Below, piece after piece: positions 1 to 64,000 of a stretch of 64,000 nucleotides of DNA. The stretch's first letter is position 1; each line of letters opens with the position of its first letter. This DNA is from Paracoccus salsus. Lineage in GTDB: Bacteria; Pseudomonadota; Alphaproteobacteria; Rhodobacterales; Rhodobacteraceae. A program made the position numbers and the translations under genes. The notes below the pieces were generated by a model. That model was not told the DNA's origin. It made no database searches and worked only from the letters and a program-made list of their open reading frames with translations. The stretch is taken from the NCBI RefSeq assembly GCF_021556615.1, contig NZ_JAKGGD010000002.1, positions 372,001-436,000 of the forward strand. The letters run 5' to 3'.

Positions 1-1141
1 GACGGCGGGCCAGATTGCGTCCCTGCCGGCCCGGCACAAGCGGTCTTGCCGGTGGCACCGATGGTTGTCCAGGCTCTGCAAGCTGCGGAAAAAGCGCCAG
101 CAGTTCGGCGCGCGCCGTCGGCTCGACCGCGCGCAGCGCCTGAGGTCCGGGATACAGTGCCTCGGCCGGCGCACCATGGGCGAACACCACCTCGTGCCTG
201 TCGCACGCGAAATGCCAGTAGTCGACCGGCGCCGTTCCCGGTCGCGCCAGGATCCCGGGCAGGCCGCAAAGGTGGCGGGCGGCGACCAGGACCTCATCGG
301 TGCCGAACATCCGGCGCGCGATTTCGGACCGCACCAGCAGACGGTGCTGCGGCGACACCAGCAGGTCCCGTCGCGGCAGCCCCGCCCCAAGCGCGGCTTC
401 AGCGATATGTATCGGCCTCAGTTGCGGCATCGCGGCCAGCAGGCCTGACCCGACCCGGCGCCGGGCGATCCAGCGGACAGGCTGCAATCCGCGATCCCGG
501 GTCACGACCAGATCACCGACCCGCAGCGTTTCGACCGCAACCTCGCCCGTGGACGTGGCGATGGCGGTTCCGGCCGCAAAACAGATCACCGCGCCATTGC
601 GGTTCAACCGCGCGTTCGTCCCGGCGCCGCTGGTCAGAAAGCTGGCGCTGGTCTTGAACTGGCCAAGATTCGGCGTCCCGATCAGCGTGTCGCCATCGAT
701 CAGCGTCAGCACGCTGCCCGTCGGACAAAGCCCCGCCGGTCCTTCGACATAGCGCCCCGCCTCGGCGTCCCACCCGCGTGAGATGCTGACCCCGACCGGC
801 ACGTTGCCGATCGCCAGCCAGGTCGCCCGGAAATGGAGGCCGCTGGAGGGCTCCAGAAAGATCATCTCGAAATCGGCCTCGACATTCGCGCCCGCCGCGA
901 AGCTTGTGCCGTTCAGCGTCACCGCCGCGTCAAGCCGCGCGCCGCCATCGTCGGGATAGTCGTCCGCACCGTTCGGCATGGCGGTGGTGACCTGAGCGGT
1001 CGCGCGGCTGGCGAAGGACACGGTGTCGACACCCGTCTTGCCGCCCGATCCGATCTCGCCCTCGGACTGGCCGGTCTTGCGAAACAGAGCATGGGGATCG
1101 ATGACCGAAGCCCACTCGATGATGGAAAAGGTAAAGGCCAT
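1..1141 (-). CDS. Hint-domain protein (partial, runs off left edge)
   Basis: The reading frame is open from an ATG at 1141-1139 to the left edge, so at least 380 residues are present and the stop lies outside the window. An unrelated N-terminal half of about 185 residues is followed by a Hint (hedgehog/intein) module starting at Cys187 in the motif CFAAGTAIAT. Then come VETLRVGDLV and LQPVRWI, and a later LLVSPQHRLLV block, the usual order for the Hint_2 family common in Rhodobacteraceae. A GGGGGG purine tract just before the ATG may serve as ribosome site. Known Hint modules catalyse an N-S acyl shift at the first Cys. Whether this protein self-cleaves is not known. There is no obvious signal peptide. 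It stands alone, 96 bp upstream (in minus orientation, downstream) of the era operon. Confidence 0.85.
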   Translation of the reverse strand, partial: MAFTFSIIEWASVIDPHALFRKTGQSEGEIGSGGKTGVDTVSFASRATAQVTTAMPNGADDYPDDGGARLDAAVTLNGTSFAAGANVEADFEMIFLEPSSGLHFRATWLAIGNVPVGVSISRGWDAEAGRYVEGPAGLCPTGSVLTLIDGDTLIGTPNLGQFKTSASFLTSGAGTNARLNRNGAVICFAAGTAIATSTGEVAVETLRVGDLVVTRDRGLQPVRWIARRRVGSGLLAAMPQLRPIHIAEAALGAGLPRRDLLVSPQHRLLVRSEIARRMFGTDEVLVAARHLCGLPGILARPGTAPVDYWHFACDRHEVVFAHGAPAEALYPGPQALRAVEPTARAELLALFPQLAEPGQPSVPPARPLVPGRQGRNLARR

Positions 1142-1237
1142 GCACCCCCCGGCTTGCACAAGACGCCGCGGGCATCAGAGGCCAACAAGGTTAACGGAAG
1201 ATTAAGGCAACACCCGAAAATCCGCGCGGCGATCGCC

Positions 1238-1573
1238 TCAGGACAGGCCCGGCTCGTCCAGCAGGGTGCGGCCGTCGCGGCTTTCGATCTCGATCACCCA
1301 CAAATCGGGATCGACACCCCGCTGGCGGCGGATCGCCTCGTCCACCTCGCCCTCGGGTCCGTCGGCGGCCAGCCGCCAGGCGCGCCGGTCGGTCTGGAAA
1401 TCCCATTCGCGGGCGTAAAGCAGTGCGCTGCCGTCCAGCCGCGCGCACTTGACCAGCACCGCGCCCGCGGTGTCGTCGCCATGCGCAAGCACATAGGCGG
1501 GGATATCGGCCAGCCTCAGCCGCGTCAGATAGGCCGAGACCCAGATCCCCGCAGCCAGCCTTGGCTCAGCCAT
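1238..1573 (-). CDS. DUF1491 family protein
   Basis: This 111-residue soluble protein has the conserved family features: an N-terminal LAAGIWVSAYLTRL segment, a central REWDFQTDRRAW segment, and a C-terminal RQRGVDPDLWVIEIE followed by LLDEPGLS at the very end. The function of DUF1491 is unknown. The start ATG lies 8 bp inside the 3' end of era, so it is the last gene of the lepB-rnc-era operon and is probably translated by coupling with era. That position is the only functional hint, and the link with ribosome assembly or RNA processing is an inference. Confidence 0.85.
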   Translation of the reverse strand: MAEPRLAAGIWVSAYLTRLRLADIPAYVLAHGDDTAGAVLVKCARLDGSALLYAREWDFQTDRRAWRLAADGPEGEVDEAIRRQRGVDPDLWVIEIESRDGRTLLDEPGLS

Positions 1574-2483
1574 CGCCGTCGCGGAAATTCAGGCCGATCT
1601 CGCCATAGCGTTCGGCCTCGTCCTGCCAGTTCTCGCGGACCTTCACCTGCAGGAACAGATGGACGCGTCGGCCCATGAATTCCTCAAGATCGCCGCGCGC
1701 GGCCTGTCCCACGGCCTTGATCGTCTCGCCGCCCTTGCCCAGAACGATGCCCTTGTGTCCGGGGCGCGAGACATAGACGACCTGATCGACGCGGGCGCTG
1801 CCATCCTTGCGCTCTTCCCAGGCTTCGGTCTCGACCGTCAACTGGTAGGGGATTTCCTCGTGCAGGCGCAGGGTCAGCTTTTCGCGCGTGATCTCGGCCG
1901 CAATCATCCGCATCGGCAGATCGGCGATCTGATCCTCGGGATACAGCCACGGCCCCTCGGGCAGGCGCGCGGCCAGCCAGCCGGCCAGATCATCGCAACC
2001 ATAGCCCTTCTCGGCCGAGATCATGAAGCTGCGTTCGAACGGATAGGCCTCGTTCAGCTTCTGCGACAACGCCAGCAGCGCCTCGGATTTCACCCGGTCG
2101 ATCTTGTTGATGACCAGCGCGACCGGAGTCTGGCGGTCCAGCGCCTTCAACTGGTCGATGATCGCCTGCGCCCCGTCGGTCAGGCCGCGATGCGCCTCGA
2201 TCAGCAACAGGATGATGTCGGCATCGGCCGCCCCGCCCCATGCCGCCGCGACCATGGAGCGGTCAAGCCGACGGCGCGGCCGAAAGATGCCCGGCGTGTC
2301 CACGAAGACGATCTGGCTGGCATCCTTGATCGCGATGCCGCGGATCCGGGCGCGGGTGGTCTGCACCTTGTGGGTGACGATACTGACCTTGGCGCCGACC
2401 ATCCGGTTCAGCAGCGTGGACTTGCCGGCATTCGGCTCACCGATCAGGGCGACAAAGCCCGCGCGGGTCGTTTTCTCGGTCAT
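1566..2483 (-). CDS. era: GTPase Era
   Basis: Era is a 305-residue GTPase that binds the 3' end of 16S rRNA and helps mature the 30S subunit. The G1 motif GEPNAGKST is near residue 16, G3 is DTPGIF, and G4 is NKID near residue 125. A C-terminal KH RNA-binding domain contains the [11 protein letters not shown] loop around residue 255. The length is normal for the family. Its ATG overlaps the rnc stop by 4 bp (ATGA), so translation is coupled to RNase III, which acts on the same rRNA. This rnc-era pairing is widely conserved. Confidence 0.97.
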
Positions 2484-3169
2484 GCACGGCCCTCCAGCCG
2501 GTCCAGAAGCGCCCGTGCGGCCTCCTGTTCGATACTGCGTTTCGTGCCCGCCCCACTGGCCTGCGCCTCGCGGCCATCCTCGATCCGCGCGGTGATGTGA
2601 AAGACCGGTGCGTGGTCGGGACCGCTGCGCGCGGTCTGGTCATAGACGGGGGGCGGCATGCCATTCGCCTGTGCCCATTCCTGCAATGCGGTCTTGGCGT
2701 CGCGGGGATCGTCCTCGAGGCTGTCCAGCCGGTCCTGCCACAGCCGCAGGATGACCCGACGCGCGGCCTCGAAGCCTGCGTCCAGATAGACTGCGGCGAT
2801 CACCGCCTCGATCGCGTCGGCCAGCAGCGCCTCCTTGCGGCGGCCGCCCGACATCATCTCGGACCGGCCCAGTTTCAGCACCTCGCCCAGACCGATCTGC
2901 CGGGCCAGCGCGGCGCATGTCTCGCCCTTGACCAGCGCGTTGTAGCGCGGCGCAAGCTGGCCCTCGCTGGCGGACAGATCGGCATGAAACAACGCCTCGG
3001 CCATCACCAGCCCCAGAATTCGGTCACCCAGGAACTCCAGCCGCTGGTTGTCGGGCCGGGTCCCCGAGGCAAGCGAGCCATGCGTCAGCGCACGGATCAG
3101 CAGTTCGGGCCGCGCAAACTCGTGCCCCAGGCGATCCATGAAGGCGCGTATGTCCGCGCCGGTCTTCAA
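2480..3169 (-). CDS. rnc: Ribonuclease III
   Basis: RNase III cleaves double-stranded RNA and processes rRNA precursors. The signature [14 protein letters not shown] carries catalytic acidic residues. A second acidic helix ([18 protein letters not shown]) completes the endonuclease domain, followed by a C-terminal dsRNA-binding domain starting near [12 protein letters not shown] choose the TTG at 3169-3167, which overlaps the lepB stop as TTGA and gives 229 residues beginning with (M)KTGADIRAF, close to the usual family N-terminus. An in-frame ATG at 3202 would add 11 residues but overlap lepB by 37 bp. Another ATG lies at 3139. It is coupled to era downstream. Confidence 0.93.
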
Positions 3170-3960
3170 TTCACGGCCTTGAGGAAACGATCGGCCCGCC
3201 ATGTCCAGAAATACAGCAGCGACCGGCCCGCCGACGAGAACATGATCCGGTCCGCGCGGCCGATCAGGTATTTCGCCGGCACGAAGCCCAGCCCGCCGAC
3301 CTGCTGGGGAAAGCGCGAATCCTCGGAATTGTCCCGGTTGTCGCCCATGAAGAAATACTGGCCCTCGGGGACGGTGAAGGTCGGCGTGTCGTCGGCGACC
3401 CAGCCATCCAGGATGTTGAGGACATCATGGCTGGCGCCGTTCGGCAGGGTTTCCGTGAAGCGCGGCTTGACGCATTCGCCGCCCTGCGGCACCGGATCGT
3501 TCGCGCAGCGCGGGATCAGCCCCTGCGGCCCCTGTTGGTCCTTGATCTCGATGAAGTCCCCCGCGGGCTGCACCGGCACCTCCTCGCCGTTGAGCCACAG
3601 CCGGCCGCCCCGCATCTGGATGGTGTCGCCCGGCAGGCCGATGACGCGCTTGATGAAATCGACACCGCGGACCGGATGGCGGAACACCACGACATCGCCG
3701 CGCTCGGGGTCGCTGCCAAGGATGCGCTCGCTGATCGGACACAGCGCGAACGGGCACGAGACGGCCGAATAGCCATAGGCCATCTTGTTGACGAACAGGA
3801 AATCGCCGATCAGCAGCGTGTCCTTCATCGAGCCCGAGGGGATCCAGAAGGGCTGGAAGAACAGCGTGCGGAAGATGCCGGCGATGACCAGCGCCCAGAA
3901 GACCGTCTTGATCGTCTCCCAGATGCCTTCCTTCTTCTTGCCTGCCGTGCTGTCGGCCAT
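3166..3960 (-). CDS. lepB: Signal peptidase I
   Basis: This 264-residue inner-membrane serine protease removes signal peptides from exported proteins. An N-terminal transmembrane segment ([15 protein letters not shown], residues about 20-35) is followed by the catalytic serine motif [10 protein letters not shown] and the catalytic lysine in [12 protein letters not shown]. The box [14 protein letters not shown] is the typical C-terminal conserved region. An AAAGGA ribosome site lies just upstream of the ATG. The gene sits between acpS and rnc in the conserved acpS-lepB-rnc-era order. Confidence 0.96.
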
Positions 3961-4045
3961 GTCGCTGTGTCCTTTGGCTGCGTGGCACCGGGCCGCGTTT
4001 GTCGAGCGTGTTGGTGCGCTTCATGGTCCCCTGCGGCGCACAAAG

Positions 4046-4459
4046 TCAAGCAGGCGGGGCAGCGGCCGGCCTCGCCTCGATGACGACGAAAGCCTGCGCC
4101 CAGGGGTGATCGTCAGTCAGGGTGACATGCACGATGGCCAGATGGCCGGGCGGCGTCATCTGCGCCAGCCGGTCGGCGGCCCAGCCGGTCAGATGCATGA
4201 CGGGCTGACCGGTGGGCAGGTTGCTGACCGCCATGTCGCGCCAGGAGATGCCCATCGCAAGCCCGGTCCCCAGCGCTTTCGAGCAGGCCTCCTTGGCGGC
4301 CCAACGCTTCGCCAGAGTTCCGGCCTCGTCCCTGCGGCGCGCCGCCTTGGCAAGCTCGGTCCGGCTGAAGACCCGGTTGCGGAATCGGTCTCCGAACCGG
4401 TTCAGCGTGGCCTGAATCCGGTCGATATTGGCAAGATCGGTGCCGATCCCCAGAATCAT
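4046..4459 (-). CDS. acpS: Holo-[acyl-carrier-protein] synthase
   Basis: AcpS transfers 4'-phosphopantetheine from coenzyme A to apo-ACP, which is needed for fatty acid synthesis. The 137-residue protein opens with [15 protein letters not shown], containing the Mg-binding Asp. The second signature [16 protein letters not shown] supplies the catalytic Glu and Lys. The length matches the small trimeric AcpS type. It lies 85 bp upstream of lepB and 58 bp downstream of the small secreted protein gene, in the same operon. Confidence 0.96.
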
Positions 4460-4517
4460 GCGCCCGGCCGCACGGACAGGACAAGCCGAAAGGGGATGCA
4501 GGGCCGGCGTTCGGCCA

Positions 4518-4985
4518 TCAGTCGAAACCCTGAAAGCGGACCTCGCCGGTCTGCTGGTCGATCCTGATGGCCACCAGCGCCCAGCCCGCCTGCGGCCCTT
4601 CGCCGGTCTCCATCCGAATCGGCATCGAGATCGTCAGACCGGTCGCCGGATCGTAGCTTGCCGTTCGCTCGGCAAATCGGATCTCGGCGAAACCGATATG
4701 GGCGGCGGTGGCGACCAGATGGCATTGCCGGGCGCCCATCTCGTCCCGCGGCGGATGCAGGATGGCCAGTTGATACGCGGCCGCGGCGGGCTCGATCAGG
4801 TCGATCAGGGCGATCCGCACCGCGCCGTTGGCATAGCTGGCGGTATTGTCCTCCCAGGGCTCGACGATCGCATCAAGCTCCATTCCTTCGGGGCAGGGAA
4901 TGGCAGGCGCCGACGCCGTGGGGTCCAGCGCCATGGCCGGCGCGGCACCCAGCGCAAGCGCCGTGACGATCTGGCGGATCATCAT
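4518..4985 (-). CDS. Secreted hypothetical protein
   Basis: I do not recognise a named family for this 155-residue protein. The N-terminus ([19 protein letters not shown]) looks like a Sec signal peptide with cleavage after AMA near residue 19. The mature part is acidic, with two cysteines (IPCPEG and ARQCHLV) that could form a disulfide in the periplasm. The start ATG overlaps the pdxJ stop (ATGA-type junction), so it is translated with the vitamin B6 gene. Similar small exported proteins at this place in Rhodobacteraceae are what I would expect, but that is an inference. Confidence 0.75.
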
Positions 4986-5716
4986 GGTCGCGCCTCGTCC
5001 ATGCGTCGGCGCATTTCGCGGATCGCGTCGTCCAGCCCGGTAAAGACCGCCTCGGAGATCAGGAAATGGCCGATATTCAGTTCCATGACCTCGGGCAGCG
5101 CGGCGATCGGGCCGACCGTATCGAAGGTCAGCCCGTGGCCGGCATGGACCTCAAGGCCCAGGCCGTGTGCCAGCGACGCACCCTTCGCCAGTCCGGCCAG
5201 TTCGGCGTCGCGCTCGGCATGCCTGGCTTCGGTGTCCAGATCGCAATAGGCACCGGTATGCAGTTCAACCACCGCCGCACCGATCCGGGCGGCCGCCTCG
5301 ATCTGGGCCGGTTCGTGCCCGATGAACAAAGAAACCCGGCAGCCCGACTCGCGCAGTGGCCCGATGTAATCGGCCAGCTCGCTTTCGCGCCCGGCGACGT
5401 CCAGCCCGCCCTCGGTCGTCCGCTCTTCCCGTTTCTCGGGAACGAGGCAGACGGCGTGCGGGCGATGCCGCAGCGCAATTCGTTGCATCTCGGGCGTCGC
5501 GGCCATTTCCAGATTCAGCGGCAATTGCAGATGCGCCATCAGGGCGTCGATATCGGCATCGCTGATATGGCGGCGATCCTCGCGCAGATGGGCGGTGATG
5601 CCGTCGGCCCCGGCCGCCTCGGCCAGTCGGGCGGCGCGCAGCGGGTCGGGCCAGGGCGAGCCGCGAGCGTTCCGGATGGTGGCGACGTGGTCGATATTGA
5701 CGCCAAGGCGCAGCAT
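4982..5716 (-). CDS. pdxJ: Pyridoxine 5'-phosphate synthase
   Basis: PdxJ condenses 1-deoxyxylulose 5-phosphate with 3-amino-2-oxopropyl phosphate to form pyridoxine phosphate. The protein starts at the ATG at 5716 with MLRLGVNIDHVATIRNARG, the family N-terminus. The longer open frame to 5797 has no homologous sequence. A central ITAHLREDRRHI block and C-terminal GLEVHAGHGLTFDTV are typical of the TIM barrel. The product is 244 residues, normal for PdxJ. It lies 28 bp after ispE and overlaps the following secreted protein gene. Confidence 0.96.
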   Translation of the reverse strand: MLRLGVNIDHVATIRNARGSPWPDPLRAARLAEAAGADGITAHLREDRRHISDADIDALMAHLQLPLNLEMAATPEMQRIALRHRPHAVCLVPEKREERTTEGGLDVAGRESELADYIGPLRESGCRVSLFIGHEPAQIEAAARIGAAVVELHTGAYCDLDTEARHAERDAELAGLAKGASLAHGLGLEVHAGHGLTFDTVGPIAALPEVMELNIGHFLISEAVFTGLDDAIREMRRRMDEARP

Positions 5717-5744
5717 GGGTTCCTCCGCTGAATTCGCGGGCAGT

Positions 5745-6578
5745 CTAGCGAGGCCCGGGCGGCGGTGCCAGTTCGGAAGCAACCGCCCACCATCCATACT
5801 GTCTCAAGCAACTCGCGGCCCTGGCAGCGCGGTCCGCACTGTCGAAAAATCCGAAACACGTGGCGCCGGAACCGGACATCCGCGCGAACAAGGCGCCGGT
5901 CGCGGCCAGCGCGTCCAGCACCTGCCCGATTGCCGGCGCAAGCCGGCAAGCGGGGTCCTGAAGGTCGTTGCGCGTGTCGCGCAACCACAGGATCAGCCGT
6001 TCCGAATCGGCGAACCGCGGAATCGCCGGCAAGGGCGCGTTGTCGCGCCGCGCGAGCGCTTCAAAGACCTGCGGTGTCGAAAGGCCGATCCCGGGATTGA
6101 CCAGCACCAGCGGCACCGGCGGCAGGGCCGGCAGCTTCGTCACGATCTCGCCCGTGCCCTGCATCCGGGCGGGGGCCGACAGCAGGCAGACCGGCACATC
6201 CGCGCCCAGCATGGCGGGCGCTGCGGGCAGCGCATGACCCATCCGCGCAAGCCCGCGCAACACGGCGGCGGCGTCCGCCGAACCGCCGCCGATGCCCGAG
6301 GCGACCGGCAGCCGCTTGTCCAGCGTGATCGCGGCATCCGCGCCCGCCAACCGGGCGGCACGCAGGCACAGATTGCCCTCGCCCGCTTCAAGACCTGCCG
6401 CGAACGGCCCCGTGATGCGCAACGACAGCGGACCCGGCGACAGGTGCAGCCGATCGCCCACACCAGCGAACGCCACCAGGGAATCCAGCAGGTGATAGCC
6501 ATCGGCGCGACGGCCGGTGACATGCAGGGCAAGGTTCAGCTTGGCCGGGGCAGGCTCGACCACCTCCGCATCAGGCAT
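5745..6578 (-). CDS. ispE: 4-diphosphocytidyl-2-C-methyl-D-erythritol kinase
   Basis: IspE phosphorylates CDP-ME in the MEP isoprenoid pathway. This 277-residue GHMP kinase opens with PAPAKLNLALHVTGRR and DGYHLLDSLV. The glycine-rich ATP loop is LPVASGIGGGSADAAA near residue 95. The C-terminal GSGATCFG motif matches GHMP motif 3. It starts 9 bp after the TPR gene stops and is followed by pdxJ. Both pathways use deoxyxylulose phosphate derivatives, so the pairing is metabolically sensible. Confidence 0.95.
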   Translation of the reverse strand: MPDAEVVEPAPAKLNLALHVTGRRADGYHLLDSLVAFAGVGDRLHLSPGPLSLRITGPFAAGLEAGEGNLCLRAARLAGADAAITLDKRLPVASGIGGGSADAAAVLRGLARMGHALPAAPAMLGADVPVCLLSAPARMQGTGEIVTKLPALPPVPLVLVNPGIGLSTPQVFEALARRDNAPLPAIPRFADSERLILWLRDTRNDLQDPACRLAPAIGQVLDALAATGALFARMSGSGATCFGFFDSADRAARAASCLRQYGWWAVASELAPPPGPR

Positions 6579-6587
6579 CGGTCGGCG

Positions 6588-8438
6588 TCACTCCGAGGCC
6601 GTTTCGGCCTGCGCCTGCGGCGGCAGCTGCGTGGTGCCGGCCGATTCCTCTGCCAGCACGGCATCGAGCCCACGCTCCAGCTTGGCGCGGATCCGGTCGG
6701 GATCGACATCATCGGTTTCCGACGGGTCCAGCGACAAGGCGCGCTGCCACTGGATCTCGGCCTCGCGGTGACGGCCAACCTTCCAGTAGATGTCGCCCAG
6801 ATGATCGTTCACCAACGGGTCCGCCGACATGGTGGCGATCGCTTGCTCCATCGGGGCGACCGCCTCTTCATAGCGGCCGAGCCGATAATAGGCCCAGGCC
6901 AGCGAATCAAGGATGTAGCCATCGCCCGGGGACAGTTCGACAGCCCTGGCGATCATGTCCAGGGCGCGGTCCAGATTGACGTTCCGGTCGATCCAGCTGT
7001 AGCCCAGATAGTTCAGCAGGCTTGCCTGGTCGGGCCTGATCTCGATGGCGGCCAGCAGGTCCTGTTCGGCCCGGTCGAACTGGCCCGAACGCTCCAGCGC
7101 GATGCCGCGAGCGTAAAGCGGGAACCAGCGGGCCTGCTGTGGCGCATCCTTCAGCAGCGTCAGCGCCTTGTCATAGGCGGGAACCGCCTGGGCGTATCTT
7201 TCCTGCTGGCGCAGCAGATCGCCAAGCGCCACCCAGGCCTGCGACAGATCGGGATAGGCGGCGGTCAGCGACAGCGCGGCCTTTTCAGCCTCGTCCCGGC
7301 GGCCGGCACGCGACAGCGCATCGATGCGCGCCAGTTCCGCGACCGGGCGCATCTGACCCATCCGGCGCAGCGCCTCGAATTCCGGCTCTGCCAGGTCGAA
7401 TTGCTGCCGGTCCTGCAGAAGCTGGGCGACGGTCAGCCGCGCCTCGGCCGTGTCCGGGGACAGCCATGCCGCCAGCCGCGCATGGATCAGCGACAGCGGT
7501 TCGGGATCGGCGCTGGACGCCAGCGCCGAGGCAAAGGTCAGATAGATCTGCGCGATGCCGTCGGCCGGGGTCGTGACCACATCGAAGGCCACCGGCTGGT
7601 CGGTATCCAGACGGTCCCGCATCGCCTGCAACTGGGGCTCGGCCTCGATGCCGGGCACGGCCTGCAGCAGGCGGACCGCCTCGTCGCGCCGCTCCAGCCG
7701 TGCCAGAACCTGGGCCCGCGCCATGAAACCCAGCATATGCGCGCCGGTCGCCTCGTCGGCCAGCAGTCGTTCGGCACCTTCGTAATCGCCGACCATCGCG
7801 CGGGCCAGTGCAAGGTGATAGTTCACCATCGGCGCCACCTCGGGATTGGCCGCAAGCGTCTCGAAGGCGGCCAGCGCATCCGATGCCCGGCCCGCGCCCA
7901 TCAGCGCCCAGGCGCGGACCGTTCCGCCCAGAAGGTCGGTCCGCTCGCCGTGGGCAGCCCGTTCGGGCTGGGCCAGCACGGCGTCCCATTTGCCCTGATG
8001 AACCAGGTCGGCCAGGTGGATCATGCCGGACAGTTCCGTCCTGCGCCCGTCGTCCTCCATGTCGGCGGCCAGCTTGACCGCGCGACCGACATCGCCCGCT
8101 GAGACCAGCGCGACCAGAGCGCTGTCCAGCAGGTAGCGATCGGTCGGATCATGGGCGACAGCTTGCGCGAAATAGCGCGCCGCGGCACGGAAATCACTTT
8201 CCACGGCGGCCATCCGCGCGGCCAGATAAGGCCCCGCCAGCCCGAACATTGGCGGCGCGGGCGCGGGCTGGGCGTCCTCGGGCACGGAGTCCGCCGGCGC
8301 GGTCTGCACCTCGTCGGGACGAGGTTCTGGCCGCGGTTGAGCCTGAAGCCCCGCCGGCATGACAAAGGTCAGCAACAGCGGGGCGACAAGGGCCAGGCTC
8401 GGGCGGGTCAGTTTCACGGCAATCATCCCGATCTTCAC
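6588..8438 (-). CDS. Exported tetratricopeptide-repeat protein
   Basis: This 616-residue protein has an N-terminal signal sequence (hydrophobic LALVAPLLLTFVMPAGLQA, residues about 15-33). A Pro/Glu-rich linker follows, then a long alpha-helical repeat region. The clearest TPR units are in the C-terminal third, for example ERYAQAVPAYDKAL, FDRAEQDLLAAIEIRPD and LGRYEEAVAPMEQAI. Such exported TPR proteins are scaffolds for envelope protein complexes, and the specific partner is unknown. It heads the operon that continues with ispE 9 bp downstream. I see no catalytic domain. Confidence 0.88.
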   Translation of the reverse strand: MKIGMIAVKLTRPSLALVAPLLLTFVMPAGLQAQPRPEPRPDEVQTAPADSVPEDAQPAPAPPMFGLAGPYLAARMAAVESDFRAAARYFAQAVAHDPTDRYLLDSALVALVSAGDVGRAVKLAADMEDDGRRTELSGMIHLADLVHQGKWDAVLAQPERAAHGERTDLLGGTVRAWALMGAGRASDALAAFETLAANPEVAPMVNYHLALARAMVGDYEGAERLLADEATGAHMLGFMARAQVLARLERRDEAVRLLQAVPGIEAEPQLQAMRDRLDTDQPVAFDVVTTPADGIAQIYLTFASALASSADPEPLSLIHARLAAWLSPDTAEARLTVAQLLQDRQQFDLAEPEFEALRRMGQMRPVAELARIDALSRAGRRDEAEKAALSLTAAYPDLSQAWVALGDLLRQQERYAQAVPAYDKALTLLKDAPQQARWFPLYARGIALERSGQFDRAEQDLLAAIEIRPDQASLLNYLGYSWIDRNVNLDRALDMIARAVELSPGDGYILDSLAWAYYRLGRYEEAVAPMEQAIATMSADPLVNDHLGDIYWKVGRHREAEIQWQRALSLDPSETDDVDPDRIRAKLERGLDAVLAEESAGTTQLPPQAQAETASE

Positions 8439-8505
8439 AAATGCGTTGCGACGACCCTAACTGCGGGCAAGGGGCGTCGCAACGCCGCCGGGCTTCGAGC
8501 GGCGA

Positions 8506-10161
8506 TCACATGTTCGGGTAATTCGGCCCGTCGCCGCCCTGCGGAGTCGTCCAGTTGATGTTCTGCGAGGGGTCCTTGATGTCGCAGGTCTTGCAGTGGA
8601 CGCAGTTCTGGAAGTTGATCTGGAATTTCGGCCCCTCGGGGCCTTCCAGCACCTCATAGACCCCAGCCGGGCAATAACGCTGCGCCGGCTCGGCGTATTC
8701 GGGAAGGTTCACCGCGATCGGCACCTGCGGGTCCTTGAGCTTCAGGTGGCAGGGCTGGCTTTCCTCGTGGTTGGTAAAGGAAAACGCCACGTTGGTCAGC
8801 CGGTCGAAGCTGAGCTTGCCGTCCGGTTTCGGATAGTCGATCGGGGTGAAGTCCTCGGCCTTGCCGGTCGCCCTGGCATCCGACTTGCCGTGTTTCCAGG
8901 TCCCCAGCGGGTTCCAGCCGGTCAGGTTCGATACCCACATGTCGAAACCGCCCAGGACCAGCGACGGCCACAGGCCAAGCTTCGACCAGATCGGCTTGAC
9001 GTTGCGGACGCGCTTGAGGTCGCGGGCGATCTCGCCGCCGCGCACCGCGGCGTCATAGGCCTCCAGCCGGTCGCCCTCGCGGCCTTCGCGCAGCGCGGCG
9101 GCGGCGGCCTCGGCCGCCTCGATCCCCGAAATCATCGCGTTGTGATTGCCCTTGATGCGCGGCACGTTGACCAGACCGGCGCTGCATCCCAGCAGCACGC
9201 CACCGTCAAAGGAAAGCTCGGGGATCGACTGCCAACCGCCCTCGCTGATCGCGCGGGCGCCATAGGCCACGCGCTTGCCGCCCTCCAGCAACTCGGCGAC
9301 CATCGGGTGGTGCTTGAATCGCTGGAATTCGGCATAGGGATACAGATGCGGGTTCGCATAGTTCAGGTGGACGACAAAGCCGACCAGCACCTGATTGTTC
9401 TCGAAATGATAGATGAAGCTGCCGCCGCCGGCATTCTTGCCCAGGGGCCAGCCCATCGTGTGCACGACCCGGCCCTTGTGGAACTTCTCGGGCGCGACCT
9501 CCCAGATCTCTTTCATGCCCAGGCCGAATTTCTGCGGGCAATGTCCGTCGGACAGGTTCAGCCTTGCCATGATCTCCTTGGCCAGCGATCCCCGCACGCC
9601 CTCGGCGATGAACACATACTTGCCGTGCAGTTCCATCCCGGGCTCGTATTGGGGCCCGGGCGTGCCGTCGGCGTCGAGCCCCATCTCGCCGGCGACGACG
9701 CCCTTCACGCGGTTGCCGTCCCAGACGACCTTGCTGGCGGCCATCCCGGGAAACACCTCGACGCCCAGCTCTTCGGCCTGTTCGGCCAGCCAGCGGCAGA
9801 CATTGCCCATGCTGACGATGTAGTTGCCGTGATTGTTCATCAGCGGCGGCATCGGCCAGTTCGGCACGCGAATCTCGCCAGATTCGCCCAGCACATAGAA
9901 ATTGTCGTCGGTGACCTCGGTCGAGATCGGCGCGCCCTTGTCCTTCCAGTCGGGGATCAACCGGTTCAGCCCCGACGGGTCCAGCACCGCGCCCGACAGG
10001 ATATGCGCCCCGACCTCAGAGCCCTTCTCCAGCACCACGACCTGGATCTCGGGATCGATCTGCTTCAGACGGATCGCCGCCGACAGGCCGGCAGGCCCCG
10101 CACCCACGATCACGACATCGTATTCCATGGACTCGCGTTCGATCGGGTTCTGGTCGGTCAT
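8506..10161 (-). CDS. Electron transfer flavoprotein-ubiquinone oxidoreductase
   Basis: ETF-QO passes electrons from ETF, reduced by acyl-CoA dehydrogenases, to ubiquinone at the inner membrane. The 551-residue protein has an N-terminal FAD-binding motif DVVIVGAGPAGLSAA near residue 15 and a long ubiquinone-binding middle region. The C-terminal 4Fe-4S ferredoxin-like motif is CVHCKTCDIKDPSQNINW with an upstream RYCPAGVYE cysteine. Length and domain order match the family. It is transcribed away from greA. An acyl-CoA dehydrogenase in this window (15451-17148) could feed electrons to it. Confidence 0.96.
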   Translation of the reverse strand: MTDQNPIERESMEYDVVIVGAGPAGLSAAIRLKQIDPEIQVVVLEKGSEVGAHILSGAVLDPSGLNRLIPDWKDKGAPISTEVTDDNFYVLGESGEIRVPNWPMPPLMNNHGNYIVSMGNVCRWLAEQAEELGVEVFPGMAASKVVWDGNRVKGVVAGEMGLDADGTPGPQYEPGMELHGKYVFIAEGVRGSLAKEIMARLNLSDGHCPQKFGLGMKEIWEVAPEKFHKGRVVHTMGWPLGKNAGGGSFIYHFENNQVLVGFVVHLNYANPHLYPYAEFQRFKHHPMVAELLEGGKRVAYGARAISEGGWQSIPELSFDGGVLLGCSAGLVNVPRIKGNHNAMISGIEAAEAAAAALREGREGDRLEAYDAAVRGGEIARDLKRVRNVKPIWSKLGLWPSLVLGGFDMWVSNLTGWNPLGTWKHGKSDARATGKAEDFTPIDYPKPDGKLSFDRLTNVAFSFTNHEESQPCHLKLKDPQVPIAVNLPEYAEPAQRYCPAGVYEVLEGPEGPKFQINFQNCVHCKTCDIKDPSQNINWTTPQGGDGPNYPNM

Positions 10162-10404
10162 GGCGCGGCTTCCTCCTTCGCACTGGCTTTGCCAGCACTA
10201 ACGCGCCGTTCGCGCGGGGGCAATTGTTTCGCGGCGGCGCAGCAAGCCGAAAACTGCCGGCGGCGCGGATCGCGGGCTTGCAATGGCCGCAAAATTGCGT
10301 TCACGATGGCTTTGACGAGATTTCGCGCCCCTGCCATTCCTGAATGGCGGGGGCGTTCGATTAGCGTCGGGACGAGGACCGCACCCCGAAAGGACAGGGC
10401 AGCG

Positions 10405-10875
10405 ATGGACAAGATACCAATGACCCGCGGCGGCTATCAGTCGCTGGAACGCGAACTGACCGAGCTGAAATCCCGGGAGCGCCCGGCCATCATCCGCCAG
10501 ATCGCCGAGGCGCGCGAACATGGCGACCTGTCCGAGAACGCCGAATACCATGCCGCGCGCGAGAAGCAGGGCTTCATCGAAGGCCGCATCAAGGAGCTGG
10601 AATCGATCCTGTCGCGCACCGAGGTGATCGATCCCGCCAGGCTGTCCGGATCGGTCAAGTTCGGGGCCACCGTGCATCTGATCGACGAAGACACCGAAGA
10701 AGAGCGCACCTACCAGATCGTCGGCGAGGCCGAGGCCGATATCGAGCGCGGTCTTCTGAACCTGCGCTCGCCGCTGGCCCGGGCACTGATCGGCAAGGAC
10801 GAGGGCGACAGCGTCGATGTCACCACGCCGGGCGGCCAGCGCAGCTACGAAATCATCGCGATCCGCTACGAGTGA
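10405..10875 (+). CDS. greA: Transcription elongation factor GreA
   Basis: GreA rescues backtracked RNA polymerase by stimulating cleavage of the nascent RNA. The 156-residue protein starts at the ATG at 10405 (MDKIPMTRGG). The N-terminal coiled coil carries the acidic tip in GDLSENAEYHAAREKQ, and the C-terminal globular domain ends in IGKDEGDSVDV. An AAAGGACAGGG purine stretch precedes the start. A much longer upstream reading frame is antisense to etfQO and not coding. Its stop overlaps the start of the next gene. Confidence 0.96.
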   Translation: MDKIPMTRGGYQSLERELTELKSRERPAIIRQIAEAREHGDLSENAEYHAAREKQGFIEGRIKELESILSRTEVIDPARLSGSVKFGATVHLIDEDTEEERTYQIVGEAEADIERGLLNLRSPLARALIGKDEGDSVDVTTPGGQRSYEIIAIRYE

Positions 10876-11855
10876 CGCGCATGTCGCTGACCAGCCGCAT
10901 TGCATCGTTGGCACAGCGCGACGCAGCCACCATCGTCGGGCTGGCGCTGACCGGGGCGTGGCTGCTGCTGGTCGGGCTGTTCTGGTTCCTGGCACCGGGC
11001 GGCGACGGCGCGGCCGGCGGCGTCACCAGGCTGGTCGCCGCCATGGGCGTCGTGTTGCCGCTGGTGCTGATCTGGACGGCGATCTCGCTGGCCCGGTCGA
11101 TCGCATTGCTGCGCGCCGAGTCCCAAGACCTGCGCCAGCGCCTCGGCCAGTTGCGCGAATATGCGGCGACGCGCCGGCCCCCGCATCCGGCCGGCGACGG
11201 GCCGCGCGATACCGCCACCGGCACGCAACCGGCCGGCCAGATGTCCCGGCCCTTGCCGACCGCGACCCCGCAGCCGGCGGGGGCGCGTCCGCAGCCGCAG
11301 GGTGGCCAGCCGATTTCACATGGCCGCCCGCGTCCCACCGATCTGCGGCAGGCGGCGATGCGTTTCGATGCGCCCGAATCGATCCGCGTCCCGCCCGAGA
11401 CGCTGATCCGTGCGCTGAACTTTCCCGACGGCGCCGACGACACCCAGGCGATCTCGGCGCTGCGTGCCGCGCTGAAGGACCACGACAATTCCCGTGTCCT
11501 GCGCGCCGCGCAGGATGTCGTCACGCTGTTGGCCGCGCAGGACATCTATATGGACGACCTGCCGCCCGATCCGGCACCCGTCGGCGTCTGGCGCCGGTTT
11601 GCCGAGGGACAGCGCGGCAGCGCCATCGCCGCGCTTGGCGGCATCCACGACGAAACCGCGATCGAGATCACCGCGGCCCTGCTGCGCAGCGACGAGATCT
11701 TTCGTGATGCAGCGCATCATTTCCTGCGCCATTTCGACCTGCTTCTGACCCGGCTTGTCTCCGATCTGGACGACGCGCAGATCGAGTTTCTGGCCCAGAC
11801 CCGATCGGCCCGCGCCTTCATGCTGGTGGGACGCGTGACCGGGATCTTCGGCTAG
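10872..11855 (+). CDS. Conserved membrane protein, unknown function
   Basis: I do not recognise a named domain. The protein has two N-terminal transmembrane segments (about residues 22-42 and 58-78), a Pro/Gly/Gln-rich linker to about residue 155, and a roughly 170-residue helical cytoplasmic C-terminal domain beginning RPTDLRQAAMRFDAPE. The GTG at 10872 overlaps the greA stop as GTGA. An in-frame ATG at 10881 is an equally reasonable start and would shorten it by three residues. It is co-transcribed with greA. The layout suggests a membrane-tethered regulatory or scaffold protein, which is only an inference. Confidence 0.8.
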   Translation: MTRMSLTSRIASLAQRDAATIVGLALTGAWLLLVGLFWFLAPGGDGAAGGVTRLVAAMGVVLPLVLIWTAISLARSIALLRAESQDLRQRLGQLREYAATRRPPHPAGDGPRDTATGTQPAGQMSRPLPTATPQPAGARPQPQGGQPISHGRPRPTDLRQAAMRFDAPESIRVPPETLIRALNFPDGADDTQAISALRAALKDHDNSRVLRAAQDVVTLLAAQDIYMDDLPPDPAPVGVWRRFAEGQRGSAIAALGGIHDETAIEITAALLRSDEIFRDAAHHFLRHFDLLLTRLVSDLDDAQIEFLAQTRSARAFMLVGRVTGIFG

Positions 11856-12406
11856 GATCCGATCCGGCTCGCGCCCCGATCCGCCGGGCTGGCCGCGCGC
11901 TCGGGCCTTGCCGTGTCCGTGCCCGGATCGCGCCGCAGGATCAGCACCTGACCCGACCAGGGCCAGCCGAAGCGACCGCGGTGCATCTCGACAAAGCCCA
12001 GCCGCAGGTAGAAGGCCAGCGCGACGCGGTTGCTTGCCTCGACCTCGGCCCGCAGGCCCGTATGGCCATGGGCGCGGGCATGCGCATCGGCGGCGGCAAT
12101 CAGCGCGCGGCCTGTGCCGCGCCGGACGGTGCGAACCACGATCCCGTCGATCACCAGATCCGTGGTCGGCGGCGCGGGCCGGAACGCCAGCCGCGCCAGC
12201 CACGGCATGCTGACCAGGAATCCGCCCCCCGCGTCGCGCAGACCGGCGATACCCGCCACCCCGCCAGCCGCGTCCAGAGCGGCGATCCCGTGGCTGGCGC
12301 GCATCGGGGGCGGAGGCCGCAACCACGGGCCGGGCCAGACACCGCGCCACCAAAGCGCGGCGGCCTCGGGCAGCAGGCTGGCGGGAACGGGATTCAGAAT
12401 CTGCAC
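11852..12406 (-). CDS. GNAT family N-acetyltransferase
   Basis: This 184-residue protein has the GNAT fold pattern. The acetyl-CoA binding motif A is IVVRTVRRGTGRALIAAADAHARAHG (shown by VRRGTGRALI), followed by EVEASNRVALAFYLRLGFVE, the classic motif B helix. The substrate cannot be predicted. The C-terminal tail of about 25 residues is Arg/Ala-rich and probably disordered. Its 3' end overlaps the previous gene by 4 bp in convergent orientation. It diverges from azlC. Confidence 0.85.
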   Translation of the reverse strand: MQILNPVPASLLPEAAALWWRGVWPGPWLRPPPPMRASHGIAALDAAGGVAGIAGLRDAGGGFLVSMPWLARLAFRPAPPTTDLVIDGIVVRTVRRGTGRALIAAADAHARAHGHTGLRAEVEASNRVALAFYLRLGFVEMHRGRFGWPWSGQVLILRRDPGTDTARPERAASPADRGASRIGS

Positions 12407-12477
12407 GGGCCTGCCTTGTCATGGATTGCACATCGTGCAAGCAATGTTGCCGCGAATGCAGCGAAAACGAAAGCGTG

Positions 12478-13278
12478 ATGGCCCCCTCGCCCGTCCCCAG
12501 CCCCCCGCATCAGCGCCCTGCCGCCGATGATCCCGCCGCCGATGAACCCGCCGTGGTGCGGGCGCTGGCGCGCACGCCCCGGCAGGCTTTCGCGCACGGC
12601 ATCGTGCAATCGCTGCCGTTCATGATCGTCATCGTGCCCTTTGCCCTGCTGTTCGGAGTGGTCGCGGTCGAGGCGGGCATGGACCTGGCGCAGGTGATGG
12701 GTTTCTCGGTGCTCGTGCTGGCGGGCGCATCGCAGTTCACGGCGGTGCAGTTGCTGTCCGACCAGGCCCCGGCGCTGATCGTCATCCTGTCCGGGCTTGC
12801 GGTCAATCTGCGTATGGCGATGTATTCGGCCTCGCTGGTGCCTTGGCTGCGCGGCGCGACCGGCGGTCAAAGGCTGTTGATCGCCTATGCGCTGATCGAT
12901 CAAAGCTATGCGCTGTCGATCCAGCATTATGAGCGCCATCCGCGCCTGAGCCTGCCCCAGCGCCTGGGCTATTTCGCCGGCACGGCGGTGGCGGTCTGCG
13001 TGCCGTGGATGATCGCCTCGTGGCTGGGCGCGACGGTCGGCCGGGCGATCTCGGACGACATCGCGCTGGACTTCGCGATGCCGATCACCTTCCTGGCGAT
13101 GATCGCGCCGATGCTGCGGACTCCGGCGCATCTGGGTGCCTGCTTTGTCGCCGTCCTGGCCGCGCTGCTGCTGGCCGGGCTGCCGTCCGGGCTGGGCCTG
13201 CTGATCGCCGCGCCGATCGGCATGGCGACCGGCGCGATGCTCGAGGTCTGGGCCGAGCGGCGGCAGGGGGCGACATGA
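12478..13278 (+). CDS. azlC: AzlC family branched-chain amino acid exporter, large subunit
   Basis: AzlC and AzlD form a two-component exporter for branched-chain amino acids. The protein has the AzlC pattern: a first helix after RQAFAHGIVQSLPFMIVIVPFALLFG, then LAGASQFTAVQLL and NLRMAMYSASLVPWL. Further hydrophobic helices run to the C-terminus (residues about 150-260). I choose the ATG at 12478, giving 266 residues. An upstream in-frame ATG at 12421 would add a Cys-rich 19-residue extension with no known counterpart. The azlD start overlaps its stop (ATGA). Confidence 0.9.
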   Translation: MAPSPVPSPPHQRPAADDPAADEPAVVRALARTPRQAFAHGIVQSLPFMIVIVPFALLFGVVAVEAGMDLAQVMGFSVLVLAGASQFTAVQLLSDQAPALIVILSGLAVNLRMAMYSASLVPWLRGATGGQRLLIAYALIDQSYALSIQHYERHPRLSLPQRLGYFAGTAVAVCVPWMIASWLGATVGRAISDDIALDFAMPITFLAMIAPMLRTPAHLGACFVAVLAALLLAGLPSGLGLLIAAPIGMATGAMLEVWAERRQGAT

Positions 13279-13610
13279 ACGGCGCTGTGTCGGATCTGAC
13301 GGTCTGGATCGTGATCGTGGCGCTGGCGATCGGGACGTTCCTGATTCGCTGGTCGTTCCTCGGCGCGCTGGGGGATCGCGACCTGCCGGCCTGGGCGCTG
13401 CGGATGCTGCGCTATACGCCCGTGGCGGTGCTGCCCGCGCTGGTGGCGCCGCTGGTCATGTGGCCCGAGGCCGCCGGCGGCGAGCCCGATCCCGCGCGCC
13501 TGTCGGCGGCCGCCGCGACGCTGGTCGTGGGCGTACTGACCAGGAACGTGATCCTGGCCATTCTGGCCGGCGGGTCGACGCTGTTCGGTCTGCTTTACGT
13601 CCTGGGATAA
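13275..13610 (+). CDS. azlD: AzlD domain protein, small subunit of amino acid exporter
   Basis: This 111-residue, very hydrophobic protein has about four transmembrane helices. Typical AzlD features are TFLIRWSFLGAL in the first helix, LRYTPVAVLPALVAPL in the second, and LVVGVLTRNVILAIL in the third. It is translationally coupled to azlC by the ATGA overlap at 13275-13278. The small subunit has no known independent activity and works with AzlC. The 3' end overlaps the convergent lipoprotein gene by 16 bp. Confidence 0.9.
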   Translation: MNGAVSDLTVWIVIVALAIGTFLIRWSFLGALGDRDLPAWALRMLRYTPVAVLPALVAPLVMWPEAAGGEPDPARLSAAAATLVVGVLTRNVILAILAGGSTLFGLLYVLG

Positions 13611-14221
13611 CCGGTCATCACACCGTTCTTCTGGCGAATCAGCACGTTGTGGTTATTGGCCGGATCGCCGTCCTGAAAGCGCCGCGACCGCACGCCGGGC
13701 AAGGTCATGAACCAGTTGCGAAGCTTCAGCGGCGAGAACGCCGATGGCGCCCCCTCGAACCCCGGCAGGCCACGCAGGATCGATGCGGTCTCGATCGCAC
13801 AGAAGCTCTTGTTGGCGGCGCCCTGCGCCTCGGCCCGCCGGATCGCCAGATCCGCGACCTCGCGGCTGACCGGAACGGTGTCCTCGGCCACCCAATAGGT
13901 GCTGCGGGCGTGGTAATCGACATAGAAGCGCCGGAAATTGTCGGTGATCCCGTAAAGCACGTCGTGGCGTTCCGGGATGCGCGGGTGGTTCCAGGTTCCG
14001 GCCGGATCATAGATGATCCGCTGGCTGCCGTTGATCAGCAGCGACGAATGCCCCCCCTCGCCCCGCGGGATGCCGATCACCGTGTAAAGCGTGATCGAGG
14101 GCGGTTCGTCCGAGACGAAGCGGGCGGCCCGCACGGCCTCGTCGCTGGCCCATATGTTGTCCGCGCCGCAGGCAGCCAGAAACGCCGGCAGCGACGCCGC
14201 CAGAAAGACACGTCGTTTCAT
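13595..14221 (-). CDS. Putative lipoprotein with possible permuted papain-like (NlpC/P60-type) fold
   Basis: This 208-residue protein begins with a lipoprotein signal: MKRR, a hydrophobic stretch, and the lipobox LAAC with Cys18. The mature part contains GEGGHSSLLING (His58), RIIYDPAG, and later KSFCAIETASIL (Cys141). A conserved His near a beta strand followed much later by a Cys at the start of a helix is the order seen in permuted NlpC/P60 (YaeF/YiiX or LRAT-like) enzymes. The fold assignment is my inference, not a recognised family. A short tail PANNHNVLI is also His/Asn-rich. It lies 22 bp from the oxidase subunit IV gene on the same strand. Confidence 0.75.
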   Translation of the reverse strand: MKRRVFLAASLPAFLAACGADNIWASDEAVRAARFVSDEPPSITLYTVIGIPRGEGGHSSLLINGSQRIIYDPAGTWNHPRIPERHDVLYGITDNFRRFYVDYHARSTYWVAEDTVPVSREVADLAIRRAEAQGAANKSFCAIETASILRGLPGFEGAPSAFSPLKLRNWFMTLPGVRSRRFQDGDPANNHNVLIRQKNGVMTGYPRT

Positions 14222-14243
14222 TGTGGAATGCCCTTCGCCGGAA

Positions 14244-14378
14244 TCAGGCGTTGACCAGCGCCATGAAGATCAGCACCAGGATCGACAGTACCGAAACCCA
14301 GACCGCCATCCTGATGAAGCCCGCGAAGGTCTTCTGCTGCTCGGTGATGTCCATCTTGCCATGCTCGTGTTCGGCCAT
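14244..14378 (-). CDS. aa3-type cytochrome c oxidase subunit IV
   Basis: A 44-residue protein encoded by ATG at 14378 to TGA at 14244. It starts [20 protein letters not shown], followed by one transmembrane helix ([15 protein letters not shown]) and ends in VNA. This closely resembles the small subunit IV of the Paracoccus aa3 cytochrome c oxidase: a short polar N-terminus and a single helix packed against the oxidase. The main aa3 subunits are not in this window, so it is encoded away from them. It lies 22 bp upstream of the lipoprotein gene, probably in the same transcript. Confidence 0.92.
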
Positions 14379-14431
14379 TGCTGCGCTCCGTATTGTCCGT
14401 TGCCTCGCGATAGCCCAAACCGGCGGCGCTG

Positions 14432-15454
14432 TCACGCCCCCCACAGCACCGCACCGTCCCTTTCGCCGACCGCGCGGATGCGCCCGGCAAGGCGCAGATG
14501 GTTGACATGTGCGACCGCCTCGACCAGCGCCAGCCCGAACTCCATCGCCGCGATCCGCCGCTTGAACAGGATCTCGAAACAGCCGACCGCGCTGCGCGGC
14601 TCGATCCGCAGAGCGGCCTCGATCCGGGCCAGCGCGCCGTGGTGATTGTCGGCCAGCTGCCGCAACCGGTCGGGCAGCCCGGTAAAAGGCAGCTTGTGGC
14701 CCGGCAGGACCAGATGCCGCGCCGCGGCCAGCTCGGCCATCCGGGCGCAGCTGGCCAGCCATTCACCGACCGGATCGGCGTCGGGTTCGTTCGGATAGAC
14801 GCCCAGGTTGGGCGAGATCGAGGGCAGCAACTGATCTCCGCCGATCACCAGATCGTCATCCAGCGACCAGAACGTCGCATGGCGCGGCGCGTGCCCGTCG
14901 CCCATCGCCACCAGCCAGCGCCGCCCCCCCATCCGGATCTGCGTCCCCTCGCGCAGGCGGCTGAAGCCGGGCGGCAGGGCGTGGACGACATCGGCGCTGT
15001 TATAGGGCCGCTCGGCGGCGCGTTTCGCCAGCATCCCTTCCGGCATCCCGGCGCGGCGCCAGAACGCGATTGCCTGCGCGGTGGGGTGGTCCTGAACGTC
15101 CAGGTGCAGCATGCGGGCGGTCAGCCAGGCGGTCCGGCTCATCGCCAGTTCGGCGCCGTCGGTCTGCATGAACCAGCCAGCCAGCCCGATATGGTCGGGG
15201 TGATGATGGGTGCCGATCACCCGCCGGATCGGCAGCCCGGCCAGTGGCCCTGCGCGCAGCGCCTGCCAGACGCCACGCGCCCGCCCGGTGTCGAGGCCGG
15301 TATCGACAATGGTCCAGCCGTCATCCTCGCGCAGCGCGTAGACATTGACGTGGTCCAGCGCCATCGGCAGCGGCAGGCGCAGCCACAGCACACCCTCGGC
15401 CATCTCGACGGCCTCGCCCTCGGCGGGCGGGGCCGCATGCGGATAGACGATCAC
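14432..15454 (-). CDS. MBL-fold metallo-hydrolase
   Basis: This 340-residue protein has the metallo-beta-lactamase fold with the metal motif [12 protein letters not shown] near residue 82. Further conserved positions are [19 protein letters not shown] and VLPGHKLPF. The C-terminal 80 residues (from [14 protein letters not shown]) form a helical domain like the winged-helix tail of LACTB2-like hydrolases. The substrate could be a thioester or glutathione conjugate but cannot be told from sequence. The start at 15454 overlaps the acyl-CoA dehydrogenase stop by 4 bp, so the two are translated together and may act on the same acyl compounds. Confidence 0.9.
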
Positions 15455-17148
15455 GCCGCGAAATCGCCCGCCAGCGTCGCGTCGCTGATCGCGCTCAGAT
15501 CGTCCAGCCCGGCCAGCGCCTCGGCCAGATCGCCGGCATAGCGCGGCAGGACGCGGGCCATGTACACCCCGGCCATCGCCTTGTGCGAGTCCCGGCCGGC
15601 CTTGGCCGCGCGCAGATGGTAATGCGCGCCCAGCACGCGGGCAAAGGCGCGCAGATAGGAATCCGCACCCGCGAAACGCTGAGGCATGTCGCGCTCGAGC
15701 AGCGTCTGGGTGGCCTCGCGCAGCGTTTCGGCGGCCTGCCAGACATGGTTGGCCAGTTCCGGGTGGTCGCCCTGCGCGGATTGCGCGCCGTCCAGCACCT
15801 CGTCCAGCAGGCGCATGGCCGCATCGCCGCCATCGGACAGCTTGCGGCCGACCAGATCCATGGCCTGGATGCCGTTGGTGCCCTCGTAGATCGGCGTGAT
15901 GCGGACATCGCGCAGGTATTGCGCGGCACCGGTTTCCTCGACATAGCCCATGCCGCCATGGACCTGCACGCCGATATCGGCGACCCGGCAGCCGACATCG
16001 GTGCCGTGGGCCTTGGCGATCGGGGTCAGGAAGGCGGCGCGGGCGGCATGTTCCGCCTCGCCGGTGGCGCGCTCGAGATCGATCGCCACGGCGCAGGCCA
16101 GGCAGATGGCGCGCGCCGCGAAAACCTCCGCCCGCGCGGTGGCCAGCATCCGGCGCACATCGGGATGCCGGATGATCGGACCCATCTGGTCGCGGTCCTT
16201 CGCGTAGGCCACGGCCTGCTGCAACGCGGCCTCGGCGACGCCGACGCCCTGCATGCCGACGCCAAGCCGGGCGCAGTTCATCATCGTGAACATCGCGGCC
16301 ATGCCCTTGTGTTCCTGCCCGATCAGCCAGCCGGTCGCGCCCTCATAGCTCATCACGCAGGTCGGGCTGCCGTGGATGCCCAGCTTTTCCTCGAGGCTGA
16401 CGACTTTCAGGCTGTTGGCGACGCCCGGTCTGCCATCCGCGTCGGGGATGAGTTTCGGCACCATGAACAGGCTGATCCCGCGCGTGCCCTTGGCGCCATC
16501 AGGCAGCCGCGCCAGCACCGCGTGGCAGACATTCTCGGTGACATCGCTGTCGCCCCAGGTGATGTAGATCTTCTGCCCGGTGATCGCATAGCTGCCGTCG
16601 TCGTTGCGTTCCGCCCTGGTGGTCAGCGCGCCGACATCGCTGCCGGCCCCCGGCTCGGTCAGGTTCATCGTGCCCGACCAGTCGCCGCTGATCAGCCGGG
16701 GCAGGTACAGGGCCTTCATCTCGTCGCTGGCGTGATGCTCCAGCGCCTCGATCTGGCCCTGGGTCAGAAGCGGGTTGAGTTGCAGGGACAGGCAGGCCCC
16801 CGACATCATGTCGGCGACCGCCATGTTCAGCGATTGCGGCAGGCCCATGCCGCCATGTTCGGGATCGGCGGCCAGTCCGATCCAGCCGCCTTCCGCGATC
16901 GCCCGGAACCCTTCGGCAAAGCCGGGCGAGGAGCGGACCCTGCCGTTTTCCAGTCGCGCCGGAACCTCGTCGCCCTTGCGGTTCAGCGGTGCCAGCACGT
17001 TGCCGGCCAGCTTGCCGGCCTCGGTCAGGATGGCGAGGGCGGTTTCCGGGGTCGCCTCGGCGAACCTGTCGGTCGCGGCCACCTCGGGGAAGGAAACGAC
17101 ATGCTTCAGGATGAATTCGATCTGCTCGACCGGCGCGACATAGCTCAT
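15451..17148 (-). CDS. Acyl-CoA dehydrogenase, long form (DmdC-like)
   Basis: This FAD enzyme oxidises an acyl-CoA and passes electrons to ETF. The start is the ATG at 17148 (MSYVAPVEQIEFIL); the open frame upstream is not coding. At 565 residues it is of the long type with an extra C-terminal domain, as in the 3-methylmercaptopropionyl-CoA dehydrogenase (DmdC) group. The flavin-binding MNLTEPGAGSDVGALTT, then YVEETGAAQYLRDVRITPIYEGTNGIQAMDLVGRK (short motif YEGTNGIQ), are typical. Many DmdC-like paralogues act on other acyl-CoAs, so the substrate is unresolved. It is coupled to the MBL hydrolase gene. Confidence 0.93.
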   Translation of the reverse strand: MSYVAPVEQIEFILKHVVSFPEVAATDRFAEATPETALAILTEAGKLAGNVLAPLNRKGDEVPARLENGRVRSSPGFAEGFRAIAEGGWIGLAADPEHGGMGLPQSLNMAVADMMSGACLSLQLNPLLTQGQIEALEHHASDEMKALYLPRLISGDWSGTMNLTEPGAGSDVGALTTRAERNDDGSYAITGQKIYITWGDSDVTENVCHAVLARLPDGAKGTRGISLFMVPKLIPDADGRPGVANSLKVVSLEEKLGIHGSPTCVMSYEGATGWLIGQEHKGMAAMFTMMNCARLGVGMQGVGVAEAALQQAVAYAKDRDQMGPIIRHPDVRRMLATARAEVFAARAICLACAVAIDLERATGEAEHAARAAFLTPIAKAHGTDVGCRVADIGVQVHGGMGYVEETGAAQYLRDVRITPIYEGTNGIQAMDLVGRKLSDGGDAAMRLLDEVLDGAQSAQGDHPELANHVWQAAETLREATQTLLERDMPQRFAGADSYLRAFARVLGAHYHLRAAKAGRDSHKAMAGVYMARVLPRYAGDLAEALAGLDDLSAISDATLAGDFAA

Positions 17149-17260
17149 GTGGACCTCGTTCCCATGCGCCTTGGCAAAAGCTGCCGGCGCGACTATCAGA
17201 CTGTTCCGACCGCATCTTAGGTGGATGCGACCAAGGCTCAACCGAAACCCGGCGTCACGG

Positions 17261-18211
17261 ATGAAGACCGAACGACTGACACCAGATCCCGACGGGCTTG
17301 AACGCGCCGCCGATCTGCTGGTTCGCGGCCAGACCGTCGCCATGCCGACCGAGACCGTCTATGGCCTTGCGGGCGACGCCCGCGACGGGCAAGCCGTGGC
17401 ACGGATCTTTGCCGCCAAGGGCCGGCCGGCCTTCAATCCGCTGATCGTTCATGTCCCGGACCTGGACGCGGCGCGCCGGATCGCCGCGTTCCCCGACGAG
17501 GCGCTGGCGCTGGCCCAGGCCTTCTGGCCGGGCGCGCTGACGCTGGTGCTGCCGCTGCGCCGGGATTCGGGGCTGGCGCCGCTGGTCACGGCCGGGCTGG
17601 CGACCGTCGGGCTGCGTGTGCCCGCCCATCCCGTGGCGCAGGCCCTGCTGCACGCCTTCGGCGGACCACTTGCCGCGCCCTCGGCCAATGCGTCCGGGCG
17701 GGTCAGCCCGACCAGCGCCGATCATGTGCTGGACGCCGATGGCGGACTCGGCGGCCGGATCGCGGCGGTGCTGGATGCGGGACGTTGCCCGGTCGGGGTC
17801 GAATCGACCATCATCGGCTGGCCCCTGGGGCGGGCGACCCTGCTGCGCCCGGGCGGCATCCCGGCCGAGGCGATCGAGGCCGCGCTTGGCCACGGCCTGG
17901 CCCGGCCTGCCGCGGATCCGGGCCGCCCCAGCGCGCCCGGCCAGCTGGCCAGCCATTACGCCCCGAAGGCAAGCCTGCGCCTGAATGCCGTCAAGGCCGC
18001 ACCCGGCGAGACGCATCTTGGCTTCGGCACGCCCGGCCCGTTCAGCCTGTCGCCCACCGGTGACCTGACCGAGGCCGCCGCCAATCTGTTCGGCATGCTG
18101 CGCGAGGCCGATCGCCTGGGCCGCCCGATCGCGGCTGCGCCGATCCCCGATCACGGCCTGGGCGCCGCGATCAACGACCGCCTGCGCCGCGCCGCCGCGC
18201 CCCGCGACTGA
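17261..18211 (+). CDS. L-threonylcarbamoyladenylate synthase (TsaC/Sua5)
   Basis: This enzyme makes threonylcarbamoyl-AMP from threonine, bicarbonate and ATP for the t6A modification of tRNA. The start is the ATG at 17261. The YrdC-like domain has VAMPTETVYGLAGDA near residue 25, the KGRPAFNPLIVH block, and PSANASGRVSPT. A linker and a C-terminal Sua5 domain follow, starting around SAPGQLASHYAPKA. The 316-residue length fits the two-domain Sua5 form rather than the short TsaC form. It is divergent from the acyl-CoA dehydrogenase gene. Confidence 0.95.
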   Translation: MKTERLTPDPDGLERAADLLVRGQTVAMPTETVYGLAGDARDGQAVARIFAAKGRPAFNPLIVHVPDLDAARRIAAFPDEALALAQAFWPGALTLVLPLRRDSGLAPLVTAGLATVGLRVPAHPVAQALLHAFGGPLAAPSANASGRVSPTSADHVLDADGGLGGRIAAVLDAGRCPVGVESTIIGWPLGRATLLRPGGIPAEAIEAALGHGLARPAADPGRPSAPGQLASHYAPKASLRLNAVKAAPGETHLGFGTPGPFSLSPTGDLTEAAANLFGMLREADRLGRPIAAAPIPDHGLGAAINDRLRRAAAPRD

Positions 18212-18235
18212 GGTCGCCTTGTCCGCACAAGGAAT

Positions 18236-18272
18236 GCCGAAGCCGGGCCCCATCGAGGGGCCCGGCTTCGGC
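18236..18272. terminator. Bidirectional terminator hairpin
   Basis: A perfect 16-bp inverted repeat (18236-18251 and 18257-18272) with a 5-nt loop lies between the convergent threonylcarbamoyl-AMP synthase and glutamate dehydrogenase genes. There is no T tract, so it may act as an mRNA-stabilising hairpin or a terminator of the GC-rich kind. A C/G-rich stretch follows it. Confidence 0.8.
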
Positions 18273-18327
18273 GGCGGGGGCACACCCCCGCACCCCAGCG
18301 CCCGTCCCCTGCGGTTGCGCGACCCCG

Positions 18328-19755
18328 CTATAGCCCCAGCGAGCCATAGACGTTCGAGATCCGCCGGATCGCCACCACATAGGCTGCCGTGCGCAGATCG
18401 TCGACGCGGCGATTGGCCATCCAGACGTCGCGCATCTTTCCGAACGCCTCGCGCATCGTGTCGTCCAGACCCGAGCGCACCAGATCCAGCTCATCGGCGC
18501 CGTGCAGGAACTGTTCCCTGAAGCCGGCGGCCAGCTTGAAATTCGTGCCGGTGTCGGCCGAGATCCGCTCCAGCTCCTCGATCAGCATCCGCGCCCGGGC
18601 TTCCTCGTAGCGGCGCTCCATCCGGCCAAGGCTGATCTGCGACAGGTTCTTCACCCATTCGAAATAGGACACCGTCACCCCGCCCGCGTTGGCATACATG
18701 TCGGGGATGATGACCACGCCCTTGCGCTTGAGGATCTCGTCGGCGTCGGCGGTGACCGGCCCGTTCGCGGCCTCGATGATCAGCTTGGCCTTGATCCGCT
18801 CGGCATTGCCGGAATGGATCACGCTTTCCACCGCAGCCGGGACCAGGATGTCGCATTCATGCTCCAGCATGGCCAGGCCTTCCTCGTGATACTGACCGCC
18901 CGCGAAGCCGCGCACCCCGCCGGTCGCGACGATATGCCCGCGCAACGCGTCGATATTGATCCCCTGCGGGTTGACGATCGCACCGTCCCGCTCGATCACG
19001 CAGGTGATCAGCGCCTTGTCCTCGACCGACAGGAACTCGGCCGCGTGATAGCCCACATTGCCCAGTCCCTGCACGATCACCCGCTTGCCGGCCAGCGTGC
19101 CTTCCAGCCCGGCCTTCTTCATCACATCGACATGACGGAAGAACTCGCGCAGCGCGTATTGCACACCCCGGCCGGTCGCCTCGACGCGGCCCTCGATGCC
19201 GCCCGCTGTGCGCGGCTTGCCGGTCACGCAGGCTTTGGCGTTGATGTCGTCGGGATGCAGCCGCTTGTAGGCATCGGCCATCCAGGCCATCTCGCGCTCG
19301 CCGGTGCCCATGTCCGGTGCCGGCACGTTCTGGCTGGGCGAGATCAGGTTGCGGCGCGACAGCTCGTAGGTGAACCGCCGGGTGATCTTTTCCAGCTCCT
19401 CCGCGTTCCAGGCGCGGGGGTCGATGCACAACCCGCCCTTCGAGCCGCCGAACGGCACCTCGACCAGCGCGCATTTGTAGGTCATCAGCGCGGCGAGCGC
19501 CTCGACCTCGTCCTGGCTGACATCCAGCGAATAGCGGATGCCGCCCTTGACCGGTTCCATGTGTTCGGAATGGACAGACCGATAGCCGGTGAAGGTGTGG
19601 ATCTCGCCCCGCAGCCGCACCCCGAACCTGACGGTGTAGGTCGAGTTGCAGACCCGGATCTTTTCCTCAAGCCCCGGCGACAGATCCATCAGACCTGCCG
19701 CGTGCGTGAACATCCGTTCGACAGATCCCCTGAATGAGTTTTCCATATTCGCCAT
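18328..19755 (-). CDS. Glutamate dehydrogenase (Glu/Leu/Phe/Val family)
   Basis: This 475-residue enzyme interconverts glutamate and 2-oxoglutarate plus ammonia. The conserved blocks are MEPVKGGIRYSLDVSQDEV, KCALVEVPFGGSKGG with the catalytic lysine, and NVPAPDMGTGEREMAWM. The Rossmann motif is VIVQGLGNVGYHAAE near residue 225. The length and the PRTAGGIEGRVEATGRGV segment match the family. NAD rather than NADP use is likely for this group but not proven. A GGGAGG ribosome site precedes the ATG at 19755. It converges with the threonylcarbamoyl-AMP synthase gene, with a hairpin between. Confidence 0.94.
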   Translation of the reverse strand: MANMENSFRGSVERMFTHAAGLMDLSPGLEEKIRVCNSTYTVRFGVRLRGEIHTFTGYRSVHSEHMEPVKGGIRYSLDVSQDEVEALAALMTYKCALVEVPFGGSKGGLCIDPRAWNAEELEKITRRFTYELSRRNLISPSQNVPAPDMGTGEREMAWMADAYKRLHPDDINAKACVTGKPRTAGGIEGRVEATGRGVQYALREFFRHVDVMKKAGLEGTLAGKRVIVQGLGNVGYHAAEFLSVEDKALITCVIERDGAIVNPQGINIDALRGHIVATGGVRGFAGGQYHEEGLAMLEHECDILVPAAVESVIHSGNAERIKAKLIIEAANGPVTADADEILKRKGVVIIPDMYANAGGVTVSYFEWVKNLSQISLGRMERRYEEARARMLIEELERISADTGTNFKLAAGFREQFLHGADELDLVRSGLDDTMREAFGKMRDVWMANRRVDDLRTAAYVVAIRRISNVYGSLGL

Positions 19756-20046
19756 CTCGGCCTCCCCGCCTGAAATTAATGGTCGCGATACTGATTCGTT
19801 TTCCTCGCTGCGAAGCTAGGACAATCGTCGCAGATGTTCCACTTCCAAGCCCGGATCAGGGGTGGCGCGCACCGGCCGACGCGCGCCGGGCTTGCCACAG
19901 CCGCCAAATCGGCGATAAAGATCGTTCCATTACAAGCAATTCCTGCCCGTCCAATTTCAGATGAAACCAGAACACTCATCCCGGCATTCCATTCGGTCAT
20001 GTCCCGAGGCTCATGCCGATGGCGACGCATTCCAAGGGAACGAATC

Positions 20047-20694
20047 ATGAAAAAAGATCAGGCCTTCAACCCTGGCCGCAAGTTCGATCAGGTTCGCCGC
20101 GGCGCCAGGGAGGTCTTCTTCCGGGACGGATATGCAGGCTCAAGCGTCGACGACATTGCCAGCGCGTCGCGCGTGTCCAAGGCCACGCTCTACAGCTATT
20201 TTCCCGAAAAATCCCTGATCTTCCAGGACGTGCTGTCGAACGAGATGGACCAGATCTCGGCCCGGGCGCCGATTCAGATCGACACGGCGATGCCTCTGGC
20301 CGAGGCGCTTGCCCTGATGGCCCGGCAGATCGCGGGCTGGCTTGTCTCGCAGCCGGTCGTGCTGCTGCATCGCGCCAGCATCGCCGAGGCGTTCCGCTTT
20401 CCCGACCTCGCGCGTCGCTACCACGCACTGCTCCAGACGTTGCTGCACGATACGGTTCGGGAACATCTGGACCGCTGGGTGGCCATGAACCAGTTGCATA
20501 TCGACGACACGTCGCTGGCAGCCGCGCAACTGGTCCGACTGTCCGGTGCCGTGGTCCACGAGCCCGCGCTTCTGGCCGGGGCGACCGAGCCCGATGAATC
20601 CACCATCCACCGGATCGGTGACGGCGCGGCGCGTGTCTTCCTTGCGGCGCACGGGGCGGAACGCAGCGAGGCGTCGCTTGCAGCCCCTGGCTGA
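20047..20694 (+). CDS. TetR/AcrR family transcriptional regulator
   Basis: A 215-residue regulator. The ATG at 20047 follows an AAGGGA ribosome site and opens MKKDQAFNPGRKFDQV. The TetR helix-turn-helix is SVDDIASASRVSKATLYSYF with EKSLIFQDVL. The C-terminal effector domain is helical and of the AefR-like type. Ligand and targets are unknown. The 291-bp divergent region with glutamate dehydrogenase (19756-20046) could hold operators for both genes, but I see no obvious palindrome I would commit to. Confidence 0.92.
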   Translation: MKKDQAFNPGRKFDQVRRGAREVFFRDGYAGSSVDDIASASRVSKATLYSYFPEKSLIFQDVLSNEMDQISARAPIQIDTAMPLAEALALMARQIAGWLVSQPVVLLHRASIAEAFRFPDLARRYHALLQTLLHDTVREHLDRWVAMNQLHIDDTSLAAAQLVRLSGAVVHEPALLAGATEPDESTIHRIGDGAARVFLAAHGAERSEASLAAPG

Positions 20695-20856
20695 CGGGCG
20701 GACGGGCCGAGGGTCGGCAGATAACCGCCGAAACGATGACGCGCCGATGATCGAAACGTGATTCCCCTGCCGGGTTCTCAACCCGTGGCGGACATCCTAT
20801 AACCATCGCCAGGACAATACCGCCCCGGCAAGGGGCTACCGAGGGACGCCGACACC

Positions 20857-21198
20857 ATGTTCAACACGAAGATCCTTTCCATTGCGGCGGTCGCCGCCGC
20901 GCTTGCCGGCTGCGCGCCGGCGCCCGCACCGGCACCCATGCCGGTCGCCGTGGCCCCCATTCCGCCTGTGCCGACCTCCGGCATCGCCGGGCTCGAGGAA
21001 CGCCAGCCCGACCTGTGCGACGCCGGCGATTACGTGCCCTATCTGGGGCAGCCAGGCTCGATCATCCCGACGCTGGCGATCACCCGCGAATACCGCGTGG
21101 TCGAATATCGCGGCATCGAGCCGCAGGAATACAATCCGCAGCGGATCGTGTTCCGGCTGGATGGCTCGGGCAATATCTACAACATCGATTGCGGGTGA
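20857..21198 (+). CDS. Lipoprotein with I78-type peptidase-inhibitor domain
   Basis: A 113-residue protein with a lipobox (LAGC, Cys19) after a short signal sequence. A Pro/Ala-rich tether (APAPAPAPMPVAVAPIPP) projects a small C-terminal domain. That domain reads LCDAGDYVPYLGQPGSII near residue 53 and ends NIYNIDCG, matching the I78 inhibitor pattern of two cysteines, the C..xxYxxLxGQ block and a final strand with Cys. It is followed 4 bp later by a second protein of the same type. The presumed role is blocking proteases in the envelope, inferred from the family. Confidence 0.85.
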   Translation: MFNTKILSIAAVAAALAGCAPAPAPAPMPVAVAPIPPVPTSGIAGLEERQPDLCDAGDYVPYLGQPGSIIPTLAITREYRVVEYRGIEPQEYNPQRIVFRLDGSGNIYNIDCG

Positions 21199-21202
21199 TC
21201 CC

Positions 21203-21487
21203 ATGCGCCTTTCCAGCCTGCTTCCCGGACTGTGCGCCGTCGCAGTCCTCGCCGCCTGCGAGCCAGTCGCGCCGCCCGTGCTGCCAGACCCGCCCGCCGA
21301 TGAATGCGGCGCCGCGGGCTATCAGGGCCTGGTCGGTCAGCCGCGCGACATCCTGCGCCCGATGACCTTCCCGCTTGGCACGCGGGTGATCGGCCCCGAC
21401 GACGCGGTCACCGCCGATTTCCAGCCCGAACGGCTGAATATCGAATACGGGCGCGCGGGGCGGATCGAAAAGGTCAGCTGCTTCTAG
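21203..21487 (+). CDS. Second I78-type peptidase-inhibitor lipoprotein
   Basis: A 94-residue protein starting at the ATG at 21203. It has a signal sequence and a lipobox (LAAC, Cys19), then a short Pro-rich linker. The inhibitor domain is CGAAGYQGLVGQPRDIL followed by GTRVIGPDDAV, LNIEYGRAGRIEKVSCF at the end. This fits the I78 family (Cys, Tyr, Leu-Val-Gly-Gln, C-terminal Cys) better than its neighbour does. The two genes are clearly paralogous and 4 bp apart, so co-transcribed and probably co-expressed. They may form a pair with different targets. Confidence 0.85.
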   Translation: MRLSSLLPGLCAVAVLAACEPVAPPVLPDPPADECGAAGYQGLVGQPRDILRPMTFPLGTRVIGPDDAVTADFQPERLNIEYGRAGRIEKVSCF

Positions 21488-21499
21488 GCCGCCAGACAG

Positions 21500-21534
21500 C
21501 GGGCGCCGCGCCGCCGGCACCGCCGCCCGTTTTT
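21500..21534 (+). terminator. Intrinsic terminator after the I78 pair
   Basis: A CGGGCG / CGCCCG stem (21500-21505 and 21524-21529), with further GC-rich pairing possible inside, is followed directly by five Ts at 21530-21534. This is one of the few hairpins here with a clear T run, and it lies just after the second inhibitor gene. Confidence 0.75.
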
Positions 21535-21571
21535 CGTTGCGTTGGCCTGCGCCGGGTGTCACCATTCCGTC

Positions 21572-21907
21572 ATGATGAACGCTTCACCGCCGTTTCAGGC
21601 CGATGTCGATCGCGTGGTCTTCAACCGGCAGGAACTGACGGCGATCCTGTCGGTCTATGGGCGTTTCGTGGCTGCCGGCGAGTGGCGCGACTACGCGATG
21701 TCGTTCCTGCGCGATGCCGCCGTGTTCAGCGTGTTCCGCCGGGCGACCGAACATCCGCTCTACCGGATCGAGAAGCGTCCGAAGCTGCGCGCCGCGCAGG
21801 GGGCCTATGCCGTGATCGGCATGGATGGCCGGATCCTGAAACGCGGCCACGACCTGGCCCAGGTGCTGAAGATCCTTGAGCAAAAGCTGATCCGCGCGGT
21901 CGATTGA
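21572..21907 (+). CDS. DUF2794 domain protein
   Basis: A 111-residue protein starting at the tandem ATGs at 21572 and 21575. It has the family pattern: VVFNRQELTAILSVYGRFVAAGEWRDYA, then FSVFRRATEHPLYRIEKRPKL, and a final KRGHDLAQVLKILEQKL. DUF2794 proteins are small, conserved in Alphaproteobacteria and of unknown function. No signal peptide or membrane segment is seen. It converges with hrpB, with 56 bp between. Confidence 0.9.
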   Translation: MMNASPPFQADVDRVVFNRQELTAILSVYGRFVAAGEWRDYAMSFLRDAAVFSVFRRATEHPLYRIEKRPKLRAAQGAYAVIGMDGRILKRGHDLAQVLKILEQKLIRAVD

Positions 21908-21963
21908 GACCCCCGACCCGGGCTGCGGGGTGCTGCGACAGGGCGCAGCCGTTGCGCGCCGCC

Positions 21964-24462
21964 TCAGCTTCCCCTTGGCTTGGCCCGCGTCGTCGGATCG
22001 GCCGAGGTCGGGTCCTCGGGCCAGGGATGGCGCGGATAGCGCCCGCGCATGTCCTTGCGCACATCGGCATAGCTCGACGTCCAGAATCCCGGCAGGTCGG
22101 TGGTGACCTGCACCGGCTTGCCGCCCGGCGACAACAGGCTGATCCGCAAAGGCTTTCCGCCGACGACCGGATGCCGTGTGACGCCGAACAGCTCTTGCAG
22201 GCGCAACGCGATCGAGGGCGTCTCGTGGTCGTAATCGATCGGCACCCTGCGCCCCAGAGGCGTGACGAAATGCGCCGGAACCTCGGCTGCAAGGCGCTGT
22301 TGGCCGTCCCAGCCGATCCGCGCCTTCAGCGGCTCGACCAGATCCAGTGCGCGCAGATCGGCCAGCGTCCGCGCCCCGCCCAGCCAAGGCAGCAGCCATG
22401 CGCCATCCTCCAGCAACGTCGGGTCATCCACCGCCCCCAGACCATCCACCAGCGCGATCCGCGCCCGCAGGCGCGCCGCCGCCCTGGTCCACGGCAGCCC
22501 GTCCTGGCGCAGCCCCTCCAGTGCGGCCAGCGCCACCGCCTCCTGAGGCGCCTCGGGCCAGGGCCGATCCGACAGCAACAGCGACCCCAGGCGCTCCTGC
22601 TGCCGCGCCAGCACCCGCCCCTCCCGGCGCGACCATTCGCACAGGCAGAGCGGCTCGATGCGGTCGCCATGCAGCGCGCGCAGTTCGGCTTCGTCCAGCG
22701 CCACGGCCATCCGCACCCGCGCCTCGCGCTGATCGCCGTCCAGATCGACCGCCACGATCAGCCGCTGACCGGCCAAGGGATCGGCGATGTCCATCGCCGC
22801 ACCCTTTCCGCCCGACAGGATCCATCGCGGCTGGTCGCCCTTGCGCCGCAGGCCGATCCGGTCGGGATAGGCCAGCGATGCCGCGCCGCCCGGCGAAAGC
22901 TGCCGGTCCTCGCCCATCGCCTCGAAGCCCGCCTGAGAGGCGCGAACGCGGGGGGGTGCGGGGGGGCGGTCAGCCCCCCCGCCGTCGCGGGACGCAACCA
23001 GCCGGCGCAGGCGACGCGATTCGTCGCGGATCCTCTGGATCGCGGCACGATGGATTTCGAAGGGATGGCGTCTGGCGAAACCTTCGGGATCGCGAATCGC
23101 CGTCAGCCGCAGAGCCAGATCCGAGGGCGCGCCGCGCAGGGGATCGCGATCGGACAGAAGTGCCGCCATATCCGCCGCTTCGGCGCCGGCTTGGATCAGC
23201 ATATGCGCCAGTCGCGGATGCAGCGGCAGCCGGGCCAGCGCCTTGCCGTGATCGGTGATCCGGCCGTCGCGATCCAGCCCGCCCAGCCCGGCCAGCAGGG
23301 CCCGCGCCTCGGACATCGCGGCCTCGGGGGGCGCTGTCAGAAACGCCAGTTCCCCCGGTTCGGCCCCCCAGGCGGCCAGTTCCAGCGCCAGCCCCGTCAG
23401 ATCCGCCACGGCAATCTCGGGCGGTGCGAAAGAGGGCATCGCGCCCTCTTCGGCCCTTGCCCACATCCGGAAACACAGCCCCGGCGCGACCCTTCCTGCC
23501 CGGCCGCGCCGCTGATCGGCTTCGGCGCGACTGACGCGCTCGGTGACCAGTCGCGACATGCCGCTGCCCGGATCAAAGCGCGCCCGGCGTGCCCGTCCGG
23601 CGTCGACGACCACCCGCACCTCGGGAATGGTCAGCGAGGTCTCGGCGATCGCCGTGGCCAGCACGATCCGCCGGCACGCGCCCGGCGATGACAAGGCCAG
23701 ACGCTGCGCGGACGCATCCAGCGCCCCGTAAAGCGGCAGCACCTCGCACCCGGTGTTCGCCAGCCTGGCCATCACGCCGCGGATCTCGCGTTCGCCCGGC
23801 AGGAAGGCCAGGATCGAGCCGCCGGTCTCGCGTGTCTCGCGCTCGGCGCGGGCGATCAGCGTGGCCGTCTCGTCGATCACCCGCGTCCCGACGGGCAGCG
23901 GGCGGTCCAGCCAGCGTGTCTCGACGGGGAAGGACCGGCCTTCGGACCGGACCACGGGGGCGTCGTCCAGCAAGGCCGAGACCGGCGCCGCATCCAGCGT
24001 GGCCGACATCACAAGGACCGCAAGATCCTCGCGCAGCGCGCCGCGCGCCTCCCAGACCAGCGCCAGCCCCAGATCGGCATTCAGGCTGCGCTCGTGGAAC
24101 TCGTCGAAGATGACGCATCCGATGCCGGTCAGCGCCGGGTCGGACTGGATCATTCGCGTCAGGATTCCCTCGGTCACGACCTCGATCCGCGCGCCGCGCA
24201 CCGCCTCGCCCCGGATGCGGTAGCCCACGCGACCGCCGACCTGCTCGCCCAGCCCCTCGGCCAACCGCTCGGCGGCGGCCCGCGCGGCCAGCCGGCGCGG
24301 CTCCAGCATCACGATCCGGCCTGCGATCTGATCCAGCAAGGCCAGCGGCACCCGCGTCGTCTTGCCCGCGCCGGGCGGGGCGACCAGGACGACGCGGCCA
24401 TGCCGGGCCAGGGCCGCGCGCAGCGCGGGAAGTGCATCATCGATCGGCAGCGGGTCGGACAT
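21964..24462 (-). CDS. hrpB: ATP-dependent helicase HrpB
   Basis: An 832-residue DExH-box RNA helicase. The start is the ATG at 24462 (MSDPLPIDDALP). The Walker A motif is VAPPGAGKTT near residue 35. DEFH appears as IFDEFHERS, and SAT as LVMSATLDA. The helicase C-terminal domain carries the QRRGRAGR motif, and a family-specific C-terminal half ends around AEVPAHFVTPLGR. Residues about 495-508 are a Pro/Gly-rich insert encoded by a G/C-tract repeat (see 22960-22980). The cellular target is not settled for HrpB. Loss of this insert would not affect motifs. Confidence 0.93.
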   Translation of the reverse strand: MSDPLPIDDALPALRAALARHGRVVLVAPPGAGKTTRVPLALLDQIAGRIVMLEPRRLAARAAAERLAEGLGEQVGGRVGYRIRGEAVRGARIEVVTEGILTRMIQSDPALTGIGCVIFDEFHERSLNADLGLALVWEARGALREDLAVLVMSATLDAAPVSALLDDAPVVRSEGRSFPVETRWLDRPLPVGTRVIDETATLIARAERETRETGGSILAFLPGEREIRGVMARLANTGCEVLPLYGALDASAQRLALSSPGACRRIVLATAIAETSLTIPEVRVVVDAGRARRARFDPGSGMSRLVTERVSRAEADQRRGRAGRVAPGLCFRMWARAEEGAMPSFAPPEIAVADLTGLALELAAWGAEPGELAFLTAPPEAAMSEARALLAGLGGLDRDGRITDHGKALARLPLHPRLAHMLIQAGAEAADMAALLSDRDPLRGAPSDLALRLTAIRDPEGFARRHPFEIHRAAIQRIRDESRRLRRLVASRDGGGADRPPAPPRVRASQAGFEAMGEDRQLSPGGAASLAYPDRIGLRRKGDQPRWILSGGKGAAMDIADPLAGQRLIVAVDLDGDQREARVRMAVALDEAELRALHGDRIEPLCLCEWSRREGRVLARQQERLGSLLLSDRPWPEAPQEAVALAALEGLRQDGLPWTRAAARLRARIALVDGLGAVDDPTLLEDGAWLLPWLGGARTLADLRALDLVEPLKARIGWDGQQRLAAEVPAHFVTPLGRRVPIDYDHETPSIALRLQELFGVTRHPVVGGKPLRISLLSPGGKPVQVTTDLPGFWTSSYADVRKDMRGRYPRHPWPEDPTSADPTTRAKPRGS
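22960..22980. repeat. REP-like G7/C7 hairpin inside hrpB
   Basis: Seven Gs (22960-22966), a 7-nt spacer and seven Cs (22974-22980) form a strong hairpin within the hrpB coding sequence, flanked by another G6 run (22951-22956). Comparable G/C-rich stretches lie after the threonylcarbamoyl-AMP synthase gene near 18273 and after glpX near 32526. It encodes a low-complexity linker rich in Gly, Pro and Ala. Confidence 0.6.
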
Positions 24463-24628
24463 GCCTGCGTTATGGCGAAGCCTGACCCGGCTGAAAAGCA
24501 CCCTTGCGCCGCGATCGGACCGGATGCGGCTGCGGATGCGGCCTCGCCGCCCGAACTCTGCCCACACCCTACACATTCCAGACGCCAACGCCTATCGTGC
24601 GCCGACCGGCTGGTCTGCGGAGTAGGTG

Positions 24629-25999
24629 ATGGGCATTGGCAGCGATCTGATGGCGGGGCTGGGACTGGGTGATCCGATCATCCGGCTTGGCGTGACCGGG
24701 TTGTCGCGCGCCGGCAAGACCGTGTTCATCACGTCGCTGGTCGCCAATCTGATGGATCGCGGACGCATGCATGCGCTGCGTGCGGCCGCGGATGGCAGCC
24801 TCAAGGCCGCGTGGTTGCAACCGCAGCCCGACGACACCGTGCCGCGCTTCGATTTCGAACGGCATCTCTCCGCCCTGACCGGCCCCGAGCCACACTGGCC
24901 CGACGGGACCCGCCATGTCAGCCAGCTGCGACTGTCGCTGCGGATGGAGCCGCGAGGACTGTTTTCGGGCCTGCGCGGCCCGCAGACGGTTCACCTGGAT
25001 ATCGTCGATTATCCGGGCGAGTGGCTGCTGGACCTGCGCCTCATGGAAAAAGGTTTCGGGGAATGGTCGACCGAAGTCCTTGACCGGATCGAGCAGCGGC
25101 CCGGGGCGGCCGACTACATGGCCGCTCTGGCGTCGGTCGGTCCCGGCGCCGCGTTCGACGAACCGACTGCCCAGACGCTCGCCCGGATCTACACCGAGCA
25201 TCTGCAGGCCTCGCGGGAGGCCGGGTTTTCGGACTGCACGCCGGGCCGCTTCCTGATCCCGGGCGAGATGGCCGGCTCGCCCGCGCTGACCTTTGCACCG
25301 CTGCCTGCAAGCCTGCGCGAGGGGCGGCTTCATCGCGAGTTTCGCCGCCGCTTCGACGCCTACAAGTCGCGCGTCATCAAGCCGTTCTTCCGCGATCACT
25401 TTGCCCGAATCGACCGCCAGGTAGTGCTGGTCGATGTGCTGGGCGCCATCCATCAGGGCCCGCCCGCGGTCGAGGACATGCGCCGCGCGATGGCCGACAT
25501 CCTGACCGCGTTCCGACCCGGAAGGGCAGGCTGGCTGGCGCAGATCCTCGGCACGCGCCGGGTCGAACGCATCCTGTTCGCCGCCACCAAGGCCGATCAC
25601 CTGCACCATATCCAGCATAATCGCCTGACCGCGATCCTGTCGGCGACGCTGCGCGAGGCGCGCGATCGGGCCGACTTCTCGGGCGCGCGAACCGAGGCGA
25701 TGTCGATTGCGGCGCTTCGCGCCACGACCGAGGACATGATCCGCCAGGATGGCGATGACCTGCCGGCCGTGCGCGGTCGGCTGCTGGACGGGCGCCAGGC
25801 GGCCTTCTATCCGGGCGAGTTGCCCGCCGATCCCGCGCTGCTTCTGCATCCGGCCCGCGCCGGGGCGGATCAATGGCTGGACGGCGACTATGCGATCATG
25901 AACTTCGCGCCCGCAGCGATGACCGCCCGCCCCGGCGATGGTCCGCCGCATATCCGGCTGGACCGTGCCGCCGAATTCCTGATCGGAGACAGGCTGTGA
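24629..25999 (+). CDS. ycjX: YcjX family P-loop protein
   Basis: A 456-residue protein of the YcjX/DUF463 family, P-loop proteins of uncertain function, often with a stress link. The P-loop is GLSRAGKTVF near residue 25. Other conserved blocks are HLDIVDYPGEWLLDL, PFFRDHFARIDRQVVLVDVL and ILFAATKADHLHH. Start is either the GTG at 24626 or the ATG at 24629; I use the latter. The next gene overlaps its stop as GTGA, the same gene order as ycjX-ycjF in other bacteria. Confidence 0.93.
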   Translation: MGIGSDLMAGLGLGDPIIRLGVTGLSRAGKTVFITSLVANLMDRGRMHALRAAADGSLKAAWLQPQPDDTVPRFDFERHLSALTGPEPHWPDGTRHVSQLRLSLRMEPRGLFSGLRGPQTVHLDIVDYPGEWLLDLRLMEKGFGEWSTEVLDRIEQRPGAADYMAALASVGPGAAFDEPTAQTLARIYTEHLQASREAGFSDCTPGRFLIPGEMAGSPALTFAPLPASLREGRLHREFRRRFDAYKSRVIKPFFRDHFARIDRQVVLVDVLGAIHQGPPAVEDMRRAMADILTAFRPGRAGWLAQILGTRRVERILFAATKADHLHHIQHNRLTAILSATLREARDRADFSGARTEAMSIAALRATTEDMIRQDGDDLPAVRGRLLDGRQAAFYPGELPADPALLLHPARAGADQWLDGDYAIMNFAPAAMTARPGDGPPHIRLDRAAEFLIGDRL

Positions 26000-27093
26000 G
26001 CGACGATCCGACCCGCAAGCGCGGCCCCGTGCTGATCGAACTGGACACGCCCGGCAGCGACGATGACACGCTCCGGATGCGCCGCGAGGCCCGCGACCAG
26101 ACCCGCGAAGACCCCCAGCCCAGCCCCGCCGATGCCCCGCCCATCGACGAGGCCAGCCGGTCGCTGCCCCGCCCGCGCACGATGGAGATGGTTACACGGC
26201 TGGTCGGGCGGCCGCCCTCGGCGCTGACCCGGTTCTTCATCAATTCCGGTGTGGCGCTGTTCACCTTTCTTCTCGCGATCGCCGCGCTGGATTTCATCAA
26301 CGGGCTCTTGAACAGCTATCCGGTGCTGGGCTGGATCGGGATCGCGCTGTTCACGCTGTTCACGCTGGCTGCGCTGGGGATGGCGTTGCGCGAATATCGC
26401 GCCTGGGCGCGTTTCGCGCGGATCGACGCGATCCAGCGGCAGGCCGGCGCCGCGCTGGCCGACGACAGCATGGACAGGGCGCGGCAGGTCACGGATCAGC
26501 TTCTGGCACTGTATCGCAAGCGCCCGGAACTGGACTGGCAGCGCAAGCGCCTGGCCGAGAACCGCGGCGATGTCTTCGACGCCGCCACCCTTCTGACCAT
26601 GGCCGAGACCGAACTGCTGGCTGGCCTGGATCAGGAGGCGCGGCGCGAGATCGAGGCGGCGGCCCGCACCGTCGCCGCCGCCACCGCGCTGATTCCTCTG
26701 GCACTGGCGGACGTCGCGGCGGCGCTGGCGGCCAATCTGCGCATGATCCGGCGCATGGCCGAGATCTATGGCGGACGGGCGGGCGCTGTCGGAGGATGGC
26801 GCTTGGCGCGCACGGTCATGACGCATCTGGTCGCGACCGGCGCGGTGGCCGCGGGCGACGACCTGATTCACACCGTCGCCGGCGGCGGGGTTCTGGCCAA
26901 GCTGTCACGCCGCTTTGGCGAGGGCGTGGTCAACGGCGCCCTGACCGCCCGCGTCGGCATCGCCGCGATGGAGGTCTGCCGCCCGCTGCCCTTCATGGCC
27001 CAACCCCGACCCAAGGTCGGCAACCTGGTGACACGGGGGCTGCGCGGCCTGTTCGGCGACAGCGATGCCGGCGGCACCGGTTCAGGCCGCTAG
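25996..27093 (+). CDS. YcjF-like membrane protein (TIGR01620, DUF697)
   Basis: A 365-residue protein starting at the GTG at 25996, which overlaps the ycjX stop. An acidic, probably disordered N-terminal 65 residues precedes two transmembrane helices (about 80-98 and 103-123). A charged helical region follows, then the DUF697 domain with TALIPLALADVAAALAANLRMI and IAEIYGGRAG-like sequence. In Enterobacteria the ycjX and ycjF genes are neighbours and stress-induced. Here the GTGA coupling strongly suggests the two proteins work together at the membrane. Confidence 0.9.
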   Translation: MSDDPTRKRGPVLIELDTPGSDDDTLRMRREARDQTREDPQPSPADAPPIDEASRSLPRPRTMEMVTRLVGRPPSALTRFFINSGVALFTFLLAIAALDFINGLLNSYPVLGWIGIALFTLFTLAALGMALREYRAWARFARIDAIQRQAGAALADDSMDRARQVTDQLLALYRKRPELDWQRKRLAENRGDVFDAATLLTMAETELLAGLDQEARREIEAAARTVAAATALIPLALADVAAALAANLRMIRRMAEIYGGRAGAVGGWRLARTVMTHLVATGAVAAGDDLIHTVAGGGVLAKLSRRFGEGVVNGALTARVGIAAMEVCRPLPFMAQPRPKVGNLVTRGLRGLFGDSDAGGTGSGR

Positions 27094-27165
27094 CACGTCT
27101 CGCGGTCGTCGCGCGGGACCGGCGCGGCCGGGATCCGGCAAAACCGCCCGACTTCGATGTGCCTG

Positions 27166-28686
27166 TCAGTCGCCCCCGGAAGGCAAAGCGTCGGCCGGCA
27201 TGTCGGGCGCGCTGACATCCTCGGCCGCGCCGGAGGGTACGTCCCGGCCATCCGGCACGGCCGAAGGGGTTGCCGCCGGGCTCTGGGCGGAGGGTTCATC
27301 GGCGTCGATCAGCCGGTTGTCCTGCCACTTGCCCGACGCCACCTGTCCTGTCGCATAGCGCATGACGCCCTGTCCCTGACGCTTGCCCGCCTCGAAATGG
27401 CCTTCATAGCGGTCGCCATTGGCATAGGTCGCGATCCCGTCGCCGTCGATCTCGCCCGCGATCCAGCCGCCCTCGTAGACGAACCCGTCGGGTGTGGTCA
27501 GCTTGCCCTGACCTTCCCGAAGCCCGTTCGCGAAGATGCCGGTATAGACCGTGCCGTCGGGGTAGGTCGCCTGCCCCTCGCCGTGGCGCTGGCCGTCCTT
27601 CCAGGCGCCGGTATAGACATAACCGTCGGGATAGGTCATCCGGCCCTGCCCGTCGTTGCGGGCGTTCCGGAAGCTGCCCTCATAGACCATGCCATTGGCA
27701 TAGGTGGCCTTGCCATCGCCGTCGATCACGCCCCCGACCCACTGGCCCTCATAGGTGGAACCGTCGGGATAGGTTATCTTTCCGCGGCCGTCGGGGCGGT
27801 CGGCCTTCATCTGGCCGACATAGACCGAGCCGTCGGGATAGGTGATCTGGCCGCTACCCTCCATCCGCCCCTCGACCCAGTCGCCGGAATAGACATAGCC
27901 GTCCGTGCCCGTGAACGTGCCCTTGCCATGGCGTCGGTCGGCCCTGAACTGGCCGTCATAGACATCGCCATTGGCATAGGTCGCGATGCCCTGCCCCTCG
28001 CGCTTGCCGTTGTGCATCTGGCCTTCGTACCGGTCGCCCGAAGCCTGGACCAGCACGCCCGTGCCCGACATCTGGCCGGCTGACCAGATGCCGTCGTAGG
28101 TCATGCCGTCGGCCATGGTCAGCTTGCCGCGCCCGGCGCGCTGGCCGGCCAGCATGCCACCCTCGTAGATCGCGCCATCGGGATAGGTGATCCTGCCCTG
28201 GCCCTCTTTCACGCCGGAATTCCAGTCGCCCTCGTAACGATAACCGTTCGGCTGCGTCAGAACGCCCTTGCCCTGATGCAGGCCGCGGACGAACTGGCCC
28301 TTGTAGACGCTGCCGTTGGCGTAGTGCGCCTCGCCCTCTCCGGTGATCTCGCCGGCGATCCAGTCGCCCTGATAGGTGCCGCCATCGGCATAGGTGATCT
28401 TGCCCTTGCCGTCCGGCTTGCCCCTGGCGAAATGCCCGACATAGACCGAACCGTTGGGGAAAGTCGCGGTGCCCTGACCCAGGATCTCGCCCTCGACCCA
28501 GTCGCCTTCGTAGCGATAACCGTTGGGCAGAGTGTAGCTGCCCTGTCCGTGCTGGCGTCCGTTGCGGAACGTGCCTTCGTAAACTCCGCCATCGTCATAT
28601 TGCTTGGTGATGACCTGTGCATCCGCGCCAAGACCCGCCGCCATCAGCGCCAGCGCCACCGCCCCTGCCCGAACTGCTGCCTTCAT
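27166..28686 (-). CDS. Exported MORN-repeat protein
   Basis: A 506-residue protein starting at the ATG at 28686 with a signal peptide (LALMAAGLGADA). The mature chain is almost entirely MORN repeats of about 23 residues, each with the core YEGxW or YxGxF and a G-x-G-x-x-x-YxxG part (for example YEGDWVEGEILGQG and YVGHFARGKPDGKG). I count about 18-19 units to residue 455. The last 50 residues are an acidic Pro/Ser/Ala-rich tail. MORN repeats bind lipids or proteins in other systems. The repeats are diverged at the DNA level. It diverges from nadE. Confidence 0.9.
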   Translation of the reverse strand: MKAAVRAGAVALALMAAGLGADAQVITKQYDDGGVYEGTFRNGRQHGQGSYTLPNGYRYEGDWVEGEILGQGTATFPNGSVYVGHFARGKPDGKGKITYADGGTYQGDWIAGEITGEGEAHYANGSVYKGQFVRGLHQGKGVLTQPNGYRYEGDWNSGVKEGQGRITYPDGAIYEGGMLAGQRAGRGKLTMADGMTYDGIWSAGQMSGTGVLVQASGDRYEGQMHNGKREGQGIATYANGDVYDGQFRADRRHGKGTFTGTDGYVYSGDWVEGRMEGSGQITYPDGSVYVGQMKADRPDGRGKITYPDGSTYEGQWVGGVIDGDGKATYANGMVYEGSFRNARNDGQGRMTYPDGYVYTGAWKDGQRHGEGQATYPDGTVYTGIFANGLREGQGKLTTPDGFVYEGGWIAGEIDGDGIATYANGDRYEGHFEAGKRQGQGVMRYATGQVASGKWQDNRLIDADEPSAQSPAATPSAVPDGRDVPSGAAEDVSAPDMPADALPSGGD

Positions 28687-28807
28687 CGCCCGCATCCTTC
28701 GTCTTTTGCACCATGGTCTAGCGCAGGGCGACCGCACGCGCAAAGGCCGACTTTTCCTTTCCGGCGGCTTCCCCTATCACAGAGACGCGAAAACACGAGG
28801 CCCTGCC

Positions 28808-30466
28808 ATGACCGATCGCTTCCGCCTGACCATCGGCCAGCTGAACGCCACCGTGGGCGACCTGCCCGGCAATGCAGCCACGGCGCGCGAGGCATGGGCG
28901 GCGGCGCGCGAGGCCGGGGCCGACATGCTGGCCCTGCCCGAGATGTTCATCACCGGCTATCAGACCCAGGACCTGGTGCTGAAGCCGGCCTTCACACGGC
29001 AGGCCGAGGCGGCCGTGATGACGTTGGGTGAAAGCTGCACCGGCGGTCCGGCCATCGGCATCGGCGGGCCGTGGCGCGATGGAGACAGGCTTTACAACGC
29101 CTATTGGGTCTTCAGGGATGGCCGGCTGATCGCCCGCGTGCTGAAGCATCACCTGCCCTACAAGCAGCTTTTCGACGAGCTGCGGCTGTTCGACAGCGGC
29201 CCGATCAGCGGGCCCTATCCGGTCGGGGCCGCGCGCATCGGCAGCCCGATCTGCGAGGACAGCTGGTATCCCGACGTGGCCGAGACACTGGCGGAAACCG
29301 GCGCCGAGATCCTGATCGTGCCGAATGGCAGCCCCTATCACCGCGAGAAGCTGGACCTGCGGATGGGCCACATGGTCGGCCGTGTGGTCGAGACCGGCCT
29401 GCCGCTGGTCTATGTGAACATGGTCGGCGGGCAGGACGACCAGCTTTATGACGGCGCCAGCTTCGTGCTGAACCCCGGCGGCAACAAGGTGGTGCAACTG
29501 CCGCCCTTTGCCGAAATGCTGGCGCATGTCGATTTCACGCGCGGCCCGGAAGGATGGCGGGCCGAGCCCGGCCTGATGGCGCCACAGCCCGACGCGTGGG
29601 AGCAGGATTATCACGCGATGATGCTGGGCCTACGGGAATATCTGCACAAATCGGGCTTTCGCAAGGTCGTGCTGGGCCTGTCGGGTGGAATCGATTCCGC
29701 GCTGGTCGCGACGATCGCGGCCGACGCGATCGGTCCGGAAAACGTGCGCTGCGTCATGCTGCCTTCGGAGTACACGTCGCAGGCCAGCCTTGACGACGCC
29801 GCCGACTGCGCGGGGCGCCTGGGCGCGCGGCTGGACACGGTCCATATCGAGGGCGCGCGCGACGCCGTGGGCGCGGCACTGGCGCATCTGATGAAGGGCA
29901 CCAGTCCCGACACGACCGAAGAAAATATCCAGTCCCGTCTGCGCGGCGTGATGCTGATGGCGATTTCCAACAAGTTCAACGAGATGCTGCTGACCACCGG
30001 CAACAAGTCCGAGGTCGCGGTGGGCTATGCCACGATCTATGGCGACATGGCCGGCGGCTATAACCCGATCAAGGATCTCTACAAGACCCGCGTGTTCGAA
30101 ACCTGCCGGTGGCGCAACGCCAATCACCGCGACTGGATGATGGGCCCCGGGGAAGAGGTCATCCCGCCGCAGATCATCAGCAAGCCCCCCTCTGCCGAGT
30201 TGCGTCCCGACCAGAAGGACGAGGATTCGCTGCCGCCCTACGAGGTGCTGGATGCAATTCTGGAAGGGCTGGTCGAGAAGGATCTGGCGCTGACCGATCT
30301 GGTCGCGCAGGGCTTTGACGCCGACACCGTCCGCAAGGTCGAAAAGCTGCTGTATATCAGCGAATGGAAGCGGTACCAGGCGGCCCCCGGACCGCGCATC
30401 TCGACACGGGCCTTCTGGCTGGACCGCCGCTATCCGCTGGTCAACCGCTGGCGCGACGAATTGTGA
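28808..30466 (+). CDS. nadE: Glutamine-dependent NAD+ synthase
   Basis: The final step of NAD synthesis: amidation of deamido-NAD using glutamine. The start is the ATG at 28808. The 552 residues contain an N-terminal nitrilase-like glutaminase domain with the Glu/Lys/Cys triad in LPEMFITGY, LPYKQLFDE and ICEDSWYP. A C-terminal synthetase domain has the PP-loop GLSGGIDSALVATI near residue 298. The final part DQKDEDSLPPYE and SEWKRYQAAPG is typical. The two-domain type does not need external ammonia. Confidence 0.95.
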   Translation: MTDRFRLTIGQLNATVGDLPGNAATAREAWAAAREAGADMLALPEMFITGYQTQDLVLKPAFTRQAEAAVMTLGESCTGGPAIGIGGPWRDGDRLYNAYWVFRDGRLIARVLKHHLPYKQLFDELRLFDSGPISGPYPVGAARIGSPICEDSWYPDVAETLAETGAEILIVPNGSPYHREKLDLRMGHMVGRVVETGLPLVYVNMVGGQDDQLYDGASFVLNPGGNKVVQLPPFAEMLAHVDFTRGPEGWRAEPGLMAPQPDAWEQDYHAMMLGLREYLHKSGFRKVVLGLSGGIDSALVATIAADAIGPENVRCVMLPSEYTSQASLDDAADCAGRLGARLDTVHIEGARDAVGAALAHLMKGTSPDTTEENIQSRLRGVMLMAISNKFNEMLLTTGNKSEVAVGYATIYGDMAGGYNPIKDLYKTRVFETCRWRNANHRDWMMGPGEEVIPPQIISKPPSAELRPDQKDEDSLPPYEVLDAILEGLVEKDLALTDLVAQGFDADTVRKVEKLLYISEWKRYQAAPGPRISTRAFWLDRRYPLVNRWRDEL

Positions 30467-30515
30467 CGCCGGTGCGGCACGCACCCAGGCCGGAAGGCGG
30501 GCCCGATGCAAGCGC

Positions 30516-31142
30516 TCACTCGCGGAAGAAGCGGCTTTCCTTGACCTGATCCCAGGCCCACACCACTTCGGCCAATCTGTCCTCGTCCGAACGATCGCCG
30601 CCATTCATGTCGGGGTGCAGGTCCTTGACCAGTGATTTGTACTGCTTGCGGATCTCGGTCCGGGTCCAGTGATCCTTGGCCTCCAGGATCTCCAGCGCCT
30701 TGCGCTCGGTGGGCGGCAGCTTGCGGCTGACGCGAGCGCGCGCTTCGGGCGAGGTGCCGTTGGCGCCGAGGATCTCGTGCGGGTCGCTGACACCATGCCG
30801 GGCCCAGGCCTGTTCCTGGGCGGCGCGACCGAAGGGCTTGGTCGGGCGCTCCCAGACCGTGGCATTGTCAAGGAATTGCTGGAACTCCTCTTCGCTCTGG
30901 CCCTGAAAATAATTCCAGTTCGCGTTGTATTCGCGTACATGGTCTTTGCAGAACCAGAAATAATCATCCAGTTTGCGCGGGTTCTTGGGCGCGCGATACT
31001 GGCCGGGCTCTTGGCAGCCATGCTTTTCACAGATTCGGGTCGACGTCTCGAACGCGCCGGACATGCCGCGACGACCCTTGTTGCGCCGCTTCTTGTCCTT
31101 GGCGGCGGAGATGTCGAATCCGAACGGGTCGTTACTGCTCAT
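30516..31142 (-). CDS. J-domain (DnaJ-like) molecular chaperone
   Basis: A 208-residue protein with a J domain at the C-terminus: RTEIRKQYKSLVKDLHPDMNGG, including the HPD tripeptide needed to stimulate Hsp70. The N-terminal part has a short cysteine pair (RICEKHGCQEPGQ) and a later C in WFCKDHVREYN, which could bind metal. There is no Gly/Phe region or zinc-finger domain of full DnaJ, so it is a class III J protein. It diverges from bolA across an 80-bp region. Confidence 0.9.
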   Translation of the reverse strand: MSSNDPFGFDISAAKDKKRRNKGRRGMSGAFETSTRICEKHGCQEPGQYRAPKNPRKLDDYFWFCKDHVREYNANWNYFQGQSEEEFQQFLDNATVWERPTKPFGRAAQEQAWARHGVSDPHEILGANGTSPEARARVSRKLPPTERKALEILEAKDHWTRTEIRKQYKSLVKDLHPDMNGGDRSDEDRLAEVVWAWDQVKESRFFRE

Positions 31143-31222
31143 TCTGGGGCACCTTTGCGACTCGGAGGCGGCAGTTTAGGGTATTTCACGGCACATGAAA
31201 GGTCTTGACGGAGGATATGCGG

Positions 31223-31474
31223 ATGATCGAGGACGAGATGCGGCAGCGACTGGCCACGCTGGAACCCAGCCGGCTGGAGGTGATCGACGAAAGCGACGAC
31301 CACCGCGGGCATGCCGGCTATCGAGAAGGCGGGCAAAGCCATTTCCGCATCCGCATGGCCAGCCCGGCCTTTGCCGGAAAAAGCCGGCTGCAGCGGCATC
31401 GCCTTGTCCATGGCGCGCTTGGCGACATCGTGCCACGCATCCACGCGCTTGCGCTTGAGCTGGCGGATTGCTGA
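31223..31474 (+). CDS. BolA family protein
   Basis: An 83-residue BolA-fold protein. The ATG at 31223 lies 7 nt after a GGAGGA ribosome site; an ATG at 31217 is too close to it. The fold pattern is RLEVIDESDDHRGHAGYREGGQSHFRIRM, with the conserved HFRIRM strand, then LQRHRLVHGALG. BolA proteins partner with monothiol glutaredoxins in Fe-S handling and affect cell shape. The partner is not in this window. It lies upstream of glpX. Confidence 0.93.
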   Translation: MIEDEMRQRLATLEPSRLEVIDESDDHRGHAGYREGGQSHFRIRMASPAFAGKSRLQRHRLVHGALGDIVPRIHALALELADC

Positions 31475-31555
31475 TCCGTTAGCGCCGTCAGGCTTGCCGG
31501 ACTTCGGGGTGGCGCGTAGAAGCCGGGCTGAGCAGTGGTAAAGAGGGAAGAGGTC

Positions 31556-32521
31556 ATGACCGCGCCGAAGGATTTCAACGATCGCATGCTGTCTCTGGGG
31601 CTGGCGCGCGTCAGCGAGGCGGCCGCGCATGCCTCGGCCCGGCTGATCGGCCGCGGGGACGAGAAGGCCGCCGATCAGGCCGCCGTCAATGCCATGCGAG
31701 ATCAGCTGAACATGCTCGACATCAAGGGCGTTGTCGTGATCGGCGAGGGCGAGCGCGACGAGGCCCCGATGCTGTATATCGGCGAAGAGGTCGGTAACGG
31801 CAACGGCCCCGAGGTGGATATCGCGCTGGACCCGCTGGAGGGCACCACGCTGACCGCAAAGGACATGCCGAACGCCCTGACCGTCATCGCCATGGCGCCG
31901 CGCGGCACTTTGCTGCACGCGCCCGACGTGTATATGGACAAGCTGGCGATCGGACCCGGCTACGACAAGGACGTGGTCAGCCTGGCGATGGCGCCGGCCG
32001 AGCGGGTCCAGGCGCTGGCCAGGGCGCGCGGCTGCAAGGACAGCGACATCACCGTCTGCATCCTCGAACGTCCGCGACACGAAGAGATGATCGCCGAGGT
32101 CCGCCAGACAGGCGCGGCGATCCGGCTGATCACCGATGGTGACGTGGCTGGCGTCATCCATTGCGCCGAGGCCGAACTGACCGGCATCGACATGTATATG
32201 GGTTCGGGCGGCGCCCCCGAAGGCGTCCTCGCCGCGGCGGCGCTGAAATGCATGGGCGGCCAGATGTGGGGCCGGCTGCTGTTCAGGAACGACGACGAGA
32301 AGGGCCGGGCGAAAAAGGCCGGCATCACCGATCTGGACCGCATCTATGCGCGCGACGATCTGGTGACGGCGGACGTGATCTTCGCGGCCACCGGAGTCAC
32401 CAACGGGTCGATCGTGGCGGGCGTCAAGCGCGAGCCCGGATATCTGACGACCGAAACGATCCTGATGCGATCGAAGACCGGCTCGGTGCGCCGGATGATC
32501 TATCGCAACCCGGCGAAGTAG
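31556..32521 (+). CDS. glpX: Class II fructose-1,6-bisphosphatase
   Basis: GlpX dephosphorylates fructose-1,6-bisphosphate in gluconeogenesis. The start is the ATG at 31556, after an AGAGGGAAGAGG ribosome site. The 321 residues have IGEGERDEAPMLYIGE near residue 55 and the metal/phosphate site DPLEGTTLTAKD near residue 92. A later block is AGVIHCAEAELTGID with MYMGSGGAPEG. The length is usual for class II enzymes. It is followed by a G/C hairpin and recJ. Confidence 0.95.
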   Translation: MTAPKDFNDRMLSLGLARVSEAAAHASARLIGRGDEKAADQAAVNAMRDQLNMLDIKGVVVIGEGERDEAPMLYIGEEVGNGNGPEVDIALDPLEGTTLTAKDMPNALTVIAMAPRGTLLHAPDVYMDKLAIGPGYDKDVVSLAMAPAERVQALARARGCKDSDITVCILERPRHEEMIAEVRQTGAAIRLITDGDVAGVIHCAEAELTGIDMYMGSGGAPEGVLAAAALKCMGGQMWGRLLFRNDDEKGRAKKAGITDLDRIYARDDLVTADVIFAATGVTNGSIVAGVKREPGYLTTETILMRSKTGSVRRMIYRNPAK

Positions 32522-32525
32522 AAAG

Positions 32526-32542
32526 CGGGGGCGCTGCCCCCG
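32526..32542 (+). terminator. Hairpin after glpX
   Basis: A CGGGGGC stem (32526-32532) and GCCCCCG (32536-32542) enclose a 3-nt loop immediately after the glpX stop. There is no T run. It may end or stabilise the glpX transcript before recJ, and it resembles the G/C-tract repeats at 18273 and 22960. Confidence 0.6.
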
Positions 32543-32593
32543 TCCCCGCGAGACTCATCGCGGATATCCGAACCACAGCAAAGGCCGCGCATC

Positions 32594-34336
32594 GTGACGT
32601 TCCTGGGCATCGAGCAATCGCTGACCGGCCGGCGCTGGATCGGCCCCGAGGCGGCCGTCGAGCGGCTGTCGCAGGCTCTGGCGCAGAAGACCGCGCTGCC
32701 TCTGGCGGTGGCGCGCGTGCTTGCCGAGCGGGGCGTCGAGGCCGAGTCTGCGGCCGCTTTCCTGACGCCCAGGCTTCGCGACCTGTTGCCGGATCCTTCG
32801 ACCCTGCGCGACATGGAGGCGGCGGCGGCGCGGATCGTGGCGGCGGCCGAGGCCGGCGAGAGGATCGCGATCTTCGCCGATTATGACGTCGATGGCGGCA
32901 CCTCGGCCGCGCTGCTGCTGGACTGGCTGCGCGCTCAGGGACGCGAAGCCACGCTTTATGTGCCGGACCGGATTGACGAGGGCTACGGGCCGAACGCTCC
33001 GGCAATGGCGGGCCTGGCCGACGCGCATGACCTGATCGTCTGCGTGGATTGCGGCACGCTGAGCCATGACGCGCTGGCGGCGGCCGCAGGCACGGATGTG
33101 ATCGTTCTGGATCACCATCTGGGCGGCGAGACGCTGCCGCCTGCGCTGGCCGTGGTGAACCCCAACCGCGCGGACGAGGACGGCGCGCTGGGGCATCTGT
33201 GCGCGGCAGGCGTGGTGTTCCTGACCCTCGTCCAGGCAGGACGCGAACTGCGCAGGCTGGGCCGACCCGAACCGGACCTGATGGGCCTGCTGGATCTGGT
33301 GGCGCTGGCGACCATTGCGGATGTCGCGCCGCTGGTCGGCGTCAATCGCGCCTTCGTGCGGACCGGCCTGGCGATCATGGCCCGGCGGAAGCGGCCGGGG
33401 CTGGTCGCGCTGTCCGATGTGGCGCGGCTGGACGGGCCGCCCAACGCCTTTCATCTGGGCTTCCTGCTGGGTCCGCGCATCAATGCCGGCGGGCGCGTGG
33501 GGCGCGCCGATCTGGGGGCGCTGTGCCTGTCGTGCCGGGATCCTCATGAGGCTGGCCGGCTGGCCGCGCAGCTGGACGCGTTGAACCGCGACCGCCGCGC
33601 GATCGAGACCGCCGTACGCGGCGAGGCGCTGGCGCAGGTCGAGGCGCGCGGCGATGGCGCGCTGTCCTGGGCCGCCGGCGAAGGCTGGCATCCGGGCGTG
33701 GTGGGGATCGTCGCGGCGCGGGTCAAGGAGGCGACCGACCTGCCCTCGGTCGTCATCGGCGTCGAGCGCGGTATCGGAAAGGGGTCGGCGCGTTCGGTGC
33801 CCGGCGTCGATCTGGGCCGGGCGATCCAGCGGCTTGCGCACGAGGGTCTTCTGATCAAGGGCGGCGGACACGAGATGGCGGCCGGCCTGACCGTGGCCGA
33901 AGACCGGATCGGCCCGGCGATGGAGCGGCTGGCCGAGTTGATCGCGCCTGCGCTTGCAGCGCGCAGCGGCGGGCGCGACTTGCGGATCTCGGGCCTGCTC
34001 GAAGCTGGAGGCGCGACGCCGCAGATGTTTCGCCAGCTGGAGGATGCGGGCCCCTTTGGTCAGGCCGCGCCCGCGCCGCGCTTCGCCTTTGCCGATCAGG
34101 TGATCGACAGCGCCGCCACCATGGGCGACAGCCATCTGCGGCTGAATTTTCGCACCCCCGGCGGACCGGCGCTGGAGGCGGTTGCATGGGGCGCGATGAA
34201 CGGGCCGCTCGGGCCCGCGCTGATCGGCGCAAAAGGGCGCCGCTTTCACCTGGCCGGCAAGCTTGAACTGTCGACATGGGGCGGGCGCGAGCGGCTTCGC
34301 CTGCGACTGGACGACGCCGCCCCGCCCCGTGCGTGA
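32594..34336 (+). CDS. recJ: Single-stranded-DNA-specific exonuclease RecJ
   Basis: RecJ degrades single-stranded DNA 5' to 3' in recombination and mismatch repair. The 580-residue protein starts at the GTG at 32594. The DHH phosphoesterase motifs are FADYDVDGGTSAAL near residue 94 and VLDHHLGGE. A DHHA1 domain follows with GPRINAGGRVGRADLG and KGGGHEMAAGLTV, then the C-terminal OB-like domain. The stop lies in the first copy of a short tandem repeat (34331-34376). Confidence 0.95.
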   Translation: MTFLGIEQSLTGRRWIGPEAAVERLSQALAQKTALPLAVARVLAERGVEAESAAAFLTPRLRDLLPDPSTLRDMEAAAARIVAAAEAGERIAIFADYDVDGGTSAALLLDWLRAQGREATLYVPDRIDEGYGPNAPAMAGLADAHDLIVCVDCGTLSHDALAAAAGTDVIVLDHHLGGETLPPALAVVNPNRADEDGALGHLCAAGVVFLTLVQAGRELRRLGRPEPDLMGLLDLVALATIADVAPLVGVNRAFVRTGLAIMARRKRPGLVALSDVARLDGPPNAFHLGFLLGPRINAGGRVGRADLGALCLSCRDPHEAGRLAAQLDALNRDRRAIETAVRGEALAQVEARGDGALSWAAGEGWHPGVVGIVAARVKEATDLPSVVIGVERGIGKGSARSVPGVDLGRAIQRLAHEGLLIKGGGHEMAAGLTVAEDRIGPAMERLAELIAPALAARSGGRDLRISGLLEAGGATPQMFRQLEDAGPFGQAAPAPRFAFADQVIDSAATMGDSHLRLNFRTPGGPALEAVAWGAMNGPLGPALIGAKGRRFHLAGKLELSTWGGRERLRLRLDDAAPPRA

Positions 34337-34376
34337 CGATCCCGTGCGTGACGATCCCGGCGCGTGACGATCCCGA
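34331..34376 (+). repeat. Three-copy tandem repeat at the recJ stop
   Basis: The 13-nt unit GCGTGACGATCCC occurs three times, starting at 34331, 34346 and 34362 (spacing 15 and 16 bp). The first copy contains the recJ TGA stop. The other two each contain another TGA in all likelihood non-coding. It probably arose by slippage. Confidence 0.85.
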
Positions 34377-34463
34377 AGCCGCAAGACCGCCGACCGCCCT
34401 CACGGCTGGCCATGCCGTCCCGGCGCGGTTAACCTGCCGCGCAGCTTGCAACAGGAGGCAGCG

Positions 34464-35156
34464 ATGAAACTGACCTGGCTTGGCCATTCCGGATTCCGGC
34501 TCGAGATCGAGGACGCGGTGATCCTGATCGACCCCTGGCTTTCCGGCAACCCCGTCTTCCCCGAGGGCCGTCGCGACGCGGCCATTGGCGGCGCCACCCA
34601 TGTCCTGCTGACCCACGGGCATGGCGATCATTCAGGCGACACGGTGGCCATCGCGAAAGAGCTGAATATCCCGGTCGCCGGCATCTATGATCTGATCAAC
34701 AGCTGGTCCACGCATCACGGCATCGAGGGTATCGGCTTCAACAAGGGGGGCACGGTCGATCTGGGCGGCGCGAAGGTCACGATGGTCAACGCCAGCCATT
34801 CCAGCTCGCTGGATGGCGCCGACGGGCCTGTCTATGCAGGGCACGAATCCGGCTACATGATCGCGGGTGAGGGCCACACGATCTATGTGTCGGGCGATAC
34901 CGACATCATGGCCGACATGCAGTGGATGGGCGAGTTGCACCAGCCCGATATCGGCATCCTGTGTGCTGGCGGCCATTTCACCATGGACATGAAGCGCGCG
35001 GCCTTCGCGGCGCGGAAATATTTCGCCTTCCGGACCGTCATCCCCTGTCACTACAAGACCTTCCCGCTGCTGGAACAGTCCGCGCAGGCACTGAAGGACG
35101 GCTTGCCCGATGTCGATGTGATCGAACCCGAGGTGATGAAGGCGATCGAATTTTGA
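34464..35156 (+). CDS. UPF0173-type metal-dependent hydrolase (MBL fold)
   Basis: A 230-residue protein starting at the ATG at 34464 after an ACAGGAGG ribosome site. It opens MKLTWLGHSGFRLE, the family N-terminus. The metal motif is LLTHGHGDHSGDT near residue 52. Later metal ligands are VNASHSSSL and SGDTDIMADM, and a final PCHYKTFP. UPF0173 proteins are predicted hydrolases of unknown substrate. The next gene starts inside its stop codon (TTGA), so translation is coupled to an aminopeptidase. Confidence 0.93.
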   Translation: MKLTWLGHSGFRLEIEDAVILIDPWLSGNPVFPEGRRDAAIGGATHVLLTHGHGDHSGDTVAIAKELNIPVAGIYDLINSWSTHHGIEGIGFNKGGTVDLGGAKVTMVNASHSSSLDGADGPVYAGHESGYMIAGEGHTIYVSGDTDIMADMQWMGELHQPDIGILCAGGHFTMDMKRAAFAARKYFAFRTVIPCHYKTFPLLEQSAQALKDGLPDVDVIEPEVMKAIEF

Positions 35157-36952
35157 GCTTGCAGAGCTTCGACGATCCCGCCGCGGGCGACGATCACCCC
35201 GGCCGACTGGCCGGTCTTCGCGCCAGGATGCGCGAATTGCGGCTTGATGCCTTTGTCATTCCCCGCGCCGACGCCCATCAGGGCGAGTATGTCGCCGATG
35301 CCGATGCAAGGCTGGCCTGGCTGACGGGTTTCACGGGCAGCGCGGGCTTTGCGATCGTCACGCATGACCGGGCCGGCGTCTTCACCGACGGTCGCTATCG
35401 TGTTCAGGTCAAGTCGCAGATCGACCTCGCCCATTTCACGCCGGTGCCGTGGCCGGAGACGAGGCCCTCGGACTGGCTGCGCGAGGCCCTGCCAGACGGC
35501 GGTCGCGCCGGTTTCGATCCGTGGCTGCATACCCGCAAGGAAATCGAGGGGATGGAGAACGGGCTGGCTGACAGCGGCATCGGCCTGATCGCCGTCCAGA
35601 CCAACCCGATAGACACGATATGGCTGGACCGCCCTGCGCCGCCGGTCGGCGCGGCCCGCGCGCATGACGATGCCCTTGCCGGCGAATCCTCGACGCACAA
35701 GCGCGCGCGGCTGGCGCAGCACCTGCGCGACGAAGGGCAGGCGGCGGCCTTCCTGTCGCTGCCTGATTCGATCTCGTGGCTGCTGAACATCCGTGGCAGC
35801 GACGTGCCCAAGAACCCGATCGTGCAAGGCTTTGCGGTGCTGTCCGACAAGGGTCACCTGGCGTTGTTTGCCGATCCGGACAAGTTCGACCATGCGCTGC
35901 GCGACCATCTGGGCAGCGAGGTCTCGATCCTGCATCCCGAAGGGCTGGCCGCCGCGCTTCTGGATCTGAAGGGGCCGGTCCGGATCGACCCCGCGACCGC
36001 GCCCGAGGCGGCATTCCGCCTGCTTGAACAGGCCGGCGCCGACATCGTCCGCGGCGCGGACCCGGCGATCCTGCCGAAAGCGCGCAAGAACGCCACCGAA
36101 TTGCGCGGCATGCGCGCGGCTCATCGTCGCGACGGGGCGGCGATGGTGCGCCTTCTGGCATGGCTTGACGGGCAGGACCCGGCGGCGCTGACCGAGATCG
36201 ACGTGGTCCGAAAGCTTGAATCCCTGCGCCGCGATGCCGGCATCCTGGACATCAGCTTCGACACGATCAGTGGCGCCGGACCGCACGGAGCGATCGTGCA
36301 TTACCGCGTGACGGAAAGCACCAACCGGCGCCTCGCGCGGGGCGAGATGATGCTGATCGATTCGGGAGGGCAGTATCCCGACGGCACGACGGATATCACC
36401 CGCACCCTGTCGCTGGGGCCACCTCCGCAGGACGCCGTCGCGCCCTATACCGCAGTTCTGCGCGGGATGATCGCGATCAGCAGGGCACGATTTCCGCATG
36501 GCGTTTCGGGCGCGCATCTTGACGCCCTCGCGCGCCAGTTCCTGTGGCAGCAGGGTCTGGACTATGACCATGGCACCGGTCACGGCGTCGGTGCGGCGCT
36601 CTGCGTTCATGAGGGGCCGGTGCGCATCAGCCGGGCAAGCGACCTGCCGCTGGAGACAGGCATGATCCTGTCGAACGAGCCCGGCTATTATCGCGAAGGG
36701 GCATTCGGCATCCGGATCGAGAACCTGGTCGCCGTGATCGAGGCGGATGCCGAGCCGGGCCGCCGCATGATGCAGTTCGAGACGCTGACCCTGTGTCCGA
36801 TCGACACAAGCGCCATCGATCGCGCGGCGCTGTCGCGGGATGAAAAGGCCTGGCTGGACGCCTATCACGCAACGGTCCGCGACGCGCTGTCGCCCCTGCT
36901 GGACGAGGCCACGCAACGCTGGCTGCAAGACGCGACCGCGCCGATCGGCTGA
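35153..36952 (+). CDS. Aminopeptidase P family protein (M24B)
   Basis: A 599-residue metallopeptidase that removes N-terminal residues next to proline. It starts at the TTG at 35153, overlapping the previous stop as TTGA. Two creatinase-like N-terminal domains cover about residues 15-330. The M24 catalytic domain then has the metal ligands in MLIDSGGQYPDGTTDITR, the His in GTGHGVGAALCVHEGP, and Glu in NEPGYYREGAFGIRIEN. The long three-domain form matches the eukaryote-like aminopeptidase P. It converges with an SDR gene. Confidence 0.94.
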   Translation: MSLQSFDDPAAGDDHPGRLAGLRARMRELRLDAFVIPRADAHQGEYVADADARLAWLTGFTGSAGFAIVTHDRAGVFTDGRYRVQVKSQIDLAHFTPVPWPETRPSDWLREALPDGGRAGFDPWLHTRKEIEGMENGLADSGIGLIAVQTNPIDTIWLDRPAPPVGAARAHDDALAGESSTHKRARLAQHLRDEGQAAAFLSLPDSISWLLNIRGSDVPKNPIVQGFAVLSDKGHLALFADPDKFDHALRDHLGSEVSILHPEGLAAALLDLKGPVRIDPATAPEAAFRLLEQAGADIVRGADPAILPKARKNATELRGMRAAHRRDGAAMVRLLAWLDGQDPAALTEIDVVRKLESLRRDAGILDISFDTISGAGPHGAIVHYRVTESTNRRLARGEMMLIDSGGQYPDGTTDITRTLSLGPPPQDAVAPYTAVLRGMIAISRARFPHGVSGAHLDALARQFLWQQGLDYDHGTGHGVGAALCVHEGPVRISRASDLPLETGMILSNEPGYYREGAFGIRIENLVAVIEADAEPGRRMMQFETLTLCPIDTSAIDRAALSRDEKAWLDAYHATVRDALSPLLDEATQRWLQDATAPIG

Positions 36953-37022
36953 GCCCAGGCCCGTCTCTTCGTTGCGACGACCGTGCGGCCCTGATCGGAT
37001 GATGGAGCCGTGGCGCGGTTGC

Positions 37023-37691
37023 CTAAAGCGCCGTCAGGATCCGCTCGGCCTCGGACGCGCACGGAGTCAGCCCGGCGCGATCCTCGCCCGGAAAGAACCT
37101 CGCCCTTACCGCGGTCGGCATCGGCGCGGGGCTGTCGATGACGACCCGCGGACCGGTCCGTGCCGTTTCCGCCTGCCAGCTTCTGGCCAGCGCGATCTGC
37201 GCCGCCTTGGTCGCACCGTAAGACCCAAAGAACTTCGATCCCGCCCGCGCATCCTCGAAGAACAGCGCGGTGCCCTGCCGCAGCCTGAGGGCCGGTTCCA
37301 GCAACGCGATCAACCCGCGCACGATCTCGACATTCAGCAGCAGGGATTTCGCCCAGTCCTTGCCGTCGATATGCGGCACGGGCGACAGCGGTGCGGCATG
37401 GATCGCGCAATGCGCCCAAAGTTCCAGCCCTCCCCATCGTTCCAGGATGGACTCGGCCAGGCGCTGCATCGCGGACGCGTCGGTCACGTCCATCGGCGCC
37501 AGGGTCGCAGTGCCGCCTGCGGCACGAATCCTGTCGTCAAGCTCTTCCAGCCCGCCCACGGTCCGGGCAACGGCCAGCACGTGATAGCCACGTGCCGCCA
37601 GCGCCTCTGCCAGTGCCGCGCCCAGCCCGCGAGAGGCCCCGGTCACCAGCGCAAGCCTTGCGCCCTGCCTGTCGTTTCGATCATCGCTCAT
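37023..37691 (-). CDS. Short-chain dehydrogenase/reductase (SDR)
   Basis: A 222-residue SDR-fold protein with the nucleotide motif LALVTGASRGLGAALAE near residue 13. The active site Tyr-Lys pair is in SYGATKAAQIAL (Y-x3-K). The usual catalytic Ser (about 12-14 residues before the Tyr) appears to be missing: that position lies in ALFFEDARAGS. Asn of the NVEIVRG helix is present. The substrate is unknown. It is expressed alone, between the convergent aminopeptidase and a divergent secreted protein. Confidence 0.85.
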   Translation of the reverse strand: MSDDRNDRQGARLALVTGASRGLGAALAEALAARGYHVLAVARTVGGLEELDDRIRAAGGTATLAPMDVTDASAMQRLAESILERWGGLELWAHCAIHAAPLSPVPHIDGKDWAKSLLLNVEIVRGLIALLEPALRLRQGTALFFEDARAGSKFFGSYGATKAAQIALARSWQAETARTGPRVVIDSPAPMPTAVRARFFPGEDRAGLTPCASEAERILTAL

Positions 37692-37795
37692 GAAAGGTCC
37701 ATGCCATCAGCCTGACCAGCGCGCAAGATGTGCCACCGTCCGTTCACACCAATTCGGGTGGCCCCAGAAAAACCCCTACCAAAGACGGCTGATGA

Positions 37796-37818
37796 TTGTT
37801 ATCAATAATTGAGAACAA
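37796..37818. promoter_or_regulatory. 23-bp AT-rich palindrome (possible operator)
   Basis: TTGTTATCAAT, one central A, then ATTGAGAACAA forms a near-perfect inverted repeat: 10 of 11 positions match. It lies 45 bp upstream of the ATG at 37864, in an AT-rich patch unlike its surroundings. Size and position fit a repressor or metal-regulator operator, perhaps of the Fur/Zur/Mur class, but I cannot assign a regulator. A TTGACA follows at 37822-37827. Confidence 0.65.
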
Positions 37819-37863
37819 TAATTGACATACCCCTTGGATAGAGCGTCTGACAGGAGGAACCCC

Positions 37864-38640
37864 ATGTTTTCACGCTTCTTCGCCCTTGTTCCCGGATGGC
37901 TTCGCTCGGCGTTGCCGGCCTTCAGCCTGCTTGCCGCGCTTCTGGCGGCCCCCGCCCTCGCTCAGACACCGGGCAAGACCATCGTTCTGATCAACCCCAA
38001 CTCGAATCAGAACGCCACGCAGTCGATGACCGAACTGGCCTCGCAGGCCGCAGGCGAGGGTGTCGCAGTGATCGGAGAGAGCAACGTCGACGCCCCGCCG
38101 TTGCTGACCACCCCGCAGGACATGATCAATGCCGCCTCGGGCGTGGTCGAGATCGGTCGCGCAGCAGCAAGCGATCCTTCGGTCGGCGCGATCATCGTCG
38201 CCGCGTTCAGCGACCCTGGACTTGCCGAACTGCGCGCAGCGGTGGACCTGCCGGTGTTCGGCATCGGCGAGGAGGTCTTTCACGAAGCCGCCCGCGATGG
38301 CCGCAACTTCGCGATCGTCACGGTCACCCCCGACGAGGGCCTGATCGAATCGTTTCGACAGAAGGCCGCGGCGCTTGGATACGGGGCACAGTATCGCGGC
38401 ACCCGAGTGACGGAAGGTGAGCCGAACGAGCTTGTCCAGAACCCCGATCGGCTGGATGCCGCGCTGGCCGAGGCCGTGCGGGTCGCGGTCGATCAGGATG
38501 GCGCCGAAGCCGTGATCATGGGCGGCGGGCCGCTGTCCGCCTCTGCCCTTCGACTACAGCCACAATTCGACGAGCCCCTTGTCGTCGCGGTCAATGCGGC
38601 CGCGCGGGCAGCGGCAGCCGCGATCCTGGCCAGGGACTGA
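37864..38640 (+). CDS. Secreted Asp/Glu/hydantoin racemase-fold protein without catalytic cysteines
   Basis: A 258-residue protein starting at the ATG at 37864 after a CAGGAGGAA ribosome site. It has a clear signal peptide ending ALAQ near residue 34. The mature part matches the Asp/Glu/hydantoin racemase superfamily: IVLINPNSNQNATQSM, AAFSDPGLAEL, PVFGIGEEVF, FAIVTVTPDEGLI and VIMGGGPLSASAL. Racemases use two cysteines, one in a CFSDPG-like site and one in GCAGM-like site. Here these are Ala114 and Gly221. It may therefore be a non-racemase binding or lyase-type member. A strong AT-rich palindrome lies upstream. Confidence 0.85.
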   Translation: MFSRFFALVPGWLRSALPAFSLLAALLAAPALAQTPGKTIVLINPNSNQNATQSMTELASQAAGEGVAVIGESNVDAPPLLTTPQDMINAASGVVEIGRAAASDPSVGAIIVAAFSDPGLAELRAAVDLPVFGIGEEVFHEAARDGRNFAIVTVTPDEGLIESFRQKAAALGYGAQYRGTRVTEGEPNELVQNPDRLDAALAEAVRVAVDQDGAEAVIMGGGPLSASALRLQPQFDEPLVVAVNAAARAAAAAILARD

Positions 38641-38686
38641 TCCCCGGGACGCGATCCGGGATCATCATCAGGCAAGCAAGAACAAA

Positions 38687-38704
38687 GGGGGCGTCACCGC
38701 CCCC
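38687..38704. terminator. Bidirectional terminator hairpin
   Basis: GGGGGCG (38687-38693), a TCAC loop and CGCCCCC (38698-38704) form a 7-bp stem, preceded by AAA and followed by TT and a pyrimidine-rich run. It lies between the convergent racemase-like gene and gltA and can serve both. Confidence 0.8.
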
Positions 38705-38731
38705 TTCCGCTTTCTTGCAGCAGCGCAATTC

Positions 38732-40024
38732 TCAGCGCTTGGACAGGTCCAGATAATCGCGCTTTTCCGAGCCGACATAGAGTTGCCGCGGGCGTCCGAT
38801 CTTGTTCTGCGGATCGCTGATCATCTCTTTCCACTGCGCGATCCAGCCAACCGTGCGCGACAGGGCAAAGATCGGCGTGAACATCGCGGTCGGGAATCCC
38901 ATCGCCTCAAGAATGATCCCCGAGTAGAAATCGACATTCGGATACAGCTTCTTCGAGACGAAATACTCATCCTCGAGTGCGATCCTCTCAAGCTCCTTGG
39001 CGACCTGCAGCGTCGGATTGTCGTGGATGCCCAGCATGTCCAGGACCTCGTCGGCGGATTCCTTCATGACCTTCGCGCGCGGGTCGAAGTTCTTGTAAAC
39101 CCGGTGACCAAAGCCCATCAGACGGAACGGATCGTCCTTGTCCTTTGCACGGGCGATATATTCCGGGATATTCTCGACGCTGCCGATCTGGCGCAACATT
39201 TCCAGACAGGCCTGGTTTGCGCCGCCATGCGCGGGCCCCCACAGGCAGGCGATGCCGGCCGCGATGCAGGCGAACGGGTTCGCACCGGACGATCCGGCCA
39301 GACGAACCGTCGAGGTCGAGGCGTTCTGCTCGTGATCGGCATGCAGCGTGAAGATCCGATCCATCGCCTTTGCCAGCGCCGGATTGACATTGTATTTTTC
39401 GGACGGGACCGAGAAACACATGTGCAGGAAGTTCGAGGCGTAATCCAACTCGTTCTGCGGATAAACGAAGGGCTGGCCGATCGAGTATTTATAGGCCATC
39501 GCCGCGATCGTCGGCAGTTTCGCGATCAGCCGGATCGAGGCCACCTCGCGCTGCCAGGGATCGCTGATGTCTGTCGAATCGTGGTAAAAGGCAGACATCG
39601 CGCCGACCACGGCCACCATCGTCGCCATCGGGTGGGCGTCCCGGCGGAAGCCGCGGAAGAAGTATTGCATCTGCTCATGGACCATCGTGTGACGGGTCAC
39701 GCGCGTCTCGAAGTCACGCAACTGATCGGCGCTGGGCAGATCGCCGTAAAGCAGCAGGAAACAGACTTCGAGGTAATGCGACTTGGCTGCCAACTGCTCG
39801 ATCGGGTAGCCGCGATACCACAACTCGCCCTTGTCCCCGTCGATATAGGTGATGGTCGAATCACAGCTTGCGGTCGAGGTGAAGCCGGGGTCATAGGTGA
39901 ACACACCGGCCTGGCCATACAACTTGCGGATATCCAGCACATCCGGACCCACGGTCGGACTGAGGATCTCCAGTTCGTGTTCGGCGTCGTTCAATCGCAG
40001 TGTGGCAGTCTTCGGTTCGGCCAT
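38732..40024 (-). CDS. gltA: Citrate synthase
   Basis: Citrate synthase condenses oxaloacetate and acetyl-CoA in the TCA cycle. The start is the ATG at 40024 (MAEPKTATL); 430 residues. Key blocks are [17 protein letters not shown] near residue 60, the active-site region [20 protein letters not shown] with catalytic His, and [17 protein letters not shown]. The final part [15 protein letters not shown] and the [16 protein letters not shown] helix follow. The length matches the hexameric type II bacterial enzyme. It is followed upstream by gltX on the same strand. Confidence 0.97.
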
Positions 40025-40096
40025 CAAAACGTCCTTTCCGGCAGAGCCGGGCCAGGCGCGATCCAGCGCGTGTGCCCGGGCGTGTGATGGCAGGCG

Positions 40097-41494
40097 TCAG
40101 CCTGCCGAAACCGTCTGATCCTGCAACCGGGCCAGCGACTCGCCGCGGCCTAGCGCCGTCATCATGTCGAACACGCTGGGGGTCGCACTGCGTCCGGCCA
40201 AAGCGGCGCGCAGGGGCCCCGCAAGCTTGCCCAATCCGACACCGTTTTCCTCGGCGACCTGCTTGGCGGCCCGCTCCAGCTCGTCTCGCGTCCAGCTAGC
40301 ATGCTGCACCGCGGCAGTCAATGATTTCAGCATACCACGGGATACCGGATCCAGCGCCTTGCCCGCCTTCTCGTCGATATCGACGGGCCGGTCGATCAGC
40401 GCGAACCGCGCCTGTTCCAGCAATTGCGGCAGGGTTCTGGCCTTTTCCTTCAACACCGGCAGCGCGGGGATCAGTCGGTCCTTCTGCTGCTGGGTCAAGG
40501 GCGGTGCCCCGGTCTCCGCCAGATAATCCTGCAATGCCGCAAGCAGGGCGGCGTCGTCCATCGCGCCGATATGGTGTCCGCTGACATGTTCCAGCTTCTT
40601 GAAATCCAGACGCGCAGGCGCCCGTCCGATCCCCGCCAGATCGAACCAGTTCCGGGCCTCGGCGTCGCCGAACAACTCGTCATCCCCGTGACTCCAACCA
40701 AGCCGGGCCAGGTAGTTGCGCATCGCCGCCGGTGGATAACCCAGCGACGCGAACTCGTGCAGCCCGACGGCACCATGACGCTTGGACAGTTTCTTGCCGT
40801 CCTCGCCGTGGATCAGCGGAATATGGGCGAAAACGGGTCGCCTCCAGCCCATCGCATCGTAGATCTGGATCTGACGCGCCGTGTTCGTCAGATGGTCGTC
40901 ACCGCGAATCACATGCGTCACGCCCATGTCGTGATCGTCCACGACGACCGCCAGCATGTAGGTCGGTGTTCCGTCGCTGCGCAACAGCACCATGTCGTCC
41001 AATTGCTCATTGGCGACGCGCACCTCACCCTGCACGGCGTCGTCGATCACGGTCTCTCCCTCCCGAGGCGCCTTCAGACGAATCGCATAGGGCGCATCGG
41101 GCAGTTCGCCTGCCTCGCGCCACGGGCTGTTGAAGGCCTCGCGCGGATGAGTTTCGCGCCAGGCCGCGATTTCCTCGGTGGTCGAGAAGCACTTGTAGGC
41201 CGCGCCGGTCGCCAGCATCTGCCGTGCGACTTCGGCATGCCGATCCTTGCGGGCGAACTGGCTCAACGGCTCGCCGTCCCAATCCAGACCCAGCCATTCC
41301 AGCCCCTTCAGGATGGCGGCCGTCGCCTCCGGGGTCGAGCGCGCACGGTCCGTGTCCTCGATGCGCAACAGGAACTTTCCCCCCCGCCCGCGCGCATAGA
41401 GCCAGTTGAACAGCGCCGTCCGCGCGCCCCCGATATGCAGATATCCGGTGGGAGAGGGGGCGAACCGGGTGACGATCTTGGCTTGGTCGGACAT
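40097..41494 (-). CDS. gltX: Glutamyl-tRNA synthetase
   Basis: The enzyme charges tRNA-Glu. It starts at the ATG at 41494 ([17 protein letters not shown]). The class I motif HIGH is [14 protein letters not shown] near residue 20, and the KMSKS-type motif is [15 protein letters not shown]-terminal anticodon-binding domain is intact. It has 465 residues. An open frame continuing upstream to 43030 is only antisense sequence to comEC. It lies 72 bp upstream of gltA. Confidence 0.96.
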
Positions 41495-41608
41495 CGAGGC
41501 CTTCCTGGTCGCGAATTTCGGGGCAGTCACGGCGGCGTTAACATTTTGGTAAGCAGGTCGTGCCATGGTCGTGAGCACAGATAGAGAAGCACCGCGGAAA
41601 GGACAAGA

Positions 41609-43828
41609 ATGACCGCCCAGTCCGGCATTGCGTCGGGCCCCGTGACGGACAAGAAGGCGCCGCCCGCGCCGGACGCGCTGCCGGGATTTGCTCCGTCCCG
41701 CACCCGTGCGTCCCGGCACATGGCAAAGCGCCGACCCCGCCCGGCCGCAGCAAGCCGGGCGGGTCTGTTTGTCTGGGTGCCGGTCTGCCTGTCTGCGGGC
41801 ATCGCGTTCTGGTTCGCGCTGCCGATCCTGCTCCAGCCATGGCAATGGATGCTGCTTGCCGCAGGTGCCATCGGTGCTTTCGCCACCACGCGCGCCGCCC
41901 TGCCGCTGGCCGAACGGGGACAGATCGGCTGGGTCCTCGCCGATGGGCTGCGGGTCGGTGGGATGGCCCTGGTCCTGATCGCGGTCGGCTTCGGCCTGGC
42001 TGGCCTGCGCTCGGCACAGGTCGCCGCACCGATCCTGGAATGGCGGTATTATGGTCCGGTCGAAGGGCGGCTGGTCGATATCGACCGCTCTGCCCGCGAC
42101 CGCATCCGCCTGACGCTGGACCGGGTAACGTTGCGCGATCTTGCGCCCCGGAAAACTCCGGCGAGGGTGCGGCTTTCGCTGATGGACGCCGCGACCGAGA
42201 ACCTGCCCGTGCTGGGGCAACGCGTCATGCTGACCGGTCATCTGGGCCCGCCATCCGGTCCCGCCTCGCCGGGCAGCTTCGATTTCAGGCAGCACGCCTG
42301 GTATCAGGAACTGGGGGCCGTGGGTTACACGCGCACCCCGATCCTTGCGATTTCTCCGCCCGAGGAGGGGTTGTGGGGCATGCACCGCGCGCGGATCGCG
42401 ATCAGCACCGCCATCCAGCAGAGGATCGGCGGCCAGGAGGGCGCAGTCGCGGCCGCGCTGATGACCGGGGACCGCTCGGGCATCCATGAGAAAACCAACG
42501 AGATCATGCGCGCCTCGAACCTGTACCACATCATCTCGATCTCGGGCCTGCACATGAGCATGCTGGCCGGTTTCGTCTATGCCGCGCTGCGGCTGACGCT
42601 TGTCCTGGCGCAGGGGGTGGGCGCGCCCTTGCCACAGGCGGTTCACAAGCTTGCGGCAGTCGGCGCGCTGGCAGCGGCGGCGGCCTATCTGTGGCTGTCC
42701 GGCGGCGGGGTTGCGACCGAGCGGGCCTTCGTCATGGTTGCGGTCATGCTGTGCGCCATCCTTGTCGACCGGCGCGCGATATCGCTGCGGACCGTGTCGC
42801 TGGCCGCGACGATCATCCTTGTCTACAGCCCCGAGGCGCTGACGTCGCCGGGCTTCCAGATGAGCTTTGCCGCCACCATCGCCCTGATCCTGACATACGG
42901 GCCCTGGTCGAGGATCAGTCCGCATCTGCCGATATGGATGCGCCCGGTGCTGATGCTGCTGGTTTCCTCCTTCGTCGCGGCGCTGGCCACGTCCCCGATC
43001 GCGGCCGCGCATTTCAACCGGATGGCGCAATACGGGCTGCTGGCGAACATGCTCGTGGTGCCGGTGATGGGCACGCTGGTGATGCCGGCGGGCGTGATTG
43101 GCGCGATTCTGGCACCCATCGGGCTGGCCGGTCCGGCGCTGTGGGTGATGGGGCTTGGCACCGCCTGGATGCTGCGCGTGGCCGATTTCGTCGCAGGCCT
43201 GAACGGTGCTGTCACCGCCGTTGCACTGCCGCCTGCGGCGGTGGTTCCGCTGATGGGATTCGGCGCTGCGCTTGCCGTGTTGTGCTGGAGGCAGAAGAAC
43301 GCGGCGCCACGCCCCCTGCCGATGACAGCGGGCTTTGCCCTGGGGCTTGCGATGCTGGCCACTGCCTTTGCCCTGTGGCTGAGCGCGAGCCGGCCGATGA
43401 TCCTGGTCGCGCCCGAAGGCGAGGCCGTCGGCCTGATGACGCCTGCGGGTCGCGCGGTCTCGAAACCCGCCGGAGGCGCCTTCGTCGTCAACACCTGGCT
43501 GCTTGAGGATGGCGACACCGCCAACCAGGCGCAGGCTGCGGCGCGACCCGCCTGGACAGGCGATCGCCGCGACCGGCAGGCGTCACTGCCCGATGGCTGG
43601 CGGCTGCTGCATTTCACCGGCAAGGGATCGGGTCAGCGGGCCGCCGCCGGATGCCGGCCGCGCCACATCGTCGTTGCGACCGAACGCGTCGACCTGCCCG
43701 GCGGCTTGCCGCGCTGCGTGCTTCTGGACCCGTCGCGGCTGCGGCAAAGCGGGGCCGTCGCGATCGACATGACCAGCAGCGGCCCGCAACTGACGACCGT
43801 TGCAGACCGACACCGCGCACCGGGCTGA
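41609..43828 (+). CDS. ComEC/Rec2-family competence protein, lacking the MBL domain
   Basis: A 739-residue membrane protein starting at the ATG at 41609 after a GAAAGGACAAGA ribosome site. The N-terminal DUF4131 region precedes the Competence domain, shown by [20 protein letters not shown] near residue 310, [13 protein letters not shown] and [18 protein letters not shown]. About ten or more transmembrane helices follow. No HxHxDH metallo-beta-lactamase motif is present; the C-terminal 200 residues are soluble and of uncertain fold. ComEC brings single-stranded DNA into the cell. It is convergent with the omega-transaminase gene. Confidence 0.9.
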
Positions 43829-43849
43829 CGACCGGCGACCGGCCCGGTC

Positions 43850-45214
43850 TCAGGCGATTTCGGCGAAGACCTCGTTCAGGGCTTGCTCCAGCTTCTCGAA
43901 CATCTCGTCCATCTGCGGCTCGGTCAGGATGAAGGGCGGGCACAGAACGATCGACTGCCCCAGAGGGCGACAGATCAGACCCAGATCCGTGCAGGTGTTC
44001 GCGATACGCTCGCTGACGGACAGATCCCCATCGAACGGCGTCTTGGTCGCCTTGTCCTTCACCGCTTCCAGCGCCCACATGAAACCGACACCGCGCAACT
44101 CGCCGATATGGTCGCTGCGATCCATGATGGCGCGGAGCCCGGCCTCCATCCGCGGCGCCAGTTCTCGGACGTTTTCGGCCAGTCCCTCGTTCATCACGAC
44201 ATCGATGGCCTTCAAAGCGATCGCGCAGCCGACCGGATGCCCTGACGCTGTGAACCCGTGCGGAAATTCCTCGATCTCTTCCACGGCGGCCTGCAACCGG
44301 TCCGACAGTTCCGGCCCCAGGATCACCGCGCCCATCGGGAACAGCCCCGCGGTCAGGCTCTTGGAACTGATGATCGCGTCAGGCATGAAATCATAGGTCT
44401 GGCAGCCCCAGGTATTCCCGGTCCGCCCGAAACCGCAGATCACCTCGTCCGAGATCACCGGGATGGCGTGCTTGCGCAGGATCGGCAGGATCGCCTGGAA
44501 ATAGCCCTTCGAGGGCGGGATGACGCCCCCCGCACCCATCACCGGCTCGGCAAAGAAGCCGGCGATGGTGTCGGCGCCCTCGCGTTCGATGGTCTCTTCC
44601 AGTTCTCGCGCGAGGCGGGCGGTAAACTCTTCCTCGGTCTCGTCCGGTTCCCCGAACCGCCAGTAATGCGGGCAGGTCAGATGGAAGAAACCGTCCAGCG
44701 GCAGGCCGAACACTTCGTTATAGGGCTTGCCGGTCATGCTGGCCGACACCACGGTCACGCCGTGATAGGCGTTCATCCGGGTCAGGATCTTGCGGCGCTT
44801 GGGGTTGCCCTCGCTGGCATGCAGGAACCACAGCATCTTGACCATGGTGTCGTTGGCCTCAGAGCCCGAGTTGGTATAGAAGACCTTGCCGCGTTCGAAC
44901 GGCGACACCTCGACCAGTTTCTCGGACAGCATGACGGTCTGATCGGACATCCGCCCGAAGAACGCATGGTATCCGGGAAAACGATCGTATTGCGCCTTCG
45001 CCGCCTCGGCCAGACCCTTGTGGTCAAAGCCCGCAACCATGTTCCATAGCCCCGAATTCGCGTCGAGATAGCGCCGGCCGTTGACATCCACCACATAGGG
45101 ACCCTCGCCATGCGTCAGCACAACGGCGCCGCGCTTATGGACGCTTGGCAGGTCGGTAAAACCGTAAAGCGAAAATTCGTCGGCGCGGGCTTCCCAGCTT
45201 TGGGGTTTGTTCAT
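43850..45214 (-). CDS. Class III omega-transaminase (omega-amino acid:pyruvate type)
   Basis: A PLP-dependent aminotransferase of 454 residues, starting at the ATG at 45214 that lies 7 nt after a GGAGG site; the ATG at 45220 is too close to it. It closely resembles, from memory, the Paracoccus denitrificans omega-transaminase. Key features are SGLWNMVAGFDHKGLAEAA, NSGSEANDTMVKM, ISDEVICGFGRTGNT and the PLP lysine in AIISSKSLTAG. The C-terminus matches too. It may use amines and omega-amino acids with pyruvate as acceptor. The physiological substrate is not clear from this context. Confidence 0.93.
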   Translation of the reverse strand: MNKPQSWEARADEFSLYGFTDLPSVHKRGAVVLTHGEGPYVVDVNGRRYLDANSGLWNMVAGFDHKGLAEAAKAQYDRFPGYHAFFGRMSDQTVMLSEKLVEVSPFERGKVFYTNSGSEANDTMVKMLWFLHASEGNPKRRKILTRMNAYHGVTVVSASMTGKPYNEVFGLPLDGFFHLTCPHYWRFGEPDETEEEFTARLARELEETIEREGADTIAGFFAEPVMGAGGVIPPSKGYFQAILPILRKHAIPVISDEVICGFGRTGNTWGCQTYDFMPDAIISSKSLTAGLFPMGAVILGPELSDRLQAAVEEIEEFPHGFTASGHPVGCAIALKAIDVVMNEGLAENVRELAPRMEAGLRAIMDRSDHIGELRGVGFMWALEAVKDKATKTPFDGDLSVSERIANTCTDLGLICRPLGQSIVLCPPFILTEPQMDEMFEKLEQALNEVFAEIA

Positions 45215-45396
45215 CGTCATGCCTCCATGGACAGGTTTGGGATGCAGGCTATCCGGCGCATGCGGGGCGTTCAATGGGCGTCAAGGCGTCGCCGGCGGAT
45301 CGCCCGGGCCGTCCGCGCCCGGATCACAGGAATGATCGGGCCACCGACGAATTGCCGATTGTCCCGTTCGGGCCTACGCCCTAGGCTGCGGCAATC

Positions 45397-45852
45397 ATGC
45401 ACCGTCTCTTCATCCCCCTTCTGATCGCCTTGCTGCCGATCCCCGCACTTGCAGAGCAGACCGCGATTCTGCCGATCAAGTTTCTTGACACGTCAGGCGA
45501 AGCCCGCGACCAGCAGGACCAGCATCAGCGGCGGCTGGATATTCTGGCCGGGACGCTGCGCGATGAATTGGGCAATGCCGTCCTGATCGATGCGGCAAGC
45601 ACCGCAACCTGCCAGCCGCAGACCACGGATTGCCTGCTCGCTCTTGGCCGCGACGCCGGCGGAGACCGCACGCTGTTCGTGGTCGCGCAGAAGACCAGCA
45701 CGCTCATTCTGCAACTCTTCGCCAATCTGGTCGACACGGAAAGCGGCACCTTGATCCGCAGCCGCAATCTGAATTTCCGTGGCGACAACGACGATGCCTG
45801 GCGGCGCGCCGGACGCTTCCTGGCCGGGCAGATGCGCGACGCTTCGAACTAG
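45397..45852 (+). CDS. Exported DUF2380 protein
   Basis: A 151-residue protein with a signal peptide (LFIPLLIALLPIPALA) cleaved near residue 19. The mature domain has TAILPIKFLDTSGEA, which is the DUF2380 start, a Cys pair (TCQPQTTDCLLA) likely forming a disulfide, and a later LFANLVDTESGTLIRSR strand. The function is unknown. It stands alone between the divergent transaminase and the convergent SRPBCC gene. Confidence 0.85.
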   Translation: MHRLFIPLLIALLPIPALAEQTAILPIKFLDTSGEARDQQDQHQRRLDILAGTLRDELGNAVLIDAASTATCQPQTTDCLLALGRDAGGDRTLFVVAQKTSTLILQLFANLVDTESGTLIRSRNLNFRGDNDDAWRRAGRFLAGQMRDASN

Positions 45853-45957
45853 CCGGAAGCCCGGGAACCGATGGTCGCGTTCCGCATCGCTTGGGTCATC
45901 ACAGCGAGGCATCCTCTGGCCGAACGCAGACAGCGGACCGGCTTCGCCGGCTGATAC

Positions 45958-46440
45958 TCACAATCTGGCAGCCAAGGCTTCAAGCTGGTCGGCAACCGCG
46001 TTCCAGCCCTCGTGAAAACCCATCGCCTCGTGTTCGCGGCAGGCCTCATCAGTCCAGTGACGGGCCCTCGCGACATATCTGGTGTTGCCGTCGCCGATAT
46101 CCTCCAACAGGATCTCGGCCACCATGAACGGTCGGCCGGAAGGCAGCCAGCCAGGCAGCAAGGCGTCGGTAAAGACCAGCTTGCTTCCCTCGACCACCTC
46201 CAGGAAGACGCCGGTGCTGGGAATTTCCTCGCCACCGGGACCATGCATCACGGAGCTGAACTCGCCCCCCGGCCGTGCGTCCACCACGACATCCGAGACA
46301 TGCCAGGGCTTGGGACAGAACCAGTCTTCCATCAGCCGGGGATCGGTCCAGCAGCGCCACAGATTGTCGCGCGGGGCGTTCAGGATGCGGTCGATGACCA
46401 ACTCGTGCGACTGGGTCGGCATCGCGGTGTGACAGCTCAT
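45958..46440 (-). CDS. SRPBCC / AHSA1-type domain protein
   Basis: A 160-residue protein starting at the ATG at 46440. It has the Activator of Hsp90 ATPase homologue pattern: [35 protein letters not shown], then [18 protein letters not shown], and a last helix [15 protein letters not shown]. Such proteins bind small hydrophobic ligands in a deep cavity. The specific ligand is unknown. No operon partner is apparent. Confidence 0.88.
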
Positions 46441-46738
46441 TTTTTCCTCGCTTCGGCCTGGTCCAGGATCAGCGTGCGACAATGCTTCAGTTGATCCGCG
46501 CTGTCGCGTGGCCTCCATCAGCCCTGTCCGTGCACTGCCCCGACCAGCTGCCGGTTCGGCGGCGCCTGACAGGGCGAATCATAGCAATCGGTCGGTCGGC
46601 CGTGCAAACGGTTTCGGCCCGCAAGGCACGGCGCGATCGGGGCCCGAGGGCCGGACCGGACCAGGCCGATGCGCATGCCCGCCTTCCCAAAGGCCGCGCT
46701 TTCATGTATCAGCGCGCGAATTCCAAGGACAGCATGAC
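46441..46738. other. Non-coding gap before miaB
   Basis: A 298-bp stretch between the divergent SRPBCC gene and miaB. I see no coding signal, tRNA-like fold or strong hairpin. It may hold the promoters for both genes. Confidence 0.55.
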
Positions 46739-48070
46739 ATGAGCGACCCCGCCGGCCCGGCCGCAAAGAAGCTATTCATCAAGACCTATGGCTGTCAGAT
46801 GAATGTCTATGACAGCCAGCGCATGGCCGAGGCCATGGGCGCCGAGGGATATGTCCTGACAGAGGACCAGGCCGAGGCGGACATGGTCCTGCTGAACACC
46901 TGCCACATCCGTGAAAAGGCGGCCGAGAAGCTTTACAGCGATCTTGGTCGGCTGAAGCCGTTGAAAGCCGCAAGGCCCGACCTGAAGATCGGCGTGGCGG
47001 GCTGTGTCGCGCAGGCCGAGGGCGCCGAGATCATCCGCCGGATGCCGCTGGTCGATCTGGTTGTGGGGCCGCAGACCTATCACCGCCTGCCGGCGATGCT
47101 GCGTGGCGAGGCACCTGCGATCCTGACCGATTTTCCGGAAGAGGACAAATTCGACCATCTGCCGGAACGCCGGGCGACCCGCCGCGCGCCCGCGGCTTTC
47201 CTGACCGTGCAGGAAGGCTGCGACAAGTTCTGCGCCTTCTGCGTCGTGCCCTACACGCGCGGGGCAGAGGTCAGCCGACCGGTCGCGCGGATCGTGCATG
47301 AGGCACGCGACCTGGTCGCCCGCGGCGTCCGCGAGATCACCTTGCTGGGACAGAACGTCAATGGCTGGCACGGCATCGGCGAGGACGGGCGCGAATGGGG
47401 ATTCGGCCGGCTGATTCGCGCGCTTGGCGACATCGAGGGGCTGGACCGCATCCGCTATACGACCAGTCATCCGAACGACATGGCCGACGACCTGATCGCG
47501 GCGCATCGCGACGTGCCGCAGTTGATGCCCTATCTGCATCTGCCGGTGCAGTCCGGCAGCGACCGGATTCTGAAGGCGATGAATCGCAGGCATACGGCCG
47601 ACCAGTATCTGCGCCTGATCGATCGCATCCGCGAGGCTCGTCCGGACATGATGCTGACCAGCGACTTCATCGTCGGCTTTCCCGGCGAAACCGATCAGGA
47701 CCACGATGCCACGCTGCGATTGATCGAACAGGTCGGCTTCGGCACTGCGTTCAGCTTCAAGTATTCGCCGCGGCCGGGTACGCCGGCCTATGACCGGCCC
47801 GAGGTCGAGAGCGCCGTGGCAGACGCGCGGCTGCAGGAATTGCAGGCGCTTCTGACCCGCCAGCAAAAGGCCACGCAGCAGGCCATGGTCGGCCGGACCC
47901 TCCGTGTGCTGTTCGAGAAATCGGGTCGCATGACGGGCCAGATGGTCGGCAAGTCGGATTACCTGCACTCGGTCTTTGTGGATGCTCCCGAAGCCCGGAT
48001 CGGCGATCTGGCAAAGGTCCGCATCCTGGAAACTGCGGCGAATTCGCTGCGGGGCGAGTTGTCAGCCTGA
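46739..48070 (+). CDS. miaB: tRNA-2-methylthio-N6-dimethylallyladenosine synthase
   Basis: MiaB is a radical-SAM methylthiotransferase that modifies A37 in tRNAs. It starts at the ATG at 46739; the nearby ATG at 46734 is out of frame. The N-terminal UPF0004 domain has three Cys: [18 protein letters not shown] and [11 protein letters not shown]. The radical SAM Cys triplet is [15 protein letters not shown] near residue 158. A C-terminal TRAM domain holds the [14 protein letters not shown] segment. It has 443 residues, normal for the family. Confidence 0.96.
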
Positions 48071-48180
48071 AGAGGTCCTGGGCGGCATGGACGCCTCGCC
48101 CTCGACCGGCATGGGTTTGGTGCGCGGCGGACTCGCGTGATGACGCTCGCCTGACACGCGCGAAGTTGCTAGGAGTAAGC

Positions 48181-48219
48181 ACCGGCCCCCAAGGAACGCG
48201 CGAACATCTGGGGGCCGGT
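48181..48219. terminator. Hairpin 1 with conserved 16-nt loop core
   Basis: A perfect 10-bp stem ACCGGCCCCC / GGGGGCCGGT (48181-48190, 48210-48219) encloses a 19-nt loop starting AAGGAACGCGCGAACA. The same 16 nt begin the loop of the hairpin at 48306. A pyrimidine stretch follows on the plus strand. Possible terminator for miaB or part of an RNA. Confidence 0.7.
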
Positions 48220-48254
48220 CTCTTCCACGCGGACTAGCCTGCGCGAAAGACCAT

Positions 48255-48286
48255 GCCTGGGACGACGCCGGGGAACCCGGCCAGGC
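48255..48286. other. Hairpin 2 between the twin hairpins
   Basis: Inner stem GCCGGG / CCCGGC (48267-48272, 48276-48281) with a GAA loop, and an outer GCCTG / CAGGC pair (48255-48259, 48282-48286) separated on the left by a 7-nt bulge. It sits between the two hairpins that share a loop. Confidence 0.55.
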
Positions 48287-48305
48287 CCAGAGCGGTTACA
48301 GGGTT

Positions 48306-48347
48306 GGCCGCCCCCCAAGGAACGCGCGAACAGGAAGGGGGGCGGCC
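48306..48347. terminator. Hairpin 3 with the same 16-nt loop core
   Basis: A perfect 11-bp stem GGCCGCCCCCC / GGGGGGCGGCC (48306-48316, 48337-48347) encloses a 20-nt loop beginning AAGGAACGCGCGAACA, identical to hairpin 1 for 16 nt. It is the closest hairpin to the ccoP stop (48397), so a likely end for the cbb3 transcript. Confidence 0.7.
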
Positions 48348-48396
48348 CCTTTCATACCGGCGAGCCGGCATGAAAAGCGGGCACGGTCTGGGCGGC

Positions 48397-49413
48397 TTAC
48401 TCGCCGCCGCCCAGACCGTGGACATAGGTTGCGACGGCGCGAATCTCGGCCTCGCTGAGACGTGATGACCAGGCGGGCATCACCCCGTAAGGCCCCTCGG
48501 TCACGATCCGCGTGACCGTGGCGATGTCGCCGCCATACAGCCAGACCGCATCCGCCAGGTTGGGCGCACCCTGAGCCTGATCCCCCGAGCCGTCCTCCAT
48601 ATGGCAGAACGCGCAATTTTCCAGATACACGACCTCGCCTTCGCTGGCCAAGCCAGCATCATGCGGCTGGTCCGACATGGACAGGACATAGTTTGCCACC
48701 TGGCTGATCTGCGCCCGGTCCAGCAAGCCGTCACGGCCATAGCGCGGCATCTCGGAATAGCGGGTGTCGGGATCGTGCGGGTCGCGGATGCCATGTTGCA
48801 GGGTCAGATGGATGTCTTCCAGCGTTCCACCCCAAAGCCAGTCATTGTCCAGCAGGTTGGGATAGCCCGGGCCGCCGGCCGCGCCGGACCCGTGACATTG
48901 CGCGCACCAGGTGCGGAACACCGCGCCGCCCGCATTGGTGGCATAGCTGACCAGTTCGGGGTCATTGGGGATCTGCTCAAGTTCGACCGAGGCCAGCCTT
49001 GTCTGGATTTCCGCGTTGGCCTGATCGAAGCGTTCGATCTCGGCTGCAACCTGCTGGCGTGTCGTGGTGCCCAGCAGACCCTGCGTCGCGGAATTGACCA
49101 GCGGGATCGCGGGATAGGCGATGAGGTACCCGATGGCCCAGACGATCGTGGCGTAGAATGTCCACAACCACCAGCGCGGCATCGGATTGTCATATTCCGT
49201 GATGCCGTCCCACTCGTGCCCGGTCGAGGGCACCTCGTTCATGGCGACCCCGTGGCGGCCCTTGCGGCGATGCTTGGGTGTCTCGGGCTTGTCCGGCCCC
49301 TCGCGCGAGGGAACGTCGCCGGCAATCTTGGCCGCGTGTTCGGCATCGGCGGCCTCACGCCGAAGGGAGAGCTTGTCCTCGTCGCCCGGCTTCTTGTCCT
49401 TCTCGTCGGCCAT
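48397..49413 (-). CDS. ccoP: cbb3-type cytochrome c oxidase subunit III
   Basis: CcoP is the membrane-bound dihaem cytochrome c that delivers electrons to the cbb3 oxidase. The start is the ATG at 49413, overlapping the ccoQ stop; 338 residues. A charged N-terminus (residues 1-60) is followed by a transmembrane helix ([20 protein letters not shown]), then two haem c sites, WCAQCHGSG and [10 protein letters not shown], with distal Met in the MPAW region. It ends the ccoNOQP operon. Confidence 0.97.
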
Positions 49414-49601
49414 CAACGGCCCTCCTTCTCATCCGCCGCAGCGGGGCGGGACTCGTGGCGGAAGATGCTTTCGGCGGCATCGTCCTGAAGCTTTCTCGAA
49501 CCGGGGCGAAACACGAACACCACGACGCCCACGAAAAACAGCGTCAGCGCCAGCAGCGCCCAGCTGTCGGCCAGTTCGCGCAAGAAGCTGTAGAGATCCA
49601 T
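49413..49601 (-). CDS. ccoQ: cbb3-type cytochrome c oxidase subunit CcoQ
   Basis: A 62-residue protein with a single transmembrane helix ([17 protein letters not shown]) and a charged tail ending [12 protein letters not shown]. It starts at the ATG at 49601 after a GGAGGAGAGG ribosome site. CcoQ is a small non-haem subunit that helps stabilise the oxidase. It is located between ccoO (10 bp) and ccoP, overlapping the latter's start. Confidence 0.93.
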
Positions 49602-49611
49602 CCTCTCCTCC

Positions 49612-50337
49612 TCAGCGTCGGTCATCGGGCTGGAACGTCGAGAAATCGACCATCGTTCCAAGCACCTGCAGATAGGCGACCAGCGCATCCATTTCGGTCA
49701 GCTGCGGCTGCCGGTCGAAATTGCGCTGCTGTGCGCCCGGATACCGCTCCATCAGTCCGTCGGCATCCGCATCGGGATTGGCTTGCGCACGGAAATCCTC
49801 GACGGCGGCGGCGATCATCTCTTCGGTGTAGGGCACGCCGACCATCGCATCGGTTTCCAGGCGCTGCGCGATATGTTCGGGGCCGATGATGCGGTTCTTC
49901 AGGAACCCGTATTTCGGCATGATCGATTCCGGCACCACGGATTTCGGATCGGTCAGGTGGTCGATATGCCATTCATCGGAATAGCGCCCACCCACGCGCG
50001 CCAGGTCGGGACCGGTGCGCTTGGAGCCCCACTGAAACGGGTGGTCATACATGGATTCCGCAGCCAGGCTGTAATGACCGTAGCGCTCGACCTCGTCACG
50101 CATCGGTCGGATCATCTGGCTGTGGCAGACATAGCACCCCTCGCGCACATAGACGTCCCGTCCGGTCAGTTCGAGAGGCGTGTAGGGGCGAACCCCTTCC
50201 ACCTTCTCGATGGTGTTTTCCAGATAGAACAGCGGAGTGATCTGGACGATGCCGCCGATCGTGACGACCAGGAACGAAAACACCAGCAGCAGCGAGGCGT
50301 TCTTTTCAAGGATCTTGTGTTTGGAAAGTATGGACAT
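49612..50337 (-). CDS. ccoO: cbb3-type cytochrome c oxidase subunit II
   Basis: CcoO is the monohaem cytochrome c subunit. The 241 residues start with an N-terminal transmembrane anchor ([18 protein letters not shown]) and carry the haem site [12 protein letters not shown] near residue 67. The fold continues with [16 protein letters not shown] and the distal Met region SIMPKYGFL. Length is normal for the family. It lies 12 bp after ccoN. Confidence 0.97.
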
Positions 50338-50349
50338 GGTTGGGATCCT

Positions 50350-51954
50350 TCACTCGGCCGCTACGGCGACAGCGGTCGAATACGCCTTTGGCTGACGGGC
50401 GACGGTCGCCCACAGGTTATAGGCCATGATGATGCCGCCCGTCAGGAACAGCAGCCCCCCGAGGCCCCGCACCACGTTCATCGCGAACTTGGCCTGCACG
50501 GTGTCGGCGAACGCGTTGACCAGGAAGCCCTGGCTGTCGACTTCGCGCCACATCAGACCTTCCATGATCCCCGACACCCACATCGACGAGGCGTAGAGAA
50601 CCAGCCCGATGGTTGCCAGCCAGAAGTGCCAGCTGACCAGCGACAGGCTGTACAGACGTTCGCGTCCCCACAACCGCGGAACCAGGTAGTAAAGTGCGCC
50701 GAAGGTGATCATCCCGTTCCAGCCAAGCGCGCCGGAATGGACATGGCCGATCGTCCAGTCGGTATAGTGCGACAGGCTGTTCACGGCCTTGATCGACATC
50801 ATCGGTCCCTCGAACGTGGCCATGCCATAGAAGCCGACGGCCACGACCATCATCCGGATGATCGGGTCGGTGCGCAGCTTGTCCCAGGCGCCCGACAGGG
50901 TCATCAGGCCGTTGATCATGCCGCCCCAGCTGGGCATCCAGAGCATGATCGAGAACGCCATCCCCAGCGTCGAGGCCCAGTCCGGCAGCGCCGTGTAATG
51001 CAGATGGTGCGGACCGGCCCAGATATACAGGAAGATCAGCGCCCAGAAGTGGATGATCGACAGCTTGTAGCTGTAGACCGGACGCTCGGCCTGTTTCGGG
51101 ATGAAGTAGTACATCATGCCCAGGAAGCCTGCGGTCAGGAAGAAGCCCACGGCGTTGTGCCCGTACCACCACTGCACCATCGCGTCCTGCACGCCCGAGA
51201 ACACCTGGACGGACTTGCTGCCAAAGATGCTGACGGGGATCGACAGGTTGTTGACCACATGCAGCATCGCGATCGTCACGATGAAGGCCAGGTAGAACCA
51301 GTTGGCGACATAGATATGCGGTTCCTTGCGCTTGACGATCGTTCCCAGGAAGACCGCCAGATAGACCAGCCACACCGCGGTCAGCCACCAGTCCACATAC
51401 CATTCCGGCTCTGCGTATTCCTTGGACTGCGTTGCGCCGAGGATATAACCGGTGGCGGCCAGAACGATCACAAGCTGATAGCCCCAGAACACGAACCATG
51501 CCGCATTGCCGCCCCACAGCCGCGCAGCCGAGGTTCGCTGGACGACATAGAACGAGGTGGCGATCAGCGCGTTCCCCCCGAAGGCAAAGATCACCGCACT
51601 GGTGTGCAGCGGGCGCAACTTGCCGAAATTCGTGTAGCCCTGAAACACGTCACTGAAATTCAGCGCCGGGAAGGCCAGCTGGAAGGCGATGATGACGCCG
51701 ACCAGGAAGCCGACGACGCCCCACACGGTCGTGGCGATCACGCCGGCGCGAACCACGCCGTCCATGTATTCGTTCGGATCGGGCGCCACGACAGGTTCGT
51801 CGATGCGGCGCAGAGTCCAGATGAACAGCCCCGACGCGACGAACATCACCGTCAGCGCATTGACCATGTATGCTGCATCATGCGCCAGGTTGGCGCCGAT
51901 CGCGGACGCCACTGCGACCACCCCCAGCAAGATCAGCTTTACGTAATTCCCCAT
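50350..51954 (-). CDS. ccoN: cbb3-type cytochrome c oxidase subunit I
   Basis: CcoN is the catalytic, proton-pumping subunit holding haem b and the haem b3-CuB site. The 534 residues have about 12 transmembrane helices. Active-site signatures include [25 protein letters not shown], and [21 protein letters not shown], and a heme-ligand His in [16 protein letters not shown]-type sequence ([15 protein letters not shown]). Two FNR boxes lie just upstream of the start, within the divergent region with the universal stress gene, consistent with induction at low oxygen. Confidence 0.97.
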
Positions 51955-52065
51955 GGCTTTCCCGTGTCCCGTTCACTCAATGCTGCGCCTCCCGCGGGCG
52001 AATCGCTTTCGCCCAGGCACCTGCACTCGATCATGCAGGAATAGGGACCGTCGCCTCAAGCAGCC

Positions 52066-52079
52066 TTGATCTGGGTCAA
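52066..52079. promoter_or_regulatory. FNR-type box (proximal to ccoN)
   Basis: TTGATCTGGGTCAA matches the TTGAT-N4-ATCAA FNR consensus with one mismatch (GTCAA for ATCAA). Its centre is at 52072.5. A TATTCC element on the minus strand at 52043-52038 would give a start near 52031, about 41.5 bp from the centre, the usual class II distance for activating ccoN. The same 14-mer occurs at 54244. Confidence 0.8.
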
Positions 52080-52088
52080 TCTGCGGAT

Positions 52089-52102
52089 TTGACGCCGATC
52101 AA
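52089..52102. promoter_or_regulatory. FNR-type box (proximal to the universal stress gene)
   Basis: TTGACGCCGATCAA matches the FNR consensus with one mismatch (TTGAC for TTGAT). Its centre is at 52095.5. A GATGAT -10-like element at 52125-52130 would place a start near 52137, about 41.5 bp from the centre and about 21 bp before the ATG of the stress gene. Confidence 0.75.
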
Positions 52103-52157
52103 TGTCGCCAGTCTTCCGAAAGGCGATGATCGACCCGATGACACAAAGGAGGCTGCC

Positions 52158-52997
52158 ATGGCCTACAAGACAATCCTGACCGTCCTTTCCGACAAGCGTC
52201 AGATGCCGCAACTGGACGCCGCTGCCGAGTTGGCCGCGCGCGAGGATGCGCATCTGGACATCCTGTGCCTGGGAATCGACCACAGCCAGGCGGGTTACTA
52301 CTTTCCCGGAGGCACGCCCTATGCCTTCCAGGAATCCATCGATGCCGCGATGCAACAGGCCGAGTCGATGGAGGAAGCGGTCCGGCAGCACCTGGCAGGC
52401 GCAGGCGACATGCGCTGGTCGGTGGAATCGGCGGTCGCGCAGTCTGGCGGGATTCCCAACCTGGTTGGAATGCGGGCGCGATTTTCAGACCTGACGGTGC
52501 TGGGACGTCCCTATGGCGAGACCGCGCCGGGCGACGCCGAGGCGGTGACCGAAGCGGCCCTGTTCGAAGGGCGCTGTCCGGTCCTCGTGCTGCCCGAATC
52601 GGGTTTGCCGGCCGATCCCCCGGACCGAATCCTTGTGGCCTGGAATCAGTCGGTCGAGGCTTTGGCGGCGATTCGCCGCGCCATGCCCCTGCTGAAAGCC
52701 GCCAAGATGGTCGAGGTGACTGTCATCGATCCGCGCCGCGGCGGCGTCGAGAGATCGGATCCCGGCGGGGCGCTGACCCAGATGCTGACCCGGCACGGCG
52801 TGCGGGCGGAAATCGCGGTGCTTGCGCGCACGGCGCCGACCGTCAGCGACGAGATCGCCCGACGTGCGACAGAGATCGATGCCGGCATGATCGTCATGGG
52901 TGCCTATGGCCACTCTCGCTTCCGCGAGGCGATCCTTGGCGGTGCCACGCGCAACATGCTGGAAAAAACCAAGGTGCCCGTCTTCATGGCCCACTGA
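52158..52997 (+). CDS. Universal stress protein, two-domain form
   Basis: A 279-residue protein made of two UspA-like domains (residues about 1-140 and 150-279). The C-terminal domain keeps the ATP-binding pattern GAYGHSRFREAILGGATRNML, while the N-terminal domain is more diverged. It starts at the ATG at 52158 after an AAAGGAGG ribosome site. UspA proteins accumulate during growth arrest. Sharing an FNR-box region with ccoN suggests induction by low oxygen. A terminator follows. Confidence 0.93.
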   Translation: MAYKTILTVLSDKRQMPQLDAAAELAAREDAHLDILCLGIDHSQAGYYFPGGTPYAFQESIDAAMQQAESMEEAVRQHLAGAGDMRWSVESAVAQSGGIPNLVGMRARFSDLTVLGRPYGETAPGDAEAVTEAALFEGRCPVLVLPESGLPADPPDRILVAWNQSVEALAAIRRAMPLLKAAKMVEVTVIDPRRGGVERSDPGGALTQMLTRHGVRAEIAVLARTAPTVSDEIARRATEIDAGMIVMGAYGHSRFREAILGGATRNMLEKTKVPVFMAH

Positions 52998-53018
52998 ATC
53001 GCCTTGCGAACAACGAAG

Positions 53019-53042
53019 AAAGGCGGCCCGAGGGCCGCCTTT
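53019..53042 (+). terminator. Terminator between the stress and cold-shock genes
   Basis: AAAGGCGGCC (53019-53028), a CGAG loop, and GGCCGCCTTT (53033-53042) form a perfect 10-bp stem with a 3-T end. It lies 21 bp after the stress gene stop and works for the convergent cold-shock gene as well. Confidence 0.85.
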
Positions 53043-53067
53043 CCAGATCATCACTCGCCTGACGTTA

Positions 53068-53274
53068 TCAGACGAATTGCAGGTTCGACGCCGATTCGCG
53101 GCCGTCACGGCCGGTTTCGATGTCGAAAGTCACGGCCTGGCCGTCCTGCGGATGCGGCAGACCCGAGCGCTCGACTGCCGAGATGTGCAGGAACACGTCG
53201 CGCTTGCCGTTTTCCGGCTGGATGAAGCCGAAGCCTTTGGTTGCGTTGAACCATTTCACGGTGCCATTGGCCAT
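53068..53274 (-). CDS. Cold-shock protein (CspA family)
   Basis: A 68-residue single cold-shock domain starting at the ATG at 53274 with an AAGGAG site. It begins MANGTVKWFNATKGFGFIQ, containing RNP1 (KGFGFI). RNP2 is DVFLHISAVE. These proteins bind single-stranded RNA and DNA. The region 53275-53492 upstream is AT-rich and non-coding and likely a long 5' leader, a common place for thermosensing RNA folds. I could not resolve a fold. Confidence 0.95.
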   Translation of the reverse strand: MANGTVKWFNATKGFGFIQPENGKRDVFLHISAVERSGLPHPQDGQAVTFDIETGRDGRESASNLQFV

Positions 53275-53492
53275 CGTGAGATCTCCTTAACAATTGCCGC
53301 CCGCGGAACTGCGGCGGCCCGGCTGGTCAGATCAAACTCGAAGACTGAAGCCGGATTAGGGAGACAGATCGAAGCAGAGATAACGTAGCCGCTTGTAAAT
53401 AGCGTCTTGCACCCGTTTCGACAAGATGCCGGCGTCAAAAAATTTTGCGCCCCGTGCCATCGGGCCCGGAAACCAGGACGATCCGCGTCGGA

Positions 53493-54272
53493 TCAGCTGA
53501 TCCAGCCGCCATCGCTATCGTCGCCGGACTCCTCGACCAACCGGTCGAAGTCGGGCAACACGACATTGCGCTTGCCGACCAGTTCAATGATGCCTCCGCG
53601 CTTCAGCGCGCTGACCTGACGACTGACGGTTTCCAGTGTCAGGCCCAGATAATCCGCCATTGCCTCTCGCGTCAGGGGCAGTTCGACCTGCATGCGGCCG
53701 CCGGGATGGCGCTTTTCCAAGGCAGCCTCGCGGCGGGCGACGATGGCGATGAAGGACGCGATCTTCTCGCGCGCGGTCTTGCGACCCAGAAGCAGCATCC
53801 ACTCACGCGCCGCATCCAACTCGTCCAGGGTCATTTCCAGCAGGCGATGCGACAGATGCGGCATGTCGCGCAGCATGTCGTTGAAAGGCTTGCGGCGAAA
53901 GCAGCACAGCACGACCTTGGTCGTCGCCACAGCATTGTAAGCCGCCTTGTCGCGGCCCGGCCGCCCAAGGAAATCGCTTGGCAGCAGCAGGCCGACCATC
54001 TGCGTGCGCCCGTCCTCGAGCGTCTGGGTCAGCGTCGCCACGCCGGTGACCACCGACGCCACGAAGTCCATGTGGTCGCCGCCCCAGACGATCGCCTGAC
54101 CCGGCTCGTAGCTGCGATAGAACTTGATCTCCTCGAGCCGCGGCAACTCGGCATCCTCGCAATCGGCGCAGACCGCCCGATAGCGGATCGGGCAGTCTTC
54201 ACACCGCAGCTTGACCGGCACGTCGGCAGGTCGTCCGCTTGACTTGATCTGGGTCAATGTTTGCGCGCTCAT
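53493..54272 (-). CDS. fnrP: Crp/Fnr family oxygen sensor regulator (FnrP)
   Basis: A 259-residue FNR-type transcription factor that binds a 4Fe-4S cluster when oxygen is scarce. N-terminal cysteines are C24, C27, C35 and C38 (CEDCPIRYRAVCADC), with another pair at C123 and C124, giving a cluster-ligand set. A cyclic-nucleotide-fold domain follows, then the helix-turn-helix TREAMADYLGLTLETVSRQVSAL with the ETVSR recognition residues that suit TTGAT-N4-ATCAA. Start is either the ATG at 54272 or a GTG at 54221. An FNR box lies at 54244-54257, inside codons 5-10, suggesting autoregulation. Confidence 0.9.
   Translation of the reverse strand: MSAQTLTQIKSSGRPADVPVKLRCEDCPIRYRAVCADCEDAELPRLEEIKFYRSYEPGQAIVWGGDHMDFVASVVTGVATLTQTLEDGRTQMVGLLLPSDFLGRPGRDKAAYNAVATTKVVLCCFRRKPFNDMLRDMPHLSHRLLEMTLDELDAAREWMLLLGRKTAREKIASFIAIVARREAALEKRHPGGRMQVELPLTREAMADYLGLTLETVSRQVSALKRGGIIELVGKRNVVLPDFDRLVEESGDDSDGGWIS
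54244..54257. promoter_or_regulatory. FNR-type box inside the fnrP 5' end, upstream of hemN
   Basis: TTGATCTGGGTCAA, identical to the box at 52066. Its centre (54250.5) lies 42.5 bp before the hemN ATG. A TTATCT -10-like element at 54279-54284 places the hemN start at about 54291-54293. On the other strand it covers codons 5-10 of fnrP if the ATG start is used. Confidence 0.8.
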
Positions 54273-54292
54273 CCTGTCTTATCTCTAGCCCT

Positions 54293-55648
54293 ATGAGCAC
54301 CGTTTCGCAACTGAGGCAACTGGGACTGTTTGACGCGCGCGTGCCGCGCTACACCAGCTATCCCCCGGCCACACAATTCTCATCTGGAACCGATCCCGAT
54401 CTTGTTTCGGCCTGGATCGCAGGCATTCCGGCCGAAGCGCAGATCTCGCTCTATGTGCATGTGCCGTTTTGCCGCAGGCTTTGCTGGTTCTGCGCCTGCC
54501 GTACCCAGGGGACGCAGAAGCTGGAGCCGGTCATCGCCTACACCGATACACTCCTGGCCGAGCTTGTGGGGCTTCGCGCCCGCATGGCGCCCGGCGTGCG
54601 CCTGTCGCGGCTGCACTGGGGCGGAGGCACCCCCACCTTGCTGCCTCCCGAACAGATGCACCGGCTTGCAGCCGCGATCTTCGAGGCGTTCCCGTTGGCC
54701 GAGAACGGCGAGTTCTCGGTCGAGATCGATCCGGCGGAAATCGACGCCGCCAGGATGGACGCGCTGGCGTCCGCCGGCATGACCCGCGCATCGATCGGCG
54801 TCCAGGATTTCGATCCGCTGATCCAGCAGGCCATCGGTCGAGACCAGAGCTTCGAGATGACCGCCAGGGCCGTGGGCCTGATTCGCGACCATGGCATCGC
54901 CAGCCTGAACGCCGACATCCTGTATGGCCTGCCCTATCAGACGCCGACGCGCATGGCGGATTCGGTCCAGAAACTGCTGGCGCTGGGGCCCGACCGGGTC
55001 GCGCTTTACGGCTATGCCCATGTGCCGTGGATGTCGAAGCGTCAGGTCATGATCCCCGAGGACAAACTGCCCGACAACGAGGCGCGGCTGGAATTGTTCA
55101 GGACGGCGCAGCAGCTTTTCCAGGCGGATGGCTATCTCGAGATCGGGATCGATCATTTCGCACGCCCGTCGGATTCGCTGGCGCAGGCTGCTGGACAGGG
55201 ATCGCTGCGGCGCAACTTCCAGGGCTACACCGATGACCAGGCTGACGTGCTGCTTGGACTGGGTGCGTCGTCGATCTCGCGCTTCCCTCAGGGCTATGCC
55301 CAGAACGCCCCCGCCACCGGCGCCTATACCGCCGCCGTCCGGGCAGGTCGCCTGCCGGTCACGCGTGGCCATGCATTGTCGGACGACGACATTCTGCGCG
55401 GCCGCATGATCGAGGCGCTGATGTGCGACTTCCGCATCGACACGCGGGAAATGCAGCAACGCTACGGCGTCTCGGCCGCGCGGTTGGAGTCACTTCTCGC
55501 GCCGCTGCTGGACCGGTTCGGCAGCGTGATCCGCACCAGTGCCGACGGGCTTTGCATCACGCCCGAGGGTCGTCCCCTGACGCGCATGATCGCGCATCAG
55601 CTGGATTTCTACGCGGCCGCGCCAAGCAGCCATTCATCCGCCGTCTGA
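54293..55648 (+). CDS. hemN: Oxygen-independent coproporphyrinogen III oxidase
   Basis: HemN is a radical-SAM enzyme that makes protoporphyrinogen IX without oxygen. Starting at the ATG at 54293, the 451 residues open MSTVSQLRQLGLFDARVPRYTSYP. The radical SAM cysteines are C60, C64 and C67 (VPFCRRLCWFCACR), followed by LHWGGGTPTLL. The C-terminal HemN domain includes GLGASSISRFPQGYAQN. There is no Shine-Dalgarno before the ATG, and an FNR box sits about 42 bp upstream. It diverges from fnrP and overlaps the CDF gene by 15 bp at its 3' end. Confidence 0.95.
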   Translation: MSTVSQLRQLGLFDARVPRYTSYPPATQFSSGTDPDLVSAWIAGIPAEAQISLYVHVPFCRRLCWFCACRTQGTQKLEPVIAYTDTLLAELVGLRARMAPGVRLSRLHWGGGTPTLLPPEQMHRLAAAIFEAFPLAENGEFSVEIDPAEIDAARMDALASAGMTRASIGVQDFDPLIQQAIGRDQSFEMTARAVGLIRDHGIASLNADILYGLPYQTPTRMADSVQKLLALGPDRVALYGYAHVPWMSKRQVMIPEDKLPDNEARLELFRTAQQLFQADGYLEIGIDHFARPSDSLAQAAGQGSLRRNFQGYTDDQADVLLGLGASSISRFPQGYAQNAPATGAYTAAVRAGRLPVTRGHALSDDDILRGRMIEALMCDFRIDTREMQQRYGVSAARLESLLAPLLDRFGSVIRTSADGLCITPEGRPLTRMIAHQLDFYAAAPSSHSSAV

Positions 55649-56608
55649 GCCATTCCGGCGCGACGGGTTTGCGTCAGGGCGATCGTCGCGGGCGCGGTCG
55701 TCTTGCCTGCCTGCCCCGTCCGCGCAAGTGTCGGGCCGCTCGACCTCGATCGTGGCGTGACCGATTCGGAATTCGCGGCGCAGGGTCTCTTTCGCCCGCC
55801 GCGTCACGCTGGCGAAGTCGTCGCTGTCGACCACCAGGTGAACCGAGGCGGCATTGCGCCTTTCGTCGATCTGCCACAGATGCAGGTGGTGCGCATCACG
55901 TACGCCGGGCAACCCGCGCAAGGCCGCCATGACCCCCGGCGGATCGCTGCCGGGCGGGGCAGCCAGCATCAGCATCCGGAACACCGGCCCGATTTGCAGC
56001 ACGACGTGCCAGATGATGATCGCCGAGATCCCCAATGTCAGGATCGGGTCGGCGAGGTTCCACCCGTAAGCCCAGATCAGCGCGCCGCCCAGGATGACCG
56101 CAACCGACACGGCAGCATCCGCGAGGTTGTGCAGAAACGCCGCGCGGATGTTGATGCTGTCTTTCGACAACCGCCAGACCAGCGCCGCGGTCGCCATATC
56201 CACGACCAGGGCAAAGGCGGCCAGACCCATCACCAATCCGCCAACCACCTGCGGCGGGTCTGCCAGCCTGCCGATCGCCTCGGCCGCCAGCCACAGCGAA
56301 ACGGCGATCAAAGCAAGATAATTGACGAACGCCGCCACGATCTCGGCCCGGCCCCAGCCGAAGCTGTAATCGGGCGTGGCCGCGCGGCGCGCCAGGCGGC
56401 GCGCGCCGAAAGCCATCACCAGCGCCATCGCGTCGGACAGGTTATGCACACCGTCGGCAATCAGCGCGGTGGAATCGGCCAGAAGGCCACCCACGATCTG
56501 CGCCGCCGTCAGGCTCAGGTTGACGGCGACGGCCCAGCCGATCGACCCGTCGCCCCTCGCGGCATGGTGATGATGCCCGTGACCCTGGTGGTGCGAACGC
56601 CCGCTCAA
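55634..56608 (-). CDS. Cation diffusion facilitator (CDF) transporter
   Basis: A 324-residue metal efflux antiporter for Zn2+, or similar divalent ions. It starts at a TTG at 56608 that overlaps the polA stop (TTGA). It has a His-rich N-terminus (HHQGHGHHHH), then six transmembrane helices. The metal-site HxxxD pairs are in DGVHNLSDAMAL and LHNLADAAVSV. The cytoplasmic C-terminal domain is present, ending in a long charged tail. CzcD/ZitB-like zinc export is the best guess. Confidence 0.92.
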   Translation of the reverse strand: MSGRSHHQGHGHHHHAARGDGSIGWAVAVNLSLTAAQIVGGLLADSTALIADGVHNLSDAMALVMAFGARRLARRAATPDYSFGWGRAEIVAAFVNYLALIAVSLWLAAEAIGRLADPPQVVGGLVMGLAAFALVVDMATAALVWRLSKDSINIRAAFLHNLADAAVSVAVILGGALIWAYGWNLADPILTLGISAIIIWHVVLQIGPVFRMLMLAAPPGSDPPGVMAALRGLPGVRDAHHLHLWQIDERRNAASVHLVVDSDDFASVTRRAKETLRREFRIGHATIEVERPDTCADGAGRQDDRARDDRPDANPSRRNGSDGG

Positions 56609-59418
56609 TGCGCTTCTGCCCAGTTCGCGCCACTGCCCGCGTCCACATCAAGCGGGACCGACAGCTTGATCGCGGGCTCGGCCGCGCTCTCCATGACCTG
56701 CCTTGCGGCGACGATCAGATCGTCCACGGCACCTTCTTCAACCTCGAAGACCAGTTCGTCATGGACTTGCAACAGCATCTTCGCCGGCAGCCCGGCTATG
56801 GCATCCGGCATGCGGATCATCGCGCGCCGGATGATGTCGGCCGCGGCACCCTGGATCGGCGCGTTGATGGCCGCGCGGCGCGCGCCGCCCGCAGCCGGTC
56901 CGGACTGGTTGATGCCGGGGGTGTTGATGCGCCGCCCGAACAGCGTCCGCACGAAGCCGGTTTCCTTGGCGTCCGCGACCGTCCTGTCCATGTAGGCCCG
57001 AATCTCGGGGAAGCGTTCGAAATAGGTGTTGATGAAGTCCTGAGCCTCGGCGCGCGGTATGCGCAGGTTCCGCGACAGCCCGAAGCCCGAGATACCATAG
57101 ATCACGCCGAAATTGATGGCCTTTGCCTGCCGGCGGATCATCGGGTCCATGCCCTCGACCGGCACCCCGAACATCTGGCTTGCGGTCATCGCGTGAATGT
57201 CCATTCCGTCCTTGAAAGCCTGCTTGAGGGCGGGAATTTCTGCGACATGAGCAAGGATCCGCAACTCGATCTGGCTGTAGTCCAGGCTGACCAGCCGGTG
57301 CCCGGGCGCCGCCACGAACGCCTCGCGGATGCGGCGACCCTCTTCGCTGCGGACCGGGATGTTCTGGAGGTTCGGGTCGGTAGAGGCCAGCCGCCCGGTC
57401 TGCGCCCCCGCGATGGAATAGCTGGTATGGACGCGCCCCGTGACCGGATTGACATGGCCTTGCAGCGCATCGGTATAGGTCGATTTCAGCTTGCTGACCT
57501 GCCGCCAGTCCAGGATCCGCGCCGGCAGGTCGTGGCCCTCGGCCGCCAGATCCTCCAGCACGTCGGCGCTGGTCGAATAGGCACCGGTCTTTCCCTGCTT
57601 GCCGCCCGCCAGCCCCATCCTGTCGAACAGGATCTCGCCCAACTGCTTGGGGCTGCCGACGTTGAATTTTTCTCCGGCCAGCTCGTGGATCTCTTCCTCG
57701 AGCTGCGCCATCTTCTGTGCAAAGGCGTTGGACATGCGCTTCAGGTGTTCGCCGTCCACGCGTATGCCGGCCATCTCCATGCGCGCCAGCACCGGCACCA
57801 TCGGCCGCTCCAGTGTCTCGTAGACAGTGGTGACACTTTCGGCCGGCAGCATCGGTGCGAAATGCTGCCACAGCCGGAACGTGACTTCGGCATCCTCGGC
57901 GGCGTAGGGCGTGGCCTTGTCGATCGCAACCCTGGCAAAGCCGATCTGCGCCTTGCCCGACCCGATCAGCTCCTTGATGGGGATGCATTTATGGCCAAGA
58001 TAGCGTTCGGCCAGCTCGTCCATGCCGTGATTATGGGTGCCGGCGTTCAGCGCGTAGGACATCAGCATCGTGTCCGCGATCGGCGCCATCCGGATACCGC
58101 CGGCAGCGGGCAGCTGCCGCGCCATGATCTTCCAGTCATACTTGATGTTCTGGCCGATCTTGAGGATCGCCGGATCCTCAAGGACCGGCTTCAGAGCCGC
58201 CAGCACCTCATCCCGGTCCAGCTGCCCTGCAGCCAGCGACGCGGTCCCGAACAGATCGTCGCTGCCCTCGACATGGCCCACCGGTACATAGCAGGCACGA
58301 CCCGGCGCGACCGCCAGCGAGATGCCCACCAGTTCCGCCTTCATCTCGTCCAGATCCGTGGTTTCGGTGTCGATGGCGAAACGACCCGCCTCGCGGATAT
58401 CCGCGATCCAGCGATCCAGCACCGCCAGATCGGTGACGCATTCATGGCTGGCCGGGTCGATCGCCGGCAGCTCGGGGGCGACGGCGACATGGGAAGGTGG
58501 CGCCGAGGCGACGACGGGCGGCTTGGCGCCCAACCTTTCGGCGACCCGCGCGGTCAGGGTGCGGAACTCCATCTCGGCCAGAAAACCCAGCAGCGAATCG
58601 GCTTGCGGATCGCGCACCTCCAGGCTTTCCAGGGTGAAATCAAGCGGTGTCCTGCAATCCAGCTGCACCAGCCGTTTCGACACGCGGATCTGGTCGGCAT
58701 GGTCGGTCAGGGTCTGGCGTCGCTTCGGTTGCTTGATCTCGTCCGCGCGGGCCAAAAGTGTTTCCAGGTCGCCGAAATCGTTGATCAGCTGTGCCGCGGT
58801 CTTGATGCCGATCCCCGGCGCACCGGGCACATTGTCGACCGCATCGCCGGCCAGCGCCTGCACGTCGACGACCCGATCCGGTCCGACGCCGAATTTCTCG
58901 CGCACCTCGTCCGGCCCGATCAGCCGGCCCTTGATCGGGTCCAGCATGTCCACGCCGTCGCCGACCAGCTGCATCAGGTCCTTGTCGCTGCTGATGATGG
59001 TCGCCGATCCGCCCGCTGCGCGAGCCTGGCAGGCCAGCGTGGCGATGATGTCATCGGCCTCGTAACCCTCGATCTCGATACAGGCGATGTTGAAGGCGCG
59101 CGTGGCCTCGCGGGTCAGCGGAAATTGCGGGCGCAGATCCTCGGGCGGTTCGGGGCGATTGGCCTTGTAAAGCCCGTAGATCTCGTTGCGGAAGGTCTTG
59201 GCCGAATGGTCGAAGATCACCGCGGCATGCGTCGGCGCCGTGCTGCCATGCTCGTCGGTGACGTATTTCCACAGCATGTTGCAGAATCCCGCCACCGCGC
59301 CCACGGGCAGCCCGTCGGATTTTCGGGTCAGCGGAGGCAGCGCGTGATAGGCGCGGAAGATGTAGGCCGAGCCATCGATCAGGTGAAGATGGCAGCCCTT
59401 GCCGAACCCGTCACTCAT
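56605..59418 (-). CDS. polA: DNA polymerase I
   Basis: Pol I fills gaps and removes primers. I use the ATG at 59418 (MSDGFGKGC), which has a GGAGA site; an ATG at 59430 would add four residues. The 937 residues contain the 5'-3' exonuclease domain (with YEADDIIATLA near residue 110), a 3'-5' exonuclease domain with an intact DTETTDLDE motif near residue 350, and the polymerase domain with DYSQIELRIL, RRQAKAINFGVIYG and LLQVHDELVFEVE. All three activities look intact. CDF gene follows with a TTGA overlap. Confidence 0.97.
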   Translation of the reverse strand: MSDGFGKGCHLHLIDGSAYIFRAYHALPPLTRKSDGLPVGAVAGFCNMLWKYVTDEHGSTAPTHAAVIFDHSAKTFRNEIYGLYKANRPEPPEDLRPQFPLTREATRAFNIACIEIEGYEADDIIATLACQARAAGGSATIISSDKDLMQLVGDGVDMLDPIKGRLIGPDEVREKFGVGPDRVVDVQALAGDAVDNVPGAPGIGIKTAAQLINDFGDLETLLARADEIKQPKRRQTLTDHADQIRVSKRLVQLDCRTPLDFTLESLEVRDPQADSLLGFLAEMEFRTLTARVAERLGAKPPVVASAPPSHVAVAPELPAIDPASHECVTDLAVLDRWIADIREAGRFAIDTETTDLDEMKAELVGISLAVAPGRACYVPVGHVEGSDDLFGTASLAAGQLDRDEVLAALKPVLEDPAILKIGQNIKYDWKIMARQLPAAGGIRMAPIADTMLMSYALNAGTHNHGMDELAERYLGHKCIPIKELIGSGKAQIGFARVAIDKATPYAAEDAEVTFRLWQHFAPMLPAESVTTVYETLERPMVPVLARMEMAGIRVDGEHLKRMSNAFAQKMAQLEEEIHELAGEKFNVGSPKQLGEILFDRMGLAGGKQGKTGAYSTSADVLEDLAAEGHDLPARILDWRQVSKLKSTYTDALQGHVNPVTGRVHTSYSIAGAQTGRLASTDPNLQNIPVRSEEGRRIREAFVAAPGHRLVSLDYSQIELRILAHVAEIPALKQAFKDGMDIHAMTASQMFGVPVEGMDPMIRRQAKAINFGVIYGISGFGLSRNLRIPRAEAQDFINTYFERFPEIRAYMDRTVADAKETGFVRTLFGRRINTPGINQSGPAAGGARRAAINAPIQGAAADIIRRAMIRMPDAIAGLPAKMLLQVHDELVFEVEEGAVDDLIVAARQVMESAAEPAIKLSVPLDVDAGSGANWAEAH

Positions 59419-59518
59419 GTCAGTCTCCATCGCCGTTCCACGCTGCGTTGTGGCATGTTAGGCAGACCGGTTCCAGTCGCGTGGCGGACCATCGGCGGTC
59501 CATGAACGGAGGCGAAGG

Positions 59519-59701
59519 ATGGCACGCATGCGCCGCAAGGCCGACCTGCCGCAGAAGATCTGCCTGCATTGCGCGCGGCCCTTCACCTGGCGGCGGAAAT
59601 GGGCTCGGGACTGGGATCAGGTCCGCTACTGCTCGGCCAGATGCCGAGGCGCGGGACAAACGCAGCGGGGCCACCCGGGCGGCAAGGCCGCCCAGCCCTG
59701 A
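59519..59701 (+). CDS. DUF2256 zinc-ribbon protein
   Basis: A 60-residue protein starting at the ATG at 59519 after GGAGGCGAAGG. Its core is a Cys4 zinc-binding motif: KICLHCARPFTWRRKWARDW and YCSARCRGAG. It matches the DUF2256 pattern (a CxxC, Arg/Trp-rich middle, CxxxC). It is a very basic protein and probably binds nucleic acid, although the function is unknown. It converges with the zinc-finger gene at 59755. Confidence 0.85.
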   Translation: MARMRRKADLPQKICLHCARPFTWRRKWARDWDQVRYCSARCRGAGQTQRGHPGGKAAQP

Positions 59702-59720
59702 GGCCCCCTCGATGGGGGCC
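59702..59720. terminator. Hairpin after DUF2256
   Basis: GGCCCCC (59702-59708), a 5-nt TCGAT loop and GGGGGCC (59714-59720) immediately after the DUF2256 stop (59701). No T run. It sits between two convergent genes and could stop both transcripts. Confidence 0.7.
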
Positions 59721-59754
59721 GAAGGGCTTTCCCGGGCCGGGCCGGGACCTGCCT

Positions 59755-60000
59755 TCAGTGGTCGCCGGCGACGTGATCGCGGTCGATGACGAAACGCTTG
59801 TCGCAATAGCCGCAATCGACGAACCCCGAAGCGGGCGAGATCGCCAGCCAGACGCGCGGATGGCCCAGACCCGCCGCGTCGTCACCGTCGCAGGCGACGC
59901 GCCAGGTCGTCACCACGAACTCCTCGGGTGCGGGAAGCCTCGAGGACTCGGGACCTTGCTCGGTCGACAGCGGATTCTCGGGTGTCACGTGCTGGGTCAT
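59755..60000 (-). CDS. Zinc-finger (zf-CHCC) domain protein
   Basis: An 81-residue protein starting at the ATG at 60000. The C-terminal zinc-finger motif is [26 protein letters not shown], with a CxxC pair and a conserved His as in the CHCC/NDUFS6-like family. In Alphaproteobacteria this family includes a small complex I-associated subunit; whether this copy does that is not known. The N-terminal 40 residues are flexible. It diverges from the ABC ATPase gene. Confidence 0.85.
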
Positions 60001-60090
60001 GGCTGGCCTTCTTGTGGCGGCTTGCATCATCTGCTCTAACCCCAATACCGCAGCGCCGCCTGCCTCCGCAAGCTCTGCAAGGACCGTCCC

Positions 60091-61014
60091 ATGAGCAATG
60101 CCATCGACATCAAGGGTCTGCACAAGACCTACCGCGCGCAGGGCAACGCGCCCGCCAAGAAGGCGCTGAAGGGGATCGATCTGGCGATTCCCGCGGGCAG
60201 CATCTTCGGCCTGCTTGGACCGAACGGCGCCGGCAAGTCGACTTTGATCAACATCCTCGCGGGGCTGGTCAACAAGACCGACGGGAAGGTGGTGATCTGG
60301 GGCTTCGATCAGGACGTGAACCCCCGCCAGTCGCGTGCCGCCATCGGGGTCATGCCGCAGGAGCTGAACATGGACCCGTTCTTTACGCCGCGCGCCAGCC
60401 TCGAGGTCCAGGCGGGGCTTTATGGGGTGCCGAAATCCGAGCGCTGGACCGATGAGCTTCTGGAACTGGTCGGCCTGACCGATCAGGCGAACGCCTATGC
60501 CCGCAACCTTTCGGGCGGGATGCGTCGGCGCCTGCTGCTGGCCAAGGCGCTGGTCCACCGGCCGCAGATCCTGGTGCTGGACGAACCGACGGCCGGTGTC
60601 GACATCACCCTGCGCGAGATGCTGTGGCAGAATGTCCGCCGCCTGAACCGGGCCGGCATGACGATCATCCTGACCACGCATTACCTCGAAGAGGCCGAGC
60701 AGATGTGCGACGAGATCGCCATCATCAATCATGGCGAGCTGGTCGTCCGGCAGGGAACGCGCGATCTGCTGAACCGCGCGGACCGCAAGACGCTGCTGAT
60801 CGACGCGGGTGGGCGGGTGGATCTGCCACCCCTGCCCGCGGATGCAAGGCCCGACTGGCGTCCCGACGGAAGGCTGGCGATCAGCTATCCGCCGTCGCGG
60901 ATTCGCGCCGATCAGGTGCTGGATGCGCTGCGCAATGCGGGCGTGCCGATCCTCGACGTGGCGAGCGAACAGCCCGACCTCGAGGATGTGTTCGTCGAGA
61001 TGACCCGGACCTGA
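60091..61014 (+). CDS. ABC-2 type transporter ATP-binding protein
   Basis: A 307-residue ATPase with Walker [16 protein letters not shown] near residue 44, Q-loop [11 protein letters not shown], signature [16 protein letters not shown] near residue 142, and Walker [13 protein letters not shown]. The C-terminal DUF-like extension (ends VEMTRT) is as in drug and polysaccharide exporters of the ABC-2 group. The expected ABC-2 permease is not next to it in this window; the neighbour is a HIT gene on the opposite strand. The substrate is unknown. Confidence 0.93.
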
Positions 61015-61017
61015 GCC

Positions 61018-61401
61018 TCAGTCGCGCAGATTGAGCATCGGCCCCATCGGCCGGCCGCCCATGATATGCAGGTGGAAATGCGGCACCTCCTGCACCCCGT
61101 CCGGGCCTGCGTTGGTGATCCCGCGAAATCCGGCATTGCCCCCGTCAAGCCCGACGCCCTCTTTCGCGCAGACCTCGGCGCATAGCCGCATGAAGCCGGC
61201 GATCTCGGCATCCGACGCGTTCGCCGCGAAATCGTCGAAGCTGACATAAGCGCCCTTCGGGATCACCAGCACATGCACCGGGGTCTTGGGCGCGATGTCG
61301 CGGAACGCCAGCGCATGATCGTTCTCGGCGACCGTGTCGTTGGGGATCTCGCCGCGCAAGATCCTGGCGAAGATGTTCGTGTCGTCATAGTCGAATGCCA
61401 T
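61018..61401 (-). CDS. HIT family nucleotide hydrolase
   Basis: A 127-residue histidine-triad protein, starting at the ATG at 61401. The active-site triad is in VPHFHLHIMGGRP (HxHxH). N-terminal FARILRGEIPNDTVAEN and PVHVLVIPKGAYVSFD are typical of Hint-group enzymes (HinT-like). They hydrolyse purine nucleoside phosphoramidates. It is convergent with the ABC ATPase, with only 3 bp between, and lies 14 bp after the glycosyltransferase stop on the same strand. Confidence 0.94.
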   Translation of the reverse strand: MAFDYDDTNIFARILRGEIPNDTVAENDHALAFRDIAPKTPVHVLVIPKGAYVSFDDFAANASDAEIAGFMRLCAEVCAKEGVGLDGGNAGFRGITNAGPDGVQEVPHFHLHIMGGRPMGPMLNLRD

Positions 61402-61415
61402 GATGGGTATCCTGC

Positions 61416-62993
61416 TCAGTCTGAGAAAAGATGCGGGCTAGCGGCCAGATCCTGCGCGATTTCCGGGGAAACATCCAGAAACCGGGCGATGGCAGCGGCA
61501 TTGAGGTCGGGCGCGAGATCGGCAGCGATCGTCTCGAACCGGGCGAAGTCCATGTCACGCAACCTTTCGGCCTCGTGTTCCAGATCGGCACGCACGACCG
61601 GTGCCAGCCGAAGATACATCTCTGGCGGAGTGGTCTCGTTGGCAAGTCCGATCCGGCGCATGTGACCGCAAAGATAGTCATGGTCGAACGCGGAGTCGAT
61701 GAACAGGATACGAGTCTCGGCACGATCGGCGGTAAAGTCGCTGATCAGGCTCAACGCCGACGGATCGAGGCAAAGCACCAGATTCCGGGCCTCGAACTGC
61801 TCGAACAGAAGCTTGACCAACGCCCGGCGATGACGCTCGCGCTTGGCGATGGTCGAGGCCACGCCGCCCATGTCGGGCAGCCCGGCATCCAGCTCGTTGA
61901 AGACGTAATCGACGGCCGGAATCTTGGTCAGCGCGCGAATCCGCTGAGTCAGGCGCTTGGCGACATGCCATTTCTTGGCCACGATCAGATGCACGACCCG
62001 CGACCGTCCCAGATTGCCGTCTGTCTCCCAGAAACGTGGCGCGAATCGCCGCCCGATGCGGCCGCGCGAGGTCAGGAAGGCGAACAACCGCGGACCCTCG
62101 GCCGAGATCGGAAAATCCTGCCCCGAAGCCTGCCACAGCGTGCCCAGCCTTTCCCGCAGCTCCTGCGCCTCGTCGCTGATCTTGCGCGCGAACAGGAAAT
62201 CCTGCCGCAGCAACAGGTCGTAGTGGTCGTTGTAGAAGGTGATCGGCATGCCATAGTCGGAAAACAGCAGGAAGGTCGGGGTGCGCGACCGGATCTGGGA
62301 TTTCGGCACCAGATGCGCGACAAGCGTCTGGAAAAAGGTTTCGTCCGGAATCCATGTGCTGCGGAAAAACCGGACATAGTGCGGACGCGCGGCGATCAGC
62401 GCCAGCATCGCCTCGATCGTCTGCCGCCGCAGGCACCACCATTGCGACCCGATCATGATCTGCAGGTCCTCGGGGATCCGGCGCTGCAGGCGCAGCCGCT
62501 TTTGCAGGTCCAGGCTGGTATAGAACAAGGCCTTCTGGGTCCGTTCGTTGAACCAGTGCCGATAGATCAGCCGCTCTTGCCTGATGCCGGTCTTGATCCA
62601 GCCGCTGTCGAAGAAATCGAAGCTTTCGATGAAGTCGCAATCCTCGGCATCCAGAAAGGCCCGCGCATGTTCCGCCGACTTGATCGGCATGCAGTCGCCC
62701 GACAGCATGTAGAAGTGAGTGGCTTGCTGGAACGCCTTCTCGGCCGCGCGCAAGGCTTCCAGCGTCGCCGCGACCAGCGACCATTCACCCCAGCCGCAAT
62801 TCAGCCGCCGCGCCGCGAACACCACCCCAGGGTGTCCGGCAAGGGCCTCGCGGACCATCCGGTATTCCGCGACCGGGGCGCCCTTGTCATAGTGGATCGC
62901 GACGTAATCGCCCGACGCGGTCAGACGCCGGGCCTGGTCGATCACGCCTTGCGGATCCTTGTGCGTCAGCAGGATGAAGGCGATACGGGCCAT
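61416..62993 (-). CDS. Beta-1,6-N-acetylglucosaminyltransferase-like (GT14) protein
   Basis: A 525-residue protein starting at the ATG at 62993 (MARIAFILLTHKD). The N-terminal 270 residues match the core-2/I-branching (GT14) type: IAFILLTHKDPQGVI, AIHYDKGAPVAE, and HFYMLSGDCMPIKS with the conserved SGxxxPI. A further C-terminal region (residues about 270-525) has a second domain of unknown type (DUF5928-like, as I recall). The pairing with the divergent sulfotransferase suggests cell-surface polysaccharide modification. The acceptor is unknown. Confidence 0.85.
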   Translation of the reverse strand: MARIAFILLTHKDPQGVIDQARRLTASGDYVAIHYDKGAPVAEYRMVREALAGHPGVVFAARRLNCGWGEWSLVAATLEALRAAEKAFQQATHFYMLSGDCMPIKSAEHARAFLDAEDCDFIESFDFFDSGWIKTGIRQERLIYRHWFNERTQKALFYTSLDLQKRLRLQRRIPEDLQIMIGSQWWCLRRQTIEAMLALIAARPHYVRFFRSTWIPDETFFQTLVAHLVPKSQIRSRTPTFLLFSDYGMPITFYNDHYDLLLRQDFLFARKISDEAQELRERLGTLWQASGQDFPISAEGPRLFAFLTSRGRIGRRFAPRFWETDGNLGRSRVVHLIVAKKWHVAKRLTQRIRALTKIPAVDYVFNELDAGLPDMGGVASTIAKRERHRRALVKLLFEQFEARNLVLCLDPSALSLISDFTADRAETRILFIDSAFDHDYLCGHMRRIGLANETTPPEMYLRLAPVVRADLEHEAERLRDMDFARFETIAADLAPDLNAAAIARFLDVSPEIAQDLAASPHLFSD

Positions 62994-63160
62994 TGCAGGC
63001 AACTATATCCGTCCAGTTCATGGCGAGGTGAAGGGAGGCCGTTGATAATCCCCTCGTCTTTTGATCTTTGTTCCTAAACATTTTCAGCGCGTGGGCAAGC
63101 GGCGTGCGGTCAGAACCGCGACACGACCGCAACCGCGCCGCGAAACGGAGTTGCGGCAGA

Positions 63161-63979
63161 ATGGGTTTTCCCGGCGTCTGGATGACGGAAAGCGAAAGCA
63201 TGATCTATCGGGTGGTGCCGAAATGCGCCTGCTCGACCATCGGCCAGATCATGTTCCATTCCGATCACGGCAGGTTCTTCGACGGCGATATCCACGATTC
63301 CAGATCGGGCCTGCACAAATGGTCGCAGGAAGACAGCCAGCCACTGATCGAACAGGCGGTCCGCGCCCACACGGCCCTGACCTTCACCTGCGTCCGCAAC
63401 CCCTACGCGCGCCTGCTGTCGTCGTTCTTCGACAAGATCGCGGGTATCCAGCGCAACGGAAGACGCTATCGCGGCAACCTGGTGCCGCAGCTGGTCCAGC
63501 GCTATGGCATCGATGTCGGCAGCCCCGAGAACGGGTTCGCATTCGACCAGATCGCCAGCTTTCGCCGGTTCCTTCTGTTCGCGCGCGATACGATCCGCTG
63601 GCGCCGCCCGATGGAGCCGGATATCCACTGGTCGGCGATGTCGGGACATGTCTCGACCTTCATCCTGAACGGCGGACGCTATGACCGCATCTTCTTCACC
63701 GAGATGTTCAATGAAGGCATGCAACAGGTTCTTGACGCCGCCAGGACGCCCGTCTCCGTCGATCTGGCGCAGGTGCCGCGCTTCAACGAGAGCGAAGGCC
63801 ACGGCCCCCGGCGCGCGCACAAGGTCAGCGACTATTTCGACGACTTGTCCCGGCACCTGATCTGGGAAATCTACAAGGACGACTTCCTGCTGTTCCGCTA
63901 TGACTTCGACGATCCCGACAACAAGATGCCAACCGGCGAGATCGACCTGGAAGAAGTCCACGCCAAGCTGGGTCGCTGA
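63161..63979 (+). CDS. Sulfotransferase-family protein
   Basis: A 272-residue protein starting at the ATG at 63161, with a GGAG 10 nt upstream; an ATG at 63182 is an alternative. The N-terminal PAPS-binding region has VVPKCACSTIGQIMF, like the 5'-phosphosulfate loop of family 2 sulfotransferases. The 3'-phosphate motif is CVRNPYARLLSSFFD. It probably sulfates a sugar. It diverges from the GT14-like gene and could decorate the same polymer. The frame is complete and ends 21 bp before the window edge. Confidence 0.87.
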   Translation: MGFPGVWMTESESMIYRVVPKCACSTIGQIMFHSDHGRFFDGDIHDSRSGLHKWSQEDSQPLIEQAVRAHTALTFTCVRNPYARLLSSFFDKIAGIQRNGRRYRGNLVPQLVQRYGIDVGSPENGFAFDQIASFRRFLLFARDTIRWRRPMEPDIHWSAMSGHVSTFILNGGRYDRIFFTEMFNEGMQQVLDAARTPVSVDLAQVPRFNESEGHGPRRAHKVSDYFDDLSRHLIWEIYKDDFLLFRYDFDDPDNKMPTGEIDLEEVHAKLGR

Positions 63980-64000
63980 CCGGCATGCGCGGACGGGCGG

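Follow-up and report, generated by a model that had tools for sequence, protein, structure and literature searches.

The intergenic region behind the ccoNOQP operon of Paracoccus salsus carries a doubled copy of an orphan RNA motif that is probably expressed as a small regulatory RNA at low oxygen. The region belongs to the window analysed here, that is, the whole stretch of 64,000 nucleotides between positions 372,001 and 436,000 of contig NZ_JAKGGD010000002.1, within which all coordinates are counted. By context and shape, and with the consensus compared by description only, we take the element to be a tandem-doubled variant of HRC-8-4, a motif with 160 representatives, known from Rhodobacterales only, where it mostly separates ccoNOQP from ccoGHIS (Brewer et al. 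2021, RNA Biol, PMC8632094). In the available part of that account, HRC-8-4 is terminator-like with a conserved tip, ccoP usually lies immediately upstream, ccoG or hvrB is usual but not obligatory downstream, and a role as a riboswitch-like ON switch is speculated upon. The present element resembles HRC-8-4, as described there, in its restriction to Rhodobacterales, its position directly after ccoP, its terminator-like stem, its conserved tip and, in the family at large though not in the window, the frequent presence of ccoG or hvrB behind it. In contrast, the window contains two tandem units with additional partner hairpins, a loop that is one base shorter, and a convergent miaB gene behind the element. 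The motif is here read as an FNR-controlled RNA and not as the ON switch considered in PMC8632094. In the literature searched there was no second paper on HRC-8-4 besides PMC8632094 and, within the accessible text of the sources, no report of a ccoP-adjacent RNA acting as an FNR-controlled sRNA.

Stem-loops had been predicted from the sequence at 48181-48219 and 48306-48347, and an inverted-repeat check finds both of them there. Their arms (48181-48191/48209-48219 and 48306-48316/48337-48347) are 11 nt each and 100% complementary. The identical 16-nt loop core reported for the pair is real as well: AAGGAACGCGCGAACA occurs exactly twice in the window (48191 and 48317), with a sole additional match at 60752 when up to three mismatches are allowed, and the repeat really comprises 25 nt with one difference (48182-48206 and 48308-48332). 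No third exact copy of AAGGAACGCGCGAACA is present in the organism's own genome, which holds five other sites at two mismatches. A third hairpin expected between the twins was recovered by folding as a weaker structure at about 48256-48290. The original prediction missed a second stem-loop, of the CTTTC...GAAAG type, that is joined to each loop hairpin and is also conserved; in the following, the loop hairpin is termed H1 and its partner H2. The locus is a tandem of two such two-hairpin units, all on the minus strand. In the ccoP-proximal unit, H1 (48306-48347) combines an 11-bp GC stem with a loop whose sense sequence is UUCCUGUUCGCGCGUUCCUU (48317-48336), as indicated by the inverted repeat, a covariance-model match and compensating changes in relatives, and H2 (48348-48377) has the stem CUUUUCAUGCCGG / CCGGUAUGAAAG, seen in the minus-strand fold and conserved in relatives. 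In the distal unit, H1 (48181-48219) has an 11-bp stem and the same loop core, UGUUCGCGCGUUCC, supported by the inverted repeat and a covariance-model match, and H2 (48222-48249) is a stem of the CTTTCGCGCAGG / CCGCGTGGAAG type with mismatches, recognized by its conserved type. The hairpin at 48256-48290 is a variable spacer between the units whose sequence is not conserved. Compared with shuffled sequences, the minus strand (48160-48396, z -4.39) folds better than the plus strand (48140-48370, z -2.68). Rfam yielded no family above the gathering threshold in the window, and a search of five family loci at E up to 1 returned two matches, both below threshold.

The hairpins had originally been linked to miaB and the plus strand, and this assignment did not survive comparison. 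The convergent miaB gene (46508-48070, plus strand, from the list of open reading frames) is not a constant neighbour in the genus, with other genes in its place in several relatives. The constant upstream neighbour is the 3' end of ccoP (48397-49416, minus strand, end points from the same list), the last gene of the cbb3 oxidase operon ccoNOQP, whose first gene, ccoN (50350-51954, minus strand), was taken from the list and used as a query. Among the 35 distinct genus loci listed (of 60), ccoP is found upstream on the same strand in every one and ends 58-92 nt before the first loop; in the window this distance is 67 nt. At least four T residues in the 8 nt after H1 occur on the ccoP strand in 65 of 105 family loci and on the other strand in 5 of 105, with 13.5% for random stretches; in the window, a weak T-run follows both stems, neither of them clear. 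A plus-strand RNA from miaB was rejected because the plus-strand gene differs between species, ccoP is constant and the U-runs lie on the other strand. CsrA-type GGA sites, suggested by an AAGGA in the plus-strand loop, were dropped once the minus strand was recognized as the sense strand. The strand and the ccoP linkage are thus shown by comparison, and the element is the 3' end of the predicted ccoNOQP transcript on the minus strand.

When the 330-nt intergenic region was used as a BLAST query, 75 of 125 genus genomes gave matches. Because the loop varies at its ends, the exact 16-mer AAGGAACGCGCGAACA is missing from the 99 other genomes in a family sample. Model R2, a covariance model built on H1 plus H2 (family cut-off E up to 0.1), matched 77 of 125 genus genomes, a recurrence that is more than chance, and 108 of 295 family genomes. 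With a model of H1 alone (R3; family cut-off E up to 0.01), the covariation search envisaged in the original prediction shows that the motif, far from being confined to this locus, is family-wide and has stems that vary in a compensatory manner: matches were obtained in 137 of 295 family genomes (137 of 294 sampled genera), counts that do not represent independent events, as the genomes are related, and that come from models favouring loops like those in their building sets. Among 289 genomes of the class, R3 gave two matches, both in the family of the window and none outside it. From 107 family loci, two (L167 and L170) in which a text search found no proper loop, and which may be divergent true matches, were removed to leave the 105 considered throughout. 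CcoO (PF02433) is encoded in 269 of 295 family genomes and, when the listings were compared by hand, in 136 of the 137 hairpin genomes, the exception (G396) being 73% complete. A scan of named genomes gave at least 118 stretches; nearly all of the 80 listed are Rhodobacteraceae by title, the others being an Achromobacter (on a stretch without a cco gene) and four MAGs whose titles say no more than Proteobacteria. Single copies are present in Paracoccus denitrificans DSM 413 and Rhodobacter capsulatus DSM 1710; in both, the hairpin lies on the strand of the ccoP match, 59 nt behind that match, and is followed by ccoG.

Most genera have a single copy. Within the genus of the window, a text search found two copies in 28 and one copy in 7 of the 35 distinct loci listed, a count affected at one locus (L024) by a degenerate second hairpin. 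As three of the single-copy loci (L035, L060 and L063) keep the family-type loop with an extra T, the tandem doubling and the one-base shortening of the loop look derived in part of this genus. Outside the genus, an independent multiplication is seen in L125 (genome G309), where three tandem hairpins with the conserved loop stand behind ccoP.

Selection on the loop with variable stems had been proposed, and across the family the loop is indeed nearly invariant while the stems change compensatorily. On the sense strand the conserved loop reads CUGUUCGCGCGUU(U)CC, and its positions CTGTTCGCGCGTTTC are 96-100% identical in the 105 family loci and 84-100% identical in 32 later loci. Of 137 family loops, 130 preserve the palindromic CGCGCG, six read CGCGCA at this place and one CGCGTG, and where the palindrome changes the variant loops retain CTGTTCGC. 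The kissing of the twin loops that the original prediction proposed may occur, with the palindrome mostly preserved on the one hand and a lone copy in most genera on the other. Changes on both sides of a pair affect 7 of 10 pairs of H1 and 5 of 9 pairs of H2 in 16 genus sequences, 10 of 12 pairs of H1 in 43 family sequences, and 7 of 11 predicted pairs in a first, loosely aligned set of 27 sequences. Rows were chosen for good pairing (27 of 52 units, selected as well formed, in alignment A2; a 20-nt loop and regular stem in A3; at least 11 of 12 pairs in A4), which inflates the percentages paired and affects the two-sided changes less. Even among 20 model-negative family genomes, several show a hairpin behind ccoP whose loop reads, for example, CTGTTCGCAC.

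The link to FNR emerges from the distribution of FNR boxes, defined as a perfect TTGAN6TCAA within 220 nt upstream, relative to ccoP, which was called close when found within 110 nt upstream. In 70 of the 105 family loci ccoP is close, and none of these 70 has an FNR box. A perfect box is present in 33 of the remaining 35 loci (21 with ccoP further off and 12 with no ccoP in the fetched stretch), the two exceptions being L159 and L125, the latter from the genome with three tandem copies. A further 34 loci, recognized by the later model alone and including two matches without a findable loop (L188 and L194), repeat this pattern: 24 are close and lack a box, and a box is present at 9 of the remaining 10. 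The sole exception among these ten, L198 (genome G342, contig C30), is a second copy with neither ccoP nor an FNR box upstream. By our own arithmetic, such a dyad is expected by chance in well under 1% of 220-nt stretches. That the hairpin predicted here is either close behind ccoP or nearly always has its own FNR box is a new observation. Genome G223 has an ordinary loop on its ccoP terminator (L188) and, about 900 nt further on, a separate FNR-led unit with the conserved loop (L147).

Class II FNR promoters have the centre of the box at -41.5. Counted from zero behind the box, an A stands at position 23 in 31 of the 33 loci, where it would be the second position of a -10 element, and a T at position 27 in 17 of 33; together they point to a -10 element and a start point at class II spacing. 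From the predicted start to the terminator there would be about 75-120 nt in most loci, and more in L084, L142 and a few others. In this way, 33 of 105 family loci have their own FNR box with class II geometry, while in the window FNR would act through two perfect boxes 5' of ccoN (52066-52102; TTGAN6TCAA on the minus strand at 52079 and 52102), common to ccoN and the divergent usp, where binding is predicted. Judged from these sequence patterns, the FNR link is well supported. The window has a further perfect FNR box, readable on both strands, near the cco cluster (54244-54257).

What the loop may recognize is suggested by GCGAACAG, the complement of the loop core. In 83 loci with the loop, an FNR box and ccoG, at least eight complementary nucleotides occur in 18 leaders, against 1.7 expected from shuffled leaders that keep composition only. 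The commonest 8-mer of the predicted ccoG start region is GCGAACAG, present in 14 of 83 leaders and absent from 69; its distance behind the FNR box is 33-37 nt in 13 cases and 42 nt in one, which is where the start of transcription is expected. Genome-wide, the pattern of an FNR box, 26-44 nucleotides and GCGAACAG gave 48 matches in 39 of 218 family genomes and 19 matches in 13 of 125 genus genomes, compared with 8 and 1 matches, respectively, when the pattern was reversed. The reversed pattern does not preserve the frequency of FNR boxes, and the 8-mer ranking is the better control. Some matches are the hairpin itself read backwards through the palindromic box, namely L351 and L353-L355 in the genus and one or more in each of the family genomes G281 and G283. 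Once these readings are removed, 15 genuine leaders remain from the 19 genus matches; they belong to ccoG (six), ccoN (six), usp-like genes identified by eye (two) and one other gene. Among 30 family pattern loci that were fetched, BLAST finds ccoG in 13 and ccoN in 2 (one of them behind usp), and Pfam assigns Usp twice as well as a globin, an S30AE protein, a Crp-type regulator, a CMD protein and an aminotransferase I/II that is HemA-like by eye. The Crp/Fnr-type regulator gene, at L328 (Pfam cNMP_binding and HTH_Crp_2), has an FNR-box-like dyad and GCGAACAG in front. A start codon follows GCGAACAG by 9-17 nt in several loci. The fetched set comprises 15 ccoG loci (13 by BLAST, with L310 and L329 added by identity with L296 and L165), of which 14 have a CTGTTCGC[GA]C loop upstream. 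In model-negative genomes, ccoG leaders accompanied by CTGTTCGCAC-like loops hold GCGAACAG too. Among 15 model-negative ccoG loci the site is present in 4 of 5 with the loop and in 0 of 10 without it (p 0.004), L300 having been scored as lacking the site because its fetched stretch ended at the BLAST start of ccoG, while the leader-complement search shows it.

Other comparisons went against the pairing. The ccoN and usp leaders of the window have no GCGAACAG behind their FNR boxes, and the genome of the window has no match to the pattern of FNR box and GCGAACAG. In 21 loop-leader pairs, cognate duplexes are not stronger than swapped ones (-19.95 versus -19.98 kcal/mol, p 0.52). A general pairing with ccoN leaders was rejected for the window and 19 further loci, as the best duplex lies within the range of 20 shuffled loops except at L223 and its position varies from locus to locus. 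Genome-wide, 12-nt complements of the loop are hardly enriched (191 against 166 reversed, and 108 against 75; our own sums, hairpins included), and the 60 such loci that were fetched show no recurring gene beyond hairpin loci, except one pair; at L237 the 12-nt site is antisense within a gene. Each 12-nt pattern is absent from 9 of 51 genomes, and a universal rRNA or tRNA target for these 12 bases is therefore unlikely.

Taken together, the supporting comparisons and the results against them leave the FNR link well supported, a function as sRNA likely, and the loop-leader pairing plausible but unproven; the initial reading of the hairpins as a small RNA or terminator finds support at the level of sequence. 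An FNR-controlled small RNA with a less certain loop-leader pairing is the best explanation as a whole, with the balance tipping slightly in its favour. The two-hairpin unit would be made with H2 preceding H1, the latter being a terminator-type stem that exposes the nearly invariant loop. FNR would drive the RNA at low oxygen, either as part of the ccoNOQP mRNA, from which it is perhaps cut, or from a promoter of its own, giving a small RNA some 75-120 nt long. Less certain is a further step, in which the loop core 5'-CUGUUCGC-3' would pair with 5'-GCGAACAG-3' at the 5' ends of mRNAs that FNR activates (ccoG, ccoN and usp). In those cases in which the leader is short, the site would reach into the Shine-Dalgarno region, and pairing could damp translation or shield the 5' end, the result being a feed-forward loop within the FNR regulon.

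The gene behind the hairpin is ccoG in 59 of the 105 family loci, hvrB in 31 and another in 15. With ccoG or hvrB thus following in 90 loci, and given the terminator-like stem and conserved tip, the idea of Brewer et al. that a riboswitch-like or protein-controlled ON switch governs read-through into ccoGHIS or hvrB has to be weighed, but we consider it decidedly unlikely. A perfect FNR box of its own separates ccoG from the hairpin in 57 of 59 loci, which counts against the published riboswitch idea and likewise argues against a leader or attenuator of ccoG; together with 14 hairpins that are bracketed by two boxes, it speaks for a discrete unit. Moreover, the next gene in the window is convergent, and the stem is accompanied by H2 and often by a promoter of its own. 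The LysR regulator gene hvrB keeps its place behind the hairpin with no perfect FNR box in between (0 of 31 loci), which leaves room for a read-through role there. Very improbable is a plain terminator pair between convergent genes, with loops that are identical through recent functionless duplication or gene conversion. It would suit the convergent position and the GC-rich stems of the window, but single-copy genera of the family keep the same loop core while the stems change, and conversion between two copies cannot explain that identity.

The conserved loop might instead be a protein-binding site, or the RNA might dimerise through CGCGCG, so as to stabilise or process the ccoNOQP mRNA or to sequester a protein, with GCGAACAG secondary or unrelated. 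Several observations would fit: about 15 loop bases are conserved, more than an 8-nt seed needs, loop and leader flanks do not coevolve, the majority of leaders are without the site, and the palindrome is largely intact. This is nevertheless judged unlikely in view of the complementary site, with its excess and its placement at starts driven by FNR, and of the variant loops that keep CTGTTCGC while CGCGCG changes. Pairing could also take place within one mRNA, the 3' loop of ccoNOQP and a GCGAACAG at its own 5' end protecting the message, as the six site-bearing ccoN leaders of the genus and at least one in the family (L322) might suggest. However, ccoG, which is transcribed from another promoter, carries the site no less often, and 12 of 105 units are stand-alone and FNR-led without ccoP, making protection within one message highly improbable. 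The most specific form of the preferred reading can be offered only tentatively: HRC-8-4 may be an FNR-induced sRNA family of Rhodobacteraceae, doubled in the lineage of the window, in which the loop of the terminator pairs with a GCGAACAG box right at the start of mRNAs activated by FNR (ccoN, ccoG and usp and, in single genomes, those for a globin, an S30AE protein and an aminotransferase).

Known small RNAs offer partial parallels to an FNR-controlled RNA of this kind. The CcsR or "cuckoo" RNAs of Rhodobacteraceae are small RNAs with a conserved loop motif, CCUCCUCCC, several of them in tandem. They are alike in having a conserved motif in loops and tandem copies, and unlike in their gene context and in the motif CCUCCUCCC itself, which the present element lacks. 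In this group, RSs0680a is mentioned in PMC3320616. FnrS and its kin are FNR-controlled sRNAs, with an FNR-dependent promoter and a short RNA ending in a terminator. Unlike in FnrS, the seed would lie in the terminator loop, the RNA would often be borne by a 3' UTR and the proposed targets are themselves FNR-activated; no sequence relation is claimed. The likeness, as far as the accessible text on FnrS allows (also PMC8139620, PMC4263372), would consist in the FNR-dependent promoter and the short terminated RNA. RSs0019 and RSs2461 are described as FnrL-bound sRNAs at other loci (PMC4263372, in its available part). From what is accessible of PMC8625941, UdsB and UdsC of Rhodobacter sphaeroides share the position in an mRNA 3' UTR and the terminator 3' end, and differ in their gene loci and in that processing of the present RNA is only predicted. 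DenR/sRNA-29 and other sRNAs of P. denitrificans come from the same bacterial group and relate to anaerobic growth (PMC6686037, PMC5107571, as available). Of the 167 sRNAs reported for P. denitrificans, the 16 confirmed ones are tabulated in the available part of PMC5107571, and none of these is stated to lie at ccoP.

With the strand, the probable FNR control, the predicted starts and a concrete 8-nt candidate target at the mRNAs for the cbb3 oxidase and its assembly, the orphan motif of 2021 gains a testable role. The motif is present in P. denitrificans DSM 413 and R. capsulatus DSM 1710, model species for the oxygen control of respiration. If the proposed pairing is true, one and the same regulator would make messages and, in addition, an RNA that reads a 5'-end code on them.
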